A stretch of 64,000 nt of DNA, from NCBI RefSeq assembly GCF_024300825.1, contig NZ_CP101323.1:3410001-3474000 (forward strand), read 5' to 3'. This document shows positions 1 through 64,000 of the stretch, piece after piece. The notes beneath the pieces are model-generated. The model had not been told where the DNA came from and did not search any database. It saw nothing but the letters and a program-made list of their open reading frames with translations. Made by a program: the position numbers and the translations under genes. This DNA is from Natronomonas gomsonensis. GTDB taxonomy: Archaea > Halobacteriota > Halobacteria > Halobacteriales > Haloarculaceae. Within the stretch, counting starts at the first letter, position 1; each line of letters opens with the position of its first letter.

Positions 1-499
1 CACGGTCCCACTCGGTCTCGCTGCCGGTGCGTGTCCCGAGGAGAACCGCCTCGTCAGCGATGTCGAGGGCGTGGTGGGTCACCGTTGCATGCGAGTGGTC
101 GTTGCCCGCATACGCCTCATAGAGGTCGAGGTGGGCGTCGAGACAGACATACACGTCGGGGTCGGCCGCGCGGAGGCCGGCGACGGTGACGGTGTGTTCG
201 CCGCCGACCACCAGGGGGAGATGGCCGTCGTCGTGGTGGTCACGCAGACTGCCCGAAAGGAAATCGAGGTAGTCGGCGGCGTCGTCCCACGCGGCCACGT
301 CGCCGGCGTCGAAAACGAGGTCCGAGAAATGTCGGTCGGTTCGCTGGTCGTAGTCATCGAACGGGCGAGCGAACCGTCGGACCCGGTCGGGTCCGAAGCG
401 GGTTCCGGGGCGAAACGTGGTAGAAACGTCGAGTGGTGCGCCGACGACGGCGTAATCGGCGTCGTCCGGGTCGGCGTTCGCACCGGGGAACTCGCCCAT
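1..499 (-). CDS. speB: agmatinase/arginase-family ureohydrolase, 3' end outside the window
   Basis: The reading frame starts at the ATG complementary to 497-499 and is still open at base 1, giving the first 166 residues. Ureohydrolases hydrolyse guanidino substrates at a binuclear manganese centre. Visible motifs are GGEHTVT (the GG[DE]H metal-ligand block) followed by LDAHLDLYEAY (the DAHxD metal-ligand block). The typical early block with a serine-rich, glycine-rich turn (FRPGTRFGP) is also present. It lies 6 bp downstream of eif5a on the same strand, so the two are probably co-transcribed. That fits agmatine being the archaeal source of the aminobutyl group used to modify eIF5A. The rest of the active site is beyond the window edge. 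Confidence 0.9.
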   Translation of the reverse strand, partial: MGEFPGANADPDDADYAVVGAPLDVSTTFRPGTRFGPDRVRRFARPFDDYDQRTDRHFSDLVFDAGDVAAWDDAADYLDFLSGSLRDHHDDGHLPLVVGGEHTVTVAGLRAADPDVYVCLDAHLDLYEAYAGNDHSHATVTHHALDIADEAVLLGTRTGSETEWDR

Positions 500-505
500 A
501 CCGCC

Positions 506-880
506 TCAGACGACCTTGCGCTGTCCTTCGTACTCGAGATACTCGATTTCGTCGTCCGGCGAGGGGTCGAGGTCCTCGGGGATGCGCATCGTGATTGTCT
601 CGTAGGTTTCGAGGTCCATCACTTGCATGTCGCCGCCGGAGACGGAGACGACCTGTCCCTGCTTGCGGTTGATGATGGGAACCCAGACCTTCGCGTCGAC
701 GGGCTGGGTGAAGTTTCGCTTCTGGCCGTCGAAGACGCCGGTCCCCTCGACGCGGGCCTTCGCGCTGCCGTGTTTGCCGGGCTTGGACGTGCTGTAGGCG
801 TAGATTTTGCTCGGCACGTCGTCTATCATCACGTAGTTGCCTTCCTGAAGTTCTCGGACCTCAGTCTGCTCTCTCGGCAT
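506..880 (-). CDS. eif5a: translation factor aIF5A (eIF5A family)
   Basis: A 124-residue protein, normal for archaeal eIF5A. It stimulates peptide-bond formation at stalled ribosomes and is activated by (deoxy)hypusination of a loop lysine. The N-terminal SH3-like barrel carries the modification loop ([15 protein letters not shown], about residues 30-44), whose GKHG lysine is the expected target. The C-terminal OB fold follows ([20 protein letters not shown]). The frame stays open upstream, but the start [10 protein letters not shown] at 880 matches family length and the region before it is not eIF5A-like. Directly upstream of speB in a likely two-gene unit, which links the factor to polyamine supply. 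Confidence 0.96.
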
Positions 881-933
881 ACCCACGGCTTGCCTTCGGT
901 GCAGTATAAACGGTTTGGAAAGCCCCGACGATG

Positions 934-1419
934 TCACGCGCCCGCGTAGACACCATCGACGCGCTCGGCCAGCCCGAACGTACAGGCCCACTCCAGAAGC
1001 CGATTGACGCGCTCGCGCCACACCGACTCGGGGTCGGTGTGCCGGAGTCGCTCCCACTGCGGGAGGCGGTCGGCCAATCGCTCGAAGACAGTCTCGGCGG
1101 CCAGTGGTTCCTCGGCAGCGTCCAGCGTCGCGACGACCTCTTCGGCGAGGTACACCCGCTGTAGAAACGCCGACCGCAGCGTTTCGGGGTCGACCTCTTT
1201 CGGGAGTCGCCGGTACTTCCCGTCGGTCTCCTCGACTAACCCCAGTGCCCGCAGGAACGTCAGCCACTCCTTGGCGCGATCCTGTGAGGGGACGCCCGCC
1301 CGCTCCATCACCCTCACACAGCAGGATGTCTCGCCGTCGGGGACGAGCGGAACCGCCCGCTGTATCTCGGCGATGCGGTCGATTGACGGGGCCGGTTCGG
1401 GGACGACTTTGAATTTCAT
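934..1419 (-). CDS. conserved haloarchaeal protein of unknown function
   Basis: 161 residues, acidic, soluble, no signal peptide or membrane segment. The N-terminal half (residues 25-75) looks like a winged-helix-type region: [34 protein letters not shown] reads as helix-turn-helix plus wing. The second half is helical. Its ATG overlaps the mch stop codon by one base (TGATG on the minus strand), so the two are almost certainly translationally coupled. I do not recognise a named family. Confidence 0.75.
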
Positions 1420-2351
1420 CAGAGTCCGAAACTCTCGGCCAACAGCGCCTCGTCGGTTCGGCCCAGCGCCTCGACGCCCTCGCCGACCACGTCGACGGTC
1501 ACCTGCGCCGGCGCGAACATCTCGACCGGGAGGTCATAGAAGTCCCACTCGTGGTCCTCGAAGATGTCGACGAAGGGCCGGCCGAACTCCTCGCGGGCCG
1601 TCGATGGGACCTCATCGAAGCGGTCGAAGCCCTCGTCGACGCTCATGTGGACCTGTCCGCCGTAGGCGAGTGCGTCGTTCGTCCGTGCCATCGCCATCTC
1701 GTCGCTTTCGGCGACGGGGGCGACCGGTGCGGAGGCGGTCACCGTCAGCAACTCGACGGGGTCGTACCCCAACTCCGAGAGCCGGAAGGCGGCGAGTTCG
1801 CCGGCTCGCCCCGCCAACGCGACGCTGCCGGTGACGCTGGCCGTCGAGAACGTCGGCAGAAAGACGCTCGAGACGGGCACGCCACAGCGGTCGGCGATGT
1901 GTTCGGCGACGGCCTCGCCGGGTAATTCCTCGCTTTCGATGGCGAGGACGGCGAACTCCGAGGCGTCGCGGTAGCCGACGCGGGCGTACTCGTCTTCTTC
2001 GGCGACGAGCGCCCGTGCCGGTCCCGACCCCAGCCCCTCGAAGTCCCCGGCCGACAACTCCCAGCCGGCCTTCTGGGCGCACAACAGCGCCAGTGCGGGG
2101 TGGTCCGTCGATGTTTCGACGTGCGTGAACGGGACGCCCTCGATTTCGTCCATGCCGATTTGGACCGTCGACAGCCCGCCGGTCTGGATTTCGGTCAACA
2201 GCAGGCCGGCCTCGATGCCGCCGACCGCCTCGACGCCGAAGTCGAGAACGACCGCGCCGTTGTCGAGTTCGTGAACCTCGATAGCGAGTTCGTCGGCGAA
2301 GTCGATGGCCTCGTCGACCAACTCGACGGCCATCCGATTGAGACTCTCCAT
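1419..2351 (-). CDS. mch: methenyltetrahydromethanopterin cyclohydrolase (Mch)
   Basis: 310 residues, the usual Mch length. Mch interconverts 5,10-methenyl- and N5-formyl-tetrahydropterin. In haloarchaea, which are not methanogens, it serves C1 folate metabolism. Family-typical stretches include [15 protein letters not shown] at the N-terminus and [28 protein letters not shown] and [16 protein letters not shown] towards the C-terminus. The frame continues upstream, but MESLNRM at 2351 is the canonical start and upstream residues are arginine-rich, unlike this proteome. Followed with a one-base overlap by a hypothetical gene. Confidence 0.93.
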
Positions 2352-2398
2352 ACCGACCTCTCGGACGGATTCGGTGAAAAGGGTTCGTGACTCGGGCG

Positions 2399-2608
2399 TC
2401 ACCCCGCGAGGAACCACAGGACGCCACCGCCGACCATCACGATGCCGCCGTATCTCGTCAGCATGACCTTCCAGTCGGCGGGTTCGACTTCGGACCATCG
2501 GCGTTTGCTACCGATGGCATCGAGTTGCTCTTCGAATCGGGCCATCCGGTACGGCCAGACCGCACTGGGGAGTCCGAACAGGACGAACAGGAGGGCAATC
2601 GGCTCCAT
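2399..2608 (-). CDS. small two-segment membrane protein
   Basis: About 69 residues from the ATG at 2608; a second in-frame start lies 18 bp upstream at 2626. Two hydrophobic segments (EPIALLFVLFGLPSAVW at the N-terminus and YGGIVMVGGGVLWFLAG at the extreme C-terminus) flank a basic/acidic loop, giving a hairpin membrane protein. It lies 47 bp upstream of mch on the same strand. Function unknown. Confidence 0.7.
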   Translation of the reverse strand: MEPIALLFVLFGLPSAVWPYRMARFEEQLDAIGSKRRWSEVEPADWKVMLTRYGGIVMVGGGVLWFLAG

Positions 2609-2668
2609 ACACTGGCGCGTCTCCACGTGCTGTAAAAAATCCCACCAGTCGCCCAGCGGAGCGACCGC

Positions 2669-5600
2669 TCAGTTCGCCGGCGGTTCCACGTCGCCGCCCG
2701 GCAGACTGCCCTGCGGGTCGGCGGTGTCGAGGCCCACGGCGACGACGTTGCCGGAGGTGTTGGGGACGGCGACGAACGGCACGCTGTCGTCATCGGCATC
2801 TTCGAGCGGTTTTGCCTCCGCCGGGCCGAACTGGTAGACGTTCGAGTCGGCGAGGCTGTCGGGCGCTTCGACGAAGTAGGTGTAGGAAGTCGTCTCGCCG
2901 GTCGCGGCGCTGTCGGTGAAGTAGACGAACTGCGGGCCGCCGTCGGTCGACTGTTCGACGCGGTCGACGGTGTCGGAGAGATTGGCTAGAACGTTCCACG
3001 ACCCCGGGACCACGTCGCGGACGAGCGCCTTCTCGTCGGGGTCGGTCACGTCGACGGTGAGGCGGTTGGCCTGCCCGCCGGTGACTGCCGTCGCGTCGCT
3101 GGTCCGTGCGCCGTCGGCCACGTCGAAGGTGTTCTCGGCGGCATCCAGCGCCACGGTGAGGTCGAAGTGACTCTGGACGTCGAAGCCGTTGACGACGCCG
3201 GGGACGTTGACCAGTTTGGCAACGACGACGTAGGTCTTGGTCTCGGCGTCGTCGGGGACCGAAACGGACACCGACGGGGCGCCGGTGGCGCCCTGTGCGC
3301 GGGCGACGATGTTCGGTTCGCCGCGGTCGGTCGGGTTCGCCGGGTCGTAGACGAACAGGTCGATGTGGGGGTCGTCTGCAGCCATCCCCTTGTTGCCGCC
3401 CGAGAGGTGCGACAGCGAGACGCTGACGGTCATCGTCCCGGTCGGCGCCTCGACGTAGCCCGCGGCCGCACGGGAGTCCTCGGGGACGTAGAGGCCGAGA
3501 GTCTCCTCGGTGGTCGCTTCGCCGGTCGTCGGGTCGCCGTCTTCGGCGGTGAGTTCGGGCGTCAAATCGCGGGTGACGGCGTCGACGGCGGCGTCGGGGT
3601 TGACGCGGCCGTATCCCTCGAAGGGGTCCCGGCCGCCGAAGTCGTAGGTCGGTCCCTTCGGCGGATTCTGTGCGGCGTGATACGGTGCGGCCGTGAATAC
3701 CGACTCGCTGGCGGTCGCCAACAGCAGGCCCTTCAGCCGATATACGTCGGATTCGGTCGTCTCGACCGGTTCCGGCAGCGTCACGGCCTCGGGTCGGTCG
3801 CCGCCGTCGGGTCGGCCGAACTCCATGGCTTCGGCGAGGAGTCCCGCGACGCCGTTGACGTACGGCGAGGACATCGACGTACCGGCCTTGTCAGTGTAAT
3901 CGCGGGGCGCGAACGGTTCGTCGGCTCCGGTATCCGCCGAGTCGTCGGCGTCGCCGTACGTTTTCTCGGGGGAGCCGTTCTTCGCCGCGCGGGCGAGTTC
4001 GTAGTTCGAGGGAATCGGGTACTCGATGCCGACCGGCGGTTCCGGCGCGGGACCGACCGGCGGGTTCGTCGCCAACCCGAGGCCGATGTTCGCCAAGGCG
4101 TCCGGCCCGATATCGCCGCCGGGGGCGGTCACGTCGGGTTTGGCGTAGGCGGGGCTGGATTCGGGCGAGCCGTCGCTCTGCTCGTCGACGCCGCCGATGC
4201 CGCCGGAGGAGTACGTCGAGATGCCGTCGAACGGACCCGTGGCGACGACGGAGATGGCTTCGTCGGCCGCCGCCGGACCGCCGTTGCCGTTGGCGGGCGT
4301 AAAGGAGTTGCCTGCCGACGCACACACCAATATCCCACCTTCGGTGATGCGTCGTACGTCCGCGCGGGTGGAGTCGAGTTGCTCGACTTGGCCGAGAGGG
4401 GCGCCCTGAAGCGGTCCCCAGGACATGTTGACCGAGCGGATGTTGAACGCTTCTTTGAACTGCTCGGCGTAGTTGCCGAGGTCAACGGTCGGTTCGCCCA
4501 GACCCTGCAGACCGACGATGCCGGCGTTCGGCGCGACGCCGGGGTGAAGCGCCTGCTCGTTTTCGCTCACGTCGCCGGGGACGCCCTCACTTTCGGTGTT
4601 GGCTGCGAACTTCGTCGTCCCGACGGCGATGCGTTCCAGCGTCCCCGCCGTCGGATTGCCGGATTGAGCCTGCTCTCCGGCGCCGCTGACGACCGTGTCG
4701 GTCTCTCGGGGGCGGACCTGCACGGTGTAGGAACCGTCCTCGTCGATGGGATATTCGAGAATCAGCGAGTCCTTCCGGACCGGCGACTCGTCGAGTTCAC
4801 GACCCTCCTCGTCGATGATGTAGAGGTTGACGTTCGTCCCAAACGCCGACGCCCAGACGCTCTGTCCGGCGGTGGCGTCGACCTCGTATTCGAGGAAGTC
4901 GCCGGGCAGAAGCGTCGCGTTCTCCTCGTGGACCGTCGAGGACTCGATGGTGCTTGCGCGTCCCGACCCGGCCATGATGGAGGAGACGTGGGTTCCGTGG
5001 CCGTTCTGGTCGCGCGGGCGGTCGAAACTGCCGTATCGGCTGCCGGCGTCGTACCAGCCGAACGTCTTGTTAGAGGGGTCAGCGAAGGGGTCGATGTCTT
5101 CCGTGGCGACGGAGGTCTCCCCGCCCTCGTCGCTCGACACCGCCTCGACGTACGTCGCCTCCACGGTGTACTGGCCGCCGACAGCCGCGTACAGTTCGAT
5201 GACGAACTGGTACTCCCGGCCCTCGTTGAGGTCGGCCATCAGCGTCTCGGGATTGTCGGCGCTCGCGACGCGGGCGACTTCCGTCCGCTCGCCGGTCACG
5301 TCGTCGATGCGGAACTCGAGGTCGTTGCCCGGCGGCGTCCACGACAGTTCGGCGTCGAGTTTGCTCGTCGTCTGTGCGGTGAACGTCGCGCCCTTGACCT
5401 CGCTGAACTGCTCGTTGGGCGCGGCGAACGCGCCGGGGGTGAAGGTGCCGCTGTCGGATTCGGTCAGCGGTTCGCCGTCGTCGCCGGTGACGGGTTCGAA
5501 CTCGGCGCTGCCGCCGGAGTCGCCGTCCGAGCGGGTCAACGAGAACTCGCCGTCCTCGATTTCGACGCGGACGCCGTTCCACGGCCCGAGGTCAGGGTGT

Positions 5601-5824
5601 CGCCCCTCGACGCCCGAGTCGGTCAGCGCGAGCGTCCGGTCGCGTCGGCCACGAATCCCGCGGTCCCACACCTTCCGTGCCTCGACGGCACGCCAGTTGA
5701 GGAAGCGCTCGTCGATAGCGTGGTCGGCGCTCGCAAGCGAGGGTCCCGTCGCTGCCGCGAGGGCGGTTATCCCGACGCCCTTCATGAACGTCCGCCGTGA
5801 CAGTCCCGAATCGTCTCTACTCAT
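2669..5824 (-). CDS. secreted subtilisin-like serine protease (peptidase S8) with long insertions
   Basis: 1051 residues. The N-terminus has a twin-arginine signal (SRRTFMKGVGITALAAATG, residues 9-27), so the folded enzyme is exported by Tat, as usual for haloarchaeal proteases. The catalytic triad is visible: Asp69 in LALTDSGVEGRHPDLG, His276 in NGHGTHV and Ser650 in GTSMSSP. The oxyanion-hole Asn is in CASAGNS near residue 506. The usual 30-50 residues between Asp and His are replaced by about 200, and about 230 separate His from the Asn. Both insertions contain beta-rich stretches like PPC-type domains. About 380 residues follow the catalytic Ser and include further beta domains. No C-terminal membrane anchor or sorting signal is obvious. 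Probably a cell-surface or extracellular protease. Confidence 0.92.
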   Translation of the reverse strand: MSRDDSGLSRRTFMKGVGITALAAATGPSLASADHAIDERFLNWRAVEARKVWDRGIRGRRDRTLALTDSGVEGRHPDLGPWNGVRVEIEDGEFSLTRSDGDSGGSAEFEPVTGDDGEPLTESDSGTFTPGAFAAPNEQFSEVKGATFTAQTTSKLDAELSWTPPGNDLEFRIDDVTGERTEVARVASADNPETLMADLNEGREYQFVIELYAAVGGQYTVEATYVEAVSSDEGGETSVATEDIDPFADPSNKTFGWYDAGSRYGSFDRPRDQNGHGTHVSSIMAGSGRASTIESSTVHEENATLLPGDFLEYEVDATAGQSVWASAFGTNVNLYIIDEEGRELDESPVRKDSLILEYPIDEDGSYTVQVRPRETDTVVSGAGEQAQSGNPTAGTLERIAVGTTKFAANTESEGVPGDVSENEQALHPGVAPNAGIVGLQGLGEPTVDLGNYAEQFKEAFNIRSVNMSWGPLQGAPLGQVEQLDSTRADVRRITEGGILVCASAGNSFTPANGNGGPAAADEAISVVATGPFDGISTYSSGGIGGVDEQSDGSPESSPAYAKPDVTAPGGDIGPDALANIGLGLATNPPVGPAPEPPVGIEYPIPSNYELARAAKNGSPEKTYGDADDSADTGADEPFAPRDYTDKAGTSMSSPYVNGVAGLLAEAMEFGRPDGGDRPEAVTLPEPVETTESDVYRLKGLLLATASESVFTAAPYHAAQNPPKGPTYDFGGRDPFEGYGRVNPDAAVDAVTRDLTPELTAEDGDPTTGEATTEETLGLYVPEDSRAAAGYVEAPTGTMTVSVSLSHLSGGNKGMAADDPHIDLFVYDPANPTDRGEPNIVARAQGATGAPSVSVSVPDDAETKTYVVVAKLVNVPGVVNGFDVQSHFDLTVALDAAENTFDVADGARTSDATAVTGGQANRLTVDVTDPDEKALVRDVVPGSWNVLANLSDTVDRVEQSTDGGPQFVYFTDSAATGETTSYTYFVEAPDSLADSNVYQFGPAEAKPLEDADDDSVPFVAVPNTSGNVVAVGLDTADPQGSLPGGDVEPPAN

Positions 5825-5927
5825 GTCGTGGACGAAACGACCGTCGATACTCCTATGAACGTTCTAACAATCGCATCGAAACGACTGCAACCGGCCGTGA
5901 ATACGAGGTAAATATAAAAGTCCGTCC

Positions 5928-7397
5928 ATGACCGGTGAAACGGACTTTCGTAATCGGGTCTATCGGTCGCCAAAGGGGGTTACTGAATTGGGACTTCGAT
6001 TACACACGCTCGTCGTCTGTACGCTGCTCGTCGCTAGCGTTGCTTTCCCCGCAGTTGCGCCGGCCGCCGCAGCGATATCCGACGGTGAAGGCGGCGAGTG
6101 GGAGAACGACGAAAGCGAGTGGGGCGACAACGACAGCGACTGGCAACGAAACGACTCCGATTCGGTTCGAAACCTGACGGAGACAGCGACAGGAACTGTC
6201 GAGAACGCGACGGGGGCCGTCCTCGACAACGTCACGAACGACACGAACGCGACTGCCGGACCGTCGATGGACGGCACCGACGGCGACGAATCTGTCGACC
6301 TGCTCGTATCTCTCCCCGGAGAGCACACGCGGCAATCGAGTCTCGACGCCGGAGTGGTCGGCCTCGATGGTGCGACGGACGCGTCGACGCTCGCCGGAGG
6401 TCCAACTATCGACGTGACGTCCGGGGGAGTCGCCGTCGAGGTCGGCTCGACGACGAACTCGGCGCCGGGGCTGGCAGTCGAGGTTCCCCTGTCGGGATCG
6501 ACGACCTCCGACTCCGGTTCGTCGGTGACGCCGCCGACGGACGCCGATGCTACCGACGCCTCCGAAGTCGCTGCTCCCTCGACAGCGGCGGGGACGGATG
6601 GTGACGCCGAGCCGGCGGCCGACGATGTCGAATCAATCGCCGTGGAGCCGACGACTGCCGGTGACACGGCCGACGGCGAGTCGGCGGAACCGAACGCCGA
6701 AGACGACGGGGAGGCGCCCGCGTCGCTGCTCGGGTCGCTTGCGTGGTTCGACGGCGCGGCGCTGCTCGATTACACCCCGGCGCTCGGGACGGCGATGTTC
6801 GTCGCAGTGGCGCAACCGTGGACCGGCTTCCTCTCGGTGGGCGCCACGCTCGTTGCGGACTGGCTGGGGCGGTTCGGTGCGATGTTCCGTTTCGGCCGTC
6901 ACGACGGCTCCGACCCCCTCGAACACGAGACACGCGAGCGGATTCACGACCGCATCACGGATTCCCCCGGCGTCTCGCTGTCGGCGCTCGCCGATGAACT
7001 CGACACGCCGCTTTCGACTGTTCGCCATCACCTCCGCGTGCTCGAACGCGAACGGCTCGTCACCTCCCGGAAGCTCCGCGGCAACAGACGGCTGTTCCCC
7101 ATCGGGACGGAAAACGAGGAACTGGCCGCAGCCCTCGAAAAGGACTCCAGCGCCGCCATCATCGACGTGCTTCGGCGGTACGGCGCAGCGACCGTCGGCG
7201 ACATCGTCGACGAGGTGGAGACGAGTTACAGCACGGTGTCGTATCACCTCTCGCGACTCGCTGACGATGGCCTCGTGGTTCAGGAGAAAGACGGCGCCAG
7301 CAAGATTACGCGATTGGCCCCCTCCGTCAGGTCGACGCTCGACACCGGCGAGGACGGCGTCTCCACCGGCAGTGGCCGCGAAGTCAGCGCCGACTGA
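5928..7397 (+). CDS. membrane-anchored transcriptional regulator with two winged-helix domains
   Basis: 489 residues. A hydrophobic signal-like segment (residues 25-48) is followed by a roughly 210-residue acidic, Ser/Thr/Asp-rich extracellular-type linker. A transmembrane stretch follows near residues 280-310 (ALGTAMFVAVAQPWTGFLSVGATLVADWLG). The cytoplasmic tail has two winged-helix domains, about 325-390 (SLSALADELDTPLSTVRHHLRVLE) and 410-470 (VGDIVDEVETSYSTVSYHLSRL). This topology suggests a one-component sensor that reads an external or envelope signal. A TATA-like AAATATAAA at 5910-5918 lies only about 15 bp from the first ATG. The true start may therefore be the downstream TTG near 5988, which begins a cleaner signal peptide. 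Divergent from the protease gene, so that protease is a possible target. Confidence 0.8.
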   Translation: MTGETDFRNRVYRSPKGVTELGLRLHTLVVCTLLVASVAFPAVAPAAAAISDGEGGEWENDESEWGDNDSDWQRNDSDSVRNLTETATGTVENATGAVLDNVTNDTNATAGPSMDGTDGDESVDLLVSLPGEHTRQSSLDAGVVGLDGATDASTLAGGPTIDVTSGGVAVEVGSTTNSAPGLAVEVPLSGSTTSDSGSSVTPPTDADATDASEVAAPSTAAGTDGDAEPAADDVESIAVEPTTAGDTADGESAEPNAEDDGEAPASLLGSLAWFDGAALLDYTPALGTAMFVAVAQPWTGFLSVGATLVADWLGRFGAMFRFGRHDGSDPLEHETRERIHDRITDSPGVSLSALADELDTPLSTVRHHLRVLERERLVTSRKLRGNRRLFPIGTENEELAAALEKDSSAAIIDVLRRYGAATVGDIVDEVETSYSTVSYHLSRLADDGLVVQEKDGASKITRLAPSVRSTLDTGEDGVSTGSGREVSAD

Positions 7398-7449
7398 CCG
7401 ACCCGCCGCCGCGGCTGGGAGTTAAGTTCTCGTGGCCGAATCGGTCGGT

Positions 7450-7764
7450 ATGACGCTGAACGAACTGCCGGCGGTCGACCCCGCCGACGGTGAAGTCGAG
7501 ACGGCGGAGTTGGTCGTCCACGAAGACGTGCTCGTGAAACTGTTCGCGCTCGGTCCCGGCGCCGCGTTCGACCCCCACGTCCACGACGACTGCGAGAACG
7601 TCTTTCACCTACTGGAAGGCGAAGTCGTCGTGACACAGGACGGCACCGAGGAGACGGTTTCCGCGCCCGCGGTCGTCCACAACGAACGCGGCGTCGAACA
7701 CGGCGCACGAAACGAAAGCGACGAGCGGGCGCTTTTGACGGCGAGTCTCTGTCCGCTCCCCTAG
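7450..7764 (+). CDS. small cupin-domain protein
   Basis: 104 residues from the ATG at 7450. A single conserved-barrel cupin: motif 1 is FDPHVHDDCENVFHLLEGE, with His-x-His and Glu metal-ligand positions, and motif 2 is around VHNERGVEHGARN. Single-domain cupins of this size bind a metal and act as small isomerases, dioxygenases or ligand sensors, and the substrate cannot be inferred here. Its 3' end overlaps the convergent moaB gene by 4 bp. Confidence 0.85.
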   Translation: MTLNELPAVDPADGEVETAELVVHEDVLVKLFALGPGAAFDPHVHDDCENVFHLLEGEVVVTQDGTEETVSAPAVVHNERGVEHGARNESDERALLTASLCPLP

Positions 7765-8381
7765 GCGCCTTCGTCGTTTTCTTCGCCATCGTCGTTTTCC
7801 TTGCCATCGTCCTCTCGGCGGGCGAGGCCGGCGAGATGGGGTGCCTCGGAGACGACGATGTCGTCGACCGCGAGTCGAACCGCGCTCTCGCTGCCGGGGA
7901 GACAGAACACGGGGACGCCGTCGGCGATACCCGCTGTGGCACGCGTGCCGACGACGCGCGTCCCGATATCCTCGACCGACAGCGACCGGAACAGTTCGCC
8001 GAACCCCGGCAGTTCCTTCTCGAACAGCGGTTCGACGGCTTCGACGGTCACGTCGTCGGGCGTGACGCCGGTGCCGCCGGTCGTGACGACACAGTCGGTG
8101 TCTTCGCGGCCGACGAAGCGGTCGACGGCGTCCTGAACGCTGTCGTAGTCGTCGCCGACGAGTTCCCGAACCACGACGGTGTGGCCCGCTTCCTCCACGA
8201 GTTCGGCGATGGCAGCGCCTGAGGGGTCTTCGTTGATGCTCCGCGAGGAGGAGACGGTCAGAACCGCGATGCCGAGTTCCTCAAGGTCGTGGGCGTGGTG
8301 GTCGTGGTCTCCTTCATGCTCGTGGTGGTCGTGGCCGTGTTCGTGTGCTCCGTTCTCGTGGTCGTCTCCGTCGTCACTCAT
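7761..8381 (-). CDS. moaB: MoaB/MogA-type molybdopterin adenylyltransferase with His-rich N-terminus
   Basis: 206 residues. The core from about residue 34 ([21 protein letters not shown]) to 190 is a complete MoaB/MogA fold with the diagnostic [14 protein letters not shown] motif and the [15 protein letters not shown] block. It adenylylates molybdopterin before metal insertion in molybdenum/tungsten cofactor synthesis. The first 31 residues form an unusual tract rich in His, Asp and Glu with many H-x-H pairs, and the C-terminus is an acidic [13 protein letters not shown] tail. The His tract could store or sense metal; this is inference. Confidence 0.93.
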
Positions 8382-8470
8382 GGGTCGGTCTGGGTCGGCC
8401 GGCCGCTAAACTCCCCGGGGTCGTCTCCGACTCCGCTACTGTTTTGCACACCCCGCTCCGAAGGGCGAGT

Positions 8471-9526
8471 ATGAAAGCGGTCTTCTACGACGAACACGGC
8501 TCGACCGACGTGCTCCAGTACGACGAGTTCCCGGACCCCGACATCGGCCCAGAAGAGGTACTCGTCGACATCAAGGCGGGCGGTCTGAACCACCTCGACG
8601 TGTGGACTCGCCGCGGGATGCCGAGTCCCGAGGAACTGCCGCACATCCCGGGCAGCGACGGTGCGGGCGTCGTCAGCGAAGTCGGCGAGCGTGTCACTCG
8701 CTTCGAGGAAGGCGACCGCGTCGTCGTCGACCCCGGATTGTACTGCGGTGAGTGTGAGTTCTGCCGGAAGGGCGAGCAGTCGCTGTGTGTCGACTACAAG
8801 ATGATTGGCGAACACGTCCGCGGCGTCCACAGCGAGCAGGCGGCGGTTCCCGAGGCGAACCTCATCGAGCTGCCCGAGGGCGTCGACTTCGTCACCGCGG
8901 CCTCGGCGCCGCTCGTCTTCCAGACGGCGTGGCGGATGCTCATCACGCGCGCCGAAATCCAGCAGAACGACACCGTCCTCGTGTTGGGCGCCTCCGGCGG
9001 CGTCGGCCACGCCTGCGTCCAAATCGCTGCCAACGAGGGGTGTGAGGTGTGGGCGACGGCTTCCTCCGAGGAAAAACTAGACCACGCCCGCGACTGCGGT
9101 GCCGACCACCTCGTCAACTACGAGGAGGAGGACTTCGCGGAGGTCATCAAATCCGAGACGGACGGCCGCGGTGTTGACGTTGTCGTCGACCACATCGGCG
9201 AGGCGACGTGGGACAATTCGCTGTCGGTCGCGGCCCACGGCGGGACCGTCGTCACCTGTGGAGCAACCTCCGGCGTGACGCCGGAGACGAACATCCCGAA
9301 GGTGTTCTGGAAGCAACTCGACATCCTCGGGTCGACGATGGGGACGCCCGGCGAGATGGACGACGTGATGGCGAAGGTGTTCGACGGCACCTTCGAACCC
9401 CACGTCCGTACGGTGTTGCCGATGAGCGAGATGGCCCGGGCCCACGAGATGCTCGAAGGACGGGAAGGGTTCGGGTCGGTGGTCGTCGTCCCCGACAGCG
9501 AGTACGACCCCGACGACTATGAGTGA
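8471..9526 (+). CDS. zinc-type medium-chain dehydrogenase/reductase (alcohol dehydrogenase family)
   Basis: 351 residues from the ATG at 8471. The N-terminal GroES-like domain keeps the four-Cys structural zinc site (CGECEFCRKGEQSLC). The catalytic-zinc region reads GGLNHLDVWTRRGMP and lacks the usual Cys (ICGTD type). It therefore resembles quinone-oxidoreductase-like MDR enzymes that do not bind catalytic zinc. The Rossmann domain has LVLGASGGVGHACVQIA for NAD(P)H. Substrate unknown: an alcohol, quinone or enoyl compound. Its last 8 bp overlap the next gene, suggesting translational coupling. Confidence 0.88.
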   Translation: MKAVFYDEHGSTDVLQYDEFPDPDIGPEEVLVDIKAGGLNHLDVWTRRGMPSPEELPHIPGSDGAGVVSEVGERVTRFEEGDRVVVDPGLYCGECEFCRKGEQSLCVDYKMIGEHVRGVHSEQAAVPEANLIELPEGVDFVTAASAPLVFQTAWRMLITRAEIQQNDTVLVLGASGGVGHACVQIAANEGCEVWATASSEEKLDHARDCGADHLVNYEEEDFAEVIKSETDGRGVDVVVDHIGEATWDNSLSVAAHGGTVVTCGATSGVTPETNIPKVFWKQLDILGSTMGTPGEMDDVMAKVFDGTFEPHVRTVLPMSEMARAHEMLEGREGFGSVVVVPDSEYDPDDYE

Positions 9527-9848
9527 CGGCTACACCCACGACCCCGACGCCTTCGACGAGGACGACGAGTACACGCCGGAGACTTCCACCGGTTCCGATG
9601 GCGACGGGAACGAGCGGGACCCGATGACCGTCCACCCCGACGACGTCGACCGTGAGTTCGACAAACGCGGGTGGACGCTCGTCGCGGCTATCTTCGTCGC
9701 GTTCATCGTCATTCCGGGCATCATCTTCGCGTACCCGTATCTCGGCCCTCAGCTCGGGCTCTCGTTTTGGGACACGTATCTCGCCCTCCCGATGGTGCCG
9801 GCCATCGTCCTCGGGATACTCGCGGTGTGGGCGACAACCCGACCCTGA
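9519..9848 (+). CDS. small two-helix membrane protein with acidic N-terminus
   Basis: 109 residues. The first 50 are highly acidic and hydrophilic (residues 5-20 are mostly Asp/Glu). Two membrane helices follow: TLVAAIFVAFIVIPGIIFAYPYL and TYLALPMVPAIVLGILAVWATT. Overlaps the preceding oxidoreductase by 8 bp and ends 48 bp before the MmgE/PrpD gene. Conserved-looking haloarchaeal protein; function unknown. Confidence 0.75.
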   Translation: MSDGYTHDPDAFDEDDEYTPETSTGSDGDGNERDPMTVHPDDVDREFDKRGWTLVAAIFVAFIVIPGIIFAYPYLGPQLGLSFWDTYLALPMVPAIVLGILAVWATTRP

Positions 9849-9896
9849 CCCCGCCGCCTGCGAACGTTTTTGAATCCGGACATGGTATCGTCTGGC

Positions 9897-11141
9897 ATGA
9901 CATCGACTGGGGCTCTCGCGGAGTTCGCGGTGGGCGTCTCCTATGACGGACTGCCCGAGGAGGTTCGGGAGGCGGCGAAGCGCCGCGTGCTCGATGCCGT
10001 CGCCGTCGCAATCGACAGCGTCGGCACCTCGCCGACCGACGGCATCCGCCGCACCGTGGCGACACAGAACGCGACGGGCCGATGCAGGCTGTGGGGTTCG
10101 GAGTTGAGCGCGGCGGCCTCCGACGCCGCGATGTACAACGGCGCGCTGGCGTGTGCGGGCAACGGGACGGTGTTTCTCGCTCCCGCGCTCGGGTCGGCGT
10201 CGATTCCCGTCGCTGCTGTGTTGACGGCCGCGGAGGCCCGAAGCGCGACGGGCGAAGAACTCCTCGCCGGCGTCGCCGCCGCCCACGAGATTCACGGCGA
10301 GTTGGCGTGGCACGCGCCGCTGGACGGGTTCCATCCGGCGACCCACGGCGCCATCGCGGCGGCGGCCGGCGTCGGCCGGGCGCTGGGGTTCGGGACCGGT
10401 CGTCTCGAAAGCGCAATCGGCATCGCGGCCGGCCGGGGAACGCTCGCGGTCGACGACGAGTTCGACCCGGTCGTGGGCGGAAACGCGACACACGGGGCGG
10501 TCTCGGCGTGTCTCCTCGCCGAAAGCGGCGTCGTCGGCCCCGATGCCATCGCAGGACCGGGCGGGTGGCACGACCTCGTCGGGCCGTTCGATTTGGACCT
10601 CGACCCCGGCTGTGAGCGGGTTCGCGACGCGGCCATCCGGCCGTACGATGCCCATCCACACGCCCAGTCGACACTTGAGGCTGCGATGGACCTCGCCTCG
10701 GACGTGACGCTCGACCCCGCCGACATCGATTCGGTCACCGTCGAGACGTATCCGGAAGCCGTCGAGGCGCTCGACCCCGTGACGCTCGCCGCCGCACTCG
10801 TGGACCGCGATGCGACGAAACGCCCCGCCGCCCGCGAGGACCTCCGCCCCGTCGCGTCGACCGTCGAGGCCCGAATCGACGACGAGTTGCGCGAGCGTGC
10901 CGAACGCGGCGAACTGCCCGCCCGCGTCACTGTCGACTGCCACGACGGGGCGACACACGAGGCCGAAGAGAAGTGGTTCACCGGTCACCCCGCACGCGCG
11001 GCGTCGTGGGGTGTCGTTGAGGAGAAGTTCCATGCGTTGGCCGGCGACCGCTACGACGTCGAGCGCCGGAGCGACATCGTCGAGACGGTTCGTGGGTTGG
11101 AAGCGGAGACGGCGGCCGAACTCACCCGGTTGCTCGATTAA
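9897..11141 (+). CDS. MmgE/PrpD family protein
   Basis: 414 residues from the ATG at 9897; earlier in-frame starts at 9870 and 9882 are possible. The family includes 2-methylcitrate dehydratase (propionate catabolism), cis-aconitate decarboxylase and iminodisuccinate epimerase. The N-terminal all-helical domain has the family pattern: EEVREAAKRRVLDAVAVAID, then WGSELSAAASDAAMYNGAL and AAAHEIHGELAW. The smaller C-terminal alpha/beta domain follows (DIDSVTVETYPEAVE). It is shorter than bacterial PrpD (about 480), so the exact reaction is open. A propionate link would be interesting given the propionyl-CoA synthase at 35 kb, but no methylcitrate synthase or lyase is beside it. Confidence 0.8.
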   Translation: MTSTGALAEFAVGVSYDGLPEEVREAAKRRVLDAVAVAIDSVGTSPTDGIRRTVATQNATGRCRLWGSELSAAASDAAMYNGALACAGNGTVFLAPALGSASIPVAAVLTAAEARSATGEELLAGVAAAHEIHGELAWHAPLDGFHPATHGAIAAAAGVGRALGFGTGRLESAIGIAAGRGTLAVDDEFDPVVGGNATHGAVSACLLAESGVVGPDAIAGPGGWHDLVGPFDLDLDPGCERVRDAAIRPYDAHPHAQSTLEAAMDLASDVTLDPADIDSVTVETYPEAVEALDPVTLAAALVDRDATKRPAAREDLRPVASTVEARIDDELRERAERGELPARVTVDCHDGATHEAEEKWFTGHPARAASWGVVEEKFHALAGDRYDVERRSDIVETVRGLEAETAAELTRLLD

Positions 11142-11350
11142 CCGTCGAGGCGGACGGTGTTCGTGTCGGCGTGTTCTGGCGGTTCGGCGTCGAGGTCGTC
11201 GGTCGATGGCGCCGGAACGATGGCGCCGCAGGTTCGGGTGTAGCGGCGCAGTTGCGCACGCGATAGCCCGGCGTGTCGGGCCGCCTCACCCTCCGTCAGC
11301 GTGCCGGTCAGGTGTAGTGCAACCGCGGTCCGAACCTTGTTGTTGTACAT
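11138..11350 (-). CDS. small helix-turn-helix-like protein
   Basis: 70 residues. The segment LTGTLTEGEAARHAGLSRAQLRRYTRTCG (residues 14-42) reads as a MerR/Xre-like helix-turn-helix. The remainder is a short, charged, disordered tail. It may be a small DNA-binding protein or an adaptor. Convergent with, and overlapping by 4 bp, the MmgE/PrpD gene. Divergent from the ferritin-like gene, with the inverted repeat at 11410-11446 between them. Confidence 0.65.
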   Translation of the reverse strand: MYNNKVRTAVALHLTGTLTEGEAARHAGLSRAQLRRYTRTCGAIVPAPSTDDLDAEPPEHADTNTVRLDG

Positions 11351-11409
11351 CGGAACGAATAGGCATACAATACGATATTACCTAAAGCTTTCTACGATAC
11401 TGTGAGACG

Positions 11410-11446
11410 AACATTCGTATTTTATCTACAAACCGCGACGAATGTT
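11410..11446. promoter_or_regulatory. inverted repeat flanking the TATA box of the ferritin-like gene
   Basis: Nine-base arms AACATTCGT (11410-11418) and ACGAATGTT (11438-11446) are perfect inverted repeats with a 19-bp spacer. The spacer contains the AT-rich TATA-like ATTTTATCTA. The placement over a promoter suggests an operator for a dimeric repressor, for example an iron or redox regulator. Regulator identity is inference. Confidence 0.55.
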
Positions 11447-11533
11447 TTCCAAATCCGCGGACAACGGAATCTGTTCGAGAAGAGCCATTTCGAAGGTGGT
11501 TTCTTCACGTTTCGGCCCGAACTCAGAGGTGTC

Positions 11534-11995
11534 ATGTCCGAAGCAACCGAGCGAGTGGTCGAAATCCTGAAGAAGGCCTACAGCGACGAGATGGAGACAG
11601 TGATGAACTACCAGACGAACGCCATCGTGCTTGATGGCGTCCGTGCCGAGGAAATCAAAGAGAGCCTCCAACAGGACATCCAAGAGGAGTTAACCCACGC
11701 CCAACAGTTGGGCCAGCGCCTCAAGCAGTTGGACGCCCGACCTCCGGGGTCCGCGGAGTTCGTCGCCCGACAGGACACCCTCCAGCCGCCGGAGGATTCG
11801 ACGAGCGTGATTTCGGTCATCCGCGGCGTTCTCGACGCCGAGGAGGACGCCATCGAGACTTATCGGACGCTCATCACTGCCGCCGAGGAGGCCGACGACC
11901 CCGTCACCGAGGACCTCGCGGTGACGATTCTGGCCGACGAGGAAGCACACCGAACGGAGTTCCGCGGCTTCGAGAAAGAGTACCAGAACGATTAA
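11534..11995 (+). CDS. ferritin-like di-iron protein (bacterioferritin/DPS-like)
   Basis: 153 residues. Four-helix-bundle spacing with di-iron ligands is visible: a Glu in the first helix (SDEMETVMNYQ), EELTHAQQLGQRL (ExxH), DAEEDAIETYRTL, and ILADEEAHRTEF (ExxH). The protein probably stores or detoxifies iron, or acts like a DPS-type peroxidase. The start at 11534 is supported by an SD-like AGAGGTG just upstream. The frame is open back to 11402, but the extra residues look unlike the family. Probably regulated through the inverted repeat at 11410-11446, which would give a leader of roughly 80-90 nt. Confidence 0.85.
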   Translation: MSEATERVVEILKKAYSDEMETVMNYQTNAIVLDGVRAEEIKESLQQDIQEELTHAQQLGQRLKQLDARPPGSAEFVARQDTLQPPEDSTSVISVIRGVLDAEEDAIETYRTLITAAEEADDPVTEDLAVTILADEEAHRTEFRGFEKEYQND

Positions 11996-12085
11996 CAGCG
12001 AGCGTCATACGGATTGCTGTAGTCTTTTATTGGTCATTGCCGACCTGTACTGCTGATAACCGGAGAACCGTTACACCAATCCGTA

Positions 12086-12679
12086 TCAGTCGTCGGCGAA
12101 GTCCCGCCGCATCGCGATTTCGAACCACGGACAGAGTCGCAGTTGCCGGTACCACTTCGGGTTCTCGTGGAGTCGCTCGTAGGGAACCCACATCAGCCCC
12201 GCGACCTCCTCCTCGTCGGGATCGAGCGTGCGGTCCTCCAGTGTCGCCTGCAGGACCGAACACACCTCCCACTCAAGCCCCTGGTCGAGATAGTAGCGCT
12301 TGTACTCGAATTTGTCCGTCACCCGGAGGTCGCCGTACTGGTCGGGCGTGACGCCGAGTTCCTCTTCGAGGCGCTCCCGGGTCGCCTCGATTTGGGTCTG
12401 CCCCTCGACGGGATGGGAGGCAACCGTCCCGTCCCAGTAGGTGTCCCACAGGCGCTTGTTCGGCGCACGCTGGGCGAGCAACACGTTGCCGTCGCCGTCG
12501 AACAGAAGCGCCGTGAACGCACGGTGGCGGATGCCGTCGCCGGTGTGGGCGTCGAGGCGGTTGACGGGCCCCTCCGGGTTGTCGTCGCCGTCGACTGCGA
12601 TAACGTCTTGGAGGGCGTTTTCGTGGTCGGGCGTCCCCTCCGTTTCCGACCCCGAGGGGTCGATGTCGTCCGTACTCAT
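12086..12679 (-). CDS. idi: type I isopentenyl-diphosphate isomerase-like Nudix protein
   Basis: 197 residues. The protein carries the IDI-1/Nudix domain: IRHRAFTALLFDGDGNVLLAQRAPNKRLWDTYWDGTVASHP, Nudix helix REATRERLEEELGV, and EWEVCSVL with the catalytic Glu position. IDI isomerises IPP and DMAPP for archaeal isoprenoid lipids. The strand that carries the catalytic Cys in bacterial type I enzymes (SVCGHP) here reads TVASHP, so that Cys is replaced by Ala. The first 40 residues are an acidic extension. It may be a haloarchaeal variant or a diverged Nudix hydrolase. Confidence 0.83.
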   Translation of the reverse strand: MSTDDIDPSGSETEGTPDHENALQDVIAVDGDDNPEGPVNRLDAHTGDGIRHRAFTALLFDGDGNVLLAQRAPNKRLWDTYWDGTVASHPVEGQTQIEATRERLEEELGVTPDQYGDLRVTDKFEYKRYYLDQGLEWEVCSVLQATLEDRTLDPDEEEVAGLMWVPYERLHENPKWYRQLRLCPWFEIAMRRDFADD

Positions 12680-12725
12680 GGCTACGAAAACGGGGAGGGT
12701 TGTTAAGGAGGCTTCGACTCGTGAC

Positions 12726-13256
12726 CTACTCGGTCAGCGTCTCGTAGGCCTCGGTGAGTCGCTTGAACTCCGCTTCGTCGCCGCCTCTGTCGGGATGGGC
12801 CTCCTTGATTCGCTCCCGGTAGGCGCGTCTGATTTCGCCCTCGTCGGCGTCGGTGTCCAGCCCCAACCGGCGGTAGGCTTCGGCGCGACTGAGCCCGGGC
12901 GAGGGACCGACATCCGCTCGTTGCCGGCGTTCGCGCTGCTGTCGCTGGTGTTGGCGGCGCTCCCATTCCTCACGCGCCTGCTGGCCGCGTGCGCTATCGA
13001 AGCCGCTTCGGGGGCCGGCGCCGAACCCGCCGCGTCCCTCGCCGGTGCTTCGGGCGCCGGGTTGACTGCGGGCGACGCGCTCCCGGAGTTTCCCCGAGGA
13101 ATGATACCAGAACATGTAGGCGGCGGCACCGAGCGGCAGCGCCACGAAGAACAGCACCGGCTCGACGAGCGCGATGCTCAAAAGCAACACGAGCGCCGTC
13201 ATGGCGCCGAAGACGACGGTGAGACCAAGGACGAGCCGCTCTTTTTGCACACCCAC
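12726..13256 (-). CDS. membrane-anchored J-domain protein
   Basis: 176 residues. Two N-terminal hydrophobic helices (residues 6-26 and 32-50) are followed by an Arg/Gln-rich linker. A C-terminal J domain spans about 118-176 (SRAEAYRRLGLDTDADEGEIRRAYRERIKEAHPDRGGDEAEFKRLTEAY) with the essential HPD. J domains stimulate the ATPase of Hsp70/DnaK, and the membrane anchor suggests recruiting DnaK to the envelope, as for DjlA-like proteins. It lacks the G/F region and zinc domain of true DnaJ. Located 46 bp upstream of idi on the same strand. Confidence 0.88.
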   Translation of the reverse strand: MGVQKERLVLGLTVVFGAMTALVLLLSIALVEPVLFFVALPLGAAAYMFWYHSSGKLRERVARSQPGARSTGEGRGGFGAGPRSGFDSARGQQAREEWERRQHQRQQRERRQRADVGPSPGLSRAEAYRRLGLDTDADEGEIRRAYRERIKEAHPDRGGDEAEFKRLTEAYETLTE

Positions 13257-13320
13257 AGTACGTTCCCGGACACCGTAAATTCGGGGATTGCTTTAGGGGC
13301 ATGGACGCTCAACGTGTCCC

Positions 13321-13530
13321 ATGAGCGTCGCTGGACTCTGTGAAATCTGTGAGTCCGAGACAGTCGAGGACGGCTGTGACCGCTGTGGCCGATTGGTGTG
13401 TGCCAACCACTACGACCGGACCTCCGGGCTGTGTACCGACTGTCTCGCCGAACTGGGCGACCAACCGTCAGACGACTCCGACCGGGAGGAACGGGAGTAC
13501 CCCGACGGCGTCGACGAGTATCGGTTCTAA
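13321..13530 (+). CDS. small zinc-binding Cys-rich protein
   Basis: 69 residues. Three CxxC pairs (CEIC, CDRC, CTDC) plus CANH form a B-box/HIT-like treble cross-brace: GLCEICESETVEDGCDRCGR then VCANHYDRTSGLCTDC. Eight potential ligands suggest two zinc ions. The C-terminal 25 residues are acidic and probably disordered. Likely a protein- or RNA-interaction module; no enzyme signature. It starts 64 bp from the divergent J-domain gene. Confidence 0.82.
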   Translation: MSVAGLCEICESETVEDGCDRCGRLVCANHYDRTSGLCTDCLAELGDQPSDDSDREEREYPDGVDEYRF

Positions 13531-13966
13531 TTTTCACACGCGAGGCGCGGCCTTTCGAACGACCCCGCGGGAAAAATGGCGACTCGGGAGCGTTATTCGA
13601 ACGCCTCCTCGGCGGATGCTGGTAGAAGATAACCCGTTCGTTTCATCCCACGATAACGGCAGAGCGTTACGTCTGACTGCAAACCTGACGCTCTCGGTTC
13701 GGTGCCTCAAGGTATGGTATAGCGGTCGCTCCTCGGTATTAGAGTGACGGGGTAGGTCAGCCAGCGGCAACTACACGTGGAAACCACGCGAATTGAAAGG
13801 TGGCTGTCTGACCGTGCCGTCTGTCTTCTTCTCTCTGCTACCGCTACAAAACCCCTCCGGTACCTACCGGGTGCGTGTCGTTCGAGGAACTCAGTCTGAG
13901 CGCGACGACTTCTGTACCGACCGATTGGTGAATCTGCCGACCAGAAACCCCCATCCGTGACGCCGG
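13531..13966. other. 436-bp gap between convergent genes
   Basis: Both flanking genes end into this gap, so it is not a promoter region for either. I see no convincing protein-coding frame. Base composition is less GC-rich than the genes. It contains the structured candidate RNA at 13746-13821 and a short perfect hairpin CCGGTACCTACCGG (13859-13872 approximately). Confidence 0.6.
13746..13821 (+). ncRNA. candidate structured non-coding RNA
   Basis: Nested complementary arms can form one long imperfect hairpin. GACGG (13746-13750) pairs with CCGTC (13817-13821). GGTCAG (13755-13760) pairs with CTGACC (13808-13813). CAGC (13762-13765) pairs with GCTG (13803-13806). An inner helix CGTGG-AAA-CCACG lies at 13776-13788. 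Asymmetric internal loops separate the inner and outer helices, in the style of a guide or regulatory RNA. A TATA-like GGTATGGTATAG lies about 30 bp upstream. It matches no tRNA, SRP RNA or RNase P landmark that I recognise. The strand is assumed from the TATA-like element. Confidence 0.4.
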
Positions 13967-14776
13967 TTATCGGTATTGATTCAGTCGCTTTTTCAGTCGC
14001 TTCGCGGCGTTGCCCGCCGCTCGAAAGTACGCCGTTTCGTCGTCGGCACCCTCCCCCGCGAAGATGATGCCGCGCGAGGAGTTGACGAGGCCGACGCCGT
14101 CGGCGAGGCCGTATTCGACGGCGGCCTCGGCGTCGCCGCCCTGTGCGCCGACGCCGGGGACGAGGAAGGGCAAATCGACCAACTCCCGGACGGATTCGAG
14201 TTCCTCGGGCGCGGTCGCGCCGACGACCAAGCCGACGTTGTCGTTGTCGTTCCACTCGGCACAGCGTTGGGCGACGTATTCGTACAGCGATTTACCGTTG
14301 CCGACTTCGAGGTTCTGGAAGTCCGCGCCGCCGCTGTTGGAGGTCCGACACAGGACGATGACGCCCTTCTCGGGTTTCGAGAGGTACGGTTCGAGGGTGT
14401 CGCGGCCCATGTAGGGGTTGACGGTCATCGCGTCGGCACCGAGGCCGTCGTCGTCCAGCAGGTCGGCGTACTGCCGGGCGGTGTTGCCGATGTCGCCGCG
14501 TTTGGCGTCCAGGAGGACGGGAACGCCCTTGCCGTGGGCGTAGGCGATGGTCTCCTCCAGCGCCCGCCAGCCGTCGGCGTCCTCGTAGAAGGCGGCGTTG
14601 GGCTTGTAGCAGGCGGCGTGTTCGTGGGTGGCGTCGATGATTCGGCGGTTGAACGCCCACCGCGGGAGATCCGAATCGAGGAACTCTGGCAGGCGGTCGG
14701 GGTCGGGGTCGAGACCGACCGAGACGACGCTGTTGGTCGACTCGATGCGCGCGGCGAGGTCGTCGAAGAAGCTCAT
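13967..14776 (-). CDS. pyrF: orotidine 5'-phosphate decarboxylase
   Basis: 269 residues from MSFFDDLAARIE at 14776. It catalyses the last step of UMP synthesis. The catalytic Lys/Asp motif LLDAKRGDIGNTARQYA is intact, as are CYKPNAAFYE and VPGVGAQGGDAEAA (phosphate loop). The length and the DAKRGDIG form match the longer PyrF subfamily found in actinobacteria and haloarchaea. An in-frame start 27 bp upstream is less likely. Divergent from the HAD hydrolase gene, 71 bp apart. Confidence 0.95.
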   Translation of the reverse strand: MSFFDDLAARIESTNSVVSVGLDPDPDRLPEFLDSDLPRWAFNRRIIDATHEHAACYKPNAAFYEDADGWRALEETIAYAHGKGVPVLLDAKRGDIGNTARQYADLLDDDGLGADAMTVNPYMGRDTLEPYLSKPEKGVIVLCRTSNSGGADFQNLEVGNGKSLYEYVAQRCAEWNDNDNVGLVVGATAPEELESVRELVDLPFLVPGVGAQGGDAEAAVEYGLADGVGLVNSSRGIIFAGEGADDETAYFRAAGNAAKRLKKRLNQYR

Positions 14777-14847
14777 TGTCGGCGCCTTGCGGCGGTGGGG
14801 CAAAACGCTGCCGTTCCGCCCGGACGAGACCCGGAGCCGACCCCTAT

Positions 14848-15540
14848 ATGTCGTCTGGGCCGCTACGGTCGGTCGTGCTCCGCGCCGTCGCCTTCGACCT
14901 CGACGACACGCTCGCGGTTACGGCTCGCGACCGTGAGACACTCTTAGCCGAGGCCGCCGACCGCGCCGACGTGGCACTCGATTTCGGCCGCGAGGACTAC
15001 CTCGCCGCCCACCGGAAACACAGCGGCACCGAGAGCAGACGGCCGGTGTTCGAAGCACTCGCCGGCGAGCAAGCCCCGGCGTTGACTCACGCCTACCGAG
15101 CGGCCGTCGGGGAGGCGATGTCTTCCGTCGACGGCGCCGCAGAGACCGTCGAGAGGCTTCGCGAGCGCTACCGAGTCGGCCTGCTGACTGATGGCCCGGA
15201 CCGAACCCAGCGGGACAAACTCCGACGGCTGGGGTGGCGTGACTACTTCGACGCCGTCGTCGTGACGGGGGCCGTCGGCGCGCCGAAACCCGACCGCGCG
15301 GCGTTCGAGTCGCTGTGTGACGCCCTTGATGTCGCTCCCGAGGAAGCGGCCTACGTCGGCGACGACCCCGACCGGGACGTCGCGGGTGCCGCCGCGGCTG
15401 GTCTCCTCGCGGTACAGGTGACTTATGACGGCGGGCCGGCGGTTCACCCCGACGCTGATGCGTCGTTGTCCCGAAAAGAACTGTCGACGCTACCGACCGT
15501 CCTCGCGGAGTTGGTCGGCGACGGCACGGACGACGCGTAG
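14848..15540 (+). CDS. HAD-superfamily hydrolase
   Basis: 230 residues from the ATG at 14848. HAD motifs are all present: I, VAFDLDDTLAV (nucleophile and acid/base Asp); II, LLTDGPDRTQ; III, GAPKPDRAAFESL (Lys); IV, YVGDDPDRDVAGAAAAG. The cap is of the small alpha-helical type between motifs I and II. Likely a phosphatase acting on a small phosphorylated metabolite such as phosphoglycolate or a nucleotide; the substrate is not determinable. Its 3' end overlaps the convergent gene by about 50 bp. Confidence 0.87.
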   Translation: MSSGPLRSVVLRAVAFDLDDTLAVTARDRETLLAEAADRADVALDFGREDYLAAHRKHSGTESRRPVFEALAGEQAPALTHAYRAAVGEAMSSVDGAAETVERLRERYRVGLLTDGPDRTQRDKLRRLGWRDYFDAVVVTGAVGAPKPDRAAFESLCDALDVAPEEAAYVGDDPDRDVAGAAAAGLLAVQVTYDGGPAVHPDADASLSRKELSTLPTVLAELVGDGTDDA

Positions 15541-15894
15541 CGCCCGCTTTACTTCCGCGCCGCTTTCGACGAAGACGAGCGTCCGCGGCGGGTCAACGGC
15601 CTTCGGCCGGACGCGAAGTCCCTCTCTGTCGGCCACTTCGGCGGCCGTCTGGACGCCGGCGAGGAACTCCACGCGGGCGCGGTCGGAGTGGACGTACACC
15701 TCGACGATTCGGCGCGGTTCGTCGTCGGTTTCGAACGCCACGCCGTAGGCGAAGGCGCCGAACTCCTCGGGGTCGACATCGGGGTCGGCGTCGACCACCG
15801 AGAGCCCCCCGAGGCTACCGCGTTCGTGGCCGTGTATCTCCGAGGAGAGTAGCTGTGCGATTCGCGTACCGTCCGTGGTTTCGTCTTCGACCAT
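15490..15894 (-). CDS. conserved haloarchaeal protein of unknown function
   Basis: 134 residues, acidic, no membrane segment. The pattern is an alternating alpha/beta fold: RIAQLLSSEIHGHE, EFGAFAYGVAFETDDEPRRIVEVYVHSDRARVEF, and TLVFVESGAEVKRALRVVRAVADQL. Its ATG shares one base with the stop of the upstream DUF2240 gene (TAATG), so they are translationally coupled. It overlaps the convergent HAD gene. Not assigned to a function. Confidence 0.72.
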   Translation of the reverse strand: MVEDETTDGTRIAQLLSSEIHGHERGSLGGLSVVDADPDVDPEEFGAFAYGVAFETDDEPRRIVEVYVHSDRARVEFLAGVQTAAEVADREGLRVRPKAVDPPRTLVFVESGAEVKRALRVVRAVADQLREDGR

Positions 15895-16334
15895 TACAGT
15901 TCACCTAGCGCCGTCTCGGCGTGTTGCTGTACGTCGACGGCGTTGCGGTGTGCGTACAGCACGGCGGCGGCCTCGATGGTGACACCCAACTCCGACTGGA
16001 GGCCGTTGACCGCCGCGACGGCTTCCTGTTTGTCGTGGCCGGCGTCGACCAACGCGTCGAGGACGCGCTCGAACGTCGAGCGCTCTTGGAGGATGGACTC
16101 CTCGGGGGTAAACCCCTCGGGGACGTCGACGGACCCGGGGTCGAACGACACCCGCAACTGCCCGTCGTCGCGTTCGAGCAGGCCCTCGCTTGCGGCCACG
16201 TCGACCAGTCGCTTGGCCTGGTCCGGCGAGAACCAATCGCGGTCCAAAGACAGCGCGACGACGAAGGCGCTTTCCCCCATCTCGCGGCTCCCGGATTGAC
16301 GAAACGGCGCCGCGACGGCCGTCCGGAGACTCAT
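15894..16334 (-). CDS. DUF2240-type archaeal protein
   Basis: 146 residues from MSLRTAVAAPFRQSG at 16334. Upstream in-frame residues are low-complexity, supporting this start. The sequence resembles the DUF2240 family: a winged-helix-like first half (SRDWFSPDQAKRLVDVAASEGLLERDDGQLRVSFDP) and a helical second half (FERVLDALVDAGHDKQEAVAAVNGLQSELGVTIEAAAVLYA). Located 55 bp downstream of rnhB on the same strand and coupled to the next gene. The winged-helix-like half hints at a nucleic-acid role, but none can be shown. Confidence 0.78.
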   Translation of the reverse strand: MSLRTAVAAPFRQSGSREMGESAFVVALSLDRDWFSPDQAKRLVDVAASEGLLERDDGQLRVSFDPGSVDVPEGFTPEESILQERSTFERVLDALVDAGHDKQEAVAAVNGLQSELGVTIEAAAVLYAHRNAVDVQQHAETALGEL

Positions 16335-16389
16335 GGCCGCGGAGTGAGGCGGCGGCGAGAAATACCCGTCGGTCTCTGACCGACAGTCG

Positions 16390-17022
16390 TCAAAACTCGT
16401 CGAGTGCGGACTGTTCGGCCGCGGCGAGAACGTCATCGCAGGTCGACCACGACTGACGGGCGCAGTCGGGCAACCCTCCCGTTTCGGCGACGTACTCTCG
16501 CAAGAACGTCCGGGTCGTCGGGTCGGAGGGGTAGCCGCTGCCTACGTCGCCGAAGTGCTCGGCGAGCGTGGCGACATGGCGCTCGCGGGCGCTCTTGGCG
16601 AGAATGCTCGCCGCACCGACCAACTCGTCGGATTCGTCGGCGCGGTGTTCGGCGGCGACGGTCACCTCGGCGTCGAGTCGGTCGGCGACCCGCGACGCGA
16701 AGCGGTCGGCGTCGGTGTCGCCGGCATCACACAGTCCGGCGTCGCCTCCCTCGGCCACCTCGGCGAGTGCCTCGGCGTGAGCGTCGACGGTGAGGTCGTT
16801 CATGTTGCCCGCGTCGATGCGGTCGGGGGTGATTTCGGCGATGCCGACCGTGATGCGGTCGTCTTCACGGAGTCGGTCGGCGAGTGCCTCTCGGCGCGTC
16901 TCGGTCAGTCGCTTCGAGTCGTCGATGCCGTCGGGGAGGGCGTCTCTCGGCGCCCGAACCGCCGCGGCGAACATCGACCCGAGGACGGGGCCTTTGCCGG
17001 CCTCGTCGACGCCGAACTCCAT
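16390..17022 (-). CDS. rnhB: ribonuclease HII
   Basis: 210 residues, normal archaeal length. RNase HII cleaves RNA in RNA-DNA hybrids and single ribonucleotides in DNA. The first metal-ligand pair is in GVDEAGKGPVLGSM (Asp5 and Glu6). Further family blocks are DDSKRLTETRREALADRL, DAGDTDADRFA (third Asp) and ADESDELVGAASILAKSARERHV, and the C-terminal block is GSGYPSDPTTRTFL. First gene of a leftward cluster with the DUF2240 gene and the 15490-15894 gene. Confidence 0.95.
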   Translation of the reverse strand: MEFGVDEAGKGPVLGSMFAAAVRAPRDALPDGIDDSKRLTETRREALADRLREDDRITVGIAEITPDRIDAGNMNDLTVDAHAEALAEVAEGGDAGLCDAGDTDADRFASRVADRLDAEVTVAAEHRADESDELVGAASILAKSARERHVATLAEHFGDVGSGYPSDPTTRTFLREYVAETGGLPDCARQSWSTCDDVLAAAEQSALDEF

Positions 17023-17072
17023 AGCGGCCGCTCGAAGGCGGCCGACATAAAACAGTCGTCAGCGTCGTCGCG

Positions 17073-17630
17073 TCACTGCAGGGCCGCAAGCGCCGTCCGG
17101 AACTCCTCGTCGTCGAACTGCTCGGCGAGGTTGACGGTTTCCGAGCGAAGCTTGTCGATTTTCGCCAGCAGGTACTGGTACTGGGGGTCCTCGGCGAGCT
17201 CTTCGGGCTCGTGTTGGTTCTCGAGGGCGATCTGCTTGGAGATGGCCGCGAACAACTCGCGGACGTTGTCGTCGTACACCCGTCGATGCAGCAGGTGGTC
17301 GACGAGGTCGAACAACTCCTCTTCGCGGACGGGTTTCGTGATGTAGGCGTCGAACCCCATGTCGACGACGTCGACGTCGGGTTCGACGGCGGTGACCATC
17401 GCCACCTGACAGTCGGGGGCGCGGTCCCGGATGAGTTTCAGCACCGCGGCGCCGTCCATCCCGGGCATCTGTCGGTCCAGGAGGACGACCTCGACGTCCT
17501 CGTCGAACTTTTCGAGGGCTTCCGACCCGTCGTTGGCTACGCGGACCGGATATCGCTCCGAAAGCCACCCACTGTACAGGTCCGCTAAATCCTGCTCGTC
17601 CTCGACGACGAGAATGACGTCTTCGCTCAT
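17073..17630 (-). CDS. HalX-domain response regulator
   Basis: 185 residues from MSEDVILVVEDEQDL at 17630. A CheY-like receiver (1-115) has the acidic pair in VVEDEQD, phosphoacceptor Asp52 in LLDRQMPG, and the conserved Lys in YITKPVREEEL. The C-terminal helical HalX domain (about 118-185) is characteristic of haloarchaeal response regulators and its function is unproven. No histidine kinase is adjacent, so it is an orphan here. The upstream region has two tandem GTGAAACC copies (17631-17646 approximately). Confidence 0.92.
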   Translation of the reverse strand: MSEDVILVVEDEQDLADLYSGWLSERYPVRVANDGSEALEKFDEDVEVVLLDRQMPGMDGAAVLKLIRDRAPDCQVAMVTAVEPDVDVVDMGFDAYITKPVREEELFDLVDHLLHRRVYDDNVRELFAAISKQIALENQHEPEELAEDPQYQYLLAKIDKLRSETVNLAEQFDDEEFRTALAALQ

Positions 17631-18446
17631 GTGAAACCGTGAAACCGGTTGTAACGGTGTAGGGCGTTGATTCGTAATAAATCCCCGGTCGCGGTAGGAT
17701 TCGATAGGACCGGTCGACCGGCCGTCTCGGAGGCCGGCTGCGAACGGCCTCTCCCGAATCAGTCCCGCATCTCCTCGGACGGTCGAGAACACTCCCAAAA
17801 CCACGCATCGGGTAGATCACCGACTCCACGGACTGACCGAACGCTGTTAGAAAGTACCCGGCGGGGAAATCAATACGTCGGACGCAGCGTCGGCGTAGAT
17901 GTTTAGAATCCACAGATACCTGCAACAGAACTGTTCTTAAGATGTACACAATAGCATGCGCATATGTACACAAGCGTTAAACGTTGTAAATAGCGCACGT
18001 GACTCCTGCTTTGGCTGATTGACGAAACTACTATCGCTGTGTCGTGTAGATAACAAGATTAACTGTGTTATGAAAATCCCTACCGATTTTCGGAGGGCCG
18101 ACAGGTCACCTCTCGCGGATGGTCGATATTTCGAGTTTCTCGAAACGAGTCGGCACGGTTATGAAATAACTACGACCGCGTAAGCTAATGAATTTGGTTG
18201 TGTGCCTCTCGAATACACCATCCGGAACAGTCGAAACAGAACAAACCCCACTTCGAACTATTATGTTTGTAGTATATGCCTCTCAAGTGTCCGGTTCTTG
18301 GCCTGAACGGCTGCTTACGGGTGTATAACCGGACTGAACATCTGGCCAACCGAGTTACTACGACACCGGGAGCGATTGAGTGTACGAACATGTTTTCGAG
18401 CATCTCGAAAGTATTTTCAGACAGCAGGAAGACTACTGGAATAGCA
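17631..18446. other. 816-bp AT-rich intergenic region between the HalX and IclR genes
   Basis: Divergent promoter space, clearly less GC-rich than its surroundings from about 17.88 to 18.45 kb. It contains the 18-bp element at 17959-17976 and a second TGTACACAA copy at 17944-17952. Several AT-rich patches could be promoters. A 127-codon minus-strand frame at 18185-18568 overlaps the IclR gene and has no haloarchaeal codon or acidity signature, so I do not call it. Confidence 0.6.
17959..17976 (-). promoter_or_regulatory. 18-bp element, left copy
   Basis: On the minus strand this reads CGCTTGTGTACATATGCG, identical at 17 of 18 positions to the element on the plus strand at 25000-25017. Its core TGTGTACATA is a near palindrome. 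A TATA-like TATTTACA lies just upstream on the minus strand, pointing away from the catabolic cluster. Confidence 0.5.
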
Positions 18447-19199
18447 ATGACCAATGGCTCACGACAAACGGTCGATCGGGCGTTCGAGATTATCGACGTA
18501 TTGGCCGAAGAGGGCGGCCTCCGAGGGTCCGCGGTCGCCGACAAGCTCGACATGCCCGTGAGTACCACCCACGACTACCTGCAGGCATTGGTCGCGACGG
18601 GATACGTGACCAAAACGGACAACGTCTATCGGATTTCGACGCGATTCCTCGAAGTCGGACAACAACAGCGCCACCGCATGAACGTGTTCTCTGCAGCGCA
18701 GGACGAACTCGAGACGGTCGCTGAGGAGACCGGCGAACACGTCACTCTGATGGTCGAGGAAAACGGTCAAGGCGTCCTCCTCGCGATTAGCGAGGGCGAA
18801 GACGCCGTGAGCCTCTTTGCGTATCCCGGCGCCCGGATGCCCTTGCACGCGACGGCACCGGGGAAAGCCATCCTCGCGTACCTTCCCCAGGAGTCGGTCG
18901 AGGAGATTTTCGATGAGCACGGCCTCGTCGCGGTTACGAACCAAACGATTACCCAACGCGAGGAGCTTTTTGACCAACTCGAAACCGTTCGAGAACAAGG
19001 ATATGCGGTCGACGACGGCGAACGCATCGCAGGAATGGTCTGTATCGCCGCCCCGGTACTGGACAAATCAGATGACGTGCAGGCGGCTATCTGCGTCTGC
19101 GGGCCGCGAAGTCGAATCGACGCGCAACGACGAGCGGAAATCGCGGAGGTCGTCCGCCGGTCGGCGAACGTGGTTCAGGTGAATCTGGACTACGCCTGA
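18447..19199 (+). CDS. IclR-family transcriptional regulator
   Basis: 250 residues from MTNGSRQTVDRAFEIID at 18447. The N-terminal winged helix (SAVADKLDMPVSTTHDYLQALVATGYV, about residues 27-53) is followed by the IclR effector domain. That domain carries family blocks GEHVTLMVEENGQGVLL, LHATAPGKAILAYLP and GYAVDDGERIAGMVCIAAPV. IclR proteins usually repress or activate adjacent catabolic operons on binding small acids. It heads the acyl-CoA catabolic block and converges with the CoA-transferase gene, whose stop abuts its own. The TATGTACATA elements at 17.96 and 25.0 kb are possible binding sites (inference). Confidence 0.93.
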   Translation: MTNGSRQTVDRAFEIIDVLAEEGGLRGSAVADKLDMPVSTTHDYLQALVATGYVTKTDNVYRISTRFLEVGQQQRHRMNVFSAAQDELETVAEETGEHVTLMVEENGQGVLLAISEGEDAVSLFAYPGARMPLHATAPGKAILAYLPQESVEEIFDEHGLVAVTNQTITQREELFDQLETVREQGYAVDDGERIAGMVCIAAPVLDKSDDVQAAICVCGPRSRIDAQRRAEIAEVVRRSANVVQVNLDYA

Positions 19200-20759
19200 T
19201 CAGTTGACGTACTCGGTCAGGTCCATCGGCGCCTCGCGGAACAACGCCGGGTGCATCTCTGCGAGGTCGTCGGCGATGGTCGGTTCGAACGCCATGTTGT
19301 CGATGACGTCGGCCTCCACGTCGACGCCCGGGGCGACTTCGGTCAGCACCAGGCCATCGCTGGAGAGTTCGAAGACGGCCCGCTCGGTGACGTAGACGAC
19401 GGGTTGGTCCGTCTCGACGGCGTATTCGCCGCTGAAGGTGATCTGCTCGACCGCATCGACGAACTTCGTGCTCTCCCCTTCCGAGGCGATGTCGAGGGTT
19501 CCGCCACCGATGTCGACCTCCAACCCGCCCGTGGTGAGCGTCCCACAGAAGACGACTTTCTCGGCGTTCTGCGTGATGTTGATGAAGCCGCCACAGCCCG
19601 GCAGTTGCGAGCCGAAGCGACTCACGTTGATGTTGCCCTCGGCGTCGATTTGGGCCATTCCGAGATAGCCGATATCGAGACCGCCGCCGTCGTAGAAGTC
19701 GAACTGCTCGGGCGAGGTGACCAGTGCCTCGTGGTTGACGGCCGTTCCGAAGCTGATACCTCCCGATGGCGACCCGCCGATCGGGCCAGCCTCGACGGTC
19801 TGGGTGATTTCGTCGCTGATATTCCCCTCGTTCGCGACGGCCGGAATCGTCTCTGGCACGCCGACGCCGAGATTCACGACGGCGTCTGGGACCAGTTCCA
19901 TCGCGGCTCGGCGCGCGATGACTTTCCGTTCCGTGAGCGGTGTCCGGTCGGTGCCGTCGTCCTGTGGTACTTTGATTTCGCCGCTGAATGCGCCACTGTA
20001 GTCCTCCCCGTAGGTCTGTTTGTGGTGGGAAGCGGGCGCCTCGACGACCTTGTCGACGACGACGCCGGGGACATCGATTTCGCGAGCGCTCAGCGACCCC
20101 GCCTCGGTGACTCGCTCGACCTGTGCGATAACCGTCCCGCCAGCGTTGTGAGCGGCTTGGGCCATCGCCAGCATGTTCGAGGTGAGCGCCTCGCGCTCCA
20201 TCGTGATGTTGCCGTTCTCGTCGGCGGTGGTCCCGCGAATGATGGCGACATCGAGTGGCTGTGCGTGGTAGAAGAGGTACTCCTCGCCGTCGATGGTGAC
20301 GACCTCGACGATGTCCTCGGTGGTCTCCTCGTTGGCCTTTGCGCCTTCCTGACGCGGGTCGACGAAGGTTCGCAGTCCGACAGTCGTGATGGTCCCCGGT
20401 TTGCCCGCGGCCGTGTCACGAAGCAGGTGGTCCATCGCGCCGAAGGGAAGGTTGTACGCTTCGACCTCGCCTGCGACGACCTTCTCCATCAGTTCCGGGA
20501 CGAAGCCCCAGTGGCTGCCGATGACCCGTTCGATCATGCCGTCTTGGACGAGATGTGAGATGCCGTTGCCTTGGCGGTCGCCCTCAGCGGCCGGATGATA
20601 GAGCGTGAGATGTCCGGGCGCGCCGGTCGCCGCGTATCGCTCGCCGAGTCCCTCCAAGACGTATTCGGGAATGCTGACGGCGACGAAGCCCCCGATACCG
20701 ACCACGTCTCCGTCTTCGATGCACTGGACCGCCTCGTCGACGGGTTCTACGAGTACCAT
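19200..20759 (-). CDS. fused two-domain acyl-CoA:acetate/3-ketoacid CoA-transferase
   Basis: 519 residues from MVLVEPVDEAV at 20759; a TTG 30 bp upstream is less likely. Both halves of class I CoA-transferase are present in one chain. The A domain has GDVVGIGGFVAVSIPEYVLEGL and GHLTLYHPAAEGDRQGNG. The B domain has VNLGVGVPETIPAVANE and TVEAGPIGGSPSGG, whose Glu is the expected thioester-forming residue. The fused form resembles bacterial YdiF/propionate CoA-transferases. It would activate a short-chain acid at the expense of acetyl-CoA, entering the dehydrogenase/thiolase steps encoded beside it. Divergent from the acyl-CoA dehydrogenase gene. Confidence 0.92.
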   Translation of the reverse strand: MVLVEPVDEAVQCIEDGDVVGIGGFVAVSIPEYVLEGLGERYAATGAPGHLTLYHPAAEGDRQGNGISHLVQDGMIERVIGSHWGFVPELMEKVVAGEVEAYNLPFGAMDHLLRDTAAGKPGTITTVGLRTFVDPRQEGAKANEETTEDIVEVVTIDGEEYLFYHAQPLDVAIIRGTTADENGNITMEREALTSNMLAMAQAAHNAGGTVIAQVERVTEAGSLSAREIDVPGVVVDKVVEAPASHHKQTYGEDYSGAFSGEIKVPQDDGTDRTPLTERKVIARRAAMELVPDAVVNLGVGVPETIPAVANEGNISDEITQTVEAGPIGGSPSGGISFGTAVNHEALVTSPEQFDFYDGGGLDIGYLGMAQIDAEGNINVSRFGSQLPGCGGFINITQNAEKVVFCGTLTTGGLEVDIGGGTLDIASEGESTKFVDAVEQITFSGEYAVETDQPVVYVTERAVFELSSDGLVLTEVAPGVDVEADVIDNMAFEPTIADDLAEMHPALFREAPMDLTEYVN

Positions 20760-20916
20760 GTCGTTCGGAGTACCGTCGCCCCCCGACAAACCTTTTGCTA
20801 CTCGTAATAACTATCATGAATAAGTCTGAGGGACCCCCTTTCACCGCTGGCAGGCCCTGCGATGGGTCCCAGCAGTATCGTATTCTTTAGGACCCCCCGG
20901 TCCAAACGTCCGGTCG

Positions 20917-22041
20917 ATGGACCTCACCAGCGAGCAGCAGATGATTCAGGAGACGGTACGGGAGTTCGTCGACAACGAAGTCACCGAGAACGTCGACGAA
21001 GCGGACGAGACGCAGCAGTTCCCCGAAGAGGTTTGGGACGGCCTCGCCGACCTCGACCTGACAGGGTTGACGGTGCCCGAAGAGTACGGCGGCTTCGACG
21101 CGGACGAGGTTACTTACAGCATCGTAAACGAGGAACTGGCTCGCGGGCACTTGGCCGTCGCGACGGCCCTGTCGGTCCACGGGCTGGCAACGTCGTGTAT
21201 CCGTCAGTTCGGGACCCAGGAACAACAGGACGAGTGGCTCTCGGAGATGGTCGAGGGACGCCCCGTCGGTGCGTTCGCGCTTTCGGAGCCCCACGCCGGG
21301 TCGAACCCCGCCGAGATGACGACCGAGGCTCGCAAGGAGGGCGACGAGTACGTCATCAACGGCAAGAAGCAGTGGATTACCAACGGCAAGCGCTCGGGCG
21401 TCGTTATCCTGTTTGCCAAAACCGATAGCGACGACCCGAACACTGTCACGCAGTTCCTCGTCCCGAAGGACGTCGATGGGCTGGAAGTCGGCAAGAAAGA
21501 GGACAAGCTCGGTCTCCGGGCCAGCGACACGACGACGCTTATCTTCGACGACGTTCGCATCCCCGCCGAGAACCGTCTTACCGAGGTCGGCGACGGACTC
21601 AAGGCCGCCTTCTCCATTCTGACTGGCGGCCGCATCGCCATCGCCAGCCAGGCCGTCGGCGTGGCACAGGCCGCCCTCGACGACGCCGTCGACTACGCCA
21701 ACGACCGCGAGCAGTTCGACCAGCCGATTATCGAACATCAGGCCATCGCGCACAAACTCGCCGATATGCAGACGGACGTCCAAGCCGCGCGTCTGCTCAC
21801 GCGCGACGCCGCCCGCAAGAACGAGGACGATGTCCACCCCAAGTCGGCAAGTATGGCGAAGTACTTCGCCAGCGAGACGGCCGTCGACGTGGCCAACGAG
21901 GCTGTTCAGGTCCACGGCGGCTACGGCTACACCAAGGACTTCGACGTCGAACGCTACTACCGCGACGCCAAAATCACGACCATCTACGAGGGGACCTCCG
22001 AGATTCAAAAGAAGGTCATCGCGCGACACCTCAAGGAGTAG
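20917..22041 (+). CDS. acyl-CoA dehydrogenase
   Basis: 374 residues, the normal length. This FAD enzyme makes trans-2-enoyl-CoA and passes electrons to ETF. Family signatures are GAFALSEPHAGSNPAEM (flavin/substrate block), KQWITNGKRSGVVILFAKT, and YGYTKDFDVERYYRDAKITTIYEGTSEIQKKVIARHL at the C-terminus. The Glu of YEGTSEI is the short-chain-type catalytic base. This position suggests a short- or medium-chain substrate. It sits between the CoA-transferase and the 3-hydroxyacyl-CoA dehydrogenase genes. Confidence 0.96.
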   Translation: MDLTSEQQMIQETVREFVDNEVTENVDEADETQQFPEEVWDGLADLDLTGLTVPEEYGGFDADEVTYSIVNEELARGHLAVATALSVHGLATSCIRQFGTQEQQDEWLSEMVEGRPVGAFALSEPHAGSNPAEMTTEARKEGDEYVINGKKQWITNGKRSGVVILFAKTDSDDPNTVTQFLVPKDVDGLEVGKKEDKLGLRASDTTTLIFDDVRIPAENRLTEVGDGLKAAFSILTGGRIAIASQAVGVAQAALDDAVDYANDREQFDQPIIEHQAIAHKLADMQTDVQAARLLTRDAARKNEDDVHPKSASMAKYFASETAVDVANEAVQVHGGYGYTKDFDVERYYRDAKITTIYEGTSEIQKKVIARHLKE

Positions 22042-22050
22042 TACCGCCGC

Positions 22051-22914
22051 TCAGTCGTATTCGTAGAAACCTTTACCGGTCTTCTTTCCGAGGTCGCCGG
22101 CTTCGACTTTTCGCTTGAGCAGATAGGCGGGCTTGTAGCGGTCGCCCAACTCCTCGTGAAGCGTCTCCGTGGCGTGGAGACAGACGTCCAACCCGATGTG
22201 GTCGGCCAGCGTCAGTGGCCCCATCGGCACGTTCGTCCCGAGCGTCATGCCCTTATCGAGGTCCTCCTTGGAGGCGACGCCCTCGTCGTAGGCGCGGATG
22301 CCTTCGTTAATCCACGGCATCAGCACGCGGTTGGTGACGAAGCCGGGCTTGTCGTCGGACTCCCAGGTCTCCTTGTCGAGGGCCTCCGAGAAGTCGTGAG
22401 CCAACGCGACCACGTCGTCATCGGTCTTCTCTCCGACGACGACCTCGACGCCTTTCATCACCGGAACCGGGTTCATGAAGTGAATCCCGACGACCTGCTC
22501 GGGACGCTCGGTCGCCGAAGCGATGGTCGTAATCGACAGCGTCGAGGTGTTCGTCGCCAACACCGCCCCCTCGTCGGTCACCTCGTCGAGGTCCGCGAAG
22601 ATGTCCTGTTTGATGTCGACGTCCTCGACGGCGGCCTCGACGACGAGGTCACAGTCCGCGAGGTCCGCGAGGTCGGTCGTGCCGGTGATACGGTCCTTGG
22701 CGGCCGTCGCCTCGTCGGCGGTCAATTTGTCGCTGTCGACCAGACTGCCGAGGCTGGCGTCGATGGTCTCGAAACCGTCCTCGACGAACGACTGTTCTAT
22801 GTCCCGCATCACGACGTCGTAACCCGCCATTGCGGCCACCTGTGCGATACCACTGCCCATCGTGCCCGCGCCGACGACACCGACGCGGTCTATCGACTCT
22901 AGCTGGAGCGACAT
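22051..22914 (-). CDS. 3-hydroxyacyl-CoA (3-hydroxybutyryl-CoA) dehydrogenase
   Basis: 287 residues. An NAD(P) Rossmann domain opens with RVGVVGAGTMGSGIAQVAAMAGYDV. The catalytic His is in VGIHFMNPVPVMKGVEVV, and the C-terminal dimerisation domain has DKPGFVTNRVLMPWINEGI and MTLGTNVPMGPLTLADHIGLD. It oxidises 3-hydroxyacyl-CoA to 3-ketoacyl-CoA in beta-oxidation or works in the reverse direction. The single-domain length matches PaaH/Hbd and not the fused FadB form. It is convergent with the acyl-CoA dehydrogenase gene, 9 bp apart. Confidence 0.95.
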   Translation of the reverse strand: MSLQLESIDRVGVVGAGTMGSGIAQVAAMAGYDVVMRDIEQSFVEDGFETIDASLGSLVDSDKLTADEATAAKDRITGTTDLADLADCDLVVEAAVEDVDIKQDIFADLDEVTDEGAVLATNTSTLSITTIASATERPEQVVGIHFMNPVPVMKGVEVVVGEKTDDDVVALAHDFSEALDKETWESDDKPGFVTNRVLMPWINEGIRAYDEGVASKEDLDKGMTLGTNVPMGPLTLADHIGLDVCLHATETLHEELGDRYKPAYLLKRKVEAGDLGKKTGKGFYEYD

Positions 22915-23004
22915 CACTGTCGAGTCGACACACGAGTAACCTAAGTGTGCCGAAACGGCGCGGCAACCGATAGAACAAAGTTCGTGAACAGGACATCTTC
23001 ATGC

Positions 23005-23322
23005 ATGCGGAAACTTGTCAATCTTCTCGTCCGACAGGACGGGTTGGACCACGAGGAGTTCGTGGACTACTGGTTGAACGAGCATGCACCGCTGGCAGAG
23101 GACCTCCCCGGCGTCAAAAAGTACGCCACGTCGGTCCCCGCCGACCCCGAGAAGGCGGCCTACGACGGAATCGCGGAGCTGTACCTCGCCGCCGATACGA
23201 CCGTCGGCGACGTGTTCGGAAGCGACGCGGGCCAGCGGGTCCAGGCAGATACGGCGAACTTCGTCGACGACGACGCCGGAGAGATTCTCGTCGTCGACGA
23301 GACGGTACAGTTCGACGAGTGA
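23005..23322 (+). CDS. EthD-like (dimeric alpha-beta barrel) protein
   Basis: 105 residues from MRKLVNLLVRQDGLD at 23005. The fold and motifs match EthD-type ferredoxin-like barrels: GLDHEEFVDYWLNEHAPLAEDLPGVKKYATS, then a second beta-alpha-beta ending in VVDETVQFDE. Members accompany degradation pathways and some are lyases or monooxygenase accessories. The HAP motif His (NEHAPLA) is typical. It lies 28 bp before the thiolase gene and is probably co-transcribed with it. Confidence 0.85.
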   Translation: MRKLVNLLVRQDGLDHEEFVDYWLNEHAPLAEDLPGVKKYATSVPADPEKAAYDGIAELYLAADTTVGDVFGSDAGQRVQADTANFVDDDAGEILVVDETVQFDE

Positions 23323-23350
23323 ACGCGAACACGCGACCAACGAGCGACAC

Positions 23351-24517
23351 ATGACACGAGCACGCATTGCTGGCACAGGGATGACGCCGTTCGGGGAACA
23401 CCCCGACCGGCCGGGCCGGGACCTCTTCGGTGAGGCCGGGCTCGCGGCACTCGACGATGCCGGACTCACGCTGGACGACGTCGACGAAGTGTTCTACGGC
23501 AACTTCGTCGGAACGCTGTCCGAGAACCAGGGTCATCAGGGCCCCATCATGAGCGAGGCCTTCGGGTCGACCGCGCCCGCGAAACGAATCGAGGGCGCCT
23601 GCGCATCGAGCGGGCTGGCTATCCGCGAGGCGGTCCGCGTTATCAGAAACGGCGAAGCCGACGTGGTCGTCGCCGGCGGGATGGAACGCATGACGAACAT
23701 GGGGACTGCCGGTGCGACGGCTGGTTTAGCCGTCGCAGCCGACGACCTCTATGAGGTTCGTCCCGGCGTAACCTTCCCCGCGGCCTACGCGCTCATGGCG
23801 CGGGCCTACTTCGAGACGTTCGGCGGCGACCCGACCGACCTCGCACACATCTCCGTCAAAAACCACGAGAACGCCCTCGTCAACGACCATGCGCATCTGC
23901 AGACCGAGATATCCGTCGCGGACGTCGTCGAAGCACCGACCGTCGCCGACCCCCTCGGCCTCTACGACGCCTGTCCCATCAGCGACGGCGCCAGCGCAGT
24001 CGTATTGACGACCGACGCCTACGCCGAGGCCAATGACCTCGACGCCGGGGTTGCGATTACCGGGAGCGGCCAAGGCGGCGATCGGATGGCGCTGCAGGAC
24101 CGTGAGTCATTCGCGAAGACGCCGGCAACCCGTGATGCTGCCCGTGAGGCGTACGCCGATGCGAACGTCACCCCAAACGACATCGACCTCGCGGAGGTCC
24201 ACGACTGTTTCACGATTGCGGAGGTGCTCGCCTTGGAAGCGCTCGACCTCTACGAGGACGGCGAGGCCATCGGCGCAGCGCGCCGTGGCGAGACGACACG
24301 AGACGGGCGACTGCCCGTCAACCTTTCGGGCGGGCTGAAAGCGAAGGGCCATCCCGTCGGCGCGACGGGGACGGCACAGATCGCCGCCGTGGCGAAACTG
24401 TTGGCTGGGACCCATCCCCGAGCGGACGCCCTCGATTCGCCGACCGTCGGAATCGCCCACAACGCCGGCGGCACCGTCGCCAGCGCGACCGTCCACGTTT
24501 TGGAGGTGGTCCGATGA
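23351..24517 (+). CDS. thiolase-family acetyl-CoA acyltransferase (SCP-x type)
   Basis: 388 residues from MTRARIAGTGMTPFGEH at 23351. Thiolase catalytic residues are visible: nucleophile Cys in EGACASSGLAIREAV, His in AEVHDCFTIAEVLALEAL, and the C-terminal NLSGGLKAKGHPVGATGTAQ. This archaeal/SCP-x subgroup typically needs a DUF35 partner, which is encoded immediately downstream with a 4-bp overlap. It cleaves 3-ketoacyl-CoA to acetyl-CoA, or condenses acetyl-CoA units. Confidence 0.94.
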   Translation: MTRARIAGTGMTPFGEHPDRPGRDLFGEAGLAALDDAGLTLDDVDEVFYGNFVGTLSENQGHQGPIMSEAFGSTAPAKRIEGACASSGLAIREAVRVIRNGEADVVVAGGMERMTNMGTAGATAGLAVAADDLYEVRPGVTFPAAYALMARAYFETFGGDPTDLAHISVKNHENALVNDHAHLQTEISVADVVEAPTVADPLGLYDACPISDGASAVVLTTDAYAEANDLDAGVAITGSGQGGDRMALQDRESFAKTPATRDAAREAYADANVTPNDIDLAEVHDCFTIAEVLALEALDLYEDGEAIGAARRGETTRDGRLPVNLSGGLKAKGHPVGATGTAQIAAVAKLLAGTHPRADALDSPTVGIAHNAGGTVASATVHVLEVVR

Positions 24518-24891
24518 GCGACGCGAGAGACGGGGCGTTCTCGGCCTTTCTCGACGCGATCGAGGCCGGCGAGCCGTTCTACCTCTCCTGTCCCGAAGGA
24601 CATGGGGCGATCCCGCCACAGCAACTCTGTCACGAGTGTCACAGCCGAGACCTGTCGCGAACGCCGCTCCCGGAGGCCGGTAACATCGAGACCTACACCG
24701 TGGTCGCCGTCCCTGCACCGCGGTTCAGCGACGATAGCCCCTATGTCACCGCCATCGCGGACTTCGGCCCCGTCATGCTCACCGGCCAACTCCGTGCGGT
24801 CGACCCCGACGCGGTCGAACTCGGACAAACGGTACAGATTGCCGTCGGTTCGGCCGGCGATGAGCGGTTCGTCGCCTTCGAGCGACGCTAA
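24514..24891 (+). CDS. DUF35 OB-fold/rubredoxin-like thiolase partner
   Basis: 125 residues. The N-terminal zinc ribbon (CPEGHGAIPPQQLCHECHSRDL) is followed by an OB fold (TYTVVAVPAPRFSDDSPYVTAIADFG). In archaea DUF35 proteins form complexes with thiolase and, in some lineages, HMG-CoA synthase, bridging substrate channels. The start overlaps the thiolase stop (ATGA), strongly suggesting stoichiometric translation. Note the first ligand pair is C-x3-H and not C-x2-C. Confidence 0.9.
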   Translation: MSDARDGAFSAFLDAIEAGEPFYLSCPEGHGAIPPQQLCHECHSRDLSRTPLPEAGNIETYTVVAVPAPRFSDDSPYVTAIADFGPVMLTGQLRAVDPDAVELGQTVQIAVGSAGDERFVAFERR

Positions 24892-25319
24892 CGAGTCGGC
24901 TGCGCTCCCATCGTAGCCAGTTGACCGGCATGAGTATTCTCGAGACGCCCTGAAAGTGTCTCGCAAAAACCATTTATACCAACGAATACTAATGGTTATC
25001 GCTTATGTACATATGCGTTTTAGATTACGTTCAGTATATGAAGTACTGATTCGTTCCTCAGATGAAGGCGCTAATCCCTCGGTAAGGTCGATTGTCGGCG
25101 CGTACCGAGTCGGTCGCGTGCCTTGCTGATTTCGCCTGAATGATTTCCTCGACGTGGGCGAAACCCCGCGGCTCGGTCCGTTGCGGACAGCAACCGGGTC
25201 ATAGAGTCTGCTCGAAGACGACATCGGTGTCGACGGCCGAATCCACGTCGGATTCTGTTGACTGTCTGTTATCCGAACGGCATCCGCTCGTCGGTGTTGA
25301 AAAAGGCCACCTCCCCGGG
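24892..25319. other. 428-bp AT-rich gap with no clear gene
   Basis: Lies between the ends of two convergent genes, yet has promoter-like sequence at its left: TTTATA at 24973-24978 followed by the 18-bp element at 25000-25017. A 46-codon frame (24992-25129) follows but its composition is unlike the proteome and its ATG precedes the expected transcription start, so I do not call it. Possibly a decayed gene or a small RNA locus. Confidence 0.55.
25000..25017 (+). promoter_or_regulatory. 18-bp element, right copy
   Basis: CGCTTATGTACATATGCG, containing the perfect palindrome TATGTACATA at 25004-25013. It is placed about 25 bp after a TATA box (24973), where a repressor would cover the transcription start. 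It is the inverted match of the element at 17959-17976. Confidence 0.5.
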
Positions 25320-25622
25320 TTAGATTAAATCGGTAACTGAACCGGTCCGCTGATTTTGCGGCGTATCTGCCCGGTTCGCAGGCACCCAGACAACGGTCGG
25401 CTCCTCATCGTCCCCCTCGGCTGGCTCGACATCGACGATTTCGACTTCCGTGCCCGTCTTGACGACACGACAGAGATCGCCGATTTCAAGGCCTCGCTCA
25501 TCGCGCAGGTACTCGAGAGCTTGCTCACGCTTTCGCTGTTCTTCCTTCACGGGACAGTCGTGACGCATTCGGAGCTCGGAGAGCGTCTCGAATTCCGCCC
25601 CGCAGGCATCGCAGATGTGCAT
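25320..25622 (-). CDS. small C2H2-like zinc-finger protein
   Basis: 100 residues from MHICDACGAEFETLSELRMRH at 25622; a GTG 6 bp upstream is possible. The N-terminal finger has CDAC followed by His and Cys ligands (RMRHDCP), close to a C2H2/C2HC pattern. A helix rich in Glu/Lys/Arg follows, then an SH3-like beta region (LEIGDLCRVVKTGTEVEIVDVEPAE). Probably a nucleic-acid or protein-binding factor. Located 69 bp downstream of pus10 on the same strand. Confidence 0.75.
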   Translation of the reverse strand: MHICDACGAEFETLSELRMRHDCPVKEEQRKREQALEYLRDERGLEIGDLCRVVKTGTEVEIVDVEPAEGDDEEPTVVWVPANRADTPQNQRTGSVTDLI

Positions 25623-25691
25623 AGCCACCCTTCCGCGTCGACCGGTAAATCTCTGCGGTTACGAGCGTCGGTCGAAAAGAGAGAGTCGCGC

Positions 25692-26936
25692 CTACTCTCC
25701 TGAAACCGGCGTTCCCTCTCGATTCACTTGATATTCCTCGGTGAGGAACGGTTCGTCGACGCCCTGTACGTCGATGACGTCGAGCGTTCGGACGGTCGCG
25801 CCGACGCCCAGCAGGCCGGCCAGACTCGGTTCGGTTCGCCCCTCGTCGCCGCTGATGAGTTCCTTGATGTAGAGGCCACCCTCGCCGTGGACGTCGATGG
25901 TCGCGGTGAGGTCGTCTTCGAGTGTTCCGTCGATTGAGAGGACGGTGCGCTCCCGAACGAGGTCCGCACGCCTGTGGGAGACCCGATGCGGCGTCCGCTG
26001 TTCGATGGTGGTGTCGTCCAACTCGGCGAGGGCCGCCTCGAAGTCAGCCTCCGACACGGAGTCGTCGAAATCGACGGTCGCCCGGTAGGTCTTCGTCGCG
26101 TCGTGTTCCTTCACGCGCTCGACGATGTCGTAGGTGGCGAAGGCGAGGTCAGTCACCTCGACCTTGCCGTCGGTGCCGGTGTTGACGGCTTCGGCGAGTT
26201 CATCCAGGTCGGCGTCCCGTCGCCGCGGTTGTTTGATTTCCAGCGCGAACGGCCGCCCGGAATTGAGCATGAGCGCGTCTACGTCCTCCCGTCCGGCGCC
26301 GTGGAAGACGGCCTCGGTACCGCGAAACGCCGACAGAAACGGCGGTGCGACCAGTTCCTCGACGCTCTCGTCGAACTTCTCCCACTCCGTCTGGGGAATG
26401 TCCCGCTGCAGTTTCCGGTAGCGGCCGTAAATCGTCACGGAATTGCGCTGGACTTGCACGTCGACATCCTCGCCGGTGAGGTCGATGAGGAACTGCACGT
26501 CCGGACGCTCGAAGTCGACTTCGGCGCCGAGTTCCGCGCCGACGCGACGCCCCACCTCGCGGTTCACCTCGGTTTTCAGCGGTTCGCCGGCGTCCTCCTC
26601 GAAGCCGGCATCGAGTCGCAGGAGTCGCTCGTTTTCCTCGACCAGCGGTGGGATGCGCGTCCCAACCTGATAGGTGTACAGTTCGGTTTCGCCGAGCGCC
26701 TCGACGACGCGGTCGGCCAACTCGTCGAAGCGGTCACAGATGCCCTCACACACCCAGCAGTCGGCCTCGGGTTCCTCGAAGGGGTCGTCGTCGTCGAGTG
26801 CGACGGCGGTTCGGAGCGCCCGCCCGCGTTCGGTGTTGGTCAACCCGAAACTGCGGTCGGCGACCGGCCGCCCGAGGCAGGCGTCACACAGCGGCCCGGT
26901 CGCGAGCAGCGCGCGGGCGTCGTCGATGAGGCTCAT
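25692..26936 (-). CDS. pus10: tRNA pseudouridine(54/55) synthase Pus10
   Basis: 414 residues from MSLIDDARALLATGPLC at 26936. Archaeal Pus10 makes pseudouridine 54 and 55 in the tRNA T-loop. The N-terminal zinc-binding/THUMP-like region has CDACLGRP and CWVCEGICDRF, four Cys in two pairs. The catalytic domain has the Pus10 block GREDVDALMLNSGRPFALEIKQPRRR, whose Asp in GREDVD is the catalytic residue. The C-terminus keeps TYRATVDFDDSV and VHGEGGLYIKELISGDEGRTEPSL. The start is set by family alignment, since upstream in-frame residues are basic and unlike the proteome. Confidence 0.95.
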   Translation of the reverse strand: MSLIDDARALLATGPLCDACLGRPVADRSFGLTNTERGRALRTAVALDDDDPFEEPEADCWVCEGICDRFDELADRVVEALGETELYTYQVGTRIPPLVEENERLLRLDAGFEEDAGEPLKTEVNREVGRRVGAELGAEVDFERPDVQFLIDLTGEDVDVQVQRNSVTIYGRYRKLQRDIPQTEWEKFDESVEELVAPPFLSAFRGTEAVFHGAGREDVDALMLNSGRPFALEIKQPRRRDADLDELAEAVNTGTDGKVEVTDLAFATYDIVERVKEHDATKTYRATVDFDDSVSEADFEAALAELDDTTIEQRTPHRVSHRRADLVRERTVLSIDGTLEDDLTATIDVHGEGGLYIKELISGDEGRTEPSLAGLLGVGATVRTLDVIDVQGVDEPFLTEEYQVNREGTPVSGE

Positions 26937-27007
26937 ACGGCCCGGTCGGTGCCGCGACGGTAACACGCTTGCCATCCACGACGGTACCGCCTGTCCCGTC
27001 CGGCCGA

Positions 27008-27208
27008 TTAGCCGCTACCGGTTCGGAGTCCGTCCAGTTCCTCGCGGCGCGTACGTATCGCTCGTCGGAAGGCCTCCTTGTCTTCGAAGTTCGCCGACTC
27101 GAGGCGCGCTTCGAGGACGAGCAGTTCGAGCTGGAGCTCCCGCGCCCGGTCGTGGTGTTCCGGCGGCACGTCCTCGGGTGGTTCCCGCGGATATTCGTCG
27201 TCGGCCAT
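27008..27208 (-). CDS. small helical haloarchaeal protein
   Basis: 66 residues from the ATG at 27208. It opens with a proline/acid-rich stretch (DDEYPREPPEDVPPEHHDR). Two amphipathic helices follow (ARELQLELLVLEARLESANFEDKEAFRRAIRTRREELDGLR), a likely coiled-coil hairpin. No function is evident. It lies 71 bp upstream of pus10 on the same strand and divergent from glmU. Confidence 0.7.
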   Translation of the reverse strand: MADDEYPREPPEDVPPEHHDRARELQLELLVLEARLESANFEDKEAFRRAIRTRREELDGLRTGSG

Positions 27209-27301
27209 ACCGACGGTACGGTCGGGAGCCTGCTGTGTGTATCGCTCGCGGAAGCCGCGCTCCGCCGATAGTTTCAACCGGGGCGGCAACGACCCGTCGG
27301 T

Positions 27302-28486
27302 ATGGACATCACGACCGGCATCGTCCTCGCAGCGGGGGAGGGGACGCGGCTGCGGCCGCTGACCTTCAACCGACCGAAGACGATGCTTCCCGCCGCCGGA
27401 CGCCCCATTCTCGAACACGTCCTCGACGTGTTGGTCGACTGCGGCATCGAACGGCTCTGTCTCGTCGTCGGCTACCAGCGCGAACGCGTCCAAGAGCACT
27501 TTGGACCCTCCTACCGCGACGTGCCCATCACGTACGTCCACCAGACGAAGCAACTCGGGAGCGGTCACGCCCTCCAGCAGGCCGCTCCGGAGACCGACGG
27601 ACCCGTGTTGGTGCTGAACGGCGACCGCGTCATCGACGAGCGAATCGTCGCCGACGTTCTCGAGGGGTTCGACGGCACGCCCGCGATGGCGGTGTTGGAC
27701 CACCCGACACCGACGAGGTACGGCGCCGTCGAGGTCGACGACGGCACGCTGTCGACGCTCGTCGAAAAACCCGACAGCGACGCCTTCGGTCGCATCAACG
27801 CTGGCGTCTACGCCTTCGACGAGTCGGTGTTCGATGCCATCGAACGGACGCCGCGTCGCAACGGCGAACTCCACCTGCCCGACGTCATCGGGACGCTGAT
27901 GGACGACGGCGAAGTTCGGGCGGTGTCGACGGACGGACTGTGGGTCGACGCGACGTACCCGTGGGACCTGCTGTATCTCACGCGTGAGTTACTCGCCAAC
28001 GGGCGCGTGCAGTTTCCGGAGCGAAGCGACAACGTGTGGGTGGCCGACAGCGCCCGCGTCCACCCCGAGGCGACCCTCCAGGGACCGGTCGTCGTCGGTC
28101 CCGACGCCGAAATCGCGGCCAGCGCCGTCGTCGGCCCCGACGTAGCGGTCGGACGGAACGCGACGGTCGGCGGCAACGTGACGCTGCAGAACACGCTGTT
28201 GGATTCGGACTGTCGGGTCGGCCCCGGGTCGACGCTCGTCGACTGCGTCGCCGGACAGAGCGTCTCCATCGGCCCCGGAACGGTCGTTCCGGGCGGCCCG
28301 AGCGACGTCCGGGTCGGCGACCGGGTGTTCGAGAATCAGGGACTCGGAGCAGTGCTGGCTGACCGAGCGTCGGTCGGCGGCGGCGCCACGTTCGTGCCCG
28401 GCACGCTCGTCGGCGCCGACGCGACGGTCGGGACGGGCGCCCACGTGAGTGGCTGGATTCGCAACGGCGCGGAGGTAGTCCGCTGA
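27302..28486 (+). CDS. glmU: sugar-1-phosphate nucleotidyltransferase / acetyltransferase (GlmU-like)
   Basis: 394 residues. The N-terminal nucleotidyltransferase has the pyrophosphorylase signature GIVLAAGEGTRLRPLTFNRPKTMLP (residues 6-30) and metal-binding LVLNGDRVID. A left-handed beta helix of hexapeptide repeats starts near residue 245 (SARVHPEATLQGPVVVGPDAEI onward) and contains the acetyltransferase site. This matches archaeal bifunctional GlmU enzymes making UDP-GlcNAc from GlcN-1-P. Its stop overlaps the glmS start by one base (TGATG), so the last steps of the hexosamine pathway are coupled. UDP-GlcNAc feeds glycoprotein and glycolipid synthesis. Confidence 0.9.
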   Translation: MDITTGIVLAAGEGTRLRPLTFNRPKTMLPAAGRPILEHVLDVLVDCGIERLCLVVGYQRERVQEHFGPSYRDVPITYVHQTKQLGSGHALQQAAPETDGPVLVLNGDRVIDERIVADVLEGFDGTPAMAVLDHPTPTRYGAVEVDDGTLSTLVEKPDSDAFGRINAGVYAFDESVFDAIERTPRRNGELHLPDVIGTLMDDGEVRAVSTDGLWVDATYPWDLLYLTRELLANGRVQFPERSDNVWVADSARVHPEATLQGPVVVGPDAEIAASAVVGPDVAVGRNATVGGNVTLQNTLLDSDCRVGPGSTLVDCVAGQSVSIGPGTVVPGGPSDVRVGDRVFENQGLGAVLADRASVGGGATFVPGTLVGADATVGTGAHVSGWIRNGAEVVR

Positions 28487-30279
28487 TGTGTGGCATCATC
28501 GGCTGTGTTGGCCGTGGCGACGAGACGCTCGATACGCTGCTGCACGGGCTCTCGAAACTGGAGTATCGGGGCTACGACTCCGCGGGCGTCGCGTTGGTCG
28601 ACGACCGCTCGGTGTCGGTCGTCAAGAAGTCGGGCGAACTCGACGCGCTTCGGGAGGAATTGAGCACCTCCGACATCGGTGGACGGGTCGGCATCGGCCA
28701 CACCCGCTGGAGCACCCACGGGCCGCCGACGGACGGCAACGCACACCCCCACCGCGACTGCACCGGGGACGTTGCCGTCGTCCACAACGGCATCATCGAG
28801 AACTACCAGTCGCTCCGCGACGAACTGGCCGAATCGGGCCACGAGTTCCGCAGCGACACCGACACCGAGGTCGTGCCGCATCTCGTCGAGGCGAGCCTCG
28901 AATCGGGAGCCGACCCCGAAGCCGCCTTCCGGGCGGCTATCGGTCGTCTCGAGGGCAGTTACGCCATCGCCTGTGTCATCGCTGGCACCGACTCGGTGTT
29001 CGTCGCACGCAACGACTCGCCGCTCGTCCTCGGCATCGCCGAGGACGCGACGTATCTCGCCAGCGACGTGCCCGCCTTCCGGGAGTTCACCGACAAAGTG
29101 GTGTACCTCGAAGACGGCGAGTACGCCCGACTCGACACCGACGGCTGGCGTGTCTCCGATGTCGACGGCGGGACCATCGAGAAATCCATCGAGACGGTGA
29201 CGTGGGACCCCGAAGACACCGGCAAGAGCGGCTACGACCACTTCATGCTCAAGGAGATTCACGAACAGCCGCGTGCCCTCCGGCAGTGTCTCCAGGGCCG
29301 AGTCGACGAACTCCGCGGGACCGTCACCCTAGAGGAGTTGGGCGAGTTGTCCCTCGAACGGGTCCATCTCGTCGCTGCGGGAACGAGCTATCATGCCGCC
29401 ATCTACGGCGCCCAACTGCTGCAAGCCAAGGGCGTCCCCGCCCAGCCGTTTCTCTCCCACGAGTACGCCACCTCGCCCCCGCCGGCCGAGGACGCTATCG
29501 TCGTCGGCGTCTCCCAGAGCGGCGAGACGGCCGACACGCTCGCTGCGACCCGGGAGGCCCGCCGTCGCGGTGCCGAGACGCTTGCGCTGACGAACACCGT
29601 CGGGTCGACGATGGCTCGGGAGTGCGACCACGTCTGTTACATCCGCTCCGGCCCGGAAATCGGCGTCGCGGCGACGAAGACCTTCGCCGGCCAACAGACC
29701 GCGCTGAACCTCCTGACCGAGGCGGCGACGGAGGGCGGGGCCGACCGCGACGTCATCGCCGCACTTCGGAACGTGCCGGGACAGGTCCAGGAGGTCCTCG
29801 ACAGTTCGAAGGCCGAAGCCGTCGCCGAAGCCTACCTCGACAGCGACGCCTACTTCTTCATCGGCCGGTCGCTGAACTTCCCCGTCGCGCTGGAGGGGGC
29901 CCTGAAGATGAAGGAAATATCCTACGAGCACGCCGAGGGGTTCGCCGCCGGCGAGTTGAAACACGGCCCGCTGGCGCTCGTCACCTCGGAGACGCCCGTC
30001 TTCGCGACCGTCGTTGGCGACGGCGAACTCGCACGCAAGACGGTCGGCAACGTCAAGGAAGTCGAAGCCCGCGACGCGCCCGTCGTGGCGATTACGGACG
30101 GGCAATCCGACGTTGCACGCTACGCCGACCACGTCCTCGAAATCCCCGAGACGCACCCACGGACCGCGGCGATACTGACGAACGTCCAGCTCCAACTCGT
30201 GGCGTATCACACCGCCGCGAAACTCGGACGGTCGATAGACAAGCCTCGCAATCTCGCGAAAAGCGTCACCGTCGAGTAA
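28486..30279 (+). CDS. glmS: glutamine-fructose-6-phosphate aminotransferase (isomerizing)
   Basis: 597 residues, full length. The N-terminal nucleophile Cys2 (MCGIIGCVG) begins the glutaminase domain, with HTRWSTHGPPTDGNAHPH and VVHNGIIENYQSLRDEL. Two SIS domains follow (AAGTSYHAAIYGAQLL and GVSQSGETADTLAATREA), and the C-terminal catalytic tail DKPRNLAKSVTVE is intact. It makes glucosamine-6-phosphate from fructose-6-phosphate and glutamine. Translationally coupled to glmU. Confidence 0.97.
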   Translation: MCGIIGCVGRGDETLDTLLHGLSKLEYRGYDSAGVALVDDRSVSVVKKSGELDALREELSTSDIGGRVGIGHTRWSTHGPPTDGNAHPHRDCTGDVAVVHNGIIENYQSLRDELAESGHEFRSDTDTEVVPHLVEASLESGADPEAAFRAAIGRLEGSYAIACVIAGTDSVFVARNDSPLVLGIAEDATYLASDVPAFREFTDKVVYLEDGEYARLDTDGWRVSDVDGGTIEKSIETVTWDPEDTGKSGYDHFMLKEIHEQPRALRQCLQGRVDELRGTVTLEELGELSLERVHLVAAGTSYHAAIYGAQLLQAKGVPAQPFLSHEYATSPPPAEDAIVVGVSQSGETADTLAATREARRRGAETLALTNTVGSTMARECDHVCYIRSGPEIGVAATKTFAGQQTALNLLTEAATEGGADRDVIAALRNVPGQVQEVLDSSKAEAVAEAYLDSDAYFFIGRSLNFPVALEGALKMKEISYEHAEGFAAGELKHGPLALVTSETPVFATVVGDGELARKTVGNVKEVEARDAPVVAITDGQSDVARYADHVLEIPETHPRTAAILTNVQLQLVAYHTAAKLGRSIDKPRNLAKSVTVE

Positions 30280-30840
30280 TCATTCAGTTTCGGAGTCGGG
30301 TTGCTGTCGGTTGTCGTCTGGCGGGTCCGGCGGTGCGAACGCAGCTGCCAGCGCTCGACCAACGCGGGTGTCTCGGATTTCATCCCACGATCGGCGTTCA
30401 CGGACTGCGAGGAGAGCGATTCCCGACAGCACGAGCCAGCGGCCGAACGCTCCAGACGAGAGCGCTGCGGAAGCGAGTCCCGCGACGGCGACACCGAACA
30501 GCACGATACCGACTAGGTGAATCGGTTGAGAGCGGACCCACTGGGCCGCCTTCCGTACGGCCGCAGTCAGTCCGCTCCGTTCTGCCAACCGATTCCCGTG
30601 GCCGAGTGCCCACTCGATTGCTCGCAGAATCGGGCCGATGGTATACGTCTCACGCAAATCGATGACGATGACCTCCGGTTCGGGTTCCGCAAGGAACCAC
30701 TGAACGATGCGCGAACCGCTGGCCCACCTCGATAGCGTGGCTTCGGCGCGCTTGCTCGCCCCTGCGATGCGTGATTCAGCGACCGCTGTTCCGAGACGAT
30801 GCCGAATCGACTGTACCCAACCGAGCACCCCACTACTCAT
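30280..30840 (-). CDS. membrane-associated haloarchaeal protein of unknown function
   Basis: 186 residues. The N-terminal half is soluble and helical (SSGVLGWVQSIRHRLGTAV; ASGSRIVQWFLAEPEPEVIVIDLRETYTIGPIL). Then come two close hydrophobic segments (IHLVGIVLFGVAVAGLASAALSS and WLVLSGIALLAVRE). The tail is acidic (PPDPPDDNRQQPDSETE). Its start overlaps the end of the DUF4330-like gene by 8 bp, so they form an operon. Convergent with glmS and directly abutting it. Confidence 0.75.
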   Translation of the reverse strand: MSSGVLGWVQSIRHRLGTAVAESRIAGASKRAEATLSRWASGSRIVQWFLAEPEPEVIVIDLRETYTIGPILRAIEWALGHGNRLAERSGLTAAVRKAAQWVRSQPIHLVGIVLFGVAVAGLASAALSSGAFGRWLVLSGIALLAVRERRSWDEIRDTRVGRALAAAFAPPDPPDDNRQQPDSETE

Positions 30841-31570
30841 TCACGCCGACGATTTCGGCTTCGAACTGATAGGTGTTCGTTTCGAGGAAGAGCGTTCGGC
30901 CGAGACGGACCGGACCGCCGCCGTACTGTGGGCTGTCATCGACGAGTCGGGTTTCGAGTTCGACCGAGGCTCGAAGTTCGCTATGCGTTTCGTTGACAGC
31001 AGTCGTCTCGACGCTTCCAACCGTCGCAACGGTGTCGTCACCGACGGTCTGTTCGTCGCCCGTTCCGACCGCCTCTGCCACCGGGCGGCGAACGGTCGTC
31101 GTCACGTTCACCGTCGTACTCTCGGTGTCGAACGCTGGCGAAACATCACGTTCGACGACTCGGGTCCCGACCCGCGCCGTTTCCGTCATGACAGTGTAGC
31201 CCTGATTGACTCTCACCGGGTTGCCGGCGAACTGAAAACCCTGCTCCGTTCGGACTCCCTCGAGGGCGACCCGGAGGAAACTCCTGGGACCTGGCGTCCG
31301 GTGAATGGCGGTAACCGTCGCACGCTCGTCGCCGACGGTCACGTTTTCGGTTTCGAGCGTGGTCGCAGCGTCATCGGTTGTCACGAGCGTCACGTGGAGG
31401 GTATCGGCTGGCGGAGCATCGGAATTGGGTTCGGTTTCGTTCGCGTTCGGGTCGTCACCGAACACCAACGCCGCCCCGGCTGCGAGCACCGCGATTGCGA
31501 AGAGGACGACGAGCGCGTCGACGATGTTCACGCGGCCGAACAGTCGGCCCTTCTCGTCGATGAGTTCCAT
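30833..31570 (-). CDS. DUF4330-like membrane-anchored protein
   Basis: 245 residues from MELIDEKGRLFGRVNIVDALVV at 31570. That N-terminus, followed by one membrane helix (ALVVLFAIAVLAAGAALVFG), is typical of DUF4330 proteins. About 210 exported residues are beta-rich and Thr/Val-rich, repeating an xVTxxTxx pattern, with no catalytic motif. Frame residues upstream of 31570 look non-coding. In an overlapping pair with the 30280-30840 gene. Probably an extracytoplasmic envelope component linked to surface polysaccharide or glycoprotein assembly; this is inference from neighbours glmU/glmS and uppP. Confidence 0.8.
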   Translation of the reverse strand: MELIDEKGRLFGRVNIVDALVVLFAIAVLAAGAALVFGDDPNANETEPNSDAPPADTLHVTLVTTDDAATTLETENVTVGDERATVTAIHRTPGPRSFLRVALEGVRTEQGFQFAGNPVRVNQGYTVMTETARVGTRVVERDVSPAFDTESTTVNVTTTVRRPVAEAVGTGDEQTVGDDTVATVGSVETTAVNETHSELRASVELETRLVDDSPQYGGGPVRLGRTLFLETNTYQFEAEIVGVNE

Positions 31571-31613
31571 CTGTCCCGGTGTGTTCCCGGCGCTCACTAA
31601 CGTGTTTCGTTCC

Positions 31614-32441
31614 TCACGCCACGGCGACGAGCAGTCCCCCAACGACCGCGAGCGTCCCCAGCGAGACACACACCGCCCAGAACGGCACGCGCTCGACGAA
31701 CCGCATCAAGACGTCGATAGTGAGATAGCCGACGACGGCGCTGGTCCCGAGTGCGACGGCGGCCGCCAGCGGCGAAATGCCCGGCAGGCCCCCACCGCTC
31801 ACCACGACGAGGGCGGCGGCACCGACGCCGGCCGGGATGGCCAGCAGAAACGACAGTCGCAGCGAGGCGGGCCCCTCGTAGCCACGCAGGAGGAGGACCG
31901 AAACGGTCGTTCCCGACCGCGACACGCCCGGGAGGATGGTGAGGCCCTGAAACGCGCCGACGAGTAGCGTATCGACGAGGGCGGGTGTCTCCTTGCCGAC
32001 GAACCCCATCGAGTCGGCGGCGCGTTGGAGCAGTCCTGTCGCAATCAGCAGGCCGCCGACGACGGCGATGAAGACGCCGCCGGCGAGTCCGGCGACGGCG
32101 TCACGCAGTGTGAGATACAGCGGAATACCGACGATTCCTGTCACGAGACTCGCGAGGACGAGGTACGTCACGTCGGCGTTCTCCGGGTCGAACGCTGCAT
32201 CTGGCCGCCATCCGGGGGCGTTCGAGAGTGCGTCAACGATATCCTCGCGGTAGTAGGCAGCCGCAGAGAAGACGGTTCCAACCTGCACGAACAGTGCGAG
32301 GTCCAAGGCGACCACGGGGTCGACGCCCCCGACGGCGGTCGTGACGATAGAGAGGTTACCCTGACTGGAGATGGGGAGCCACTCCAAGACGCCCTGCAGG
32401 ATTCCCACGAGCAGCGCGAACAGCAACTCGGCGCGGTTCAC
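31614..32441 (-). CDS. uppP: undecaprenyl-diphosphatase-like polyprenyl phosphatase (UppP/BacA)
   Basis: 275 residues from the GTG at 32441 (VNRAELLFALLVGILQG); another GTG lies at 32450. About eight membrane helices. Both active-site regions are intact: LEWLPISSQGNL near residue 20 and LPGVSRSGTTVSVLLLRGYE near residue 180. It dephosphorylates polyprenyl (in haloarchaea dolichyl) diphosphate to recycle the lipid glycan carrier. The frame stays open far upstream, but only across the divergent coiled-coil gene, where it is spurious. It is followed after 43 bp by the DUF4330-like gene on the same strand. Confidence 0.92.
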   Translation of the reverse strand: MNRAELLFALLVGILQGVLEWLPISSQGNLSIVTTAVGGVDPVVALDLALFVQVGTVFSAAAYYREDIVDALSNAPGWRPDAAFDPENADVTYLVLASLVTGIVGIPLYLTLRDAVAGLAGGVFIAVVGGLLIATGLLQRAADSMGFVGKETPALVDTLLVGAFQGLTILPGVSRSGTTVSVLLLRGYEGPASLRLSFLLAIPAGVGAAALVVVSGGGLPGISPLAAAVALGTSAVVGYLTIDVLMRFVERVPFWAVCVSLGTLAVVGGLLVAVA

Positions 32442-32696
32442 TGCTGGCACCTCGGAGCGTCGGGTAGAAAACGCCGGTGGTTCCTCACGTCGGTCGGACT
32501 CCTCGGGTCGGCGTCGGCGTGGCCCTGCGAGTCGGCCAGTCGACGTGAGAACCGAACGTTCGAGAGCCGTCGACGAACGTTCGCCTGCCGATGGCTGTCC
32601 GGAATGAATCAGACTAAACCTCCGGCGCCCGGGAACTATAGTAGAGGCTTTATATTTCATGAACGAACCCTTCTGGCAACTGGTGGATATGTCCCG

Positions 32697-33308
32697 ATGA
32701 ATCCGAGCCGAGTCGACTTCATGGTTGACATGGCGTACGGTCTCCTGCTGTTGGTTGCGATCGTCCTCATCGCCACCGGGTCGACGGGGATCGGTATCGC
32801 CTTCGGACTTGGCGCGCTCGTCTCCTATGCCGTTCACGTCGCCTGGAAGATGGCGCGCTTCGACCCCGACTGGATGACCAAAGAGGTCACCGAGAACATC
32901 GAGGAGTCGCTGACCGAGGAGGTCTCCGAGAACGTCGGCGAGAAAGTGACAGAAGAAGTCACCGAGAGCGTCGAAGAGAAGGTGACTGAGGAGGTCACGG
33001 AGAACGTCGGGGAGAAAGTCACTCAAGAGGTGACGGAGAACGTCGGGGAGAAAGTCACCCAAGAGGTCACGGAGAGCGTCGAGGAGAAGGTGGCCGAAGA
33101 GGTCACACAGGAAGTCACCCAAGAGGTGACCGAGAACGTCGAGCAGACGCTTTCGGAAGAAATCGACACTATCGTCGACCAACTCGAGGCGGTCAACCAA
33201 CGCATCGACAGACGGCCTCGGAAGGAGGAACTCGACGCCGAAGAGGTCGAAGCGGCGGCCGACGGGGACTCGAAGAGCAACGCCGACGACGAACGGGACG
33301 ACGAATGA
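32697..33308 (+). CDS. membrane-anchored repeat coiled-coil protein
   Basis: 203 residues from the ATG at 32697. Residues 1-55 contain two hydrophobic helices (DMAYGLLLLVAIVLIATGSTGIGIAFGLGALVSYAVHVAWKMARF). Residues 63-154 are tandem 12-residue units of the type EVTENVGEKVTE, which are highly acidic with Val every three to four positions. This gives a long amphipathic or coiled-coil rod. A C-terminal helix (IDTIVDQLEAVNQRIDRRPRKEELD) and acidic tail follow. A strong TATA box (TTTATATTT, 32649-32657) lies 40 bp upstream of the start. It is 40 bp before the PiT gene on the same strand and probably shares its transcript. Function unknown. Confidence 0.85.
   Translation: MNPSRVDFMVDMAYGLLLLVAIVLIATGSTGIGIAFGLGALVSYAVHVAWKMARFDPDWMTKEVTENIEESLTEEVSENVGEKVTEEVTESVEEKVTEEVTENVGEKVTQEVTENVGEKVTQEVTESVEEKVAEEVTQEVTQEVTENVEQTLSEEIDTIVDQLEAVNQRIDRRPRKEELDAEEVEAAADGDSKSNADDERDDE
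32883..33158 (+). repeat. tandem 36-bp coding repeats
   Basis: Six full 36-bp units, then a 24-bp partial and one more unit, starting GAGGTCACCGAGAAC. Units are about 75-95% identical at DNA level, indicating expansion by slippage or unequal recombination. They encode the 12-residue repeat of the gene at 32697-33308. Confidence 0.85.
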
Positions 33309-33348
33309 TTGGGAGCGTGCGACGACTCGAAACGGAGGTGGTCTGAGG

Positions 33349-34524
33349 GTGGTCGAGGTACTCATCGGCGTCGGGTTGCTCGTCGCGCTGTTCGTCGGGT
33401 TCAACATCGGTGGGTCGACGACGGGGCCGGCGTTCGGGCCGGCCGTCGGCGCGGGCGCGATTTCGAAGTTCCTCGCGGGCGTGTTGATGTCGATATTCTT
33501 CGCCATCGGCGCGTGGACCATCGGCCGACGCGTCGTCAACACGCTCGGCCGGGACCTCGTCTACGACCCCGGCGTGTTCACCATCGAGACGAGCATTGTC
33601 GTGCTGTTCTTCATCGGCGGCGCGCTGTTCGTCGGCAACTACGTCGGCGTCCCTGCCTCCACGTCGATGACGGCCGTCGGTGCCATCGCCGGCCTCGGCG
33701 TCGCAACGGGCGAACTCAACTGGACGGTGATGGGCGAAATCGCCATCTGGTGGATCGTCGCCCCGCTGGTCGGATTCTGGGTGTCGGTGATGATCGGCCG
33801 GTACGTCTACCCGACGCTCAACAGCTGGATCGCGATTACCCAAACCGAGGGCGCACTCGTCGAATTCGACCGGTCGGGACTCCTTCCGGTTCCGCAAGCG
33901 GGGCCGAACACCACCCGTCGTGAGTTCTTCGGGACCATCGTGTTGGTCTCTATCGGCTGTCTGATGGCGTTCTCGTCGGGAACGTCCAACATCGCCAACG
34001 CCATCGCACCGCTGTACGGCGCCGGCGTGTCGATGAACCCGCTGATACTGGCCGGGTCGGCGGCGGTCGCCGTCGGTGCGCTGTCCATCGCCCGTCGGAC
34101 GCTCGATACGCTCGGCAACGACATCACCGACCTCCCGCTGACCGCGGCCATCGTCGTCGCCGTCGTCGCCTCCGCTATCGTCATCGGGCTGTCGGCTATC
34201 GGTATCCCGGCGAGTTTCGTCATCATCGCGACGATGTCAATCGTCGGCCTCGGCTGGGGCCGGGCGACCCGAACCGCGACGGTCTCCGGGAGCATCCGCG
34301 GCGAGGACGAAACGAACGTCTCGGTCGGCGCTTTGGCCGCCGAAGAACCAGGGGAGGAAGCCCCCGAAATCGGCGAGGAAGAACCCGAAGACATCCCGAA
34401 GGCGTCGGATTTGTTCGACCCTTCGACGACTGGGCGGGTCATCCTGATGCAGAACCTCGTCCCGGTCATCTCGACGCTCGGTTCGTACGTCGCTTTCTGG
34501 GCGCTGTTTACGTTCCTCTGGTAA
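33349..34524 (+). CDS. PiT-family inorganic phosphate transporter
   Basis: 391 residues starting at GTG 33349. About ten membrane helices in two homologous halves joined by an acidic cytoplasmic loop. The PiT signatures are duplicated: FNIGGSTTGPAFGPAVGAG in the first half and SGTSNIANAIAPLYGAG in the second, plus VGVPASTSMTAVGAIAG and IGIPASFVIIATMSIVG. It is a low-affinity cation-coupled phosphate symporter. No PhoU neighbour is visible; the upstream coiled-coil gene could be an accessory (speculative). Confidence 0.92.
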   Translation: MVEVLIGVGLLVALFVGFNIGGSTTGPAFGPAVGAGAISKFLAGVLMSIFFAIGAWTIGRRVVNTLGRDLVYDPGVFTIETSIVVLFFIGGALFVGNYVGVPASTSMTAVGAIAGLGVATGELNWTVMGEIAIWWIVAPLVGFWVSVMIGRYVYPTLNSWIAITQTEGALVEFDRSGLLPVPQAGPNTTRREFFGTIVLVSIGCLMAFSSGTSNIANAIAPLYGAGVSMNPLILAGSAAVAVGALSIARRTLDTLGNDITDLPLTAAIVVAVVASAIVIGLSAIGIPASFVIIATMSIVGLGWGRATRTATVSGSIRGEDETNVSVGALAAEEPGEEAPEIGEEEPEDIPKASDLFDPSTTGRVILMQNLVPVISTLGSYVAFWALFTFLW

Positions 34525-34566
34525 GCGCCCCCGAGCGTTTATTCGGCTCTCGGGCGTAGTCGTGGT

Positions 34567-34986
34567 ATGACGACACGCGTACTCGTCCCGATGGACGATT
34601 CGGAACTCGCCGAGAGCGCGCTCAGGTACGCCCTCGAAACCCACGCCGACGCCGACGTCACCGTCATGCACGTCGTCGGAGAGCCGTCGTCGATGCTCGG
34701 CGAGGCGACCGCGTTGGCGCTGGAAGATGACATCGAAGCCGCGGCCGAGGAACAGGCGAGTGAGGTGCTCGCCCGCGCCCGCGCCATCGCCGACGAATAC
34801 GACCGTGACATCGACACGGTTGTCGACATGGGCCGTCCGGGGCGGGCCATCGTCGACCGTGCGGAGTCGTTCGACACCGTCGTCATCGGAAGCCACGGCA
34901 GCTCTCTCGTCGACCGTCTGTTCATCGGCAACGTTGCCCAGACAGTGTTCCAACGGTGCCCCGTCCCGGTGACCGTCGTTCGGTAG
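34567..34986 (+). CDS. universal stress protein, single UspA domain
   Basis: 139 residues. Starts MTTRVLVPMDDSELAESALRYALE and ends in the ATP-binding UspA loop (VVIGSHGSSLVDRLFIGNVAQTVFQRCPVPVTVV), although the loop has SSL in place of the usual R-T/S-G. Usp proteins accumulate under stress and bind ATP. It lies 42 bp after the PiT gene and 100 bp before the propionyl-CoA synthase gene, all on the plus strand. Confidence 0.92.
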   Translation: MTTRVLVPMDDSELAESALRYALETHADADVTVMHVVGEPSSMLGEATALALEDDIEAAAEEQASEVLARARAIADEYDRDIDTVVDMGRPGRAIVDRAESFDTVVIGSHGSSLVDRLFIGNVAQTVFQRCPVPVTVVR

Positions 34987-35086
34987 ACCCCTCGCGGCGT
35001 CTCGTTCAGGCTGATTTACACCTCCCCTCGCGGAAATTCCTCCCATCGGCGAAGCGGTTTTGCCGTCGCGAACTACAGCGGTACGT

Positions 35087-38000
35087 GTGAACGATTCTGA
35101 TGCTCCTCGGCCGCCGGACCGAATTCGTAGCAATCCGATACGGACGGCCGACGACTGGGACGAACAGCGACGGCGCGCCCGAGAGGACCCCGGCGCGTTC
35201 CACGGCGACATCGCGAAACGCGAACTCCATTGGTTTCTCCCCGACGACGGCGCGTGGGCGAGTCTCGACGCCGACGCCGAGACGTGGACCGGCTTCGAGG
35301 GGTGTATGCCGACGGAACTCGACTACGACGCGGAATACGAACCGTGGGACGTGGCCTTCGACGATTCGGACCCGCCGCTGTATCGGTGGTTCGCCGGCGG
35401 CCTGACGAACGCCTGTTTCAACGAAGTCGACCGCCACGTTCTCGCCGGCCACGGCGAGGAAATCGCCTACCACTTCGAGGGCGACCGGTGGGACCAACTG
35501 CAAAACGACGGCCGAGGCGGGCCGGTCGTCTCCGAGGCTATCTCCCGACGGGAACTGCTGTACGAGGTCGTCGTCGCGGCCGAGGTGCTCCGTGACCTCG
35601 GCGTCGAGAAGGGCGACCGCGTCGCGCTCAACATGCCGAACGTCCCCGAGCAAATCTACTACATCGAGGCCTGCAAGCGCCTCGGCGTCGTCTACACGCC
35701 GGTGTTCGGCGGGTTCAGCGACAAGACCCTCTCGGACCGCATCGCCGAACTCGGCGCCGACGTGCTCGTGACAGCCGACGGCGGCTACCGGAACGCCGAG
35801 GTGACGCCGTACAAGGAGGCCTACGCCGACCCGGCCCTGGAGGAGTACCTCCCGACGGAGACCGTTCTCGATGTCGTCGACCGGACGCTTTCGACCCTCG
35901 ACCTCTCCGAGGAGCAGGCCGCGACCGTCCGCGAGGGCGTCGAATCCGCCATCGAGGGCGAGATAACCGTCGACAGAGCCGACGCGATGCGCGGTGTGGG
36001 ACACGCCCTGGATTCGCTGTCGCTGTCGCCCGAGCGGGCGTCGGCGGTGCGGACCGAACTCGCCTCGGCGCTCGTCGGTGCCGACCACGTCGTCGACGAT
36101 GTGGTGGTCGTCGAACACACCGGCCACGAGATTCAGTGCTACGAGCGGGACTCGTGGGCCCACGAGTTGGAAGCCGAGGCGGGCGAGCGCGTCCTCGAAA
36201 ACGCCCGAGACGCCGGCTTCGACGTGGAGACGCCTGAGGCGCTGGAGGAACTCTCCGACCGAGAGTTCGTCGAGGCGCTGTGGGCGAGCAACGAACCCGA
36301 ACCGGTCGACGCGGAGTACCCGCTGTTCGTCATCTTCACGAGCGGGTCGACGGGGAAGCCGAAGGGCGTCGTCCACGTCCACGGCGGCTACACCGCCGGC
36401 ATCGCACATACGATGTCGGTGTCCTTCGACGTGGTGCCGGGCGAGGACACGATATTCGTCGTCGCCGACCCCGGGTGGATTACGGGGCAGTCGTATCTCA
36501 TCAGCGCCTCGCTTTCGACGCGGACGACCGGCGTCATCGCCGAGGGGTCGCCGCTGTACCCCGACGCCGGCCGATTCACCTCCATCATCGAACGCTACGG
36601 CGTGACGGCGTTCAAAGCCGGCGTCACGTTCCTGAAGACGGTGATGGAAGACGAGGAGAACGTCGCCGACATGGAGGCGTGGTCGACCGACTCGCTGCGC
36701 GTGGCGACGTTCTGTGCGGAGCCGGTCAGTCCGGCCGTCCAGAAGTTCGGCATGGAGGCGGTGTGTGAGTGGTACATCAACTCCTACTGGGCGACCGAAC
36801 ACGGCGGCATCGTCTGGACGCACTTCTTCGGCAACGAGGACTTCGAGTTGCGCCCGGACGCCCACACCTACCCCTGTCCGTGGGTGTTCGGCGACGTGTG
36901 GCGCAAAGCGGAGACCGCAGACGGCGTCCGCTTCGAGGACGCCGACGTGGGCGAGCGCGGCGAAATCATCATCCGAGAGCCGTACCCGTATCTGATGCGG
37001 ACGGTGTGGGGCGACTTGGAGGGATGGGACCCCGAGAATCCGACCGACTGGACGGGCAACCGCCAGCGCTTCGAAGACACCTACTGGGTCGAAAAGGAGG
37101 GCGAGCTCGCCTACCTGCAGGGCGACGTGGCAAAGCAGTACGACGATGGTTCGTTCTCCCTGCACGGTCGCTCCGACGAGGTCATCAACGTCTCCGGCCA
37201 CCGGATGGGCACCGAGGAACTGGAGGGCGCGATGTTGCGCGACAAGCAACTGAACCCGGAGACGCCGGTCGCAAACGTCGTCGTCGTGGGCGCGCCCCAC
37301 CACGAGCAGGGTCTCGTTCCGGTCGCCTTCGTCCAGACGCGGGAGGGGACGGAACTGACCACGGAGGTCGAACGCCGGCTGGCCCGCCTCGTCAGAGAGG
37401 AGAAAGGCGTCGTCGCGGTGCCCGATTCGTTCATCGAGGTCGAGGCGTTCCCCGAGACCCGCTCGGGGAAGTACATGCGCCGAATGCTGACGGCGATGCT
37501 GTCGGGTGAGGACCCCGGCGACACGACGACGCTGAAGAACCCGGGGGCGGTCGAGGCGATTCGGCCGAAGGCCGAGCGGTGGCGGCGACGGCAGCGCATC
37601 GCCCGCGAACAGGAGGTTCTCGACGAGTATCGGTTCTTCACGGTGCAGTACAACACGGTTCCGGGGGCCGATGCGGACGTGGCGACGGTCGTCATCGACA
37701 ACCCGCCGGTCAACGCGCTCACCGAGCGGGCGCTGGACGAACTCAACACCGTCGCGAACCACCTCGACCGCCGCGAGGACGTGGACGCGGTCGTCCTCGC
37801 CAGCGAGAGCGAGGCGTTCGTCGCCGGCGCCGACATCGAGCAGTTCCTCGAAGAGGTCCACGAGGCCGACACCGCCCGGACGCTGGCGACGAAGGCCCAC
37901 GAGGCCTTCCGGAAACTGGAGACGCTCTCGGTACCGGTCGTCGCGGCCGTCAACGGCGTCGCCCTGGGCGGCGGCAACGAACTGCAGTTGGCGACCCACT

Positions 38001-40477
38001 ACACCGTCGCCGACGACCACGCCGAGTTCGGGCAACCGGAACTCCGGTTGAACCTCATCCCCGGCTACGGCGGCACTCAGCGCCTGCCGCGAGTCCTCGC
38101 CGAGGAGCGCGGAACGGAGGGTATCGTCGACGCGGTGACGATGATAACGAACGGCCGGTCGGTCGACGCCGACGACGCCGAGGCGATGGGACTTATCGAC
38201 GAGGTGGCGACCGAAACGACGGCCCGGTCGCGGGCGGCGGCGCTCGCACGGGCCCACGTCCGCGGCGAAACGGCGACGCTTCGCGACGCCCAGGAGGACC
38301 GAGGGGCCGCTCGCGAGCGCTGGCGGACGCCCGGCGAGTTCGACGAAGATGTCCTCGACGACCCTGACGTGGCTCGCAACCGACGGCAGTGTGAACACGC
38401 GAGCGCCGGCCGGGCGGCCGCCTTCGACCGCGCTGTCGACGCCATCCGGACGGGCTTCGAGGACGGCATCGAGACGGGGTATGCGACCGAAGCAGAGCAC
38501 TTCGGGGCCGCCGTCGTCGACCCCGACGGTGGCAAGACCGGCATCGAGAAGTTCCTCGACAAGCGAAGCGAGCCGTTGCCGCTTCGACCACGGGAGGCTC
38601 CCGGTATCGAGGACGCCGAGGAGCTAATCGACTCGGGCGAGGCCATTCCCGTCGGCGAGCCGTTCTACCCCGGCGTCGACGAGGTCCCAGATTGGCAGTT
38701 CGGCTTCGCCGTCGAGAAGGCCCCCGAGACGGGCGAACCGAACCACGGCGACCCACTCGAGGCGGAACTCGAGGGTGTCTACCCGGTCGAAGAGCCCGGT
38801 CCCAACGAGGTGTTGTTGTACGTCCTCGCCAGCGAGGTGAACTTCAACGACATCTGGGCGGTGACCGGCATCCCCGTCAGCCAGTTCGACAACCACGACA
38901 GCGACCGCCACATCACCGGAAGCGGTGGCGTCGCCCTCGTCGTCGAGCAGGGGGCGGCCGTCCGCGGGCAGGGCCGCGTACAGGTCGGCGACCTCGTCAC
39001 CGTCTACTCGGGACAGAGCGACCTGCTGTCGCCGCGGATGGGCTTGGACCCGATGTACGCGGGTTTCAGCATCCAAGGCTACGAGGAACCCGACGGCAGT
39101 CACCAGCAGTTCATGGTCGCACAGGGGCCGCAGGTCCATCCGATTCCGGCCGAGGCGACGTTGGAAGAGGCCGGCTCGTACGTCCTCGCGCTCGGGACGG
39201 TGTATCGGGCGCTGTTCACCACCCTCGACATCGAATCGGAGACGGCGATGTTCGTCGAGGGCGGCGCGACCGGCACCGGCTGGGAATCCGTCCGGACCGC
39301 CACGCGCAACGGCGTCTCGGTGACCGGCCTGTGTTCGAGCGCCGACCGGGCCGACCGGATTCGCTCCGCTGGCGCTCAGGCCATCGACCGCACCGAAGCG
39401 CCGTACGACGACATCTGGGGGCCGATTCCCCGCGACCCCGAGGCGTGGGGCGACTGGAAGGAAGCCGGCCAGCCGTTCGTCGAGGCGTTCGAATCACACC
39501 ACGGCACGCGTGCGGATTACGCGGTGAGTCACGCCGGCGAGCAGTCCTTCCCCCGAACCTTCCAGACACTCGGGGAGGGCGGCACGCTCACCTTCTGGGG
39601 TGCCTCGACGGGCTACGAGTTGACGTTCCTCGGCAAGCCCGGCAGCGAGACGCCCGAGACGATGTTCGACCGCGTCGATTTGCGTGCCGGCGACGGCGTC
39701 GTCGTCTACTACGGCACCGATACCGGCCCCGACGATGTTCTGGACGAGGTGGGGTTGCGAGCAATCGAGGCGGCCCGCGAGAAAGACGCGACCGTCGTGG
39801 TCGTCGCCTACACCGACGAGCAACGGGAGTTCGTCGAATCGCTCGGCTACGGGGATTCCGTCGCCGGCAGTTACTCCATCGAAGGGTTACAGCGCCGCGA
39901 GGACGACTTCGAGTGGCCCGAGACGATGCCGGAACTGCCCCATCCACAAGCCGACCCCGAGGCGTTCAAGCAGGCCGTCCAGGCCTACACCGATTCGGCG
40001 TTCAAGCCGCTCGGGAAGGCAATCGGCGAACACCTCCGGACGCCGGAGAACCCACGCGGCTACCCGGACGTGGTGTTCGAACGCGCCGGGCAGGACTCGC
40101 TTGGCGTCTCGACGATGCTCGTCCGCCCCCACACAGGCCGCGTCGTCTACAGCGAGAGCCTCGAAGACCGGCGGTACTCGTTTTACGCGCCGCAGGTCTG
40201 GATGCGCCAACGCGAGATTCACATGCCGACCGCGTCGATTCTCGGCAGTCACCTGTCGAACGCCTACGAGGTCCAGCAGTTGAACGCCGCTATCGACGCC
40301 GGCGCTCTCGACATCACGACTCCCGAACTGGTCGACTGGGAGGACCTCCCCGATGCCCACCAGGCGATGTGGGACAACGAACACGACGCCGAGTCCTACG
40401 TCGCGAACCACGCTCTGCCGACCGACGGACTTCGAACACGAGACGAACTGTTCAAAGCGTGGGGGCGGAAGGAGTGA
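35087..40477 (+). CDS. trifunctional propionyl-CoA synthase-like fusion (3-hydroxypropionyl-CoA synthetase / dehydratase / acryloyl-CoA reductase)
   Basis: 1796 residues from GTG 35087 (a TTG at 35060 is in frame). Three enzymes are fused in the order and size of bacterial propionyl-CoA synthase. (1) Residues 1-830 are an acyl-CoA synthetase: P-loop FTSGSTGKPKG near 417, GRSDEVINVSGHRMGTEELE, and catalytic Lys795 in SGKYMRR. About 190 residues separate the TADGGY region from the P-loop, longer than in acetyl-CoA synthetase. (2) About 860-1130 is an enoyl-CoA hydratase: oxyanion-hole blocks AGADIEQFLEE and NGVALGGGNELQLA, and Glu in EFGQPELRLNLIPGYGG. (3) About 1200-1796 is an MDR enoyl-CoA reductase of the crotonyl-CoA reductase/carboxylase type: NFNDIWAVTGIPVS, ITGSGGVALVV, and nucleotide-binding FVEGGATGTGWESV. 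The expected reaction is 3-hydroxypropionate + CoA + ATP + NADPH to propionyl-CoA, with toxic acryloyl-CoA kept internal. Confidence 0.9.
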   Translation: MNDSDAPRPPDRIRSNPIRTADDWDEQRRRAREDPGAFHGDIAKRELHWFLPDDGAWASLDADAETWTGFEGCMPTELDYDAEYEPWDVAFDDSDPPLYRWFAGGLTNACFNEVDRHVLAGHGEEIAYHFEGDRWDQLQNDGRGGPVVSEAISRRELLYEVVVAAEVLRDLGVEKGDRVALNMPNVPEQIYYIEACKRLGVVYTPVFGGFSDKTLSDRIAELGADVLVTADGGYRNAEVTPYKEAYADPALEEYLPTETVLDVVDRTLSTLDLSEEQAATVREGVESAIEGEITVDRADAMRGVGHALDSLSLSPERASAVRTELASALVGADHVVDDVVVVEHTGHEIQCYERDSWAHELEAEAGERVLENARDAGFDVETPEALEELSDREFVEALWASNEPEPVDAEYPLFVIFTSGSTGKPKGVVHVHGGYTAGIAHTMSVSFDVVPGEDTIFVVADPGWITGQSYLISASLSTRTTGVIAEGSPLYPDAGRFTSIIERYGVTAFKAGVTFLKTVMEDEENVADMEAWSTDSLRVATFCAEPVSPAVQKFGMEAVCEWYINSYWATEHGGIVWTHFFGNEDFELRPDAHTYPCPWVFGDVWRKAETADGVRFEDADVGERGEIIIREPYPYLMRTVWGDLEGWDPENPTDWTGNRQRFEDTYWVEKEGELAYLQGDVAKQYDDGSFSLHGRSDEVINVSGHRMGTEELEGAMLRDKQLNPETPVANVVVVGAPHHEQGLVPVAFVQTREGTELTTEVERRLARLVREEKGVVAVPDSFIEVEAFPETRSGKYMRRMLTAMLSGEDPGDTTTLKNPGAVEAIRPKAERWRRRQRIAREQEVLDEYRFFTVQYNTVPGADADVATVVIDNPPVNALTERALDELNTVANHLDRREDVDAVVLASESEAFVAGADIEQFLEEVHEADTARTLATKAHEAFRKLETLSVPVVAAVNGVALGGGNELQLATHYTVADDHAEFGQPELRLNLIPGYGGTQRLPRVLAEERGTEGIVDAVTMITNGRSVDADDAEAMGLIDEVATETTARSRAAALARAHVRGETATLRDAQEDRGAARERWRTPGEFDEDVLDDPDVARNRRQCEHASAGRAAAFDRAVDAIRTGFEDGIETGYATEAEHFGAAVVDPDGGKTGIEKFLDKRSEPLPLRPREAPGIEDAEELIDSGEAIPVGEPFYPGVDEVPDWQFGFAVEKAPETGEPNHGDPLEAELEGVYPVEEPGPNEVLLYVLASEVNFNDIWAVTGIPVSQFDNHDSDRHITGSGGVALVVEQGAAVRGQGRVQVGDLVTVYSGQSDLLSPRMGLDPMYAGFSIQGYEEPDGSHQQFMVAQGPQVHPIPAEATLEEAGSYVLALGTVYRALFTTLDIESETAMFVEGGATGTGWESVRTATRNGVSVTGLCSSADRADRIRSAGAQAIDRTEAPYDDIWGPIPRDPEAWGDWKEAGQPFVEAFESHHGTRADYAVSHAGEQSFPRTFQTLGEGGTLTFWGASTGYELTFLGKPGSETPETMFDRVDLRAGDGVVVYYGTDTGPDDVLDEVGLRAIEAAREKDATVVVVAYTDEQREFVESLGYGDSVAGSYSIEGLQRREDDFEWPETMPELPHPQADPEAFKQAVQAYTDSAFKPLGKAIGEHLRTPENPRGYPDVVFERAGQDSLGVSTMLVRPHTGRVVYSESLEDRRYSFYAPQVWMRQREIHMPTASILGSHLSNAYEVQQLNAAIDAGALDITTPELVDWEDLPDAHQAMWDNEHDAESYVANHALPTDGLRTRDELFKAWGRKE

Positions 40478-40638
40478 GACGGAGACGGTCGTAACGACCC
40501 ACTGCGGCCTCACACCAGCGTTCTGTCAGGTCAAGGTTCATTCTGCGTACGCCCCACAGTTAACAACTTTCATCGGCAAACGACGAAAACTTGATATGTA
40601 GATTTTTCACCCGAGGGTGGCAACTCCCATGTTGACGC

Positions 40639-42030
40639 ATGCTGCCCTCCAACCGAATTTCGCGTCGACAGTTCGCTACGATACTTGCCACGACGGGTGT
40701 CAGTTCACTCGCCGGGTGCTCGAACGACTCCGAGACTGGCGGGACGCCCACGCCGGACGACGCCACCCCATCCGGCACACCGGATGAAGGGGACTCTAGT
40801 GTCCCCCTCGCCGCAATCGAGCAACAGTCGGTCCCCGTCGAGTTTTCGGCTTCGTCCGACGGATTCGACACCGTCGCTTCGACCGTCTCGACGGCACCGA
40901 TAGTCGGCATCGGTGAGAACTCCCACGGGGTGCGAGAGTTCAAAACCGCGCCGTACCACTTGATTCGGCGACTCGTTTCGAATCACGGGTATCGACTGAT
41001 TGCGATGGAAGGGACGCTCGGTGATTTCGAAGCAATCAACGAGTACGTCACGGGTGGCGACGGACGCCTCGAAGCGGCGATGTCGTCGTTGGACTTCTAC
41101 TTCTGGCAGACAGCGGGTCTCCGAGAGCTCTTCGGGTGGCTTCGGGAGTTCAACGAGGGGCGCTCCTCTGACGACCAAGCCGTCGTCTACGGGTACGACG
41201 CCCAGTTCTACGATACGAACGCCGAGGCGATTCGCTCGTATTTCGAGGCGGTCGATTCGGAGTATCTGAGCGAGATAACGGACAGATTGGAGCCGCTCAC
41301 GGTGCCGCCCTCGGAGAAGTCGGATGCCGAGTTCATCACCGACGACCGTGTCTCGTTCCTCGAAGAACTCCGAGAACGGCTCCGGACGAAGAAATCAACG
41401 TACGTCGACCGGCGTTCGCTGTCGGCGTGGCAACTGACGATGCGACACGTCTGGACGCTCGAACGGGGACTGCGGTTCTTCGAGACGAGCCACCAAGAGG
41501 GGACCGCCCACGCCGAGGCGCTCCGTGACGAAGCGATGGCGCGGAACGTTTCGTGGCTGCGTGACTGGACGGGCGCCGACCGCGCCGTCGTCTTGGGGAA
41601 CTCCAATCACACGATGCGGGGCTACCGCGGGTCGGGCGAGACAAACGCGCGAATGGGCCAGCACCTAACCGACGAGTTCGGGGCGGACTACTATTCGCTC
41701 GGACAACTGTTCGGCACCGGGTCGTTTGGCGTCCCGACGAATCACGCTCGGACCGAATTCAAGTCCTTCGACCTTGGCGAGCCGATAGACGGAACGCTTG
41801 CAGCGACGTTCGTGTCGGCCTCGAACTCACGGCTCTTCCTCGATTTCGACGACGCTCGAAACGACGCGAACATCGACCGATGGCTGGGTGGCATCTCCGA
41901 GATTCAGTTCTCGGTTCCGCGCGCCGCCAAGCGAGGGTCCGTCCCCTTGCCGGCATCCCCCGGTGACACCTACGACGGTGTTCTGTTCGTCCAAAACGTC
42001 ACGCCGGCGCAGTTCACATCCGGAGAGTAG
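40639..42030 (+). CDS. exported erythromycin-esterase-family lipoprotein
   Basis: 463 residues. The N-terminus combines a twin-arginine motif (SRRQFATIL) with a lipobox ending in LAGC, so it is a Tat lipoprotein. A Thr/Pro/Asp-rich linker (residues 35-55) follows. The body matches the erythromycin esterase/EreA-like family: IVGIGENSHGVREF (active-site His), IAMEGTLGDFEAINEYV (Glu), and AVVLGNSNHTMRGY (second His). The true substrate in an archaeon is unlikely to be a macrolide, since macrolides do not target these ribosomes well. The upstream AT-rich AACTTGATATGTAG supplies a TATA-like box. Confidence 0.88.
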   Translation: MLPSNRISRRQFATILATTGVSSLAGCSNDSETGGTPTPDDATPSGTPDEGDSSVPLAAIEQQSVPVEFSASSDGFDTVASTVSTAPIVGIGENSHGVREFKTAPYHLIRRLVSNHGYRLIAMEGTLGDFEAINEYVTGGDGRLEAAMSSLDFYFWQTAGLRELFGWLREFNEGRSSDDQAVVYGYDAQFYDTNAEAIRSYFEAVDSEYLSEITDRLEPLTVPPSEKSDAEFITDDRVSFLEELRERLRTKKSTYVDRRSLSAWQLTMRHVWTLERGLRFFETSHQEGTAHAEALRDEAMARNVSWLRDWTGADRAVVLGNSNHTMRGYRGSGETNARMGQHLTDEFGADYYSLGQLFGTGSFGVPTNHARTEFKSFDLGEPIDGTLAATFVSASNSRLFLDFDDARNDANIDRWLGGISEIQFSVPRAAKRGSVPLPASPGDTYDGVLFVQNVTPAQFTSGE

Positions 42031-42046
42031 CTGTCTTGGCCCTCGG

Positions 42047-42502
42047 CTACGTCGGAAGGTTTGCAACCAGAATCACCGCTCCGATGACGAGGAAGAGGAC
42101 GGTCGTGACGATGGCGTACCAAAGGACTCCCACTCCGAGTGCGATTCGCCCGCTCAATCCATCGCCAGCCGGTGACCAGATGCCGCGGGCTGGAAGCGTT
42201 CGGAGCGCCGCAATCGCTCCGGCGCTCGGAACGGCAAGGTTCACGATGATGACGCCGCCGACGATTGCGGCCACGTCGCCTCCGGTGACCATCCCTATCC
42301 CTGCTGCGAGGAGGAACACGGCGAGATACGATAGACACTGAACCAGGAGTATTCCCACTCCGAGGAGAGCGTAATTCAGGGCCATCCAGCGCGTCGGCCA
42401 AACGAACAGTGCCCGGAGGCGCTCGACGACCAACAACGGAGACCAGACGAACAGCACGACGGCTGTAAACACGGCGACGGCGCCCAATTCAGTCGACACC
42501 AC
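42047..42502 (-). CDS. four-helix membrane protein of unknown function
   Basis: 151 residues starting at GTG 42502 (the GTG at 42499 is equally possible). Hydrophobic segments lie at about residues 5-25, 40-70, 75-98 and 125-148, separated by short charged loops. There is no catalytic motif. A TATA box (TTTTATTC on the minus strand, 42527-42534) is 25-32 bp upstream, consistent with a leaderless GTG start. Just upstream of that TATA is the inverted repeat at 42546-42564, so this gene is a predicted member of the GTTTCA regulon. Confidence 0.75.
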   Translation of the reverse strand: MVSTELGAVAVFTAVVLFVWSPLLVVERLRALFVWPTRWMALNYALLGVGILLVQCLSYLAVFLLAAGIGMVTGGDVAAIVGGVIIVNLAVPSAGAIAALRTLPARGIWSPAGDGLSGRIALGVGVLWYAIVTTVLFLVIGAVILVANLPT

Positions 42503-42545
42503 ACGACGCCTCTACTTTGTTGATATGAATAAAACGCGGTCCTCT

Positions 42546-42564
42546 GTTGCAGTCTCTGAAACAC
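42546..42564 (-). promoter_or_regulatory. GTTTCA-N5-TGAAAC-type upstream element (one mismatch)
   Basis: TGTTGCA-GTCTC-TGAAACA, an inverted repeat with one mismatch. It ends 12 bp from the TATA box of the 42047-42502 gene. The TGAAACACTGC extension is shared with the site at 44377-44395. Confidence 0.6.
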
Positions 42565-42711
42565 TGCCCGGAAATGTAGGCCCCCGCGTTCGCTATGGAG
42601 GGTGCGGACACCGCCACGAAACCGGTTCCGAACGGTGCTTGCTGGCTTCGAATCGTCGTTCCGGTGTGTGTCGATTCATCGACTGACAAACGGTCTCGTA
42701 CATCACCGAAG

Positions 42712-42730
42712 CGTTTCAGGGCCTGAAACG
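42712..42730 (+). promoter_or_regulatory. GTTTCA-N5-TGAAAC upstream element (perfect palindrome)
   Basis: CGTTTCAGG-G-CCTGAAACG, a perfect 19-bp palindrome. It ends 12 bp before the TATA-like TGATAA (42743-42748), which is itself 27 bp before the ATG of the lipoprotein gene at 42775. Confidence 0.7.
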
Positions 42731-42774
42731 GTGCTCGGTGACTGATAACCCCTGCGTGTGGAGGTGTCGTTGCT

Positions 42775-43317
42775 ATGCCATCGGACAACGGTACGTTGCA
42801 GTCCGCAGTTGCATCAGGAGTCGGTCGACGTCGATTTCTCGCCTTCAGCACGAGCGCAGCGGTCGCTGGGTTCGCCGGTTGTACGCACCTGATGAACAGC
42901 CTTGGAAGCCTAGTTCTCGACGACGTAAACCTGTTCAACGAGACGAACGAGGTGCGGGCAGGGTCGATTCAGGTTACCGACCCGAACGACGAACCCGTCC
43001 TCGACGAGCAGTTCGAACTCGCGGCGAGTGACGAGGAAGACGACGCGGGCAGCGAGGGAACCGACGACCCCGACGAAAACGGTGACACCACCTACGGAGA
43101 CGTCCTGACGGACGCCGGGGCGTATACGATTACGCTCGATTTGGATGAGGACAGCGAAATAAACGGCGTCGGGTCGGCCGAACGGTCGGTGGATGTCACC
43201 GCGCCGGCGGACGAACACATCGTCGTCGGTCTCGGTGTCGGTAGTTCGGAGAACCCCATCGAGATAACGGTCATCGAAGAACTCAGCGACCTCGAAGACG
43301 CCGAGAGCAGTTCCTGA
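42775..43317 (+). CDS. Tat-exported lipoprotein of unknown function
   Basis: 180 residues. The N-terminal GRRRFLAFSTSAAVAGFAGC has a twin-arginine-like motif, a hydrophobic core and a lipobox Cys near residue 36. The mature part contains a roughly 75-residue carboxypeptidase-regulatory-like or Ig-like beta region: GSIQVTDPNDEPVLDEQFEL, then an acidic loop, then GAYTITLDLDED. No catalytic residues. Downstream of the perfect palindrome at 42712-42730 with leaderless spacing. Confidence 0.78.
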   Translation: MPSDNGTLQSAVASGVGRRRFLAFSTSAAVAGFAGCTHLMNSLGSLVLDDVNLFNETNEVRAGSIQVTDPNDEPVLDEQFELAASDEEDDAGSEGTDDPDENGDTTYGDVLTDAGAYTITLDLDEDSEINGVGSAERSVDVTAPADEHIVVGLGVGSSENPIEITVIEELSDLEDAESSS

Positions 43318-43332
43318 TTCCGTCGCCGCCGA

Positions 43333-43602
43333 CTAGCCAAGCAGCAATCGGACGGCGATTCCAGTTGCCCACACGAACGTCCCAAAGACGAGTACGTACG
43401 TCATCGGTCCGTACTCCGTCACAATCGGGTTTGCTTCGTATCGAACGAAACCGTATACCGCACCGACGAACAGCACGATACCACCACTGGCCTGCAGCAC
43501 CGTGGCCGCTGTCGCTTGGAGTGGTTCGGTCGTTCCGATTTGCGCCAACAGCAGGATGCTAACCACGAGAAAACAGGCCGATACCAGACGGGATGGATGC
43601 AT
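43333..43602 (-). CDS. small three-helix membrane protein
   Basis: 89 residues with three hydrophobic segments (SRLVSACFLVVSILLLAQIG; TVLQASGGIVLFVGAVYGFVRY; MTYVLVFGTFVWATGIAVRLLLG). No motif. It lies 67 bp downstream of the AIM24 gene on the same strand and converges with the lipoprotein gene. Function unknown. Confidence 0.7.
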   Translation of the reverse strand: MHPSRLVSACFLVVSILLLAQIGTTEPLQATAATVLQASGGIVLFVGAVYGFVRYEANPIVTEYGPMTYVLVFGTFVWATGIAVRLLLG

Positions 43603-43669
43603 GGACAGAACTGACCTCTCGATTACCCTCCGACAATCGGGGACAGCGCCGCTTCAGCTCGGGGCTGGG

Positions 43670-44329
43670 TCACAGCTGTGAGCCTTCCTCGTGCGGTTGA
43701 ATGACGACGAACCCGTCGGAGCCGGTGAACTCCATCTGTATCGTCTCACCCGAAGTTTGTCCGATTTCAATCATCTTGTTCGTCCTGAACGACGGTGAGA
43801 GATTGGTGCTCCACGCGACGGTTGCGTCGGGGTCGGTCACGACCGGCGGTGTCATCACCAATGGGTCGCCGTGCGTCGAGATGGCGACCTGTCCGGGACC
43901 GGTGAGATAGACGTTGGTCAGTCCCCCGGCGGCCGCTTCCGAGAGGCTTCCGATGGTGTTGATTTCGTAATCGACCGTGGACCCGAAGCCAAGGATATCG
44001 TTGCCGTTGACCGAAATCGATTCGTCGGGGTCGAGGTCGAGGATTTGGACCTTTTTGCCTCGGTCGGCAACGTAGAGCCGACCGCTCCCCTCGGCTTCCA
44101 TAATCGGCGTCCCCTCGCTCGTCACCGCCTCCTTGACGAACCCGGTGAGTCCACCCTCGGCGGAGGATTTTCCGGTGAACGTCATCTCGCCGGTGTATCC
44201 AATCATCGACCCGGCCTTTATCATCACCGTCCCATCGACGGGGATTTCGAGCAGTCGATTGTTCGTCTTCCGAAAGCCGTCTTCGCTCTCCGTGGGGGCG
44301 TGCGATTGGGTGAATTCTTCTAAGTTCAT
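43670..44329 (-). CDS. AIM24-family protein
   Basis: 219 residues. AIM24/TIGR00266-type beta-sandwich: TVMIKAGSMIGYTGEMTFTGKSS, GGLTGFVKEAVTSEGTPIMEAEGSGRLYVADRGKKVQILDL, and AGGLTNVYLTGPGQVAIST are typical blocks. The fold is related to tubby-like domains. Functions reported for the family (mitochondrial biogenesis factor, membrane-associated roles) do not transfer directly. Leaderless promoter: TTTTAC at 44359-44364 on the minus strand, with the inverted repeat 44377-44395 12 bp upstream of it. Confidence 0.87.
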   Translation of the reverse strand: MNLEEFTQSHAPTESEDGFRKTNNRLLEIPVDGTVMIKAGSMIGYTGEMTFTGKSSAEGGLTGFVKEAVTSEGTPIMEAEGSGRLYVADRGKKVQILDLDPDESISVNGNDILGFGSTVDYEINTIGSLSEAAAGGLTNVYLTGPGQVAISTHGDPLVMTPPVVTDPDATVAWSTNLSPSFRTNKMIEIGQTSGETIQMEFTGSDGFVVIQPHEEGSQL

Positions 44330-44376
44330 GGCGACACCCGAGGTTTCACAACTGATGAGTAAAACCGGCAGGGCAC

Positions 44377-44395
44377 TGTTTCACGAATTGAAACA
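44377..44395 (-). promoter_or_regulatory. GTTTCA-N5-TGAAAC upstream element
   Basis: TGTTTCA-CGAAT-TGAAACA, perfect 7-bp arms with a 5-bp spacer, 12 bp upstream of the TATA box of the AIM24 gene. An extra GTTTCA half-site is at 44343-44348 next to the start codon. Confidence 0.7.
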
Positions 44396-44590
44396 CTGCG
44401 GGCGGTTTGATGTTACTTACCTGTGCACGATTAGGTGCCCGCCGAGTCGGAGGCGGGAGCAGTATCCGACGCCGAAGCGAAAATCCGTTCCCTCCACCCC
44501 CTCCGTAATCCCCCACTGCCGCCCTCTTTTCGAGGCGACGAAAACGAACGTCCGCATCGAACGGTGCCTCGTTGACGCTGCTCGGTCTAT

Positions 44591-45583
44591 CTACTTTTTT
44601 GTCTGTTCTCGTCGACGCGCTTCGGCCGACAGTGCCTCGATTCGGTCCCGCGTCGGCGGATGCGTATCGAAGAGCCGTCGTTCGATTCTGTGGAGCCGTT
44701 TTCGAAGCCACCAGTAGGACGGTTCGGTTTCGCCGTCGGGGCCGAGCATCACCTTCTCGGGTTCGTCCGGTTCGAGCGAGAGAATGGATAGCGACGAGAC
44801 ACCCGCAACCGCCCGGAGGTCTTGGTTCGGTGTCTCGGCGATGTTTCGGTCCAGCCGCTGGAGCGCGCTGGCAAGAGCGGCGGGCGAACCGGTCGCCTCC
44901 GCGGCAGCCCGGTCGGCTGCCCGCTCTCGGACTCTCGAAAGCCGGGCGACGATTGTTCGTCCGATAACCCAAACGACCGTCGAGAGGAACGCCAGCGGGA
45001 CGACGACAATGGCGCCCCAACCGGGATTCTCCACCTTCGAAACCCGAGTCCCCAGCCCCTCGGCGAGGACGACCGGGAGCGAAACGGCGGTCATAATCAT
45101 CGCGTCTCGGTTTTTGACGTGAGCGAGTTCGTGAGCGAGTACCGCTTCCAACTCGTCAGTTCCCTCAAGCGCTTCGAGGGTGCCACGCGAGAGCACCAAG
45201 TGAACGGCGTCCGGCCGGAAGCCGACGGCCAACGCTTCGGGTACGTCTCGTTCCGCTATTGCAATACGGGGGACAGGTACGTCGAGTTGGGCTGCGATTC
45301 GAGTCGCCGTCTCGTACAGTTCCGGTGCCGCATCTCGACTCACGGTCTGGGCGTCCGCGAACCGCTCTATCGTGTCGACCTGCCTGTATTCGAGATAGCC
45401 GACGGTCAACAGGATTATCGCAGTGATTCCGGCCGAAAGCATGGCTGGCGAACCGATTTCGAGAAAAGTGAGAATAGCGTAAAAGACGCCCCACGTTCCC
45501 GCGAGAAACCCAACGGTAACAACGCCGATTCCGGCGACGGCACCGACCATTCCAACATACAATTCGAGGTGATTGGAGGGCAT
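44591..45583 (-). CDS. htpX: HtpX-like M48 membrane metalloprotease
   Basis: 330 residues from the ATG at 45583. Two N-terminal membrane helices are followed by the zinc motif AVLAHELAHVKNRDAM (HExxH) near residue 150. Two more hydrophobic segments follow (AVSLPVVLAEGLG and AIVVVPLAFLSTVVWVIG). The third zinc ligand region is VRERAADRAAAEATG. M48 proteases degrade misfolded membrane proteins under envelope stress. In canonical HtpX the third ligand is Glu in an E-x3-D setting, and here RERAADRAA provides it. It is 78 bp downstream of a membrane wHTH gene on the same strand. Confidence 0.9.
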   Translation of the reverse strand: MPSNHLELYVGMVGAVAGIGVVTVGFLAGTWGVFYAILTFLEIGSPAMLSAGITAIILLTVGYLEYRQVDTIERFADAQTVSRDAAPELYETATRIAAQLDVPVPRIAIAERDVPEALAVGFRPDAVHLVLSRGTLEALEGTDELEAVLAHELAHVKNRDAMIMTAVSLPVVLAEGLGTRVSKVENPGWGAIVVVPLAFLSTVVWVIGRTIVARLSRVRERAADRAAAEATGSPAALASALQRLDRNIAETPNQDLRAVAGVSSLSILSLEPDEPEKVMLGPDGETEPSYWWLRKRLHRIERRLFDTHPPTRDRIEALSAEARRREQTKK

Positions 45584-45661
45584 CACGAACGGCTTCGGAA
45601 CAGGTGCTGAAAAACGTTGAGTACCGACTTCGATGGCCGATTCGGGCAGTCGTCCCGTCGT

Positions 45662-46225
45662 TCAGTTGGTGGGGTTGGAACGCACCCGGTTGACTACTCG
45701 CTCGGTGACCAACAGTAGCAGGCAGACGCCGAAGAGGTCGAACGCAGTATCCCAGAGAACGAGGTCACTCTTGGCCCCCGGGTCGACACCGAGAACAGTC
45801 AACACACTGCCGAGAGTCAAAAGCAGGAGGCTCAACTGAAAGCCGGCTAGCACCAACGTACGGACGCCGGCGGTGTCACGCATCGTAAGGAACCGACGCA
45901 GCGAGAGTTGGTCCAACGGGTTGGCTGCCGTGAGAGGTCGGTCTGCCTCGGCTGGTGGCTGCTCCGAGTCCGGGTCTCTGATGTAGTGCAGCGTCGCCGG
46001 CTCGTCGTACGATGTCGTGGCGACGATGTCGCTCGCTCGGAGTTCGTCCAGTTGCTCCAGAAGTATTTCGTCTTCGATATCGGGGAAAACGTCCGTACAC
46101 AACTGTTTAGTCGAGAGGAACGGCTGATCTGTCTGGAGTAGCGATTCGACGAGTCCGACTCGAATCGCGTCGAAATCGGTCCCCCGGTCGATTCGACGTT
46201 CTATCCATGGCGGGAGGGCGGACAT
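45662..46225 (-). CDS. membrane-tethered winged-helix protein (paralogue A)
   Basis: 187 residues from MSALPPWIERRIDRGTDF at 46225. The N-terminal 85 residues form a winged-helix-like domain (LLQTDQPFLSTKQLCTDVFPDIEDEILLEQLDELRASDIVATTSY). The middle is a conserved amphipathic stretch (NPLDQLSLRRFLTMRDTAGVRTLVLAGFQL). Two membrane helices end the protein (LSLLLLTLGSVLTVLGV and AFDLFGVCLLLLVTERV). It is clearly homologous to 48795-49370 over the whole length. Upstream of htpX on the same strand, suggesting it senses or controls envelope state. No ligand is evident. Confidence 0.78.
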   Translation of the reverse strand: MSALPPWIERRIDRGTDFDAIRVGLVESLLQTDQPFLSTKQLCTDVFPDIEDEILLEQLDELRASDIVATTSYDEPATLHYIRDPDSEQPPAEADRPLTAANPLDQLSLRRFLTMRDTAGVRTLVLAGFQLSLLLLTLGSVLTVLGVDPGAKSDLVLWDTAFDLFGVCLLLLVTERVVNRVRSNPTN

Positions 46226-46410
46226 GGCAAAGCCCCCTCGTCTCCAGAACGGGATAAATCGGTGCGGAGATTCTGCGGCCACTGGCCGGCAATCGGCGCG
46301 CGTACAACGGCGTCGGACGCCCACTGAAGCTATCGCGGCGGCACAAGCCGAGTGACTCCTGAACTGCAGACAGCCAGATACTTGTCTCGGCCAATCCGCA
46401 TATTCGGCCG

Positions 46411-47676
46411 ATGGTCTCCCTCCAGACCGTACAACACTACAGTCCTCCCGCGGAGACGATAGCCGTCATCGTTGCGAACGCGCTGCCACTCGTCGGCGTC
46501 GTCTTCCTGGGCTGGGACCTCGCGGCCCTCGTCTTTCTCTACTGGTTCGAACTCGGCATCCTCTCGTTTTGGGCACTCGCTCAAGCGCTGTTTGCCGGCC
46601 GCCCCTCGGAACTCGATGGTTCTCCACTGATTGCGGGCGCGGTGGCGAGTAAGCGAACGACGATTCGACTTCCGTTTACCGACCTCGGGATTCGGCTTTC
46701 GACGCTACCCGTCATGGCCGTCGCCATCCCCATCCTCACACTCCTGTGGTTTTTCGCGGGGGTCATGACAGTCGGCGTCATCGGGACCGAAACACCCGAC
46801 CCGGACGCACTGGTGATGGTGGTACTCGCCGGCTTCGGCATCTTCTGCAGCGAAGGGGCCTCGACGCTCCTCGAGTATTTCTACCGAGGTGGCTACCGCG
46901 AACATAGCGCGCAAACCGCGATTCAGGGCGTGTTCATCCGCGCCGCGGTAATCGGTGTCGGCGGAATGTTGACCGCGATGTTCGTCGGGCTTGGTGCGGG
47001 GGCGGTCGAACCCGACGACCCGATTACGGCGGTCGACCCGACTGTCGTCGGCTTCCCGCTCCTGGTTGGAATCGTCCTCGTGAAATTCGCGTTCGACCTC
47101 GGGGGTCTCTATCGCGACCGGTTGGTCGCCTTCGACGAGGCGTCGTACTTCGAACTCGGGTGGGCGTACGAACCCCCATCCGAAGACTCCATCCTTCCGG
47201 CCAAGCCCGTAACCGAACGACTGCGCCCGACCGGCGTGGGCAGAGCCGTGGGCGGCGTTTCGGTCTCGAACGTGCGACGCCATCCGGGTGCGCTGGCCGT
47301 CGGTGGCTTCATCCTCCTCGTGTCGCTGCTCTTCGTCATGGGTGGCGTCTGGGATACTGTGCTTGTCTTGGTGGCACTCGCTCTCGTCGTTCCAATGATG
47401 CTTCTCCTGCTCGACTACTGGCTGCGGTACGGTGGCATCGAGTATCGGGTGTCGGGAGACACGGTTGTCGCCTACGACCGACTGTTTCGGACGCGGTTGT
47501 GGCGAATCGAGCCGTGGGACGAAAGCGGCTTGCGCATCGAGCAGGGTCGACTTGACGGCGTACTCGACACGTCGACGGTCGTCATCGAGTGTTCCGAGCG
47601 GGACCTTCGGCTGCCACACGTTCGGAACCCCGACCCGATTATCGACGTGTTCGACCGTCGTGTCAGCGGCGGCTAA
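46411..47676 (+). CDS. polytopic membrane protein (DUF6498-like)
   Basis: 421 residues with about eight membrane helices. The N-terminal block (WDLAALVFLYWFELGILSFWALAQALFAGR) resembles DUF6498 proteins. A central loop (residues 215-275) is cytoplasmic or external and charged. After two further helices (VGGFILLVSLLFVMGGVWDTVLVLVALALVVPMMLLLLDYWLRY) the last 75 residues form a small beta domain: GIEYRVSGDTVVAYDRLFRTRLWRIEPWDESGLRIEQ. That segment resembles bacterial PH domains. Function unknown. Confidence 0.8.
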   Translation: MVSLQTVQHYSPPAETIAVIVANALPLVGVVFLGWDLAALVFLYWFELGILSFWALAQALFAGRPSELDGSPLIAGAVASKRTTIRLPFTDLGIRLSTLPVMAVAIPILTLLWFFAGVMTVGVIGTETPDPDALVMVVLAGFGIFCSEGASTLLEYFYRGGYREHSAQTAIQGVFIRAAVIGVGGMLTAMFVGLGAGAVEPDDPITAVDPTVVGFPLLVGIVLVKFAFDLGGLYRDRLVAFDEASYFELGWAYEPPSEDSILPAKPVTERLRPTGVGRAVGGVSVSNVRRHPGALAVGGFILLVSLLFVMGGVWDTVLVLVALALVVPMMLLLLDYWLRYGGIEYRVSGDTVVAYDRLFRTRLWRIEPWDESGLRIEQGRLDGVLDTSTVVIECSERDLRLPHVRNPDPIIDVFDRRVSGG

Positions 47677-47745
47677 GGAAGGGCGGCATCCGAACGGTAT
47701 TCGGGGGATTCGAACCGAGCAGCCATCGATTTTCCCTCGGCGTTG

Positions 47746-47850
47746 TCAAAACAGGCCAAGTAGCTCGAGAACCACGTTGACGACCTTGTCTAGCGTTCCT
47801 CGCTCCTCCTCGTCGTCGTTCTCCGACGACACGGTATTGCTGTCTCTCAT
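47746..47850 (-). CDS. candidate small protein (34 residues)
   Basis: ATG at 47848-47850, stop at 47746-47748. It has an acidic first half (SSENDDEEER) and an amphipathic or hydrophobic C-terminal helix (LDKVVNVVLELLGLF), an organisation seen in many haloarchaeal small proteins. It is 50 bp downstream of the HTH gene at 47901-48299 on the same strand and could be its operon partner. It is too short for coding statistics, so it is a prediction only. Confidence 0.4.
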   Translation of the reverse strand: MRDSNTVSSENDDEEERGTLDKVVNVVLELLGLF

Positions 47851-47900
47851 GTTCTTTTGCGCTTTGTACGTCGATGTCGAGTGGTTCACCCCGGACGATA

Positions 47901-48299
47901 TCAACGCTGACGGTCGTCTTCGGTGTCTACGGTCAGTGACTCTCCTGTCGAACGATGTGACCGGTCGAGGGAGACTTCGAAAGAGCCGTCGACGAATTCG
48001 ACGGTTACCGCCTCGAAGGTCGCGACGTACGTCTCACAGTGGTGGCCGTCCGGGTCGTGTCGCTGCCGCGTCTCGATGAGGTCATGTTCCCGGAGGCGGT
48101 CGATGCGTCGATACGTCGTCGCTTTCGAGGTGCCACAGCGGTCCATCAACTCACGCGCCGACAACGGTTCGTCGCTCGTGTGTCGGAGGATGGAGCGTGC
48201 GTGCTCGTCTTCGAGGAGGGCTGCGATTCCCTCTAGGTCGACGTCGAGTCCTGCGTTCCGAGGGCTGACTCGCTTCGTAGCGGGGTGTGCATTACTCAT
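47901..48299 (-). CDS. ArsR-like winged-helix transcriptional regulator
   Basis: 132 residues. DNA-binding domain: LEDEHARSILRHTSDEPLSARELMDRCGTSKATTYRRIDRLREHDLIETRQRHDPDGHHCETYVATFE (about residues 29-95) with recognition helix SKATTYRRIDRL. The C-terminal 35 residues are a short beta/acidic tail. No metal-binding Cys pair is seen. It overlaps the DUF4870 gene upstream by 8 bp, so they are coupled. A candidate regulator for the surrounding envelope genes. Confidence 0.85.
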   Translation of the reverse strand: MSNAHPATKRVSPRNAGLDVDLEGIAALLEDEHARSILRHTSDEPLSARELMDRCGTSKATTYRRIDRLREHDLIETRQRHDPDGHHCETYVATFEAVTVEFVDGSFEVSLDRSHRSTGESLTVDTEDDRQR

Positions 48300-48747
48300 C
48301 GTTCGACACGAGTTCGGGAACCAGTGGGTACTTCCAAGCCGTTCCGAAGATGGCCTTCCCTGTCGCGATAAACGGGAATATCAAGCCGAGGAACGAGGCG
48401 ACGATGAACACGAATGCGGAGACGATTGCCACCACCGTGACGACGGTATCCAACGGAGCGGGAAGCGTTATGAGCTCTATTGTCCCTCCCGTCCCGGTTT
48501 CGAGTTCTTCGGCACCGAACAGGAAGGTCACGATGGTGATGATTGCGAGGATGGTTATGGATAGATGCCAATTCAGCGCGTGCCGTGCGTTCTCTTTGGT
48601 GAATTGGTGACTCGAGGCCAGGTATACGATGCCAGCGCCGACGATACCGGCTCCGAAGAGGCCGGTCAGGAAGCCGAAGATGTGGACCAATATTCCGGTA
48701 ATCGGGCGTTGCTCTAAGAGGTCGGGCGACGATGTCGTTTCTGTCAT
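48292..48747 (-). CDS. DUF4870-family membrane protein
   Basis: 151 residues, four helices. DUF4870 features are GILVHIFGFLTGLFGAGIVGAGIVYLAS, HQFTKENARHALNWHLSITILAIITIVTFL (the conserved N-A-x2-A-x-N-W/F signature), and a C-terminal pair of helices. Such small membrane proteins are widespread, of unknown function, and often in stress-related operons. First gene of a three-gene leftward unit with the ArsR-like regulator and the 34-residue candidate. Confidence 0.85.
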   Translation of the reverse strand: MTETTSSPDLLEQRPITGILVHIFGFLTGLFGAGIVGAGIVYLASSHQFTKENARHALNWHLSITILAIITIVTFLFGAEELETGTGGTIELITLPAPLDTVVTVVAIVSAFVFIVASFLGLIFPFIATGKAIFGTAWKYPLVPELVSNDE

Positions 48748-48794
48748 TTCGTGGGAGGGTGTGTTCGTGTCTCAGTTGTTTCGATGCGATACGG

Positions 48795-49370
48795 TCACTC
48801 GGCTCCGAACCAGTCCTTGTTACGAATCCAACGCGCGATTCGTTCGCCAATCAACAGGAGCAGACAGATGCCGAAGAGGTCGAAGGCGGCGGCCAGCAGT
48901 CGGCTGTCGCTTTGCGTTCCCGCGTTGACTCCGAGAACGAGCGCGACGGCACCGAGTGCGAAAAGCAGCAGACTGAGTTGAAAGCCTGCCAGTACGAGCG
49001 TGCGGATTCCCACGGTGTCTTGAAGGGTGAGGAATCCGCGAAGGGAGAGCCGATCCAGCGGGGATTCGCTGGTCAACGCACGCTTGCCTTCGGGTGAGAG
49101 CGGCCAGTCCGATTCTCGGTGATCGATGTAGTACAGCGTAATCGATTCGGGATACGTCTCGGTCGCGACTACATCGATTTCCTGTAGCTCCTTGAGTCGG
49201 TTCCGGACCGTTCCTTTCCCGACGTCCGGTTTCACACGCGCTTGGAGCTGTCGAATCGAGAAGAACGGTCGATCGGCCTCGAGCATCGTCTCGACGACGT
49301 GCTCTTGGGTGAGCGTGTTGTTGAGGTTCCGATCGATACGTTCTTCGATCCACTTCGGCGTCTCTGACAC
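48795..49370 (-). CDS. membrane-tethered winged-helix protein (paralogue B)
   Basis: 191 residues. The layout matches 45662-46225: MSETPKWIEERIDRNLN, winged helix (MLEADRPFFSIRQLQARVKPDVGKGTVRNRLKELQEIDVVATETY), conserved SPLDRLSLRGFLTLQDTVGIRTLVLAGFQL, and two C-terminal helices (LSLLLFALGAVALVLGV; AFDLFGICLLLLIGERIARW). Divergence is greatest in the wing region, as expected for regulators with different targets. Lies 47 bp upstream of the DUF4870 gene on the same strand. Confidence 0.78.
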   Translation of the reverse strand: MSETPKWIEERIDRNLNNTLTQEHVVETMLEADRPFFSIRQLQARVKPDVGKGTVRNRLKELQEIDVVATETYPESITLYYIDHRESDWPLSPEGKRALTSESPLDRLSLRGFLTLQDTVGIRTLVLAGFQLSLLLFALGAVALVLGVNAGTQSDSRLLAAAFDLFGICLLLLIGERIARWIRNKDWFGAE

Positions 49371-49582
49371 AGCATCCTCGTCTGTGAGTGCCGGGGTAGT
49401 AAAACCGGGAGCGATTTTCGCGGTCGCCGGGTGCGATTCGGCGGGCGCCCAACGGTGTTCGATAGCAGTCGAAACGAATAATCGCCGATTAAACGATGGC
49501 TTACTGACTAATATCGGGGGTCAGGACCGAAACGGCGAGCGAGGAAAACCGGAGGTGGCTGCAGTTCAGCCCCTACGGTAGT

Positions 49583-50215
49583 TCAGTTCTCCGCCGAGAG
49601 GTCGATTCGGATGATGTCCTCGGAGGAAGTCGTCTCCTCGCTGCCTTCGACTTCCATCGTGAACGTTCCGTCACCGCCACGTTCTATCGAGCTCTCGTTG
49701 AGTTGGACCTGATGGAGCTCATCGGAGCTGATTCGCGTGGCGTTCTCGTCGCTGTCGGCTCGTTTCTGGGCATCTACGGTTTCGATGTCGTAGTTGCTCC
49801 CATCGATTTCGATGGCGTTGGAGGCGTTGAGTCGGACGGGTTCGTGGGTCCGCGTGACGACTCCGTCGGTGAGGTCGACCTCGGCGATGACTCGCGTGTC
49901 ATCGGGGGCGTCGACGGGTGCCATGTGGACGGACACGGAGTCCTCGTCGAACGCCGAGGCCCAGAGCTTGAAGTGGACGCCTGTGTCGTCGTCGAAGTAA
50001 CTCCGTACGGTTTCGTTCGCCCACGCCGCCTCGAGGGCGCGGTCGGCTTCTTCCTCGCTCAGCTCGTCGGGATTGACATTCTCGACGGTGTGGTCGTTCG
50101 GTAGTTCGGTTTCTGTCGATTCATCGGTCGGGGTGTCCAGGGTCGCGCCGACGACACCGCCTGTACTGAGGGCAAGCAGTGCGGCGACCGCCAGGACGGC
50201 TAGTTTGTGTCGCAT
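49583..50215 (-). CDS. secreted acidic protein of unknown function
   Basis: 210 residues. Sec signal peptide (RHKLAVLAVAALLALSTGGVVGA, residues 2-24). The mature part begins with an acidic Thr/Glu segment, then a region resembling a PepSY-type or beta-sandwich domain (RVIAEVDLTDGVVTRTHEPVRLNASNAIEIDGSNYDIETVDAQK). No transmembrane anchor follows, so it is either released or retained by an unseen mechanism. It belongs to the same broad class as the protein at 51153-51785. Function unknown. Confidence 0.72.
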   Translation of the reverse strand: MRHKLAVLAVAALLALSTGGVVGATLDTPTDESTETELPNDHTVENVNPDELSEEEADRALEAAWANETVRSYFDDDTGVHFKLWASAFDEDSVSVHMAPVDAPDDTRVIAEVDLTDGVVTRTHEPVRLNASNAIEIDGSNYDIETVDAQKRADSDENATRISSDELHQVQLNESSIERGGDGTFTMEVEGSEETTSSEDIIRIDLSAEN

Positions 50216-50392
50216 CGTGTTCGTTCACCTCGTGTGAGAGCCGCCACGCCCGGCCGGTGGATACGGTAAATCGACCGTCTACCCCTCGCAAACCGTTCGA
50301 AATCAGCGAGGGTTCGGGTCCGCCGGTGGGGTGGTGCTCTCGTCGTACCCTTCGAAGAAAGACCTGAAAGTGTTTGATTGGAAATGTGTTCC

Positions 50393-50415
50393 GAAACGGT
50401 TTCGAAAGCCGTTTC
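50393..50415. promoter_or_regulatory. inverted repeat GAAACGG-N9-CCGTTTC
   Basis: Perfect 7-bp arms (50393-50399 and 50409-50415), with the centre TTTCGAAA itself a palindrome. It lies immediately after the 50430-51002 gene and upstream of the 49583-50215 gene. It could be an operator for the latter or a transcription-end structure. It contains the GTTTC half-motif but in the opposite arrangement to the 42-44 kb elements. Confidence 0.45.
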
Positions 50416-50429
50416 AGCGGCTGTAGCGG

Positions 50430-51002
50430 CTACGTGAGAACAACGACGTTTCCCATCCCTCGTCGTTTGCGCTCGAGTAGGTCCTTGCTTTCGAGGGTAT
50501 CCAGTGTCCGGCTGACCGTCGCCTTCGAGAGGTCGGTTTCCTCGACGATGTCACGCTGGGGGAGTTTCCCACCGGCGTCCCGAACAATGGTGAACACGGT
50601 CTTTTCGTTGTTGTGCAAGCGCTCAATCGTCTCGTCCCAAGCTTCCGACTGTGGTTGAGCGATACCGTCACCGTCGCTGCGCACGGCGTCCGCGTTGTCG
50701 GTGCCTCGGCCGACGGGTGTCGTTGTCTGTTGACGCTCTCGCGTCTCGGTGTCCACTCCGTCGGGAGCGTCGTCGAAGAGGAGATAGGTCCCGCTCCCGC
50801 CGAGGAGTGTTGCTGCGACGGCGACGACGGCGACTTCGGGATACGTGAAGTACTCACCTAACTGGGTGGTTTCTGCGCCGCTTTGCCCGAGGGAGACCAC
50901 GACTGGTGTGGGCGTAATCAACTGGAGGGCAAGGACGAGCGTCGCAGCCACGAAGAGAATCGCTGCGAGCAGTCGCTTGCCGTGGAGGGCCGGCAATTCC
51001 AT
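50430..51002 (-). CDS. membrane-anchored MarR/TrmB-type winged-helix regulator
   Basis: 190 residues from MELPALHGKRLLAAILFVAATL at 51002. Two N-terminal membrane helices (residues 8-30 and 52-72) place the rest in the cytoplasm. A charged linker leads to a C-terminal winged helix (NEKTVFTIVRDAGGKLPQRDIVEETDLSKATVSRTLDTLESKDLLERKRRGMGNVVVLT). A TATA-like TTTAAT lies about 27 bp upstream, so it is leaderless. The frame is open upstream only across the divergent gene. It shares its 150-bp promoter region, containing repeated TGAAACGC motifs, with the secreted-protein gene at 51153. Confidence 0.86.
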   Translation of the reverse strand: MELPALHGKRLLAAILFVAATLVLALQLITPTPVVVSLGQSGAETTQLGEYFTYPEVAVVAVAATLLGGSGTYLLFDDAPDGVDTETRERQQTTTPVGRGTDNADAVRSDGDGIAQPQSEAWDETIERLHNNEKTVFTIVRDAGGKLPQRDIVEETDLSKATVSRTLDTLESKDLLERKRRGMGNVVVLT

Positions 51003-51062
51003 ACCGATACGTCTCTCACGGCACCGTTTAATGAGTATCGCTCTCTCGTCGAAAAACGGGCG

Positions 51063-51109
51063 TGAAACGCCTGTGAAACGCCTTTCAAACCGGTTTCCAA
51101 CGCGTTTCA
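51063..51109. promoter_or_regulatory. cluster of TGAAACGC half-sites in a divergent promoter
   Basis: TGAAACGC at 51063-51070 and 51074-51081 (direct repeats 11 bp apart, one helical turn). The palindrome AAACCGGTTT is at 51087-51096 and the inverted half-site GCGTTTCA at 51102-51109. Another GTTTCA occurs at 51128-51133. Likely operator for the divergently transcribed wHTH regulator and secreted protein. Confidence 0.55.
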
Positions 51110-51152
51110 GCCAAGGACTGATTTGGTGTTTCACCCAATACTGTAGATAACG

Positions 51153-51785
51153 ATGACCGACTTGCGTGCACGTCTCGCTCTCCTCGCTGGGCTTGCTCTC
51201 CTCGGTATCGGGCTCGCGGTTACCGGAGCCACTGTGGATGCAACTGATTCCCTCCGCGACTCGGAGTCGCCACCGGCGTTCGTCGTCTCCGATCAGAACG
51301 TTACCTTCGAAGCCGGCGACCAGCAAACGACTGTCGTCGGCAACATGGAGCGGGTCGACAGTCTCGAAGTGGAACAAACCAACGACAAGCAGTACACGGT
51401 TCACACGGCGACTGCCGACCCGGTGTCTACCGCCGAGCGTCGACGGGCCAAGGAAATCACCCGGGACAACGAGACCATCCAGCGGTCTCTGGCGAAGTTG
51501 CATCGCTACGAACTCACCGTCGACCCGATTCACACGCTGACAGCGGAGTCTTCGGTGCGTCTCAATGGCACTGTCCTGGCTGGCGATGTGGAAAGTGACA
51601 ACGGCACCACTTACACGTTCGATGTGACGGAGCCCGATGGAAGCGTCGTCGTCGACCGACAACCCGACTACGTTGACGACGAAGTCGCCGTCAGAGTCTC
51701 GAATCCGGCTACTGACGAACTGTATTTCAGTGTTATCGTCGACCTGGAAACGAACGAAGTCGTCGATACGACCGGAATGGACTGA
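51153..51785 (+). CDS. secreted/anchored protein of unknown function
   Basis: 210 residues. A hydrophobic N-terminal signal (LRARLALLAGLALLGIGLAVTGATV, residues 4-28) precedes an extracytoplasmic beta-rich domain with short repeats of the form VxVxxTxxx. The C-terminus is TNEVVDTTGMD with no second membrane helix. Divergent from the membrane wHTH regulator gene, with the half-site cluster between them, so probably a target of that regulator. Confidence 0.72.
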   Translation: MTDLRARLALLAGLALLGIGLAVTGATVDATDSLRDSESPPAFVVSDQNVTFEAGDQQTTVVGNMERVDSLEVEQTNDKQYTVHTATADPVSTAERRRAKEITRDNETIQRSLAKLHRYELTVDPIHTLTAESSVRLNGTVLAGDVESDNGTTYTFDVTEPDGSVVVDRQPDYVDDEVAVRVSNPATDELYFSVIVDLETNEVVDTTGMD

Positions 51786-51863
51786 CGGCTGAAGCGAGTG
51801 GGCGCTCGTTGGTCTCGGGAATACTGACTGGTTTTATAATCCGCTGGTGTCAAGTTCGCACTG

Positions 51864-51962
51864 ATGCCCTCCTCGAAGCCCGATTCGGTTAGTCCGAGTA
51901 GCGTTTTACTCTTGGCCCTCCTCGCGTTCGTGCTCACCCTCATCGCCGTGTGGCTGAGATGA
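51864..51962 (+). CDS. candidate leaderless small membrane protein (32 residues)
   Basis: ATG at 51864, TGA at 51960-51962. The sequence is a polar Ser/Pro N-terminus followed by one membrane helix (VLLLALLAFVLTLIAVWLR). A TATA box (TTTATAA, 51834-51840) is 24-30 bp upstream of the ATG, the spacing expected for a leaderless haloarchaeal mRNA. It ends 26 bp before the end of the convergent MBL-fold gene. A confident promoter but a very short ORF. Confidence 0.5.
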   Translation: MPSSKPDSVSPSSVLLLALLAFVLTLIAVWLR

Positions 51963-51988
51963 CTGCCTGAAACGAACCGCGACGCTCG

Positions 51989-52825
51989 TTACGGTTCGGT
52001 AAACACCACTGACCCCCCGAACTCGTATCGACGAGCGTCACCCCAGTCCGTCTCGACCACCTCGTAGTCGGGGTCGCCGTCGATGATGCGTCGAAGCCCG
52101 TCTTCGAGTCGGTCGAGAATCGCCAACTCCTCACCGACGAACGGCGGGTTGTGACTCGTGAGCAATGTCTCGAAGACGCCGGCGTCTCGCAACTCGCGGA
52201 GTCGTTCGAACGTCTCCAGATAGGCTCGCAAGTCACCGCCTTCGAGGTGGACGTACAGCCCTTCGTCGACGTGTATCACGTCACCGCCGTAGAGGACGCC
52301 CGACTGGCGGTCGAGAAAGCCCAACTGTCCCTGGGAGTGTCCCGGGAGGTGGAGGCTTTCGAGCGTTCGGTCACCGAGGTCGAAGGTCTCGTCGCCCGAC
52401 AGTGGCGTCGGGTTCTCGACTGGCTCGATGGCGTAGTCGTCGGCGTCGAAGTCGTCGGGCAACGCCTCCCCGGCGGCCTGCCAGCGCTCGAGGAAGTTCG
52501 CCGGACGCCCGAGGAACTCCTCGGAGCGACCGTCGAGTGCGACCCGGCCGGCCGGCGAGCGTTCCCGTTCGTGGATGCGAACGTCGTCGAACTGCGCTGC
52601 GTTGCCGATGTGGTCCCAGTGCCAGTGGGTGAGCAACAGCGTGACGGGGGTGTCGACCAACCCCTCGACGAGCGCGCGGAGGTCACCGACGCCGATGCCC
52701 GCATCGATGAGATACGACCGCTCGGTTCCCGCAGCCAGATACATCCCGTAGTATGGCCCCTCCAAAATCCGGTAGGTGCCATCGGAGACGGCCTCGACGT
52801 CGTACCACTCGTCGATGCTGTTCAT
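51989..52825 (-). CDS. metallo-beta-lactamase-fold hydrolase
   Basis: 278 residues from MNSIDEWYDVEAVSDGTYRI at 52825. The zinc motif is canonical: THWHWDHIG near residue 66 (H-x-H-x-D-H), then HLPGHSQGQLGFLD (third His), GGDVIHVDEG (bridging Asp), and a distal LLTSHNPP. Glyoxalase-II-like proteins of this kind hydrolyse thioesters or related compounds. An in-frame extension to 52969 exists, but the ATG at 52825 gives normal length. Divergent from the flavoprotein gene. Confidence 0.9.
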   Translation of the reverse strand: MNSIDEWYDVEAVSDGTYRILEGPYYGMYLAAGTERSYLIDAGIGVGDLRALVEGLVDTPVTLLLTHWHWDHIGNAAQFDDVRIHERERSPAGRVALDGRSEEFLGRPANFLERWQAAGEALPDDFDADDYAIEPVENPTPLSGDETFDLGDRTLESLHLPGHSQGQLGFLDRQSGVLYGGDVIHVDEGLYVHLEGGDLRAYLETFERLRELRDAGVFETLLTSHNPPFVGEELAILDRLEDGLRRIIDGDPDYEVVETDWGDARRYEFGGSVVFTEP

Positions 52826-52905
52826 TGTCACTGCGAGGTAGCGGACCCTCTTGACAGTTTTCGCTCGCGACCCCCGGGTGGTTCGTCCGGTTTGGACGTT
52901 CTCAG

Positions 52906-52916
52906 TATTGTGGAAT
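52906..52916 (+). promoter_or_regulatory. promoter motif TATTGTGGAAT, copy 1
   Basis: Located 51 bp before the ATG of the flavoprotein gene. The match at 54405-54415 (TATTGTCGAAT) is 49 bp before the ATG of the rhodanese-MBL gene. Confidence 0.5.
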
Positions 52917-52956
52917 TTGAGAAATACTTTTGGCACTCCCACCCGAACTATGACGT

Positions 52957-54303
52957 ATGGGTGATACATTTGTCGTCATCGGCGGAGACGCAGCTGGAAT
53001 GAGCGCCGCGAGCAAGGTCAAACGGGATAACCCGGAGATGGACGTCGTCGTCTTCGAGAAGGGCGAGTGGGTGTCCTACGCCGCCTGCGGGATGCCGTAC
53101 TACGTGAAGGGCGCCGTCGACGACATCGACGACCTCGTCACCGTCACGCCCGAGGAGTTCCGCGAGGAGCGGGACGTGGATTTGCGGACCGGCCACGAAG
53201 TCGTCGGTATCGACCCGGAGGGCCAGACGGTCACCGTCGACGACGGCACGGAGACGTTCGAACAGCCCTACGACGACCTCCTCGTCGCGACGGGGGCGAC
53301 CGCGATCGAACCGCCGTTCGACGGGATGGACCTCGATGGCGTATTCACCATCCACGACATGGACGAGGCCGAGGCCATCGAGACGTTCGTCAGCGAGCAG
53401 TCTCCCGAGACGGCCGCCATCGTCGGCGGTGGTTACGTCGGCATCGAGATGGCCGAGGCGCTGGCCGAACGCGGGGTCGACGTTTCCATCTACGAGATGC
53501 TGCCGCACGTGCTCCAGCCCTTCGGGGAGACGGTCGCGGAAACCGTCGAAGAGCACCTGCGAGAACAGGGCGTCGGACTCCATCTCGAGACTGCCGTCTC
53601 CGGATTCGACGGCGACGGCTCCGTCGAGGTCGTCGAACTCGAAGACGACACCCAGCTAGCCGACATCGCTATCGTCGGCGTCGGCGTCGCACCGAACGTC
53701 GACCTCGCAGAGGACGCCGGCATCGAGTTGGGTCCGACCGGCGCCATCGCGACCGACGACTACGGCCGCACGAACTACGAGAACGTCTACGCCGCGGGCG
53801 ACTGTGCCGAGGCGCGCCACGTGGTGACCGGCGAACCCGACCACGTTCCGTTGGCGCTGACGGCCAACCGCGCCGGCCGCGCTATCGGACAAACGATTTC
53901 CGGGTCACCGACGCCGACCGGCGACATCGCCGGGACGGCCATCGTGAAGGCCTTCGACCTCGGCGCGTCCCGGACCGGGCTCATCGACGAAGAGCGGGCC
54001 CGAGAAGCCGGTTTCGACCCCGTCTCGGTGACGATTTCGGCGGCCTCGCGGGCACACTACTACCCCGACGGCTCGGAACTGACGGTCACGCTGATGGCCG
54101 ACCGGGAGTCCGGTCGCGTCCTCGGGAGTAGCCTCGTCGGACGGGAGGGTGTCAAACGCATCGACACAGTCGCGACCGCACTCGCCGCGGAGATGACCGT
54201 CGAGGAACTCCAGAACACCGACCTCGCGTACGCGCCGCCGTTCAGTCCGGTGTGGGACCCGATACTCACCGCGCCAAAGGTCCTGCAGGGCAAACTGGAC
54301 TGA
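52957..54303 (+). CDS. CoA-disulfide reductase-like FAD/NAD(P) oxidoreductase
   Basis: 448 residues. FAD-binding FVVIGGDAAGMSAASKVKR at the N-terminus. The single active-site Cys is in SYAACGMPYYVKG (about residue 44), as in CoA-disulfide reductases and related NADH oxidases/polysulfide reductases. The NAD(P) Rossmann motif is AAIVGGGYVGIEMAEALAERGV, and YAAGDCAEARHVV is the second FAD block. The C-terminal dimerisation domain (GTAIVKAFDLGASRTGLIDEE) is intact. It reduces CoA disulfides or polysulfide/persulfide using NAD(P)H. It is followed by a rhodanese-MBL gene with which it shares a promoter motif. Confidence 0.9.
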   Translation: MGDTFVVIGGDAAGMSAASKVKRDNPEMDVVVFEKGEWVSYAACGMPYYVKGAVDDIDDLVTVTPEEFREERDVDLRTGHEVVGIDPEGQTVTVDDGTETFEQPYDDLLVATGATAIEPPFDGMDLDGVFTIHDMDEAEAIETFVSEQSPETAAIVGGGYVGIEMAEALAERGVDVSIYEMLPHVLQPFGETVAETVEEHLREQGVGLHLETAVSGFDGDGSVEVVELEDDTQLADIAIVGVGVAPNVDLAEDAGIELGPTGAIATDDYGRTNYENVYAAGDCAEARHVVTGEPDHVPLALTANRAGRAIGQTISGSPTPTGDIAGTAIVKAFDLGASRTGLIDEERAREAGFDPVSVTISAASRAHYYPDGSELTVTLMADRESGRVLGSSLVGREGVKRIDTVATALAAEMTVEELQNTDLAYAPPFSPVWDPILTAPKVLQGKLD

Positions 54304-54404
54304 GCAATCGAGGCCTGATAACGCGAGGTGTCACCTCGAGTGACCCCTTCGTATCGCGATACTAGCACTCACTTCGGTTCGATAGAATTTCGTAAATAGA
54401 ACAA

Positions 54405-54415
54405 TATTGTCGAAT
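54405..54415 (+). promoter_or_regulatory. promoter motif TATTGTCGAAT, copy 2
   Basis: Overlaps the perfect palindrome ACAATATTGT at 54401-54410 and lies 49 bp before the ATG at 54454. One base differs from copy 1 at 52906-52916. Confidence 0.5.
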
Positions 54416-54453
54416 CCTTTTTGTTCCTGCGGTGAGATTGACTCGGTAGAACC

Positions 54454-55599
54454 ATGTCTTCCGTCCCCGAGATGACGCCCGAGGACCTGTACGAGCACAT
54501 CGAGGCGGGTGAACCGGTCACGGTCGTCGACGTGCGCCAACCGCACGAGTACGAGAAGTGGCACATCGAGGGGCCGAGCGTCGAGACGGTCAACGTGCCC
54601 GACCGGACGCTGACCCAGTTGGACCCCGCGGAGGTGCTGGCCGACCATCCGACCGAGACGGTCGTGACCGTCTGTGGGACGGGAAAAATCAGTCGTGAAT
54701 CGGCGCGTCATCTCCGGCGGGCCGACGTCGACGTCCGAAATCTCGCTGGCGGGATGGAGGCGTGGGCGGACCTCTCGGTGTACACGGAACTGACGACGGA
54801 CGCCGACGCGACGGTGCTGCAGTTCCGGCGCCCCTCCAGCGGCTGTCTGGCGTATCTCGTCGTCTCCGGTGACGAAGCGGCGGTCATCGACCCGCTGTCG
54901 GCTTTCGCCCGGGAGTACGTCGACGTTGCGGCCGACCACGGGAGCGAACTCACCTACGCCGTCGACACGCACGTCCACGCCGACCACGTCAGCGGCGTCC
55001 GCGAACTCGGCGAACACACCGACGCGACTGCGGTCGTCCCCGCGGCTGCGGTCGACCGCGGCATCGACTACGACATCTCCTACGAGACGATTGCCGACGG
55101 CGAGACGCTCGAAGTCGGGAACAGCACGATTGCGGCGATTCACACGCCCGGGCACACCTCGGGGATGACCGCCTACTACGTCGACGAGGCGGTCCTGCTG
55201 ACCGGCGATGGGCTGTTCGTCGACAGCGTGGCCCGGCCCGACCTCGAAGCCGGCGCCGACGGCGCACCGGAAGCCGCAGCCCAACTGTATCAGTCGCTAC
55301 AACAGCGGGTTCTCACGCTACCCGACGAGACGCTCATCGCGCCGGGACATCACGGGACCCACGCCGAACCGGCTGCCGACGGCAGTTACACGGCCCCCCT
55401 ACGCGATGTCGTCGAGCGACTCGATATCCTGTCGCTGCCCGAAGAGGAGTTCGTCGAGGCCGTCCTCGCCGATATGCCGCCGCGGCCCGCGAACCACACC
55501 CAGCTCATCGCGACGAACCTCGGCCAACGCGACATCCCACGACAGCGCGCCCTGCAACTCGAACGCGGGCCGAACAACTGTGCGGCGACGGCCGACTGA
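54454..55599 (+). CDS. rhodanese - metallo-beta-lactamase fusion (persulfide dioxygenase-related)
   Basis: 381 residues. The N-terminal rhodanese domain has VTVVDVRQPHEYEKWHIEG and the active-site loop VTVCGTGKISRESA, with the Cys in place. The C-terminal MBL domain starts near residue 120 and has VDTHVHADHVSG (H-x-H-x-D-H), AIHTPGHTSGMTAYYV, LLTGDGLFVDSVARPDL, and LIAPGHHG. Fusions like this oxidise persulfides to sulfite, with the rhodanese transferring sulfane sulfur. Here the order is rhodanese first, the reverse of the common MBL-rhodanese PDO. Confidence 0.88.
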   Translation: MSSVPEMTPEDLYEHIEAGEPVTVVDVRQPHEYEKWHIEGPSVETVNVPDRTLTQLDPAEVLADHPTETVVTVCGTGKISRESARHLRRADVDVRNLAGGMEAWADLSVYTELTTDADATVLQFRRPSSGCLAYLVVSGDEAAVIDPLSAFAREYVDVAADHGSELTYAVDTHVHADHVSGVRELGEHTDATAVVPAAAVDRGIDYDISYETIADGETLEVGNSTIAAIHTPGHTSGMTAYYVDEAVLLTGDGLFVDSVARPDLEAGADGAPEAAAQLYQSLQQRVLTLPDETLIAPGHHGTHAEPAADGSYTAPLRDVVERLDILSLPEEEFVEAVLADMPPRPANHTQLIATNLGQRDIPRQRALQLERGPNNCAATAD

Positions 55600-55680
55600 A
55601 CGACGAACTGTTTCTGTGTGGTGACGGGCCCCTCCTTGGAGCGGAAAAGCGTTTAATGCGATTCCGAGGAGTGTTCTTCT

Positions 55681-56553
55681 ATGGAAAGTTCTAGCATACC
55701 GCTCGTCGAGGACCGTCCAGTCGTCGCGTTCTTCCTCGGTGCGTATCTCTACACGTGGGTGGTTTCGGCGCCGGCCGTGTTCATGGAGCCGAGTTGGTCG
55801 GCCGCGATTCTCGTCTACGTGGGGAGTTTCGGCCCGCCGATTAGCGCCGCGGTCGTCACGTGGCTGCGCGGCGACGACGTTCGGGCGTGGGCGCGACAGA
55901 TTACTCGCTGGCGGGTCGGCTGGAAGTGGTGGGCCGTCGCCGCCGGCCTCCCGATTGCAGCGGCTGTGGGTATCACGCTCGTGCTCGTCGTCGTTCGCGG
56001 CCCCGTCGACCTCGGGCAGGCGTTTCCCTCGCCGATTCTGTTCGCCGTCATCTTCCTGTTCGCGCTGCTGTTGAGCGGCGGTCTCAACGAAGAACCCGGC
56101 TGGCGTGGGTTCGCCCAGCCACACCTCAACGAGCGCTACGGGGCGGTGCCGGCGAGCCTGCTCATCGGCGTCGTCTGGGCCGGCTGGCACGCCCCCTACT
56201 TCGTCATCCCCGTGACGCCGCACTCCAGTTTCCCGCTCGTCAACACGCTCGGCTGGGTCGGCGGGATTCTCACGCTGTCGATTCTGCTCGGGTGGCTGTA
56301 CAACAACACCGGCAGCGTTCTGCTCGTGATGGTGCTACACGCGATGGCGAACACCGCCGACGTAGTCATTCCGCTGGCGGCGGACCAAATCGTCATCGAC
56401 GGCATCATCGACGAAAGCGCCGTCGGCGTCGTCACGGTCGTCCACCTCGCAGTGTACGTCTTCATCGTCTTCGCCGTCATCGCCGTCTACGGCCGGGAAC
56501 GACTCACCGACGGCGAGATGCCGGACGCGACGGATGCCGGTGCCCGGCCCTGA
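55681..56553 (+). CDS. CPBP-family intramembrane metalloprotease (CAAX-type)
   Basis: 290 residues with about eight membrane helices. Catalytic motifs: EEPGWRGFAQPHLNERYG (EExxxR type), VVWAGWHAPYFVI (His), and VLHAMANTADVV (His). CPBP proteases include bacteriocin-immunity and prenyl-protein-processing enzymes. In archaea the substrate is unknown. A second CPBP gene begins at 63557. Confidence 0.92.
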   Translation: MESSSIPLVEDRPVVAFFLGAYLYTWVVSAPAVFMEPSWSAAILVYVGSFGPPISAAVVTWLRGDDVRAWARQITRWRVGWKWWAVAAGLPIAAAVGITLVLVVVRGPVDLGQAFPSPILFAVIFLFALLLSGGLNEEPGWRGFAQPHLNERYGAVPASLLIGVVWAGWHAPYFVIPVTPHSSFPLVNTLGWVGGILTLSILLGWLYNNTGSVLLVMVLHAMANTADVVIPLAADQIVIDGIIDESAVGVVTVVHLAVYVFIVFAVIAVYGRERLTDGEMPDATDAGARP

Positions 56554-56568
56554 TGTCACGAGGCTGTT

Positions 56569-57441
56569 TCACGTCGAGTAGTCGATAGCTTCGATGGTCG
56601 CCCGCCAGTAGGGGAGGTCACCGTCAGGGAGGGTCCAGGCCACCTCCGCCTCGGTCGGCACTCGCATGCCGTCGCGACGCTCGTAGGCGCGGAAGTGCCC
56701 AGTCCACGAGGCGTAGTCGTCGTCTTCTTGTCGGTAGCGTTCGGCAGTGACGCGCTCGATTTCGTCGTCGGCATCGAAGTGGAACACGACCGAGGCCGTC
56801 ACGTCGCCGTCTTCGAGGGTTGCACGCGCCGAGTCGTCGTCGATGGCCTCCCAGGTGACGCCCGCCTCGGGCAACAATGCGGTCGGCACCCAGACGGCCT
56901 CGACGAGATACCGGAGGAGTTCGCCCTCGTTCATCTCAGGGGCGGGGCCGGCGCTCGCCACGGGGATGGCGCCGAACAGCCGCGCTTTCAGGATGCCGTC
57001 GCCCGCTCGATACAGGTCGACGACGCGGGCGGGAACGAGTGGGGCGATGTCGATACGTGCGTCCCAGACGAATCCCGGTGGCCGGACGGTGACGTGCTGG
57101 GTCGCTTCCAGCGGGCGCCAGTCGGCGTCGGCCCCGCCAAGGCGGAACGTCCCCTGCTGTCGCAATCGCGCCGTTCGGACGTGGGGCTGTCCCGGTTCGA
57201 GGACGCGCTCGAAGTACCGGCGGACCGGCGCCGGCAACGACTCGATGTCGTCGGGAGTGAATCGAGGTGGCGCCGGCTGCTCGGAGTCGGCCGCCGCATA
57301 CAGGGCGTCGACGTGGTCGTTGATTTCGGTGGCAAACCGGCGGCGGGCGAACACGATGGCGGCGATGACGACCCCGAGCGCTGCCGCGAGCAGCGGCCAG
57401 CGGCGTCGGGAGGGAGATGGCTCCGAACTTGACATACTCAT
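56569..57441 (-). CDS. DUF6544/DUF6920-like membrane-anchored protein
   Basis: 290 residues from the ATG at 57441 (another at 57435). One N-terminal helix (RRWPLLAAALGVVIAAIVFARRR) is followed by a helical segment (LPAPVRRYFERVLEPGQPHVRTARLRQQGTFRL). A large beta domain then follows: ATQHVTVRPPGFVWDARIDIAPLVPARVVDLYRAGDGILKARLFGAIPVASA. The FxWDAR and GxGxLxxxxFGxxP-like pattern is characteristic of this domain-of-unknown-function family. Possibly a lipid-binding or exported lipoprotein-like carrier. Convergent with the CPBP gene. Confidence 0.8.
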   Translation of the reverse strand: MSMSSSEPSPSRRRWPLLAAALGVVIAAIVFARRRFATEINDHVDALYAAADSEQPAPPRFTPDDIESLPAPVRRYFERVLEPGQPHVRTARLRQQGTFRLGGADADWRPLEATQHVTVRPPGFVWDARIDIAPLVPARVVDLYRAGDGILKARLFGAIPVASAGPAPEMNEGELLRYLVEAVWVPTALLPEAGVTWEAIDDDSARATLEDGDVTASVVFHFDADDEIERVTAERYRQEDDDYASWTGHFRAYERRDGMRVPTEAEVAWTLPDGDLPYWRATIEAIDYST

Positions 57442-57511
57442 CGTACCGTGGGAATCAGGATAAATCAACTCGAGGGGGCTCGTCGCGCGGCCCGTCGCTT
57501 CGCAGCCCGGG

Positions 57512-58405
57512 TCAGTCGGGTCGTTTCACCACGAGAACTGGAACGTCGACCGTCCGAAGCACGGTCGAGGCGACGCTACCGAGGAGTTGACGCGTGAGGT
57601 TCGACCGGCCGTGTGACCCCATCACCACGAGGCCGATTCCGTTCTCCTCGAGGTATTCTTCGATGCCGGCGGCCGCTCCATCCATCGAAGTCGTCCGTTC
57701 GACGGCGGTCTCGACCGTCAGCGACGGGACGGATTCCGTGATGTCCGTCGCGACGCGGTCGACTGCGTCCTGGCCTCTCGCTTCGAGTCGTTCGATGAAC
57801 GCCCGGTCGAGTCCGCCGGCGTCGAACACGCCGCCTGCAGCTTGCAGGTCGACGACGTTCAACACGTGGAGCGTCGAACCACAGCGTTCGGCGACACCGA
57901 TACCATGCGGGACCGCCACCTCGGCGTTGTCGCTGCCGTCCGTCGGGATAAGAACGTCCGAATAATCGGCGTCCAGTTCATTCACGTCGCCATCCGGAAC
58001 GACGAGCACAGGCGTGTCGCCCCGATGGAGGACCTGTTCGGTAACGCCGCCCAACAGACGGCGACCGAGCCCCGTCCGTCCCTGTCTCCCGACGACGAGT
58101 AAATCGGCGTCAGTCGACTCTGCGTGGTCACAGATTTGGGCGGCGGGCTTGCCTTCGAGCAGTTCCGTCCGGACGGTGTGGCCGACCTCTGCTGCGATGT
58201 CCTCGATTTCTGCGAGGGCTTCCTCGCCGCGTTCTCGCAGTTGGCGCTTCTCGTCGGCCGTCTCCGTAAGTCGGAGCGTTTTCCGCTCGACGACAGAGAC
58301 CACATCCACCTCCGCATCGAAGGCCTTCGCGAGTGCGAGCCCCCGTCTCGCCGCTCGACGGGCTTCTTCACTCCCATCGACGGCGATTACGATTCGGTCG
58401 TACAT
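57512..58405 (-). CDS. tandem universal stress protein (two UspA domains)
   Basis: 297 residues. Domain 1 (1-140): MYDRIVIAVDGSEEARRAARRGL and ATP loop VVGRQGRTGLGRRLLGGVTEQVLHRGDTPVLVV. Domain 2 (148-297): YSDVLIPTDGSDNAEVAVPHGI and VMGSHGRSNLTRQLLGSVASTVLRTVDVPVLVV. Both domains keep G-x-x-G-R-T/S-x-L-x-R-x-L-L-G ATP sites. Divergent from the DacZ-like gene by 110 bp. UspA domains bind ATP and, in some organisms, cyclic dinucleotides or cAMP, which may be relevant beside a c-di-AMP synthase (inference). Confidence 0.95.
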   Translation of the reverse strand: MYDRIVIAVDGSEEARRAARRGLALAKAFDAEVDVVSVVERKTLRLTETADEKRQLRERGEEALAEIEDIAAEVGHTVRTELLEGKPAAQICDHAESTDADLLVVGRQGRTGLGRRLLGGVTEQVLHRGDTPVLVVPDGDVNELDADYSDVLIPTDGSDNAEVAVPHGIGVAERCGSTLHVLNVVDLQAAGGVFDAGGLDRAFIERLEARGQDAVDRVATDITESVPSLTVETAVERTTSMDGAAAGIEEYLEENGIGLVVMGSHGRSNLTRQLLGSVASTVLRTVDVPVLVVKRPD

Positions 58406-58515
58406 CTCTGGTGGGACGTTGGCGGGGCACTCCCTTCACCGTTTGCCGACACGATTCGAGCGCCGAAACGGGACGTGTACGGAGTTCTATATCCCTCCCG
58501 ATACGAGTGGGGAGT

Positions 58516-59079
58516 ATGACTACAGCCGACCCGTTGGACATCGCCTATCGGTCGCACGAACGGGTGCAGGAGTTGATCGACCGGATTCGGGTCTGTATGG
58601 AGGACATCAGCCTGTCCTTCGAGCGCTGGGAGGAGCCGTACGTCACCGGCCCGGGGCTGTATTTCGCCGTCGTCTCCGGGCCCACCGTCAGAAATCACGC
58701 GGACCCGATGGGGAACAATCGCTGGCCCGACGTCGACAATCGTAATATCCTCGACGACGTGGATGGGTTCTACGAGGCGACGACCGAGGTCGCTCGCACT
58801 CGAGACGGTGCGGTGGTCGTGAGCGTCGACGGTGTCGTACAGGAACAGCTGGTCCGGTTCCGAAGCTACTCTCCTGAGTCGGAACGTTCTCGGGAGGACT
58901 CAAGTCCGTACGCAGATTGGATGGGGTCTCGGCACATGAGCGCACTCGATACATCCGCTCGGCCGGACGTGGTCACGACGATGACGTTGAGCGAAGAGAC
59001 CGGTCGTGTGACCGTCTTCGAGGAGGGCGAGTACAGTACGACACCGCGCGAGCAACTGTCACGAACGTGGGTCGACTGA
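58516..59079 (+). CDS. dacZ: DisA_N-type diadenylate cyclase (DacZ-like)
   Basis: 187 residues from MTTADPLDIAYRSHERVQ at 58516. The C-terminal half has DisA_N features: DGFYEATTEVARTRDGAVVVSVDG (DGA motif), then GSRHMSALDTSARPDVVTTMTLSEETGRVTVFEEGE. In bacterial enzymes the second motif is RHR; here it is RHM. The SEETGxVxxF/A segment is highly conserved across diadenylate cyclases. The N-terminal 80 residues are archaeal-specific. c-di-AMP controls osmotic and potassium homeostasis. TATA-like TATATCCC lies about 25 bp upstream. Confidence 0.82.
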   Translation: MTTADPLDIAYRSHERVQELIDRIRVCMEDISLSFERWEEPYVTGPGLYFAVVSGPTVRNHADPMGNNRWPDVDNRNILDDVDGFYEATTEVARTRDGAVVVSVDGVVQEQLVRFRSYSPESERSREDSSPYADWMGSRHMSALDTSARPDVVTTMTLSEETGRVTVFEEGEYSTTPREQLSRTWVD

Positions 59080-59196
59080 GTACGTGGCGCTCGCACCTGT
59101 TCGCGTGGAACGCAGACCGCAGCACTCCCATAGACCACATACCGTCTCCAGGGGGTTCTGGAGAAGATACTTATGCACCTGTTCTGACCCCGATGT

Positions 59197-59592
59197 ATGC
59201 GCTCGAATTGGTCTCGGCGTGCCCTCCTCGGCGGCGTTGGCTCGATGACTGTTGTGGGTCTTTCCGGGTGTAGCGGTCCCTTCGCGAGTAGCCGGGGGGC
59301 AACTGATGTTATCATACACAACGATGGCGACGTGGCACGGACCGTCGAGCTGACTGTCACACAACGGGACAGTGAGGCTTCCCCAATCGACACCCGTCTT
59401 AAACTCAGCCCGAACGAACAGACGGTAATCAACAACAACGTAATAATGGGGGGTGACTACGACGTGGACGTCTCCTTTATCGATTCGACTCGGGACTCGT
59501 CGTACTCGGAGACACAAGCGTGGGACGACGCTGGCCAGCCACTTCACGTCATGCTGAACAATCAGATTGTATTCGCAGTCCAGATAGGCTGA
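59197..59592 (+). CDS. Tat-exported lipoprotein of unknown function
   Basis: 131 residues. MRSNWSRRALLGGVGSMTVVGLSGC carries twin arginines, a hydrophobic core and a lipobox Cys. The mature protein is a small beta domain (TDVIIHNDGDVARTVELTVTQ, DTRLKLSPNEQTVINNNVIMGGDYDVDVSF) of Ig-like/CARDB-like character. A TATA box lies near 59168 (GATACTTATG region). Not associated with any particular pathway. Confidence 0.76.
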   Translation: MRSNWSRRALLGGVGSMTVVGLSGCSGPFASSRGATDVIIHNDGDVARTVELTVTQRDSEASPIDTRLKLSPNEQTVINNNVIMGGDYDVDVSFIDSTRDSSYSETQAWDDAGQPLHVMLNNQIVFAVQIG

Positions 59593-59774
59593 GAAACGTT
59601 CTGTATCTCATGTGTTTGCTAACTCCCGATAGCGTCTGCTTCTTCGCCAATGTGGGACTCCCCCGAGTGGGGTGAAAAATCCTTAATACGGCTGCCGTTC
59701 CCGCCCTACTAGATGTCCCTGTCGAGAGATGCTCTCCTGTTCAGTATCGTGTTGATGCTTTGGGCCGTTCGAAT

Positions 59775-59791
59775 GGTAGTGTTCAGATAAG
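59775..59791. repeat. left terminal inverted repeat of the IS
   Basis: Begins GGTAGTGTTCAGATAAG. The 13-base core is repeated inverted at the right end. The transposase stop codon lies inside it. Confidence 0.9.
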
Positions 59792-60418
59792 CTGATTCCA
59801 TGCGAAGGCGAAGGATCGAAGCCAATCGTCGGCGGTGTCTGCTTCGGCGTTGCTGAAACAGTTTGAGAAGCTGGTAGTTCGTCGTTTTATCTCACGAAAG
59901 ACACGTTCGACGCTGTTCCGATTTCCGTGTTTTTCGTATCTGAAATCGAGGCCGTGACGACGGCAGGCGTCTTTCAACGAGTGCGAGCCGTCGATGAGAA
60001 AGACAGCGTCCTCGACGTTGTGTTTTTTGCGGAGTTCAGCAAAGAATGCTTGAGCAAGAACGCTGTTTGTGGTCGGTTCAAGCGCTGTCTGGAGTACTTC
60101 GTTCGTCGTCGGATCGACTGCGGCATACAGCCAGTACTGCTCGTTATTGAGTCGAATCACGGTTTCATCGACTGCAACGTGATTCGGGTTCTGATCAGAC
60201 TCGGGCTGTAGATCGGCTTTATGAACCCAGTTGTGGACGGTAGATCGCGCCCGATTGACACCGAATATCTCAAGAATAGAAACGGTATTCGAAAGTGATA
60301 ATCCAGCCAAATGGAGGTGAATACCGAGCTTCATTAGCAGTCGCGGTGTCGCTTCGCGCTCCACAAAACCTAACTCAATCTCGTCCAAACATCCGCTGAG
60401 GCGTGTGTTTTCGGGCAT
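59783..60418 (-). CDS. IS6-family DDE transposase
   Basis: 211 residues from MPENTRLSGCLDEIELGFVERE at 60418, typical of haloarchaeal IS6 transposases. An in-frame GTG at 60436 is a less likely start. The N-terminal HTH (LSLSNTVSILEIFGVNRARSTVHNWVHKA) is followed by the catalytic triad. First Asp in HVAVDETVIRLNNEQYWLYAAVD, second Asp in AVFLIDGSHSLKDACRRHG, Glu in NSVERVFREIKRRTTSF. All blocks are intact, so the element is probably still active. Confidence 0.96.
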   Translation of the reverse strand: MPENTRLSGCLDEIELGFVEREATPRLLMKLGIHLHLAGLSLSNTVSILEIFGVNRARSTVHNWVHKADLQPESDQNPNHVAVDETVIRLNNEQYWLYAAVDPTTNEVLQTALEPTTNSVLAQAFFAELRKKHNVEDAVFLIDGSHSLKDACRRHGLDFRYEKHGNRNSVERVFREIKRRTTSFSNCFSNAEADTADDWLRSFAFAWNQLI

Positions 60419-60454
60419 GAACCACTCAGAAAACACACCGCCTCACTCTTCATC

Positions 60455-60471
60455 CTTATCTGAACACCGCC
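60455..60471. repeat. right terminal inverted repeat of the IS
   Basis: CTTATCTGAACACCGCC. Its complement starts GGCGGTGTTCAGATAAG, differing at two positions from the left end. Confidence 0.9.
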
Positions 60472-60831
60472 GTTCGAATCGAGGCGAGAGGGTACGGTAC
60501 GTCCGGAACGATTGTTCTCGCCTCGCTCGGAATTGGGGTACTCGGACTTGCTGGAAGTCTCTTTTCGGCCGTGACTTCCGTAGGGCAGCGTCCCGATTCC
60601 GACGCCTCCGAATGATTCGGATTTTCCGCGCGTAACCGTGGTTACCGCCGTAATCCACGCTTAGATTTATATCGGGGGTTGGAGAAACAAGCACAGATGA
60701 GGCTGCACAGAGACAACGACCACGGTGAGGCTGGAAATCGCCGAATCGAGGCGACGGGCGACCGTTCTCACCGACACTCACACCGGAGTGTACCGACGGC
60801 ATTGGGTGGGTCACGGGAGTAGTGAATCGGG

Positions 60832-62355
60832 ATGAATCCATGGATTGACGACGAGACAGACGAGTGGAACCGCTGTAATCGGGCGACGCCGAGGCGTCTC
60901 TTGGGACTCAGCTACGCGGGTGGTGTGGTCGTTCTGCTGGCGCTGGCCGGGGTTCTGATATTCGGTGCAACCCCGGCCGTCGGTGGGGGCACGACGAGCG
61001 ATACGATGGCTGACGGCGACGTGGCGCCGACAATGATGGCCGTTACCAGCAGCCATCCTGTCGCCAGCTGTACTGTTTCGGACACGAGCGTCCAAGTAGG
61101 TGAGTCGGTGACTATCGACGCCTCGGCGTCCGAAAACGCCTTTGGCTACCAGTACGACAGGTATGGCGATGGCTCGTTCGGCGAGTATACGTATGAGTCT
61201 TCGAGAACGGTCGCGTACTCCGAAGCAGGGACCTACGAACCGCAAGTGAAAGTCTGGTCATCTGATGCTGAATCCAGTGACGTCGCATCCTGTGGCAGTA
61301 TCACGGTGACCGAAGCAACGCCGACTCCGATGCCTACGGTGACGCCGACACCGACATCGACTCCGATGCCCACAGTGACGCCGACACCGACGCCGACCCC
61401 GATGCCTACGGTGACGCCGACACCGACGCCGACCCCGATGCCCACAGTGACGCCAACACCGACGGCAGCTCCGATGCCCACGGTGACGCCCACTCCCACG
61501 TCGGCGGCGGTTGCCAGCTGTACGGTCTCGGAGACGAGTGTCCAGGTTGGGGAGTCAGTGACGATTGACGCCTCGAACTCCGAGAACGCCGACGAATTCC
61601 AGTACGACCGGTACGGGGACGGCTCCTTCGGCCAGTACACTACTCAGCCTTCCAGAGTGGTCGCCTACTCCGAAGCGGGGACCTACGAGCCGCGGGTGAA
61701 GGTCTGGTCCTACAGCGGTGGCGAATCCAGTGACACCGCGTCCTGTGGCACGCTCTCCGTGACCGACGCGACGCCGACACCAACGGCGACGCTCACCCCG
61801 ACGCCAACAGCCACTCCGACGACGCCAATGCCAACTCTCACCCCGACACCGACGACTTCTCCGACCTCGACCGTCACGCCGACTCCAACCGAGTCGGGGT
61901 CGGCAAGCTCGTCGACTGGGACCCTGACCCCGACTCCGACGTCGACGACCGAAACGGCCACGGACAGTGGAGCGTGGTTCCGGTACAGCCCGAACGACCC
62001 GAGCGAGAACGACTCGGTCAAACTCACCGCCGAACCGGCAGTAACAGAAGACGCCGTCGAAGCATACAGCTGGGACATTGACGGTGATGGGTCCGCCGAC
62101 CGACACGGACGAGTCTTGGAACTGCCCGCGAAGACGAGCGAGGAAGCGGCGGTTACGCTCACCATCGAGAGAGCCAACGGAAGCACGGCGCGTGTCACGA
62201 GAGTCGTCCCAATCACGGCGAGTCTCGCTGGCCAAACGGTGACTCCCCGAGAGCCAACGGCTGGCATCGGTGGCGGCATCCCGACCGCGGCGCTTTTCGG
62301 CCTCGTGGCCATCGCCCTCGCGGTAGTGGTTGCCGCCTGGTCACGGAAGGATTAG
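60832..62355 (+). CDS. surface protein with two PKD-like domains and Thr/Pro-rich stalks
   Basis: 507 residues. An N-terminal membrane helix ([30 protein letters not shown]) is followed by a PKD-like domain ([26 protein letters not shown]...[19 protein letters not shown]). Then come five 12-residue [12 protein letters not shown] repeats, a second nearly identical PKD domain ([25 protein letters not shown]), a second TPTPT-rich stalk, a third beta domain ([35 protein letters not shown]), and a C-terminal membrane helix ([23 protein letters not shown]). Both domains keep a Cys pair. The stalks are likely O-glycosylated. A TATA box is at 60666 with a 41-codon frame between it and the start. Confidence 0.88.
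61324..61503 (+). repeat. five tandem 36-bp repeats encoding a Thr/Pro stalk
   Basis: Each unit encodes [11 protein letters not shown] plus one variable residue (S, P or A). The DNA of the units is over 85% identical, so recent slippage is likely. A second, less regular TPTPT tract lies at about 61771-61965. Confidence 0.85.
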
Positions 62356-62515
62356 TTCGCGCCCTCGATTCTGGGTTTCTCGAGTAGGAAGGGGTCGTGG
62401 TATGGGGGCTGATACGCTTCTGACACGTCGTCAACGCCTTTTGCCGTCTCCGACGGTGTCTCAGCGGTTGAGAACCACCCAAAACGCTATCGGGGATGTC
62501 GCCGATTATCTCTGT

Positions 62516-63511
62516 ATGGCCCTCCATGCCATCGACGACGTTAGCGACGCGATAGATGTCACACGGGAGTTCCTGTTCCCGTTCGAGTTACGGCGGTGGC
62601 TCAAACTCGCCCTCGTCGCCTTTTTCATCGGCGGGTCGACGAGTGCGCCGACGGGGAACTTCAACACCGGCGGGACGCCGAGCGACACGCCGGGGCAACA
62701 GCCGGGGCAACTCCCCGACGGCATCCCCTCGACGCTTCCGGACGACTTCCTCCTGATTGTCGGCCTGGTCGTGGCCGCCGTTCTCGTCATCGGCCTCGCG
62801 TTCGCGATAATCGGGTCGATAATGGAGTTCGTCTTCATCGAATCGCTCCGCAGCGGCAGGGTGTCGATTCGGCGCTACTGGAATCGACGGTGGAGACAGG
62901 GACTTCGCCTGTTCGGCTTCCGTCTCCTTATCGGCCTCCCCTTCCTGTTGCTCGTCGTCGGGTGGTTGGCGCTTCTGTTGGTGCCGCTGCTCACCGGTAA
63001 CGCTGCCCCGGGTATCGCCGCCTTCGTCATCGGGATTCCGCTCATCTTCCTCGCGGCGCTCGTCTACGGGGTCATCGACGGCTTCACGACCGCGTTCGTC
63101 GTTCCGCTCATGATTCAAAACGACAGCGGCGTCCTCGCCGCGTGGGGTCGACTCTGGTCGTCCCTGAAAGCCGAATGGAAGGAGTACCTCGCCTACGCGC
63201 TCGTCGCCTTCGGCCTGGGCATCGTCGCCGCCTTCCTGCTGTCGATTGCGGTCGGTATCGGCGCAGTCATCGTGGCTATCCCGTTTGTCATCTTGGGTGG
63301 CGTTACGTATCTGGCGCTGTCGTTCTCGACGGCCGGCCTCGTCATCATCGGGGTGCTCGCGGCCGTGTTCGTCGTGGCGCTCATCGTCCTCGCGGCGCTC
63401 GCTCAAGTTCCGGTGCTCGCGTACCTGCGGTACTACGCCCTGCTCGTGTTGGGCGATATCGAACCCGACTTCGATCTGATTCCCGACCGCCGTCCCGTCG
63501 AGGACGAGTAG
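62516..63511 (+). CDS. polytopic membrane protein of unknown function
   Basis: 331 residues from MALHAIDDVSDAIDVTREFLFP at 62516. An amphipathic N-terminus (FELRRWLKLALVAFFIGG) precedes a Gly/Pro/Asn-rich loop (residues 43-75). About six helices follow with short loops, including LPDDFLLIVGLVVAAVLVIGLAFAIIGSIMEFVFIESLRSGRVSIRRYW. The overall pattern resembles haloarchaeal membrane proteins related to the glycerophosphodiester phosphodiesterase membrane domain/DUF-type families, with no catalytic residues. The C-terminus (DIEPDFDLIPDRRPVEDE) is acidic and cytoplasmic. Confidence 0.8.
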   Translation: MALHAIDDVSDAIDVTREFLFPFELRRWLKLALVAFFIGGSTSAPTGNFNTGGTPSDTPGQQPGQLPDGIPSTLPDDFLLIVGLVVAAVLVIGLAFAIIGSIMEFVFIESLRSGRVSIRRYWNRRWRQGLRLFGFRLLIGLPFLLLVVGWLALLLVPLLTGNAAPGIAAFVIGIPLIFLAALVYGVIDGFTTAFVVPLMIQNDSGVLAAWGRLWSSLKAEWKEYLAYALVAFGLGIVAAFLLSIAVGIGAVIVAIPFVILGGVTYLALSFSTAGLVIIGVLAAVFVVALIVLAALAQVPVLAYLRYYALLVLGDIEPDFDLIPDRRPVEDE

Positions 63512-63556
63512 ACCCTGGGCCCTACGTTTTTGAGGTCCGGCGGTCCAGACTCACCA

Positions 63557-64000
63557 ATGTCCTCCAGAACTGCCGCTGAACCGGCGTTCGACGCGGTCGA
63601 CACTCGGAAGGTGGGGGCGTTCCTCGCGCTCGCTTTCGGCATTTCCTGGACGAGTGCGGGCGCTCTCTACGTTGCCGGTGTCGAACTGCAAACCATTGCC
63701 GGGACCGTCCTCGTCGTCGCCCTGTTCATGTGGGCGCCTGCAATCGCCGCGATACTCGTTCAGTACCGCGCCGGCGGATCGATTCGTGACGGCTGTGGTC
63801 TGCGTCTCGGCCGACCTCGGTGGCTGGCCGTTGGCTGGCTCGCCCCCCTCGCTCTCGTCGCCGCGACCATCGGCGTGGGCGCGCTGCTGCCCGGCGTGTC
63901 GGTGACGACCGACTACGCGGCATTTCTCCTTGACCTCGGCCTTCCACAGGCGCAAGTCGAGGAAGCCATCGCCCAACTCGAAGCGTTCCCGGGGCCGCCC
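63557..64000 (+). CDS. CPBP-family intramembrane protease, 3' end outside the window
   Basis: 148 codons are visible from the ATG at 63557 and the frame is open at the window edge. The N-terminal part has four hydrophobic helices (KVGAFLALAFGISWTSAGALYVAG; TVLVVALFMWAPAIAAILVQYRAGG; PRWLAVGWLAPLALVAATIGVGALLPG). The spacing and the WxPAIAAILVQ segment are typical of CPBP family N-termini, e.g. the complete member at 55681-56553. The catalytic EExxxR and His motifs would lie beyond 64000, so family assignment is from the N-terminus only. Confidence 0.6.
   Translation, partial: MSSRTAAEPAFDAVDTRKVGAFLALAFGISWTSAGALYVAGVELQTIAGTVLVVALFMWAPAIAAILVQYRAGGSIRDGCGLRLGRPRWLAVGWLAPLALVAATIGVGALLPGVSVTTDYAAFLLDLGLPQAQVEEAIAQLEAFPGPP

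Follow-up and report, generated by a model that had tools for sequence, protein, structure and literature searches.

What is encoded in the gap between a zinc-finger gene and pyrF in Natronomonas gomsonensis? The window analysed here, a 64,000-nucleotide stretch of contig NZ_CP101323.1 (assembly GCF_024300825.1, positions 3,410,001 to 3,474,000), contains an intergenic region bounded by a 69-aa zinc-finger ORF on the plus strand (13321–13530) and by pyrF on the minus strand (13967–14773), which bears out the convergent arrangement described in a first-pass annotation of this DNA. That annotation also pointed to four nested helices at 13746–13821 and proposed that they belong to a novel non-coding RNA, with a TATA-like element on the plus strand (~13712–13720) as its promoter. 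We found the helices where they had been placed. On the plus strand, the hairpin folds with −33.4 kcal/mol (z −3.0; 2 of 200 shuffles were equally good). The minus strand of 13716–13822 folds better, with −38.5 kcal/mol and a z of −3.6 that none of 200 shuffles equalled.

Are these helices maintained in relatives? In an alignment of 97 distinct homologues, which was fitted to the model and so leans towards a structure originally derived by folding the window sequence itself, 94.5% of cells were paired and 18 of the 26 base pairs had changed on both sides. Two-sided compensatory cells numbered 157 in these 97 sequences versus 46 in shuffles; none of 500 shuffles scored as high and slid controls were all far lower. 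An earlier set of 32 sequences gave the same covariation result. The compensatory substitutions that had been proposed as a check of the hairpin are thus present, and because they keep the helices in 97 distinct homologues, the helices are not a product of chance. It is close to certain that the locus is a conserved RNA gene. The sequence itself is also conserved in places: (i) the almost invariant stretches are GACGGCACGG, the loop ACCUUUC, CCUA..CCGUC and the tail GAGC followed by a later GC; (ii) the conserved 3′ tail reads UCUCUA...GAGCGACNGC; and (iii) the internal loop is almost invariant on its 5′ side and variable on its 3′ side.

Which strand carries the gene? Read on the minus strand, the paired cells include 215 G-U or U-G combinations versus 39 A-C or C-A combinations, and these counts would swap if the alignment were read on the plus strand, which argues for a gene on the minus strand. 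A conserved box of the form CCGGAGG-n-GTTTTRTA lies upstream on that same strand, and the bases between the box and the RNA mostly vary. The TATA-like part of the box is centred at the usual place of an archaeal TATA box. For haloarchaea, the published sequences of the TATA box and the BRE are TTWT and CGAAA, respectively (PMC4983044). Together, the G-U excess and the upstream box place the gene from ~13822 down to at least 13716. The plus-strand TATA-like element does not recur as such among homologues, and the conserved box lies on the other side of the hairpin. The original proposal of a novel RNA thus holds as regards a covarying RNA gene with no counterpart in Rfam, and has to be turned over as regards its strand and its promoter. 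Coordinates are collected in Table 1.

Table 1. Features of the RNA locus, in window coordinates.
Feature	Positions	Strand	Basis
Gap carrying the RNA gene	13531–13966		Intergenic, convergent
RNA gene, covariance-model part, ~107 nt, predicted 5′ end 13822	13716–13822	−	Covariance models; strand from G-U versus A-C counts
Long irregular hairpin: basal GACGG/CCGUC; middle GGUCAG-CAGC/GCUG-CUGACC; apical around GUGG-UUU-CCAC	13746–13821	−	Fold and covariation
ACCUUUC, internal loop, almost invariant in 97 sequences	13795–13801	−	Alignment
Conserved tail motif GAGCGACNGC, 3′ of hairpin	13722–13731	−	Alignment
TATA-like box TTTTGTAG, centre ~26 nt upstream of RNA start	13844–13851	−	Conserved upstream sequence
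CCGGAGG at BRE position	13854–13860	−	In 86 of 97 homologues, CGGAG starts 35–37 nt ahead of the RNA
Second downstream block CCGAACCGAGAGCG, common to about one fifth of homologues	13689–13702	−	Homologue comparison

In part of the family, the RNA may extend as far as the second downstream block. This block mostly lies 13–15 nt past the end of the model and was found with at most three changes at 21 of 99 loci, in several families, versus about one expected in shuffles (it also occurs at loci L041–L044, L065, L104, L105, L107 and L125). Because about one fifth of homologues share this block, the predicted transcript may reach ~135 nt in some species. We also considered a regulon sharing the promoter box. 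When one mismatch was allowed, the box was found in the N. gomsonensis genome at this RNA alone, and three other genomes each had a single extra one-mismatch match; the regulon was rejected.

How widespread is the RNA? BLAST detected it in 9 of 60 genomes, N. gomsonensis included. A covariance model built from nine sequences picked up the RNA in 37 of 146 genomes from the family, and a second model did so in 121 of the 392 genomes sampled from the order, in 34 of 95 genera and six families. In a sample of 197 genomes from the phylum, every match fell within the order. Within the order, occurrence is all-or-none: positive genomes score 40–122 bits, and when 39 match-free genomes were screened a second time under less strict filters, no score exceeded 27.3 bits. 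The RNA is present in each of the 15 Haloferax genomes searched. No match came from viral contigs or phages, and the only two plasmid matches were on large haloarchaeal plasmids.

Does the RNA belong to a known class? Rfam 15 gave no match in the window at gathering score and none locally at E ≤ 5, and ARAGORN found no tRNA. Among 15 homologous loci, Rfam again gave no match at the RNA, even at relaxed thresholds; the same search did pick up an RNase P RNA close to one of these loci. In one genome (G138, locus L032), the RNA gene (1501–1607) lies ~175 bp from an archaeal RNase P RNA gene (901–1326). Along with the strong covariation, these results agree with the first-pass view that the hairpin is not tRNA, 7S RNA or RNase P RNA. 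When stretches of the sequence were used to search the literature, no haloarchaeal paper matched. The RNA is a family absent from Rfam, and a literature search that fell short of most subscription journals returned no report of it as a defined, covarying, horizontally transferred family.

The family could nevertheless include a small RNA that has been seen and left unexplained in Haloferax volcanii, and two published transcripts come into question. H225.2R (96 nt) was reported from 19 further haloarchaeal genomes, and cells deleted for it grow more slowly at 1.2 M NaCl (PMC3956466); sRNA_61 (111 nt) is abundant and ribosome-associated (PMC12482152). Both are close in size to the RNA described here, and because the RNA is present in every Haloferax genome searched, H. 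volcanii very probably carries it as well. In contrast, neither structure nor transfer is reported in the paper on H225.2R, which we compared by its published description (PMC3956466). We regard identity with one of these transcripts, judged by size and distribution, as a real but minority possibility. Were it correct, the transcript would have been seen before, but not recognised as a family with the structure and spread described here.

The RNA occurs as a rule once per genome, with two or three copies in four of the 392 genomes of the order sample. In G347, two copies (L108 and L109) are 82% similar over 426 bp; the similarity runs far beyond the RNA on its 3′ side and includes no obvious shared ORF. 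In G015, the two apparent copies (L002 and L010) lie in an identical 3-kb stretch found on two contigs, which probably reflects overlapping assembly and not a second gene.

Does the gene stay in place? N. gomsonensis and three congeners (G001, G015 and G002) carry near-identical copies (91–97%) beside different adjoining genes. In G001, the gap between pyrF and the zinc-finger gene is ~34 bp long and lacks the RNA gene, forming an empty site; reciprocally, at the place where G001 bears the RNA, N. gomsonensis, G015 and G002 have a gap of just 42–57 bp. Movement also appears to cross family borders. Compared from promoter to tail, the copies nearest to that of the window outside its genus are those of Halobellus captivus and H. 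rufus, members of a different family (92% identity); identity is 87% with the copy of Haladaptatus litoreus, and only 83% with the best match among the other genera of the family to which N. gomsonensis belongs. Of 99 copies, just 24 have their closest counterpart from another genus within their own family, and a tree of the element, weak since it rests on ~147 nt, requires a minimum of 28 family changes. The closest copies in other families and the element tree strongly suggest that the RNA gene has been transferred between families.

Such relocation raises the question of whether the hairpin might matter as DNA, within a small MITE-like mobile element. The different sites in congeners, the transfer between families and the two copies sharing 426 bp in one genome would all fit such an element. 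However, the gene is almost always single in a genome, its promoter-like box stands at a fixed distance, and G-U combinations far outnumber A-C mismatches, an excess explained only by a transcribed strand. In addition, no clean target duplication was seen where occupied and empty sites were compared, and no terminal repeats were noticed. A MITE-like element is thus very improbable. Transposon debris, which the first-pass annotation had raised against its own proposal, likewise does not fit a sequence that is mostly single-copy and unaccompanied by duplication at the compared sites.

We then consider a stretch of RNA acting in cis on an adjoining gene, as a 3′ UTR hairpin, a leader or a terminator. 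Its position in an intergenic gap would suit such a role, but the RNA has its own promoter-like box and every orientation of neighbours occurs: by home-made gene calls, flanking genes are convergent in 36 cases, co-directional in 55 and divergent in 7 (n = 98), versus ~21%, 53% and 25% for ordinary gaps at the same loci. No neighbour gene was constant over 99 loci of 20 kb, except within groups of close relatives. For instance, in several Natrinema (L045, L046, L119 and L121) the RNA adjoins sufB/sufD-like genes and a DtxR-like regulator (named by eye), and other lineages differ. We give a cis element hardly any credence. Equally slight is the chance of an H/ACA or C/D modification guide of unusual form, an idea also floated in the first-pass annotation: the RNA resembles archaeal H/ACA guides as a single hairpin with a large internal loop that is constant on one side, but an ANA box within 6 nt 3′ of the basal helix occurs in only 2 of 97 sequences, the C box (RUGAUGA), which a C/D guide would have along with a D box (CUGA), in none of 97 and a recognisable K-turn is lacking, the loop varies on its 3′ side although a guide pocket would be expected to draw on both strands, and patchy occurrence would be odd for an rRNA guide.

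What, then, might the RNA do? Its own promoter-like box, its intergenic position and its lack of coding potential, along with a structure kept by compensatory changes, are the features of an archaeal trans-acting sRNA, and the RNA may, as first proposed, be a regulatory small RNA. In the reading that we favour, the minus strand would hold a stand-alone haloarchaeal small RNA gene, transcribed from its own BRE/TATA-like promoter into an RNA of ~100–110 nt, possibly up to ~135 nt, which would form one long irregular hairpin with the ACCUUUC internal loop and the conserved 3′ tail. Since only a few hundred base pairs move with the gene, and neither a constant neighbour nor a protein gene is among them, we infer, solely from this absence of linked genes, that its partner is not co-transferred and is already present in each recipient. 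The partner would be something that every haloarchaeon has, such as core mRNAs, the ribosome, RNA polymerase, or an RNA-binding protein (Lsm or another). The conserved hairpin may dock on such machinery, with the exposed loop and tail making contacts, in a logic comparable to that of the ribosome-associated sRNAs of H. volcanii. Overall, we think it rather probable that this structured RNA stands alone, has spread horizontally and acts in trans through machinery universal in haloarchaea. A bolder version, in which a mobile, structured, one-per-genome RNA works in new hosts by engaging universal machinery, without a co-transferred protein, and so represents a class of archaeal RNA regulators of its own instead of a further antisense sRNA, is offered as a speculation that may well prove wrong.

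We also considered that the ACCUUUC loop acts just before start codons. In the N. gomsonensis genome, its complement GAAAGGT preceded ATG 22 times versus 17 for a reversed control, which is not convincing and leaves this idea without clear support. One GAAAGGT match is kept throughout the genus, but it seems to be part of the coding sequence of a TusA-like protein.

The RNA keeps a strict structure and a promoter-like box across six families, yet it is missing from many close relatives and relocates between congeners. It is thus a rare archaeal RNA open to comparative genetics, and the genetically tractable H. volcanii could serve for direct tests of its partner and function.

How does the RNA compare with known haloarchaeal sRNAs? 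Conservation of archaeal sRNAs is described as poor: of 27 H. volcanii sRNAs tested, 22 were limited to that species (PMC3956466). The H. volcanii rancRNA_s194 is an intergenic, structured, ribosome-binding RNA produced as its own transcript of ~97 nt, whose start is preceded at ~28 nt by a TATA box; it is reported in eight other Haloferax species only and represses cstA, its loop being said to pair over 8 nt at cstA +61 to +68 (PMC6104027). The present RNA would be similar as an intergenic archaeal RNA with its own upstream TATA-like box, and ribosome binding matches the logic proposed above. Unlike rancRNA_s194, its longest Watson-Crick match to that cstA site is only 4–5 nt in four Haloferax genomes (close relatives, not H. 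volcanii itself). With such short pairing and no CstA in the N. gomsonensis genome, CstA was rejected as a shared target. Within the genus of the window, the four carriers of the RNA (G000, the window's genome, with G001, G002 and G015) all lack CstA and six of seven tested non-carriers (which include G003, G008 and G016–G019) have it; in Haloferax and Natrinema, the RNA and CstA occur together. Lastly, SHOxi of H. volcanii, a 254-nt RNA from plasmid pHV3 that is induced by oxidative stress and destabilises malic enzyme mRNA (described in PMC12482152), differs from the present RNA in size and replicon, but the two would be alike as stand-alone haloarchaeal regulatory sRNAs.
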